Shown here: positions 1 through 14,952 of the stretch, piece after piece
Layout of the letters: every line of letters begins with the position of its first letter
Numbering within the stretch: the stretch's first letter is position 1
The notes under the pieces: generated by a model
The model's database searches: none
What the model saw: only the letters and a program-made list of their open reading frames with translations
Told to the model about the DNA's origin: nothing
Assembly: GCA_020216655.1 (NCBI GenBank)
Contig: JAIWNU010000138.1
Span: 1 to 14,952, forward strand
Reading direction: 5' to 3'
From: Treponema sp.
GTDB taxonomy: Bacteria; Spirochaetota; Spirochaetia; Treponematales; Breznakiellaceae
Length of the DNA: 14,952 nt
Program-made: the position numbers and the translations under genes

Positions 1-977
1 TTGGGGTGATACCAGCTGTTGGGATTAAAAAGATCATTGGTATAAATAACGGGGAGATACAATCCCATTTTCAGTTTCCCGATAGAGAATACGGGTTGGA
101 TTACTGCTTTAGAATAAGTATTTCCATCGATAACCACAGAACCAATTTCAAAGCCCAGTATGTCTCCCAGCCATTTCATCAATTTAGATTCCTGGGCAGG
201 CTTGGATGCTGGTTTTTCTGCAGTTTCGGTGCTAGGAGTGCTGGTCTCTGCAACAGGAGCAGTAGTCTTTTCCTCAGGTTTTGCCTTTTCCTCTCCCTGT
301 GTGGTTTCTTGCTGAGGAACCGAAGCAGGATCTACGGCTTTAAATTCATCAACATCACCGAAATCATTGGAGAATTGTTCCGGAGTAAAGGGCGAAGGAA
401 TAAAACTGGGTCCGAAAACATCGGCAAACTGACCGGCACCAACTAAGATCGGCTGCAGAGTACCGTCAGCAAGGGTTTTCGCAAACTCTACGAGACCTCG
501 CCGTACATAGACCGCATCGCGGGCTCCCGCCACCACCAGCATGCTAAAATCGGTTCCCCGGACGCCACAGACCGCGGTCGGTGTTTTAATCTGGTATTTA
601 TTGCTGCCGACTGTCTTTGCCGCTACGGTTCTTATTTTTCCGCCGAGCAGGGCAAACTCGTTAGTGTCTTTGCCTGCGGAACCCGCGAGGCCTTCTACTT
701 TAAAGCTGGTATTCCGGGCTATTTTGATAATACTGCCGTTTGGATCCAGTTTTAATTCCGCGTTGGTGGCCAGAGTTTTAATTGTTTCTCCCGGCAATAT
801 CTCGTCTCCGACATAGGCGCTGCGGATGGTTCCTCCGCTGGTCAGTATTTGGATCGCTGTTTCATCGTCCGCATATACCAGGAGCGCCTTGGGTCCTGTC
901 TGGGCGAACAGGCCGTTTGCAGCCACAAACAAAGCAATAAAAAATAATGCAAAAAATCTATTATATTTTTGCAACAT
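1..977 (-). CDS. FecR-domain secreted protein with C-terminal barrel-like region (3' end beyond window)
   Basis: The frame is open from ATG at 977 to the left edge, giving 325 residues without a stop. A strong Shine-Dalgarno (GGGAGGAT) sits just upstream. A signal peptide with a hydrophobic core (residues 8-23) probably ends at LFA-Q (25/26). The FecR fold follows (about residues 30-180), with its signature CGVRGTDF at 137-144. In the known family this periplasmic beta domain acts in FecR sigma regulators, but it is also common as a stand-alone envelope module. Next is a Pro/Glu/Thr-rich linker (about 213-262), then the start of a region (SIGKLKMGLYLPVIY) that looks like beta-barrel strands and matches the barrel protein just upstream. 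No transmembrane anti-sigma helix or sigma gene is visible, so an outer-membrane structural role is more likely than signalling. It lies 15 nt behind the 463-aa gene, probably in the same transcript. Confidence 0.85.
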   Translation of the reverse strand, partial: MLQKYNRFFALFFIALFVAANGLFAQTGPKALLVYADDETAIQILTSGGTIRSAYVGDEILPGETIKTLATNAELKLDPNGSIIKIARNTSFKVEGLAGSAGKDTNEFALLGGKIRTVAAKTVGSNKYQIKTPTAVCGVRGTDFSMLVVAGARDAVYVRRGLVEFAKTLADGTLQPILVGAGQFADVFGPSFIPSPFTPEQFSNDFGDVDEFKAVDPASVPQQETTQGEEKAKPEEKTTAPVAETSTPSTETAEKPASKPAQESKLMKWLGDILGFEIGSVVIDGNTYSKAVIQPVFSIGKLKMGLYLPVIYTNDLFNPNSWYHP

Positions 978-992
978 GAACATCCTCCCTTT

Positions 993-2384
993 TCAGAACT
1001 GAATCGAGCTCATGAGGCTCGATGTTACTATATAATTGCCAGTGGCGGGATCGTAACGCAGGTTGTATAACAGGCTTAAGACCGCAGGACCCGTTCTGTA
1101 ATTAATTTTAGCACCGATTACCGCGTTTTCAGGGCTCACAAGATCTTTCCAGAAGTTGCCTGTACCGATGGGACTCGGAGCGCCTAAATAGTATTTTTCA
1201 TAGAGGGCGTCAAAAGAAAAGCCTGCGAGGAAGCCCTCCGCCAAGGTAAATACGCCCCGGAGATGGGGGTAGTCGGTAATGCGCGGATTGGTATCAGGGG
1301 CAGCCTTAAATGGCCCGTCCAGCGTAGCCTGGAATACAATCGCGTCGGACAGCAATGAGAAACCGAGGTTCGCGAGCCAGCCAGCATATACGGAACCAGA
1401 GGCTTCCTGCTGGAGAGCCTGATATTTAAGATGCCGGAAAAGGTCATAGGAACCATCAAAATAGGTCGGAATAAAATCAGGTCCAAGGAGCCGTATCTGG
1501 GCTCCGTACAGCATGAAGCCCGCCATTTTTCCACCCATACCAACCATACTGCCCCAGCGTCCTTTGGGTTCAAAGGCAAGGTCAGCAAAGGCGGCCATAT
1601 TTACAAGAGACGTACTCAGGACCGGCAATTTTGTGTCTACCCCTGCGATGGTAACCGTCTCAGCGGAACCAATCATAGTCTTAAAGGTATCGCTGGCATA
1701 GCGCAGTGGATCCGTGTCTGCAGCGACGGTGGCTCCGATTTGCAGATTTTTAAGCAGCGGCATCTCGGTGCCGGCAAGGGGCCTTACATAGAGGCGGGTT
1801 CCAAAAACATCAAACTTTGCGAGGTTTCCCGCAAAGGTTTCGATTCCTACATAGGGAAAGTCGAAAAGCTGGCCGTCCACGTCCAGGGCGGCACCAAAAA
1901 TTCGTGTTTCAGGAAGGAAGCGGGTATTGGAGTAGTTTCCCATAATAAAGCCGTTTCCCAGGGTGCCGTCATCGAAGGATCCGAGCTTTACAAAAAGGTT
2001 TTCACCCTTTTGGCCATAACGGACATAGGCAATTTTGGGTAAATATAACTCAAAAAAGCTTTTTCCTGCTTTTTCAGGAATCCAGTCCGGTTCGTATATT
2101 TCTATGGCCGTTCCGTTTTGTCCTGGTTTGATATTGAAATGCAGGGTAACATCCAGGCCTACACCAATTTTCCCAAAAGAAATATCAGGTTTTAAGGCAA
2201 GTTTTTGATAGGTTGCCTGATTGGTACTGTCTGCTGGTGCAGTAGGATCTATTGGTAAGGTTTCTGTTCCCAGACCCAGTTCAAACTTAAACCCAAATGG
2301 TGACGCTGCATCGCTTCCTTCAGCCACAACAAAAGAAAGGCTGATAAAAACTAATAAGGTGACGACTAAAAGCCTGTTTCTCAT
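993..2384 (-). CDS. Outer-membrane beta-barrel protein, 463 aa, function unknown
   Basis: I chose ATG 2384 because an SD (GGAGGA) lies about 8 nt upstream and the product then begins directly with a signal peptide (MRNRLLVVTLLVFISLSFVVA, likely cut near residue 21). An in-frame upstream start at 2405 would only add seven residues before it. The mature protein shows alternating polar/hydrophobic beta strands, Gly and aromatic residues throughout, a distinctive stretch YVRYGQKGENLFVKLGSFDD and a terminal SSIQF, the C-terminal Phe beta signal expected for BamA-dependent barrels. No catalytic motif is seen. The N-terminal strands (ATYQKLALKPDISFGKIGVGLDV) align with the visible end of the downstream FecR protein, suggesting paralogous barrels. 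The gene follows the giant SprA-like gene by 71 bp and has its own copy of a conserved promoter-like element. A porin or assembly role is possible but not shown. Confidence 0.8.
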   Translation of the reverse strand: MRNRLLVVTLLVFISLSFVVAEGSDAASPFGFKFELGLGTETLPIDPTAPADSTNQATYQKLALKPDISFGKIGVGLDVTLHFNIKPGQNGTAIEIYEPDWIPEKAGKSFFELYLPKIAYVRYGQKGENLFVKLGSFDDGTLGNGFIMGNYSNTRFLPETRIFGAALDVDGQLFDFPYVGIETFAGNLAKFDVFGTRLYVRPLAGTEMPLLKNLQIGATVAADTDPLRYASDTFKTMIGSAETVTIAGVDTKLPVLSTSLVNMAAFADLAFEPKGRWGSMVGMGGKMAGFMLYGAQIRLLGPDFIPTYFDGSYDLFRHLKYQALQQEASGSVYAGWLANLGFSLLSDAIVFQATLDGPFKAAPDTNPRITDYPHLRGVFTLAEGFLAGFSFDALYEKYYLGAPSPIGTGNFWKDLVSPENAVIGAKINYRTGPAVLSLLYNLRYDPATGNYIVTSSLMSSIQF

Positions 2385-2407
2385 ACAACTGGTCCTCCAT
2401 GTCATTC

Positions 2408-2429
2408 ATAGTATACTACAAAATTGACT
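2408..2429 (-). promoter_or_regulatory. Palindromic promoter/operator element, copy A
   Basis: This 22-bp element matches the one at 7616-7637 in 20 of 22 positions. It contains the perfect palindrome TAGTATACTA, within which TATACT can serve as a -10 box reading leftwards. The predicted start of transcription would lie about 19 nt before ATG 2384, leaving a short leader that holds the SD. No good -35 box at normal spacing is visible, so either an activator is needed or the palindrome is a repressor site. It probably gives the 463-aa and FecR genes their own promoter within the cluster. Confidence 0.55.
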
Positions 2430-2455
2430 AAAAACCAGCAATAATACCTATTTTG

Positions 2456-5400
2456 TTAGAATTGGACCTTAATTTGGATTCCCGTACTGCCAAGTAAGGT
2501 AAAGCTGTTTTTTTCTAAATTGTGGTCATATTGAGCTTTGCCGAAGGCGCTTATGGTAAGGCGGTTGCGTATCCTTACAATGGATTCATGGCTTATGCTT
2601 AATTGCCATGTATCAGAGCTGCCCATATCTATTTTTGTTTCTAGTGTCTCTTTTTGCAGCAATTCTGCCGGGGATGCTGCCATTTCAGCAAGGCCGGGTA
2701 TGCTGTTTTGTATCCTTGTATTTGATGAAAGGGTTCTGAAAAGCGCTCCCAATAGGCTCTGAGGATTGGGCCGGGTCCAAGAGAGCCCCAGAGCATCGGA
2801 CCAGCGGGTTTGCATAAGATTCAATGCATTGTTGATTTCTAGACTAGATCCAGAAAACCCATAAAAGGAAGAGCGCTGCTGGAGGACCGCTTTCCATTCC
2901 TGCAAAATATAGTCGCTGTAAGTGAAATTAAGACTAAGCTGCTGTGAAAATTCATCATCCCGATAAACCTTAATGAGAGGGCTCTGGCCATAGGCACCGA
3001 ACAGATTGACCGCCGATGAGGCGACGCTGGTTTCCCAGAAAAGTTTATCCGTATAGTTCAATAAATTCCGTTCAGCCCTTCTTGCTATTTTAGACTCTAG
3101 CCTTGCAGGGAATATGAGGGCCCACGGATTTGCAGGGGAAGGGGCCTGAATAGAAAACGTGTAGCTATCAATAAAAGATAATGAACCCAGTCCGCCGCTT
3201 TGCCCATCCTGATTTAAAATGAAATACTCTTTGAGCTCCGGCGCAAAAAGCCCATAAATCGGAGGAATCAGCACTATTTTTTGATGAGCGCTGATAAACG
3301 ACGCGTATTGGTCTGCATCAGTCCATAAGCTTGAGCCTGCGCCAGAACTATTCTGTTTAATCTCCCGGCGAAATCCCGCATTTCCCTTAAGGGCCGAAAA
3401 GGTAAATGGAAATGAAAACCCGTACTGAATAGCCTGATCCGCCGCATTCAAATTTTTCTGAGACCGGGAACTCATAACAGCATCAGCAGAAAATCCTAAA
3501 GGTTTTAGTTCTAGTCCGCTTTTTGCACCAAGGGTCCATACTCGGCTTCGTGCATCGAGCCCTTCGTCCGGCAAAAGGCTTTTCATGCTTTCGGTCCATA
3601 CAAGGGAGTATCCCGCGCTGGTCCCGGAAAACGCCTCCGCTGCGCTGTTGGTATACGATAGATCCCCTGTAGAAGCTATATAGAACACTTTATTCCGGCT
3701 TTCGGCGCTGTATTTCCATTGGCGCTGAACAGTAACAATTTCCTGACTGGCCTGGGCGGAAAGGCTGGCTGTAAATGACAAGTCGGGCATGAGTATACGC
3801 GGGATGCTTACTTTTCCTGTTCCCTGATGCGTATAACTTGTTTGGTCTAGGGAAAAACTGTTCGTAACTTCCAGGGGGCCCAAGGGGAGGGTAATGCGGT
3901 GGGCGCCGTTCCAGATAAGGCTATTCTGCTCCGCGGTGATTCCGCCCTGCAGCTCTATCGGGCAGCCCAGGAGAACAAAAGACGCGGAAGATTGGTTCTG
4001 AATGTTGGTAAAGGCTGCAGGGTAGGGGGCTTCCGCGGGAAGCTGGTAGAGGCCTTCGGAGGAACTGAGAAGCTTAAGATCCGAAAGGATGGGGACCTTG
4101 TTCAGGGATAGGCGCGGTCCTTTTTGATTCCACTGCACCGAGAGGCCGCTCCGTCCCTGGAAGCTTGCGACAGCCTCGGTGAATAGGATCTCATCAACAG
4201 CAAAATTCCCAGCAGGTAAGGTTGATGAACTATCCTGAGGCAAAAGATAAAAGGCTACATATTGATAAAGCCCCTCCGCAGTAGTTCCGCCGAGGCCCTC
4301 GGTCCCCGCGGGCATAAAAGTTACCGTTGCATTTTGTATGGCCTTTCCATCTATAAATACCTGTTTCTGGCTCGTATTATATTGAATGTCAACCTTGGAC
4401 CACTGGCCTGGCGTGAAGGAAGAAATGGGGATACGGACCTTGATGTAGGGGCTTGCGAAACGGTCAAGGCTGGAAGCCACGAGGATGACCAATGTGCCGC
4501 TATTTAGGCTTGTCTGATCCGTACTTGACTGCGGCCCTCTGACAAAAAGAGTCAGGTTTTTGTAATTTTCTGGCGGCGGCGCCAGTACCCGGCTGTCCGC
4601 CCCGGCTCCCATGCCGCCCGTGCTGGTGCCAAGGCCGCTAAAGGAGACCTCCAGGACCCGCTGAGGCGCGCCTGCGGGATGAAGCTTGTCGATCAGGTCG
4701 CCGTAGCGGCTGCGGAGGCTTGGGTCGGCAAATTCTCGCGCATCGACCTGCGCATCGCTCTCCGCAGCCGCTGGCCGCGGCAGCCCTCCAGCAACCACGA
4801 TGGGCCGGGTACTGGCGCCGCTCACGACCGGCGGGCCTGAGATGAGCCGGGTACTCAGCGTGTAGTCTGTGCCGCTTGTAACCACCACAAGCCGCATGGC
4901 CCGGGCCCCAGCTAGGGCCCGCCGGTCGGCCTCGCTTAAGGTAAGGGTGGCGGTCTGCCATTGGGACGGCAATGTTGCGCCAGGCGCGAGGCTTGAGCTA
5001 TTAAATATTTCCGCGGTAAGGACGATGGCGCTGTTTTCCCAGCCCGTGCTGCCCGTGTCGCTTGAGCCCGTGCTGCCAGAAGCGGTACCAGATGCGCCGT
5101 CCAGGGCGCCGATCTGAAGGTAAACTTGTACGGTGATACCCGTAAGCGAAGGGGGAACATGGTAAAACCTGAAGGGTATAACAATGTGGCGAGCCCCCGC
5201 CAAGGCGCTTGAGGCATCTTCCATCGGTACTTGGAATCCCGCCCAGAAACGGATTTCGGTATAGGTGGCTTCGCCGACTAAAACCATAGTATCCAGGGTA
5301 CTGTCGCTCACCAGGTAGGGGCCGGTTCTGTCTGAGATAAGCCGGGCCCCATCCCAGTCAATCCCGTGAAGCGTGCTGATGCCGAGGATGTCCGTAGAGC

Positions 5401-7606
5401 TATAGGAACGGTAGACCAGGTCTGCCTGGTTGTCTGCTGTAAGCGCGGGCAAAGGCGAGCGATAATCATTAAGGCTTCGGGGTAGAAAACTCTGATAAAA
5501 GCCTGAAACAGGGAAGGGTTCGGCGTAACGGGCCCCTTCCATCCCTAAAATGCGGTATATGCCCGTTGTGTCTTCCTGTCGGTAAAAGAGACCCGCCCTG
5601 CTGTAAAGAGCCAGATTTTCCCAATCCCATCTGAGGCTTCCCGAAAGGCCCACCGTGCCGGGACTGGTGCTGGAGCCTTCCGAAAATGCATCGGGGCTCA
5701 CGTTCCAGCGCAGTCCCATGGCTAGTTCTGCGGAAAAGGCCCCTCCGCTCTGGTAGCTCGCCCCGATACCTGCAGAGAGGCTCCCGAAACGCCGTTCTTC
5801 ACTCCGTTTAAGGTACTGGATCCGTATCCACTCCTGATCTGATGGAGGACTAGCCAGGCGGACCTCTCCGGTTTCACTGTCATAGCTTGCAAAGGGATCC
5901 GGAAGTCCGTTCCGGTATACCTGTACTGAGCCGGGGAGTACATCCTTTCCTATAAAGAGGGATCCTGGACTACCATAGGTGGTAACAAGAATCGCTTTAT
6001 CAAGACTCGCGGAACTGGAGGCGGGAAGGTAGAGCTCAGGATGCTGATTGACCAGGGGCCAGCGGCTTTCAGTACTGCGGATGTCGTAGTCCTTCGTCGT
6101 ATCCACCAGCTCATAGAGGGTTGCACCGGTAGCAGCGCTGGAAGCCGCATCGCTTGTACCGCTAGAGCTAGCGGCGGTAGCTGATGCTGTGGATGTAATG
6201 ACGCTATATGAAGAGAGGGGCTCCAGGGAATAGCCCTTTTCCGGCTCCCCTGCGGAGCGGTTAACTAATTGTACTTTAGCGGAGGCCCCCGCTTGGATCT
6301 GGTACCTGCTGAGACGCTCGAAGGGGGAGAATGTGCCCCGTTCCCAGATAACCAGGCAGCTTGTGCTGCCAATAGTCACCGTTGCAGGTTTGTTGTTGTC
6401 AGTCCCGATGTAATTTGTATTTTTCTGCCCCGGCTGCGGGTAGTTCCGGAGGGCAAACTTAACCGCACTGGAATTAAAAGCCCCCTGTGCCGCGCCGAGG
6501 AAACCGGGGCCCGCAGCTGATGTATCTCCGTAGGAGCCGAGGCTGCTTGACCAGGGATTGTTAGAGGCTCCCTTCCGATAAGCCACGGCGAGGCGCTTCC
6601 CCGCCGCAAGGACCGAGGGACTGCGTATTTCAATGATCCCATAGCGGGCGCTTGCAGCGTATTCGGAGGCTAAAGCTAATCTCCAGCGAGATCCATATTC
6701 ATCAATCTGGTCACCCTTGGGATCTTCGATATAGAGCACCGGGACCGTATCCAGGCTTTCATCGGGGAGCACAAAGGAGTAGCCCCGGACCATGCTGGAA
6801 AGTTCGATGCTGTTCGTGCTTATTTCCCGGCTTCCGATGTAGTTTTTTTCTTTCAGTTTTGCCCCGTCGTAGCGGACCATGCCATGTACGGTAAGCTGCG
6901 GTTGCTTGCTGCTATTCTGCGGTTTAAGACTCTTACTTTGACTATCCTGGGCAGACGCATCACCGGGCTGGCTTATTTTTTCACCCCTGAGAATGTCAGC
7001 AAAGAGCCATCGGGTATAAAACCCAAAGGAAGATGGGCTTGAGCCCCCCAGGTCCAGGTATGGAAAACGGGGGAAATCAAGGCCCGTGTTGCCAACCCCA
7101 GCGTATTGCAGTTTCTCATTAAGAGTCCCCTGATAGCCTGCCCGGTAGGTATTAAGATCATAGTTATCTAAAAAGCTTGCTTCTAAAAACCAGCGGTCCC
7201 GGATCCAAAGGCTCAAGGTAAGATCCGCCTTCTGGGTAAAAAGCAGGGGATTGTTTGTCGCTGCGGCTTGTAAACCTAAATCGGTGAGAGCAAGGCCGCC
7301 CTGGGCAGTGAGACCCGCTTCCCAAGACCCCTGGAGGAGGAGATTCACCGAACTGTCGTTTCTTGAAAGATTAAAAAGAGAAGGAGAGGCTTCCTCCGCC
7401 TGTCTTGATGGTATTGATGAAAGCCCCCCTGGGTCAGTAGCGGTAGTGGAAAGGCTGCTTCCCTGTACGACAGCAGGTGAAGGATTGTCGTTTTGCGCAA
7501 GGGCTGGGCTTGCGAATAAAATAGCGAATAAAATCAATATCAGAAAAAGAAAAATGGGTGAGTCTTTTTGTTTTACTGTGTGACAGATGCTTCGCAAAGA
7601 ACCCAT
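2456..7606 (-). CDS. Giant outer-membrane protein, SprA-like architecture (about 1716 aa)
   Basis: The open frame extends upstream to 7723. ATG 7606 is preferred because it yields a signal peptide (hydrophobic 18-33, cleavage near ASPALA-Q, 37/38) and because longer starts overlap the divergent gene. The mature protein is almost all beta. About 45-250 holds strand-rich segments with an FGFYTRWLFADIL-type stretch. About 470-500 is a Ser/Ala linker. About 560-585 has a VYRNGLPDP...YDSETGEVRL motif typical of large beta-barrel translocon-like proteins. About 780-910 and 1015-1150 resemble carbohydrate-binding or LamG-like beta sandwiches, split by a Gly/Ser linker near 835-855. About 1190-1716 is barrel-like and ends IQIKVQF, a C-terminal Phe beta signal. 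The order resembles SprA, the type IX secretion barrel of Bacteroidetes, but similarity is judged by eye. No other T9SS gene is seen. No SD precedes the start. It heads the leftward cluster. Confidence 0.8.
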   Translation of the reverse strand: MGSLRSICHTVKQKDSPIFLFLILILFAILFASPALAQNDNPSPAVVQGSSLSTTATDPGGLSSIPSRQAEEASPSLFNLSRNDSSVNLLLQGSWEAGLTAQGGLALTDLGLQAAATNNPLLFTQKADLTLSLWIRDRWFLEASFLDNYDLNTYRAGYQGTLNEKLQYAGVGNTGLDFPRFPYLDLGGSSPSSFGFYTRWLFADILRGEKISQPGDASAQDSQSKSLKPQNSSKQPQLTVHGMVRYDGAKLKEKNYIGSREISTNSIELSSMVRGYSFVLPDESLDTVPVLYIEDPKGDQIDEYGSRWRLALASEYAASARYGIIEIRSPSVLAAGKRLAVAYRKGASNNPWSSSLGSYGDTSAAGPGFLGAAQGAFNSSAVKFALRNYPQPGQKNTNYIGTDNNKPATVTIGSTSCLVIWERGTFSPFERLSRYQIQAGASAKVQLVNRSAGEPEKGYSLEPLSSYSVITSTASATAASSSGTSDAASSAATGATLYELVDTTKDYDIRSTESRWPLVNQHPELYLPASSSASLDKAILVTTYGSPGSLFIGKDVLPGSVQVYRNGLPDPFASYDSETGEVRLASPPSDQEWIRIQYLKRSEERRFGSLSAGIGASYQSGGAFSAELAMGLRWNVSPDAFSEGSSTSPGTVGLSGSLRWDWENLALYSRAGLFYRQEDTTGIYRILGMEGARYAEPFPVSGFYQSFLPRSLNDYRSPLPALTADNQADLVYRSYSSTDILGISTLHGIDWDGARLISDRTGPYLVSDSTLDTMVLVGEATYTEIRFWAGFQVPMEDASSALAGARHIVIPFRFYHVPPSLTGITVQVYLQIGALDGASGTASGSTGSSDTGSTGWENSAIVLTAEIFNSSSLAPGATLPSQWQTATLTLSEADRRALAGARAMRLVVVTSGTDYTLSTRLISGPPVVSGASTRPIVVAGGLPRPAAAESDAQVDAREFADPSLRSRYGDLIDKLHPAGAPQRVLEVSFSGLGTSTGGMGAGADSRVLAPPPENYKNLTLFVRGPQSSTDQTSLNSGTLVILVASSLDRFASPYIKVRIPISSFTPGQWSKVDIQYNTSQKQVFIDGKAIQNATVTFMPAGTEGLGGTTAEGLYQYVAFYLLPQDSSSTLPAGNFAVDEILFTEAVASFQGRSGLSVQWNQKGPRLSLNKVPILSDLKLLSSSEGLYQLPAEAPYPAAFTNIQNQSSASFVLLGCPIELQGGITAEQNSLIWNGAHRITLPLGPLEVTNSFSLDQTSYTHQGTGKVSIPRILMPDLSFTASLSAQASQEIVTVQRQWKYSAESRNKVFYIASTGDLSYTNSAAEAFSGTSAGYSLVWTESMKSLLPDEGLDARSRVWTLGAKSGLELKPLGFSADAVMSSRSQKNLNAADQAIQYGFSFPFTFSALKGNAGFRREIKQNSSGAGSSLWTDADQYASFISAHQKIVLIPPIYGLFAPELKEYFILNQDGQSGGLGSLSFIDSYTFSIQAPSPANPWALIFPARLESKIARRAERNLLNYTDKLFWETSVASSAVNLFGAYGQSPLIKVYRDDEFSQQLSLNFTYSDYILQEWKAVLQQRSSFYGFSGSSLEINNALNLMQTRWSDALGLSWTRPNPQSLLGALFRTLSSNTRIQNSIPGLAEMAASPAELLQKETLETKIDMGSSDTWQLSISHESIVRIRNRLTISAFGKAQYDHNLEKNSFTLLGSTGIQIKVQF

Positions 7607-7620
7607 GAATAGTGTATAGT
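7591..7620 (+). promoter_or_regulatory. Possible rightward promoter for the DUF503 operon
   Basis: TTCGCA (7591-7596) and TATAGT (7615-7620) form a weak -35/-10 pair with an 18-bp spacer, overlapping the start of the divergent giant gene and the palindromic element. The resulting leader would contain a small hairpin (CCTGG paired with CCAGG, 7635-7651) that touches the SD of the first gene. This is a tentative call. Confidence 0.25.
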
Positions 7621-7637
7621 ATACTACAAGATTGCCT
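7616..7637 (-). promoter_or_regulatory. Palindromic promoter/operator element, copy B
   Basis: This second copy of the 22-bp element lies between the giant gene (minus) and the DUF503 gene (plus). The palindrome TAGTATACTA occupies 7617-7626. Read leftwards, its TATACT would start transcription only about 4-5 nt before ATG 7606, so the giant mRNA may be almost leaderless. Because the core is symmetric it can also act as a -10 or operator for the rightward operon, so both directions may be controlled together. Confidence 0.55.
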
Positions 7638-7661
7638 GGTGTAATGCCAGGGGGGCAGACT

Positions 7662-7949
7662 ATGGTTGTTTCGATGATACAGATGATCTTTGAAATCCCC
7701 GATGTGGAAAGCATTAAGGACAAACGGAAAATAGTAAGGTCCGTAAAGGATAAGCTCCAGCGCCAGTTTCACATGAGCGCAGCAGAAATAGACCTGCAGG
7801 ATTCACTTTCTTTTGCCCATATCGGCGGGGCTTTGGTTTCTAATTCCCGAACCTTTGGCGAATCGGTGCTGAACAAGGCATTTTCCATGATAGAACAGGA
7901 AGTACCGGTGAGAATCCAGGATGTACAAATATATTCGGAGGAATTTTAA
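7662..7949 (+). CDS. DUF503 (YlxP-like) family protein, 95 aa
   Basis: ATG 7662 is chosen over TTG 7632 and ATG 7644 because a G-rich SD (AGGGGGG) sits six bases before it and because family members begin close to this point. The sequence follows the DUF503 pattern well: a beta strand (MIQMIFEIPD), the conserved turn SIKDKRKIVRSVKDKL, then FHMSAAEIDLQD and a second strand GGALVSNS, ending with a helix VLNKAFSMIE. Length is normal for the family. The small ferredoxin-like fold has no proven function. In Firmicutes the homologue ylxP sits near infB and rbfA, which has led to guesses about translation or ribosome roles. Here it instead leads an operon with two envelope genes, 12 nt ahead of a lipoprotein gene. 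A cytosolic location is expected, since there is no signal peptide. Confidence 0.88.
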   Translation: MVVSMIQMIFEIPDVESIKDKRKIVRSVKDKLQRQFHMSAAEIDLQDSLSFAHIGGALVSNSRTFGESVLNKAFSMIEQEVPVRIQDVQIYSEEF

Positions 7950-7961
7950 CAGGAGTGTGTC

Positions 7962-8624
7962 ATGAAAAAGTTTTTACAAGAGTGCATAGATAGACGAAAA
8001 ATCTGTGGCAGCATCGTAACAATGCTGTTCATCATTTTATCCCTCAGTTCCTGCATCGGCCTCAATTCTAATGTGACCATCCGTCAGAATGGTTCCGGTA
8101 CCATTCAAATGGAATACCGGCTCTCTCGCATGTTTGAAGCTTTGGGAAAGCTGGACGGCAATGAAAAACAGCTGCCCCTGCCGGTAAGCCGCACCGATTT
8201 TGAACGAACCCTCGCTCGTGTTCCTGGTTTGTCTCTTTCATCTTATTCAAGCAGCCAGGATGATAAAGATATTATTGTAAAGGCCGAACTCGCTTTTACG
8301 AACCTAGAAGCTCTTAAAGGTTTTCTGGATGCCACAGGCCAATCGGTGCGGCTTGCAACAGAAGGCGGAAACAGAACCCTGGAACTTGTGCTTGTACGGG
8401 GAATAAAGAACGTTGACAAGGAATTGGAAAACCTGGTTCGCACCGTATTTTCTGTCTATACTATAGATATGCGTTTTACTTTCCCCTCGGTACCGACCAT
8501 GTCTACTACAGGTAAAATTGGCCAAGGTACTGTTACAGGAAACTCTGCCAGGTTTAGTTCATCGGTAACCGATCTGGTTTTGAGTTCTGATGCTGTTCAG
8601 CTAAAGCTTTCTTGGAAAGAATAA
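7962..8624 (+). CDS. Lipoprotein, possibly LppM-like, 220 aa
   Basis: ATG 7962 has an SD (AGGAG) with a six-base spacer. The N-terminus has a basic region (RRK, 11-13), a hydrophobic stretch (18-28) and a lipobox LSSC with Cys31 as the lipidated residue; the positively charged region is unusually long. The mature part starts with GLNSNVTIRQNGSGTIQMEYRLS, followed by alternating strands and helices. Such a pattern after a lipobox is reminiscent of the LppM / DUF3153 domain, which has a similar first strand pair, but this is a weak visual match. No catalytic motif is seen. The lipoprotein is probably anchored in the inner or outer membrane facing the periplasm. It sits between the DUF503 gene (12 nt) and the Ig-like/CsgG-like gene (13 nt to the chosen start), so the three are very likely co-transcribed. 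Confidence 0.8.
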   Translation: MKKFLQECIDRRKICGSIVTMLFIILSLSSCIGLNSNVTIRQNGSGTIQMEYRLSRMFEALGKLDGNEKQLPLPVSRTDFERTLARVPGLSLSSYSSSQDDKDIIVKAELAFTNLEALKGFLDATGQSVRLATEGGNRTLELVLVRGIKNVDKELENLVRTVFSVYTIDMRFTFPSVPTMSTTGKIGQGTVTGNSARFSSSVTDLVLSSDAVQLKLSWKE

Positions 8625-8637
8625 TAGGGTGAAAAAG

Positions 8638-9792
8638 ATGAATAATCGCCGTGTAAATTTATTTTTTGCGGTCATACTCTTTCTTTTTTTGCTAGCTAAC
8701 AGCCTCAGCGTATCTGCCCAAAGTCAGAATGTGCTTTCATCCATGGAAAGCCTTATGAAGGCTTCCCAGGACGCCTTTGATACCAACCACCCGGTAGAGG
8801 CTTTAAGACATTTAGTGGCAGTCCTTGCCCTCAACGAAGAAGGCCAAGCAGAAACCTCCGCGGCATCGAAAAGCCGCAGGGCCGAATTGGTGAGACAGGC
8901 GGATCAAAAACTCACAGAAATCGGAGCCCGGCTTACCTTGGAAGCCGGAGACGGATGGATGAATAGTGATGGCACCCAGCGGGCTGGAAATGTGAGGGAG
9001 CTCGCCAAAGGTACCGGCCTTATGCCCTCCGTACGATTGGTTGTAAATTACGATTTTGGCAAAGCTGTGGTGGCCGATGCACCGATCCGTTTCGCCTTTG
9101 TAGACGGTCTTGGAGACATCACCTTTTCTGCAACTACGGACGCGAATGGAGTTGCTTCTGCGGTGGTTCGCAGCGTACAGCGGACTGACAAACCGGTGTT
9201 GATTAGGGCTACCCTGGTTATTTCCAATAGGGGTAAAACAAGGGTTTTCCCCGAAGTTCATAGGGATTTTGCCTATGTTCTACCAGCTCGGACCGCTCGG
9301 ATCTTTGCGTCAGAAGGGCCTGCTGTCCCTAGTGCGGCTCAAGGCTTTCAAGCAAACGGTGCAGCAGCCCTTGCAGACAGCATTGGCAGGTCCCTGAAGG
9401 CCGCGGGGCTCGATTTGGTTCCAGCCGATGCTGCATTGGATCCTAAAACCTTTACGGCAGCTATGCAGGGAGATCTCGACGCGATCCAAAAGGCTTGTAC
9501 TCTAGGGGGGACCAGTGTTTCCTATCTTGTTCTTGCCGAAGTTCGTTACGATGAGCCTCGCCAAATGGTTCTGAACGGCAAGGCATACAATATTTACACC
9601 GCTACTGCCCGAGCCCAGATTCGAATTGTGAGGCGCAATGGTACTATTGCTATAAGCAGACCGGTGATTTCTGTGAAAGGTCAGGGCGGCAACACCGAGG
9701 CAGCAATCCAATCAGCCCTTGCGGAAGCGCGCAAGGCGGTAGAACAGGATCTCGCAACAAGTGCAGATGAGCTTGTAAAATCGCTGGACTAA
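8638..9792 (+). CDS. Secreted protein with Ig-like domain and CsgG/FlgT/LPP20-like C-terminus, 384 aa
   Basis: A GTG at 8629 is in frame, but ATG 8638 is preferred since AGGG at 8626-8629 is then an SD at 8-base spacing. The signal peptide core is 8-20 and cleavage is likely at VSA-Q (27/28). Residues about 30-95 are helical, TPR-like. Residues about 115-210 read as a bacterial Ig-like strand domain: a PIRFAFVDGLGDITF strand pair, then TTDANGVASAVV, the hallmark loop of invasin-type Ig modules. Residues about 235-384 (SIGRSLKAAGLDLV, then strands and a Gly-rich KGQGGN turn, then an AEARKAVEQDL helix) resemble the CsgG/FlgT/LPP20 fold found in envelope assembly proteins. The fold calls are by eye. 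It is the last gene of the rightward operon and is followed by a strong hairpin. It is probably periplasmic and may work with the upstream lipoprotein. Confidence 0.75.
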   Translation: MNNRRVNLFFAVILFLFLLANSLSVSAQSQNVLSSMESLMKASQDAFDTNHPVEALRHLVAVLALNEEGQAETSAASKSRRAELVRQADQKLTEIGARLTLEAGDGWMNSDGTQRAGNVRELAKGTGLMPSVRLVVNYDFGKAVVADAPIRFAFVDGLGDITFSATTDANGVASAVVRSVQRTDKPVLIRATLVISNRGKTRVFPEVHRDFAYVLPARTARIFASEGPAVPSAAQGFQANGAAALADSIGRSLKAAGLDLVPADAALDPKTFTAAMQGDLDAIQKACTLGGTSVSYLVLAEVRYDEPRQMVLNGKAYNIYTATARAQIRIVRRNGTIAISRPVISVKGQGGNTEAAIQSALAEARKAVEQDLATSADELVKSLD

Positions 9793-9803
9793 AAGATAAT
9801 TAA

Positions 9804-9838
9804 AGTTTTTTCAAAACTCAGAGAGTTTTGAAAAAACT
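9804..9838. terminator. 15-bp perfect inverted repeat, likely terminator
   Basis: The arms AGTTTTTTCAAAACT (9804-9818) and AGTTTTGAAAAAACT (9824-9838) are perfect complements around a 5-base loop. On the plus strand no T-run follows. On the minus strand the hairpin is followed by a T-rich stretch (TTTAATTATCTTTT), so it fits better as a terminator for transcripts arriving from the convergent membrane-protein gene. Confidence 0.6.
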
Positions 9839-9850
9839 ACCTTAGAATTC

Positions 9851-9914
9851 GCGATTTGGCGCGACGGTTGCATGTTTTTTTTCTATGAAAAAGAATGCAA
9901 CCGCAAGCAATCGC
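9851..9914. repeat. Long imperfect inverted repeat
   Basis: Outer arms GCGATT (9851-9856) and AATCGC (9909-9914) enclose a perfect 9-bp pair, CGGTTGCAT (9865-9873) with ATGCAACCG (9895-9903). An inner T-run pairs with an A-run around TAT (TTTTTC/GAAAAA). The whole element can fold into one long interrupted stem. It sits between two perfect hairpins in the same gap. Confidence 0.6.
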
Positions 9915-9916
9915 AA

Positions 9917-9961
9917 AGCCAATTTTAAAAGTGACCGACTTTTAAAATTGGCTCAATTTTT
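9917..9961 (+). terminator. 16-bp perfect hairpin with T-tail, intrinsic terminator
   Basis: The arms AGCCAATTTTAAAAGT (9917-9932) and ACTTTTAAAATTGGCT (9938-9953) pair perfectly around GACCG. A T-rich tail (CAATTTTT) follows on the plus strand, so this is a good intrinsic terminator for the DUF503 operon. Its tail reaches the stop codon of the convergent gene. In the minus direction only TTT follows the stem. Confidence 0.7.
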
Positions 9962-11906
9962 ATGGAATTTCCTGGACCTTTTCTGCTTCTGCTGTTCCAA
10001 GGAAACCGCGTACACGAACTTTGATCTTTTCGTCCTGAGGTAAAAGTAGTTCGAATCGGAGCGGATTATCTGGATGGCTCCCCAAAGAGGCTGTCATGAT
10101 TTTTGAGCCCGGATTATCGAAGGGGATCGTACTCTCGATCAGCTGAATTTGACCATCACCATTTTGTTCAAGCCATATGTCGTAGCGGTCTATAGGACTG
10201 TTTGCTGTAATTTGTATAGAAACAGAACGTTGGTTCAGAAAGATAGTACTGGAATGGCTTACCGTAAATTGGGGCTTTTCGCTGTAAATGACAGGCTTAG
10301 CCTGCAGTTCGGTCTCCGGCTTTTTCATGGTAAAGAAGGCTAAAAGAAGCGCGGCTCCAAAGATATACCTTCCAACAAAGATGCGTTTTTTACTTCCCGT
10401 TCTTCTTGCCTTTTGTATTTTCAAAAACACGGTTCGTTTCCATAACAAAACAAAGGGAAGCATGATAAGGGCAAATAAAAGACTGTAGCTCAAAGATGAT
10501 GGATAAATTAAAGCTGTATGTATAGTCTGCCCTTTCGTAACAGCACTTGTGAATAGGATGAGAATAAGACCGGGAGCCATTACCGTACTCATAAGGCTGA
10601 TGGAAAATGAATGCACAAAGGAGCCGATAAAAATCCACATGAGGGCCCATAAAAAGATGGGCATCAGGGTAATGTCTATAGCTATGGCTGCCAACAAACC
10701 TACTACAACTAAAATAAGTGCCCCATGTCCGTAAAAACTTGAACGTTTGGGTATGGTAATTTTCTCTGTGATCGGAGAAACAAGGCTAAAGAAGGAAACC
10801 CATAGGAGCAAAAACATAAAGGCCATGGCGGGGAAATTGCTTTCTTCTGTATGATGTACGAGGAGCCAAAATTGTACAGCCAGCCGAGCAGCATAGAGAC
10901 TTAAAAAAAGGAGACCAAAATAAAGCAGAAACACCCAGGAACGGCGGAGAAAAACGAGCCAATGGTTTAAGATTTTGCGCCGATAAAGAATTGAATAAAG
11001 GGAAAAAAACAGAATAATTCCAAAAAAACTCCCAATAATAAATAAAACCGTCGTTTTTTCATCGATAATAAAATAATTTTTATTAAATGCAACCAGGGAA
11101 TAGTGATAATCAAAAAGAGCAGTGTCTTCGGGAAGCTGGGTATACATCGATATAAGAAATTGGGACAGTGCTTCAGATTCAATGCCGCTGCCTTCGGCGG
11201 GTAGCGCTATATACAGGCCTGGAAAACTGCGGTCCTGAATGGTTTGTAATGCCCTTGGAGCAGGAATCCACCCAAGGCGGAATAGTTCGCTATAGGGCTG
11301 GGGTATTTCAACGGGGATGGCCAGCTGCTTGCCGCTCGAAAGCGCTTGTGCAATGAGCTGCCGGGGACTGATATGAGCTTCTGATCCCTGGTATATAGAG
11401 AGTGGCTGCCCTGCTGCAGCACTATCATCAAAATATAACACCGATACCGATTCTGGATCATCAATCTGATCCAACTGATCTATGAGACCCCGCTGGCCAT
11501 CCTTTTCATCCGCAAGAAAGGCTATTCTGATTCTACGGGAAGGGATTTCTTGGGCAATATGGGAAAGCATGCCGAGGGCCGCGTTCACAGCCGTCTTGGC
11601 GTACAAAGGAACCGCGACTAGGAGAGCTATGTCTGTATCATTACCTTTACCGCCCCAATCAAACTGAATTGAGGTGCCAAAACCGCCATAACGAGAAAGA
11701 AGGGGCCTGAGGTTATAGGGAAGTCTTAGTTTTTCCGCGTAATTAATAATGTATAAAACCCTTTGATCTTCTTCATTGCCCTGGCTAGCCCGCAGGACTA
11801 TACGTTGTTTGTCTGCACCTTGGCCATGGGTATACCAGAGGGGCAGCATGAGGAAGATAATTCCAAGAATCAGGACATTCTGTAAAGGGTTGCGTCTAAA
11901 ATACAC
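9960..11906 (-). CDS. Multi-pass membrane protein with degenerate M28-peptidase-like N-terminal domain (about 648 aa)
   Basis: The open frame allows TTG 11933, but that codon lies upstream of the promoter's predicted start and has no SD. GTG 11906 coincides with that start and gives a signal-anchor-like N-terminus (RRN, then hydrophobic 10-24). Residues about 45-150 (numbered from GTG) read like the M28 aminopeptidase fold: a strand ALLVAVPLYA, helix AVNAALGMLSHIAQEI, then strand RIRIAFLADE. Where M28 enzymes have the metal ligands (HxD, D, EE), this protein shows VPLYA, AVN and ADE, so it is probably inactive. About nine hydrophobic segments follow (about 290-540), then a C-terminal strand-rich domain (about 545-648) likely outside the membrane. 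The layout is like the ER enzymes of the ERMP1/GPAA1 type with M28 plus many TMs, an inference only. Convergent with the DUF503 operon. Confidence 0.72.
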   Translation of the reverse strand: MYFRRNPLQNVLILGIIFLMLPLWYTHGQGADKQRIVLRASQGNEEDQRVLYIINYAEKLRLPYNLRPLLSRYGGFGTSIQFDWGGKGNDTDIALLVAVPLYAKTAVNAALGMLSHIAQEIPSRRIRIAFLADEKDGQRGLIDQLDQIDDPESVSVLYFDDSAAAGQPLSIYQGSEAHISPRQLIAQALSSGKQLAIPVEIPQPYSELFRLGWIPAPRALQTIQDRSFPGLYIALPAEGSGIESEALSQFLISMYTQLPEDTALFDYHYSLVAFNKNYFIIDEKTTVLFIIGSFFGIILFFSLYSILYRRKILNHWLVFLRRSWVFLLYFGLLFLSLYAARLAVQFWLLVHHTEESNFPAMAFMFLLLWVSFFSLVSPITEKITIPKRSSFYGHGALILVVVGLLAAIAIDITLMPIFLWALMWIFIGSFVHSFSISLMSTVMAPGLILILFTSAVTKGQTIHTALIYPSSLSYSLLFALIMLPFVLLWKRTVFLKIQKARRTGSKKRIFVGRYIFGAALLLAFFTMKKPETELQAKPVIYSEKPQFTVSHSSTIFLNQRSVSIQITANSPIDRYDIWLEQNGDGQIQLIESTIPFDNPGSKIMTASLGSHPDNPLRFELLLPQDEKIKVRVRGFLGTAEAEKVQEIP

Positions 11907-11912
11907 CGATAC

Positions 11913-11941
11913 AAGATAGTAAGGGACGGACAAACCGTCAA
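11913..11941 (-). promoter_or_regulatory. Leftward sigma70-type promoter, leaderless start
   Basis: On the minus strand TTGACG (11936-11941), a 17-base spacer and TATCTT (11913-11918) form a promoter. Six bases then precede GTG 11904-11906, so the predicted +1 is the G of the start codon, i.e. a leaderless mRNA. There is no SD near this gene. Confidence 0.5.
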
Positions 11942-11948
11942 GATTGGG

Positions 11949-11977
11949 ATGACAGAAGCATTACTCTCAGTTATAAT
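11949..11977 (+). promoter_or_regulatory. Rightward sigma70-type promoter, leaderless start
   Basis: ATGACA (11949-11954), a 17-base spacer and the consensus -10 TATAAT (11972-11977) drive the 388-aa gene. The predicted +1 (about 11984-11986) falls on or two bases before ATG 11986, so the mRNA would be leaderless. The ATG at 11980 lies too close to the -10 to be transcribed. The -35 boxes of the two divergent promoters are only 7 bp apart. Confidence 0.65.
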
Positions 11978-11985
11978 AAATGCGT

Positions 11986-13152
11986 ATGTCAAATCAAGAA
12001 AGAAAAACCGTGCTGGACTTGCCTCTTAAGATTGTGTTGTCCGAAGAGGGGACTACTGTATTTATTAAACAGAACAAGAAACTTGCTAAATTTAAACTGG
12101 CAGACAATAAGGAAGAGTACGGCTTATTGCTCGATAAATTTGTACCCACCGCCATACAACGGCTTTTGCTCATCGATTATATTTCAAAAATAGAAATTTC
12201 GCGGCCAGAATTTGTATCCCGCCGCCAGGAAGTAATGGACCTTTGCAAGCTCATTGTCTACAGCTTGCTGTACCGGCAGTTCAACAATGCATTGTTCTCA
12301 AAACTGCTCGCATCAGAGGTGATAAAAAAATGGAACCGTACCAACCCGTCATCCATAATTGATGAAAAGACTAAATTTAATGAAACCTTTTTGCAAAACT
12401 ATTTAAAAGAACAGGAAAAACAGGTTTTTGAATTAAAAGAAGAAATATTATCTCCTATTCGTACCGCGGTCACGAGGAATTCCAATCTGCTTCCGGAAGA
12501 AAAAAATATACAGCTTTTTTTAAGTGAAAAGCTCCTTAATAATCTCCGATCGATCATCTGGTTTATACTTATCAAGTTCCGCGGGGTGGAGAATTTTGAT
12601 AACCTTATAAAAGATATCCGGTACAGCGTCGCGGAATATATTGAAAAGTCCCGTATTGCTGAATATGTGGCCCTCATGGTGATAGAACTGGCGGTGAACG
12701 CGGAAAATACCAACTTAAGACGGGAAGCCGCAACGCTCTACCGGGGGGCGGTGGATGCCAATGCGGTCCTTTTTGATCAAAATATCCGTATGAGAGTTAT
12801 TGAAGAGTTAACCAGAAAAAACGATCTGGTCTACGTTTCCTGGAAAATTGGCGGAACCAGCACCAGCATCGGTACCCAGGGAAAACTCCAGATTACCTTG
12901 TACAATAAAGAAAGTGAATATCAGGAAATAAAAGACAGCATCGATTCTAAAAAATCGGCGGATCTTAAAAAGAAGAGCCTCTTTGATTTTTACAAGGAAA
13001 TCCCTGAAGGGGGCGCCGATACGGAGCTGGGACTCTACTATTTATCATACCTGAGCGAAGCCTGTGAAAAGGTAGGAGTAAAATTCGAGTCCCTGGTGAG
13101 TCAGATTAAAAGCTCCGACACTACAATAATTACCTTAAGTTTTTATCTATAA
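11986..13152 (+). CDS. Cytosolic protein with degenerate GHKL ATPase-like C-terminal half, 388 aa
   Basis: The start ATG 11986 is set by the promoter; no SD exists and the earlier ATG at 11980 is likely untranscribed. No signal peptide or membrane segment is seen. Residues 1-220 are mainly helical with charged segments. Residues about 226-388 match the layout of histidine-kinase-type (GHKL) ATPases by eye: helix ALMVIELAVNAENTN places Glu234 and Asn238 as in the N-box, a strand LQITLYN sits where the G1-box strand lies, and GGADTELGLYYLSYLSEA resembles the G2-box followed by its helix; the end TTIITLSFYL fits the last strand. The normal DxGxG G1 motif is absent, so ATP binding is doubtful. 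No phospho-acceptor His or receiver domain neighbours it. The gene is divergent from the M28-like membrane protein and its stop codon is 4 bp from the FTR stop. Confidence 0.72.
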   Translation: MSNQERKTVLDLPLKIVLSEEGTTVFIKQNKKLAKFKLADNKEEYGLLLDKFVPTAIQRLLLIDYISKIEISRPEFVSRRQEVMDLCKLIVYSLLYRQFNNALFSKLLASEVIKKWNRTNPSSIIDEKTKFNETFLQNYLKEQEKQVFELKEEILSPIRTAVTRNSNLLPEEKNIQLFLSEKLLNNLRSIIWFILIKFRGVENFDNLIKDIRYSVAEYIEKSRIAEYVALMVIELAVNAENTNLRREAATLYRGAVDANAVLFDQNIRMRVIEELTRKNDLVYVSWKIGGTSTSIGTQGKLQITLYNKESEYQEIKDSIDSKKSADLKKKSLFDFYKEIPEGGADTELGLYYLSYLSEACEKVGVKFESLVSQIKSSDTTIITLSFYL

Positions 13153-13156
13153 GTAC

Positions 13157-13483
13157 TTAAAAGGGGCGACGCTCAGGAATTCCCTGGGGCTGTTTCCCAG
13201 ACTTTGCAAAGTCTTCGGACCAGTAGAGGGAACAGTAGCAATGGCCGTATTCGGTTATGTCCTGGGCTGCATATTCGCAGGGGCACAGTATATCCTTGTC
13301 TACTTCCCGGGAGCCTCCGGTATCCCGGCAGGGACAGAGATAGTATCCATACCGGTTCCAGTTGGTGTTAAGGCCCTGTACAAGGTCTTCGTACAATGCA
13401 GAATCAGCGGTAAGCACCCAGCCCTGTTTTCGGGCCACCATCTGGGTAAAGGTTTTTGTTTCTTCCAAAGATTTTGGGTTCAT
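13157..13483 (-). CDS. Ferredoxin:thioredoxin reductase catalytic subunit, 108 aa
   Basis: The gene starts at ATG 13483 after a strong SD (AGGAGGG). Six Cys lie in the family order CPC (50, 52), CPC (67, 69) and CYC (82, 84). By analogy with the cyanobacterial enzyme, Cys50, 67, 69 and 82 should hold the 4Fe-4S cluster and Cys52-Cys84 form the redox-active disulfide. The CYC version of the last motif (instead of CHC) and the neighbouring residues CPCRDTGG and DKDILCPCEY match the non-photosynthetic, anaerobe-type FTR. The enzyme passes electrons from ferredoxin to a protein disulfide. No variable alpha subunit is encoded nearby, as expected for this type. It follows the glutaredoxin gene by 21 nt, which makes that protein the obvious partner. 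A terminator is not seen after it. Confidence 0.93.
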   Translation of the reverse strand: MNPKSLEETKTFTQMVARKQGWVLTADSALYEDLVQGLNTNWNRYGYYLCPCRDTGGSREVDKDILCPCEYAAQDITEYGHCYCSLYWSEDFAKSGKQPQGIPERRPF

Positions 13484-13504
13484 AGTTCCCTCCTTGCTTG
13501 CCTA

Positions 13505-13804
13505 TTAGTCCAGCAGCGTTTTACGCCAGTCCTGTTCAAGAAATCCAATGAGGGTTGTTTTTCCGTCGATCACCGCGAAGGGAAAGGAAACATGTTCCTT
13601 AAATTGTGCATAAAGGGCTTCTTTAATTTTATTCTTAACATCGATAGGGATAAGGTCCACATGGATATACCGATGGGCTATCCCCTGATCGCGGAGAAAC
13701 GCCAGGGCTCTTTTGCAAAAGCCGCAGGTAGAAAGGGCATAGACTTCCACATCGTGTTTTTTATTCGGCCCCTCAACAGTGGTATATTCAACATAATCGA
13801 ACAT
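13505..13804 (-). CDS. Glutaredoxin-like protein, 99 aa
   Basis: ATG 13804 is preceded by GGGGAGGAT and lies 12 nt after the photolyase stop. The thioredoxin fold is clear: strand VEVYALSTCGFCKRALAFL holds the CGFC redox motif (Cys27, Cys30), then strand YIHVDL, a helix, and the cis-Pro strand VSFPFAVIDG with Pro75, ending in a helix. Length is typical for glutaredoxin/NrdH-type proteins. CGFC differs from the common CPYC. The protein probably reduces disulfides in the cytosol and, given the next gene, may be re-reduced by ferredoxin:thioredoxin reductase instead of glutathione, which many anaerobes lack; this is inference from gene order. The pairing with a photolyase has no obvious biochemical reason other than co-regulation under oxidative or light stress. 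Confidence 0.9.
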   Translation of the reverse strand: MFDYVEYTTVEGPNKKHDVEVYALSTCGFCKRALAFLRDQGIAHRYIHVDLIPIDVKNKIKEALYAQFKEHVSFPFAVIDGKTTLIGFLEQDWRKTLLD

Positions 13805-13816
13805 TAGATCCTCCCC

Positions 13817-14952
13817 TTATTTGTAAAGAGTAGCATAGGTATCCGCATCAAACTTCCGCCTGAGGCCCGCGGCATTCATGTACCGCACGGTCCCATAGAT
13901 AGGCCGGCCGGACCAGGGCCTGTCGTGTTTCCCAAAACACCAGGCAATGCCTGCATATCCGTTTGGATCCCTGCCATCTAAAGAATACTGATCATTTAAA
14001 AAAATGGCAAATTTCATGGCCCTTTCAAAGTCTCCCACCCAGGAAAGAAGACGTTTTCCCCAGTACATGCGCATATAGCCATGCATATAACCGGTTCTTA
14101 CCATTTGATTCTGGGCGGCGTTCCAATAGGGATCTTCAGTTTTAGCATCCTCCAGATTTTCTAGGGAATAAAGATGTGACCGGGGATGCAAATTGCCTTC
14201 GCTGAGGGTTTTTACTGCCCAGTCGGGAAGTCCAAGGGGCGAATCATAGTGATCATTGTAATAACCAAAATTGATGCCCAATTCTCGCCGTACAATCAGT
14301 TCTTCAAGGTAGGCGGCCGCCCCCGGGTGGTCACAGGAAGAAATCCGCGAAAGCTCCAGCTCCTGCTGAAGCGTCAATACAAGCTCGAGGGGAGAAACAA
14401 AACCGAAATGCAGGGCCGCGCTCATACGGGAGGTCCCCTCTGCAAGCGGATTATTCCGGTCCGTTTCATAGCTGTCCAGTTTTGTTCTGATGAAATCCTT
14501 GAAGCGTTCCATGGTAGCGCGGTGCCCCGCAGGTTCGCTAATCTGCTGTTCCTTAAGCCGCCTGGGCCGGGTGCCCGGGATGTTGGCAAAGAGCGAGCCT
14601 GGTTCTACCGCCTGCAGCGGTCCCACTCGCAGCGGTACCGCTTGCAGCGCTAAATCAAAATTAAGTGATGGGAGGACTGGCACCGCTTCTGTGGATACAT
14701 CAAGGAAATCGTCCAAGAGGGGAGTGATTTTTCGCCTGAGTGTATAGGCGGACCATTCTTCTTTAATGCTTGCGGTTTCTACTGGTATAACCACATTGGA
14801 TTCAATCCAAACGGTTCTGCAGGGAAGAATCTCTCCCAGTTCCTTTCGCCAGGCGCGCTGATGCCTGAGGTAGCCCGTATCAAGCACCACGAGGGCTGCA
14901 TGCTGGGCAAGATGGGGGATTATGTCCAGGGGGCTGCCCCGGAAAATAAAAA
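13817..14952 (-). CDS. phrB: Class II CPD photolyase (N-terminus beyond window)
   Basis: The frame stays open to the right edge, giving 378 residues; about 80-90 N-terminal residues are outside the window. The first visible stretch FRGSPLDIIPHLAQ and the following VLDTGYLRHQRAW match the class II photolyase N-terminal alpha/beta domain. The catalytic helical domain contains EELIVRRELGINFGYYN, then YMHGYMRMYWGKRLLSW and the FAD-site signature LNDQYSLDGRDPNGYAG, WCFGKHDRPWSGRPIYGTVR, all hallmarks of class II enzymes. The protein repairs cyclobutane pyrimidine dimers using FADH- and light. The gene is first visible in an operon with the glutaredoxin and FTR genes, whose SD for glutaredoxin overlaps its stop region. 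The symbol is given by family; the numbering of photolyase genes differs between species. Confidence 0.93.
   Translation of the reverse strand, partial: FIFRGSPLDIIPHLAQHAALVVLDTGYLRHQRAWRKELGEILPCRTVWIESNVVIPVETASIKEEWSAYTLRRKITPLLDDFLDVSTEAVPVLPSLNFDLALQAVPLRVGPLQAVEPGSLFANIPGTRPRRLKEQQISEPAGHRATMERFKDFIRTKLDSYETDRNNPLAEGTSRMSAALHFGFVSPLELVLTLQQELELSRISSCDHPGAAAYLEELIVRRELGINFGYYNDHYDSPLGLPDWAVKTLSEGNLHPRSHLYSLENLEDAKTEDPYWNAAQNQMVRTGYMHGYMRMYWGKRLLSWVGDFERAMKFAIFLNDQYSLDGRDPNGYAGIAWCFGKHDRPWSGRPIYGTVRYMNAAGLRRKFDADTYATLYK

What the first reader, a model, noticed from the sequence alone, without database searches (positions are those of the whole stretch)
2456..7606. SprA-like giant outer-membrane protein outside Bacteroidetes
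A 1716-aa secreted beta protein with barrel-like ends, inserted sandwich domains and a C-terminal Phe signal resembles SprA/Sov, the type IX secretion barrel, but sits in a spirochaete-like genome without visible PorV, PorK/N or gliding genes. It could be a distant relative serving a different export or surface role.
Basis: inference. Interest (0 to 1): 0.72.

Follow-up and report, generated by a model that had tools for sequence, protein, structure and literature searches.

The report
Spirochaete cousin of SprA secretion gate
This gene encodes a giant outer-membrane barrel that is a distant relative of SprA, the protein-export gate of the Bacteroidota type IX secretion system, and in spirochaetes it travels with a PorV-like protein and a giant surface-type protein bearing a similar tail, suggesting a stripped-down export system without the known motor.

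Summary
In detail: window 2456-7606 (-) encodes a 1716-aa secreted beta protein, with family members in 84 of 146 genomes of its order. Sequence: the window family aligns with larger proteins of other Spirochaetota lineages (hhalign E 2.5e-44), and these with Bacteroidota SprA (E 2.5e-48); eight reversed or shuffled controls give E >= 0.13. Fold: AlphaFold models of a complete 1139-aa homolog and of window residues 517-1716 both have four SprA chains as top Foldseek hits (E 8.5e-14 and 6.1e-25). In the same 146 genomes the SprA-like gene co-occurs with a PorV-family gene (80 of 84) and with a giant protein ending in a FlgD/T9SS-CTD-like domain (72 of 84); by genus P is about 1e-10 or less. GldL and GldM have no hit over cut-off in 24 of 24 spirochaete genomes. 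Best reading: a SprA-type translocon, with a PorV-like carrier, exporting one giant surface protein without GldLM. Homology is firm; function is inferred. My paper searches showed no report of it in spirochaetes.

The parts
2456..7606 (-). SprA-like giant outer-membrane protein gene, 1716 aa (P0001)
   Evidence: homology; fold
7493..7606 (-). N-terminal signal-peptide-like stretch, residues 1-38 (start codon uncertain, see promoter-like element)
   Evidence: read from the translation, no signal-peptide program run
6764..7381 (-). Region homologous to the N-terminal part of SprA, about residues 76-281, with the conserved GYQG...GNTG..FP...SFG block
   Evidence: direct hhalign to Bacteroidota SprA, score 50.5 against 16-22 in five controls; invariant columns in A1 and A4
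4148..5572 (-). Inserted beta-sandwich (CBM-like) region, about residues 679-1153
   Evidence: AlphaFold model of residues 517-1716; CBM11/CBM27/FlaA1-type matches at model residues about 163-637; limits approximate
2459..4147 (-). C-terminal barrel-type strands, about residues 1154-1716, ending in Phe
   Evidence: AlphaFold secondary structure; the modelled part, residues 517-1716, aligns to SprA 695-2400
993..2405 (-). 470-aa secreted protein next downstream (called omp470 here), candidate partner; also beside the SprA-like gene in L031 and L050, and in L184 from another lineage of the phylum
3..983 (-). FecR-domain protein, cut by the contig end, same neighbourhood
   Evidence: PF04773 E 9.3e-10
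7616..7629 (-). TTGTAGTATACTAT, promoter- or operator-like element 9 bases before the SprA-like start codon
   Evidence: exact match; 2 found in the window (up to 2 mismatches allowed), 0.07 expected
2408..2421 (-). The same 14-base element 2 bases before the start codon of the 470-aa gene
7632..9792 (+). Conserved flank genes DUF503, 220-aa and 387-aa proteins, used for gene order
   Evidence: DUF503 PF04456 E 2e-26

Best explanation
The gene encodes a divergent member of the SprA/Sov superfamily: a very large single-chain outer-membrane barrel that acts as a protein-export gate. Inferred mechanism: a giant Sec-exported protein reaches the periplasm, its C-terminal Ig-type (FlgD/T9SS-CTD-like) domain enters the SprA-like pore, binds a PorV-family (UPF0164) carrier docked at the lateral opening, and leaves sideways with it to be displayed on the surface. 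The known GldLM motor is not detected, so energy must come from another source, such as folding on the outside or an unrecognised motor. Shown: homology to SprA, SprA-like predicted fold, co-occurrence of the three genes, no GldL/GldM hit over cut-off. Inferred: direct interaction, cargo identity, direction of transport, energy source.
Confidence: 0.6

Rival explanations
1. SprA homolog by descent, but repurposed: it is not a CTD-protein translocon but a large surface or porin-like barrel, or a channel for something else, and the other two genes are kept for unrelated reasons in the same lineages.
For: No GldL/GldM over cut-off. The 1139-aa homologs are about 580 residues shorter than the window protein. 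PorV family occurs without a SprA-like hit in 10 genomes. The genes are unlinked.
Against: Tight co-occurrence with a CTD-type giant protein, including within genus g49, where the five listed genomes lacking the SprA-like gene (G377, G391, G397, G400, G401) are also not among the CTD or PorV matches.
Confidence: 0.28
2. SprA-like translocon that exports something else, for example the neighbouring 470-aa and FecR-domain proteins, which share gene order and, for the 470-aa gene, an identical upstream element.
For: 470-aa and FecR genes directly downstream in the window, L031 and L050, and also beside the SprA-like gene in L184 from another lineage; identical 14-base element before both starts.
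Against: The pair lies beside the SprA-like gene in only 2 of 20 fetched Treponematales neighbourhoods plus the window, and in 1 of 20 other-lineage ones, with one further weak match to the 470-aa protein in L175. Whether they need export by this route is not known.
Confidence: 0.09
3. An unrelated large outer-membrane protein (LptD-like, TonB-type or adhesin) whose resemblance to SprA is convergence of beta-barrel composition.
For: LptD chains appear in the Foldseek lists at E about 1e-4 and TonB-type ones weaker. The window protein alone has no family hit.
Against: Gap between SprA and the next matches in both models; profile-profile E 2.5e-44 and 2.5e-48 with reversed and shuffled controls at E >= 0.13; end-to-end alignment of P0115 to SprA.
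Confidence: 0.03

Closest known systems
[quoted passage not shown] PDB 6h3i, 6h3j, 8gl6, 8gl8)
   Same: Homologous over most of the length by transitive profile comparison; predicted fold of P0115 matches end to end; many-stranded chain (35 strands of 9 or more residues in that model; 36-strand barrel in SprA, PMC10994853 Main section).
   Different: Shorter (1716 or 1139 aa against about 2400); below the family cut-off; found without detectable GldLM.
SprA-PorV-Plug sets of Ignavibacterium and Melioribacter
   Same: PMC11705866 (passages) states that members of these genera have PorV, SprA and Plug but no other T9SS protein: a printed precedent for a translocon without the motor.
   Different: Those are named there as SprA outright; the same paper on oral bacteria has no occurrence of 'Treponema' or 'Spirochaet' in its main text. 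I did not compare sequences with them.
PorV/PorQ carrier family (NF033709) and UPF0164 (PF03687)
   Same: A full-length member in the window genome (G000:C7:4524-5426, E 2.1e-18), the family co-occurring with the SprA-like gene.
   Different: Below cut-off; closer to UPF0164 (E 5.9e-52), whose T. pallidum members TP0856 and TP0858 are called FadL orthologs (a title in the reference list of PMC11668736); carries a weak C-terminal TPR match.
T9SS type A C-terminal domain (TIGR04183) and FlgD_ig (PF13860)
   Same: Extreme C-terminal Ig-type domain on a giant protein, usually one per genome.
   Different: FlgD_ig scores better than the T9SS tail model; one tail match in the own genome against 31, 34 and 144 in the three Bacteroidota.

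Membership tests
SprA/Sov protein superfamily | Sequence homology to Bacteroidota SprA | tested here: met
   Transitive hhalign E 2.5e-44 and 2.5e-48 with eight controls E >= 0.13; direct E 5.8e-4.
SprA/Sov protein superfamily | SprA fold: one very large many-stranded outer-membrane chain | tested here: met
   Predicted models only; four SprA chains are the top Foldseek hits for both. Barrel closure and lateral gate were not measured.
TIGR04189 equivalog (T9SS translocon Sov/SprA) | Curated cut-off of 200 bits | tested here: not met
   0 of 296 Spirochaetota genomes over the cut-off; window protein no hit.
Pfam SprA_N (PF14349) | Match to the profile | tested here: inconclusive
   No match in the own genome, but no control genome rang either; not among the hits of 19 members in the Pfam scan.
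Type IX secretion system | PorV-type carrier | tested here: inconclusive
   PorV-family hit in 90 of 146 order genomes at E <= 1e-8, 0 of 146 over cut-off; also UPF0164.
Type IX secretion system | Substrates with C-terminal sorting domain | tested here: inconclusive
   A giant protein with such a domain in 73 of 146 genomes; own hit 23.3 bits at cut-off 23 in the genome search but 19.1 bits in hmmscan; FlgD_ig above cut-off.
Type IX secretion system | GldL/GldM (PorL/PorM) motor | tested here: not met
   0 of 24 spirochaete genomes over cut-off; below it, GldL matches at E <= 1 in 22 of 24 (best 1.2e-5; 9 of 14 controls ring likewise) and GldM in 4 of 24 (best 0.097). 2 of 3 Bacteroidota positive, the third (1.3 Mb held) without either.
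Type IX secretion system | GldK/GldN, SprE/PorW, PorU sortase | not tested
   Not searched. A TPR protein of about 1025 aa lies beside the PorV-like gene in 8 of 8 Treponematales loci read; likeness to SprE is only a lead.

The most novel reading that the evidence does not exclude
Spirochaetes carry a motor-free, single-cargo type IX-like export system: a SprA-type translocon, a UPF0164/PorV-type carrier and one dedicated giant C-terminal-domain protein. It would be either the ancestral core to which Bacteroidota added GldLM and gliding, or a reduced derivative. It would also mean that UPF0164 proteins of treponemes derive from a secretion carrier.
Probability: 0.5. Interest if true: 0.88.

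Novelty: new variant of a known kind. Interest (0 to 1): 0.78.

Why it matters
T9SS is described as confined to Bacteroidetes (PMC4793230, PMC5445135, PMC7323717, passages read); one paper notes motorless SprA-PorV-Plug sets in Ignavibacterium and Melioribacter (PMC11705866, passages). A homologous translocon across Spirochaetota, with candidate carrier and cargo but no detectable motor, would change the picture of how the system arose and make testable which part of T9SS transport really needs the motor; PMC10994853 (abstract) deduces that energy is needed to release the substrate-carrier complex. It also gives a functional hypothesis for a giant hypothetical protein family and for UPF0164 proteins.

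Tried and rejected
Single-sequence Pfam, NCBIfam and PDB-sequence searches of the window protein: nothing usable. Pfam scan of 19 members: no SprA_N, only weak laminin-G and chance hits. Profile hmmsearch of A1 against PDB sequences: a weak jelly-roll hit and chance hits. A homology search with only the first 420 residues of the 1139-aa homolog was a mistake and found nothing; repeated with the full protein. PF14349 in the own genome is uninformative, since no control rang. Unrelated barrel (LptD, TonB-type) rejected because SprA stands clear of them. I first expected the T9SS-tail hits in treponemes to be flagellar FlgD; rejected because in G001, G030, G047 and G017 they end ORFs of 3105, 2918, 2461 and 2199 aa, although FlgD_ig is still the best profile. 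GldL hits below cut-off in spirochaetes (E 1.2e-5 and weaker) were set aside; most lie in longer frames, and 9 of 14 controls ring too. Structure of the 470-aa neighbour and of residues 1-516 was not predicted (both AlphaFold jobs used). Other phyla, and the Ignavibacterium/Melioribacter SprA of PMC11705866, were not compared.

Full report
OBSERVATION. The ORF at 7606-2456 (-) is 1716 aa without an internal stop, with a signal-peptide-like N-terminus and a terminal Phe. The own genome is a 2.66-Mb, 89.6% complete assembly of 251 contigs, and the window is the whole contig C158. The complete relative G001 has the contig length of the Gracilinema caldarium entry P0010. The homology search gave 113 entries (the query included; 7994 candidates scored) at E <= 0.001; those with organism names are Gracilinema, Treponema or other spirochaetes. 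A profile (A4) finds the protein in 84 of 146 genomes of the order. Of 20 fetched neighbourhoods, 12 keep DUF503 and 15 the 390-aa gene near the SprA-like gene, and 16 keep at least one; four (L035, L036, L038, L044) show neither, two of them on short stretches. So most are orthologs by gene order; the 1139-aa group (L035, L038) is a homolog without that support.

IDENTITY BY SEQUENCE. The window protein alone has no Pfam or NCBIfam match and no useful PDB match. Of 19 family members scanned, 4 match TIGR04189, the T9SS translocon Sov/SprA, best E 0.0072. I fetched SprA genes with a peptide recalled from memory; the 80 record titles are Bacteroidota taxa, one labelled Chlorobiota. A direct hhalign of 36 spirochaete proteins with 35 SprA proteins scored 50.5 (E 5.8e-4, probability 29%) over 169 collinear columns, against 16-22 for five reversed or shuffled controls.

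TIGR04189 over 296 Spirochaetota genomes matched 87 at E <= 1, 0 over cut-off; 83 of the 87 lie outside the window's class, best E 4.7e-30, mostly in frames of about 1800-2060 aa; 1 of 14 control genomes also rang at E <= 1. Twenty of these loci, from 19 families, were fetched and their longest ORF taken. The window family against them gives E 2.5e-44 over 936 columns, plus a second C-terminal match at E 4.6e-4; they against SprA give E 2.5e-48 over 1117 columns. The best of eight control comparisons had E 0.13. The window protein is thus homologous to SprA by a chain of two strong links.

PARTNERS. In the window genome a PorV-family protein lies at C7:4524-5426 (E 2.1e-18, below cut-off); it is also UPF0164 (E 5.9e-52). 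Its gene is adjacent to a TPR protein of about 1025 aa in 8 of 8 Treponematales loci read. The T9SS sorting-tail model hits one place in the own genome, C156:1904-2119, the extreme C-terminus of an ORF cut by the contig end. In G001, G030, G047 and G017 the same tail ends ORFs of 3105, 2918, 2461 and 2199 aa. Its best Pfam match is FlgD_ig (E 1.1e-7), and the tail model rings in 3 of 14 control genomes too. GldM and GldL have no match over cut-off in 24 of 24 spirochaete genomes; 2 of 3 Bacteroidota do. Below cut-off, GldL matches occur in 22 of 24 (best 1.2e-5) but also in 9 of 14 controls.

CO-OCCURRENCE. The same 146 order genomes were searched for the SprA-like protein (84), the giant CTD protein (73) and the PorV family at E <= 1e-8 (90; 0 of 14 controls). 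SprA-like and CTD: both 72, SprA-like only 12, CTD only 1, neither 61 (Fisher P 2.4e-27). SprA-like and PorV: 80, 4, 10, 52 (P 1.9e-24). All three: 70; any: 94. Because related genomes are not independent I repeated it by genus (n = 60): 32/5/1/22 and 36/1/3/20, P 1.1e-10 and 8.2e-12. Within genus g49, the six genomes with the SprA-like gene all have PorV and five have the CTD giant; the five listed genomes without it (G377, G391, G397, G400, G401) are in neither of the other match lists. Several negative genomes are 98-100% complete (G031, G262, G012), so absence is not only incompleteness. The CTD profile was built from five genomes that all carry the SprA-like gene.

WINDOW NEIGHBOURS. Directly downstream lie a 470-aa secreted protein and a FecR-domain protein; both also follow the SprA-like gene in L031 and L050, and lie beside it in L184 from another lineage of the phylum. 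An identical 14-base element lies 2 and 9 bases before the annotated start codons of the 470-aa and SprA-like genes (2 found, 0.07 expected). This points to co-regulation, or to starts placed too far upstream.

LITERATURE. PMC4793230 (passages) found T9SS in 60 of 97 Bacteroidetes genomes and none elsewhere; PMC5445135 and PMC7323717 (passages) also treat it as Bacteroidetes-specific. PMC11705866 (passages) says Melioribacter and Ignavibacterium have PorV, SprA and Plug but no other T9SS protein; its main text has no occurrence of 'Treponema' or 'Spirochaet'. PMC9581022 and PMC6775972 (passages) name no spirochaete SprA in what I saw. PMC10994853 (abstract, Main section, passages) describes the 36-strand SprA barrel, lateral opening, PorV carrier and GldLM motor. 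PMC11668736 was seen in passages. The listings of searches showed no report of a spirochaete SprA homolog; of the listed papers only those named here were opened, and most subscription papers and preprints are not in that library.

CONCLUSION. A SprA homolog outside Bacteroidota is well supported. That it works as a motor-free translocon for one giant CTD protein with a UPF0164/PorV carrier is the best explanation of the co-occurrence, but it is inference. It should not be filed as a type IX secretion system, because the motor was tested and not found.

Noticed in passing
L043, L045, L049 (G047, G050, G056), and P0139: In these genomes of family f3 the DinB (DNA polymerase IV) gene runs without a stop codon straight into the SprA-like gene as one open frame of 1948-2113 aa; P0139 (1938 aa) carries three precomputed Pfam domains that I know from memory as DNA polymerase IV-type. 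Either a fusion with an internal signal peptide or a second start inside the frame.
   Followed up: partly
window 2408-2421 and 7616-7629: Identical TTGTAGTATACTAT, holding the perfect palindrome TAGTATACTA, directly before the starts of the 470-aa and SprA-like genes; its last 12 bases also occur in L002, L003, L004 and L031 from the same genus, and once in the Bacteroidota locus L091.
   Followed up: partly
L223-L230: UPF0164/PorV-like gene adjacent to a ~1025-aa TPR protein in 8 of 8 Treponematales loci, with a further large protein beyond it whose sequence looks like a membrane-bound phosphatase (my reading, no family search); possible extra components.
   Followed up: partly
L218 2951-12265 (-): Giant 3105-aa protein with long, nearly identical internal repeats and a C-terminal FlgD/T9SS-tail-like domain; no Pfam match over cut-off when scanned whole.
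   Followed up: partly
window 11980-13152 (+): 390-aa protein without a significant family match but conserved (48-92% identity) near the SprA-like gene in 15 of 20 neighbourhoods.
   Followed up: no
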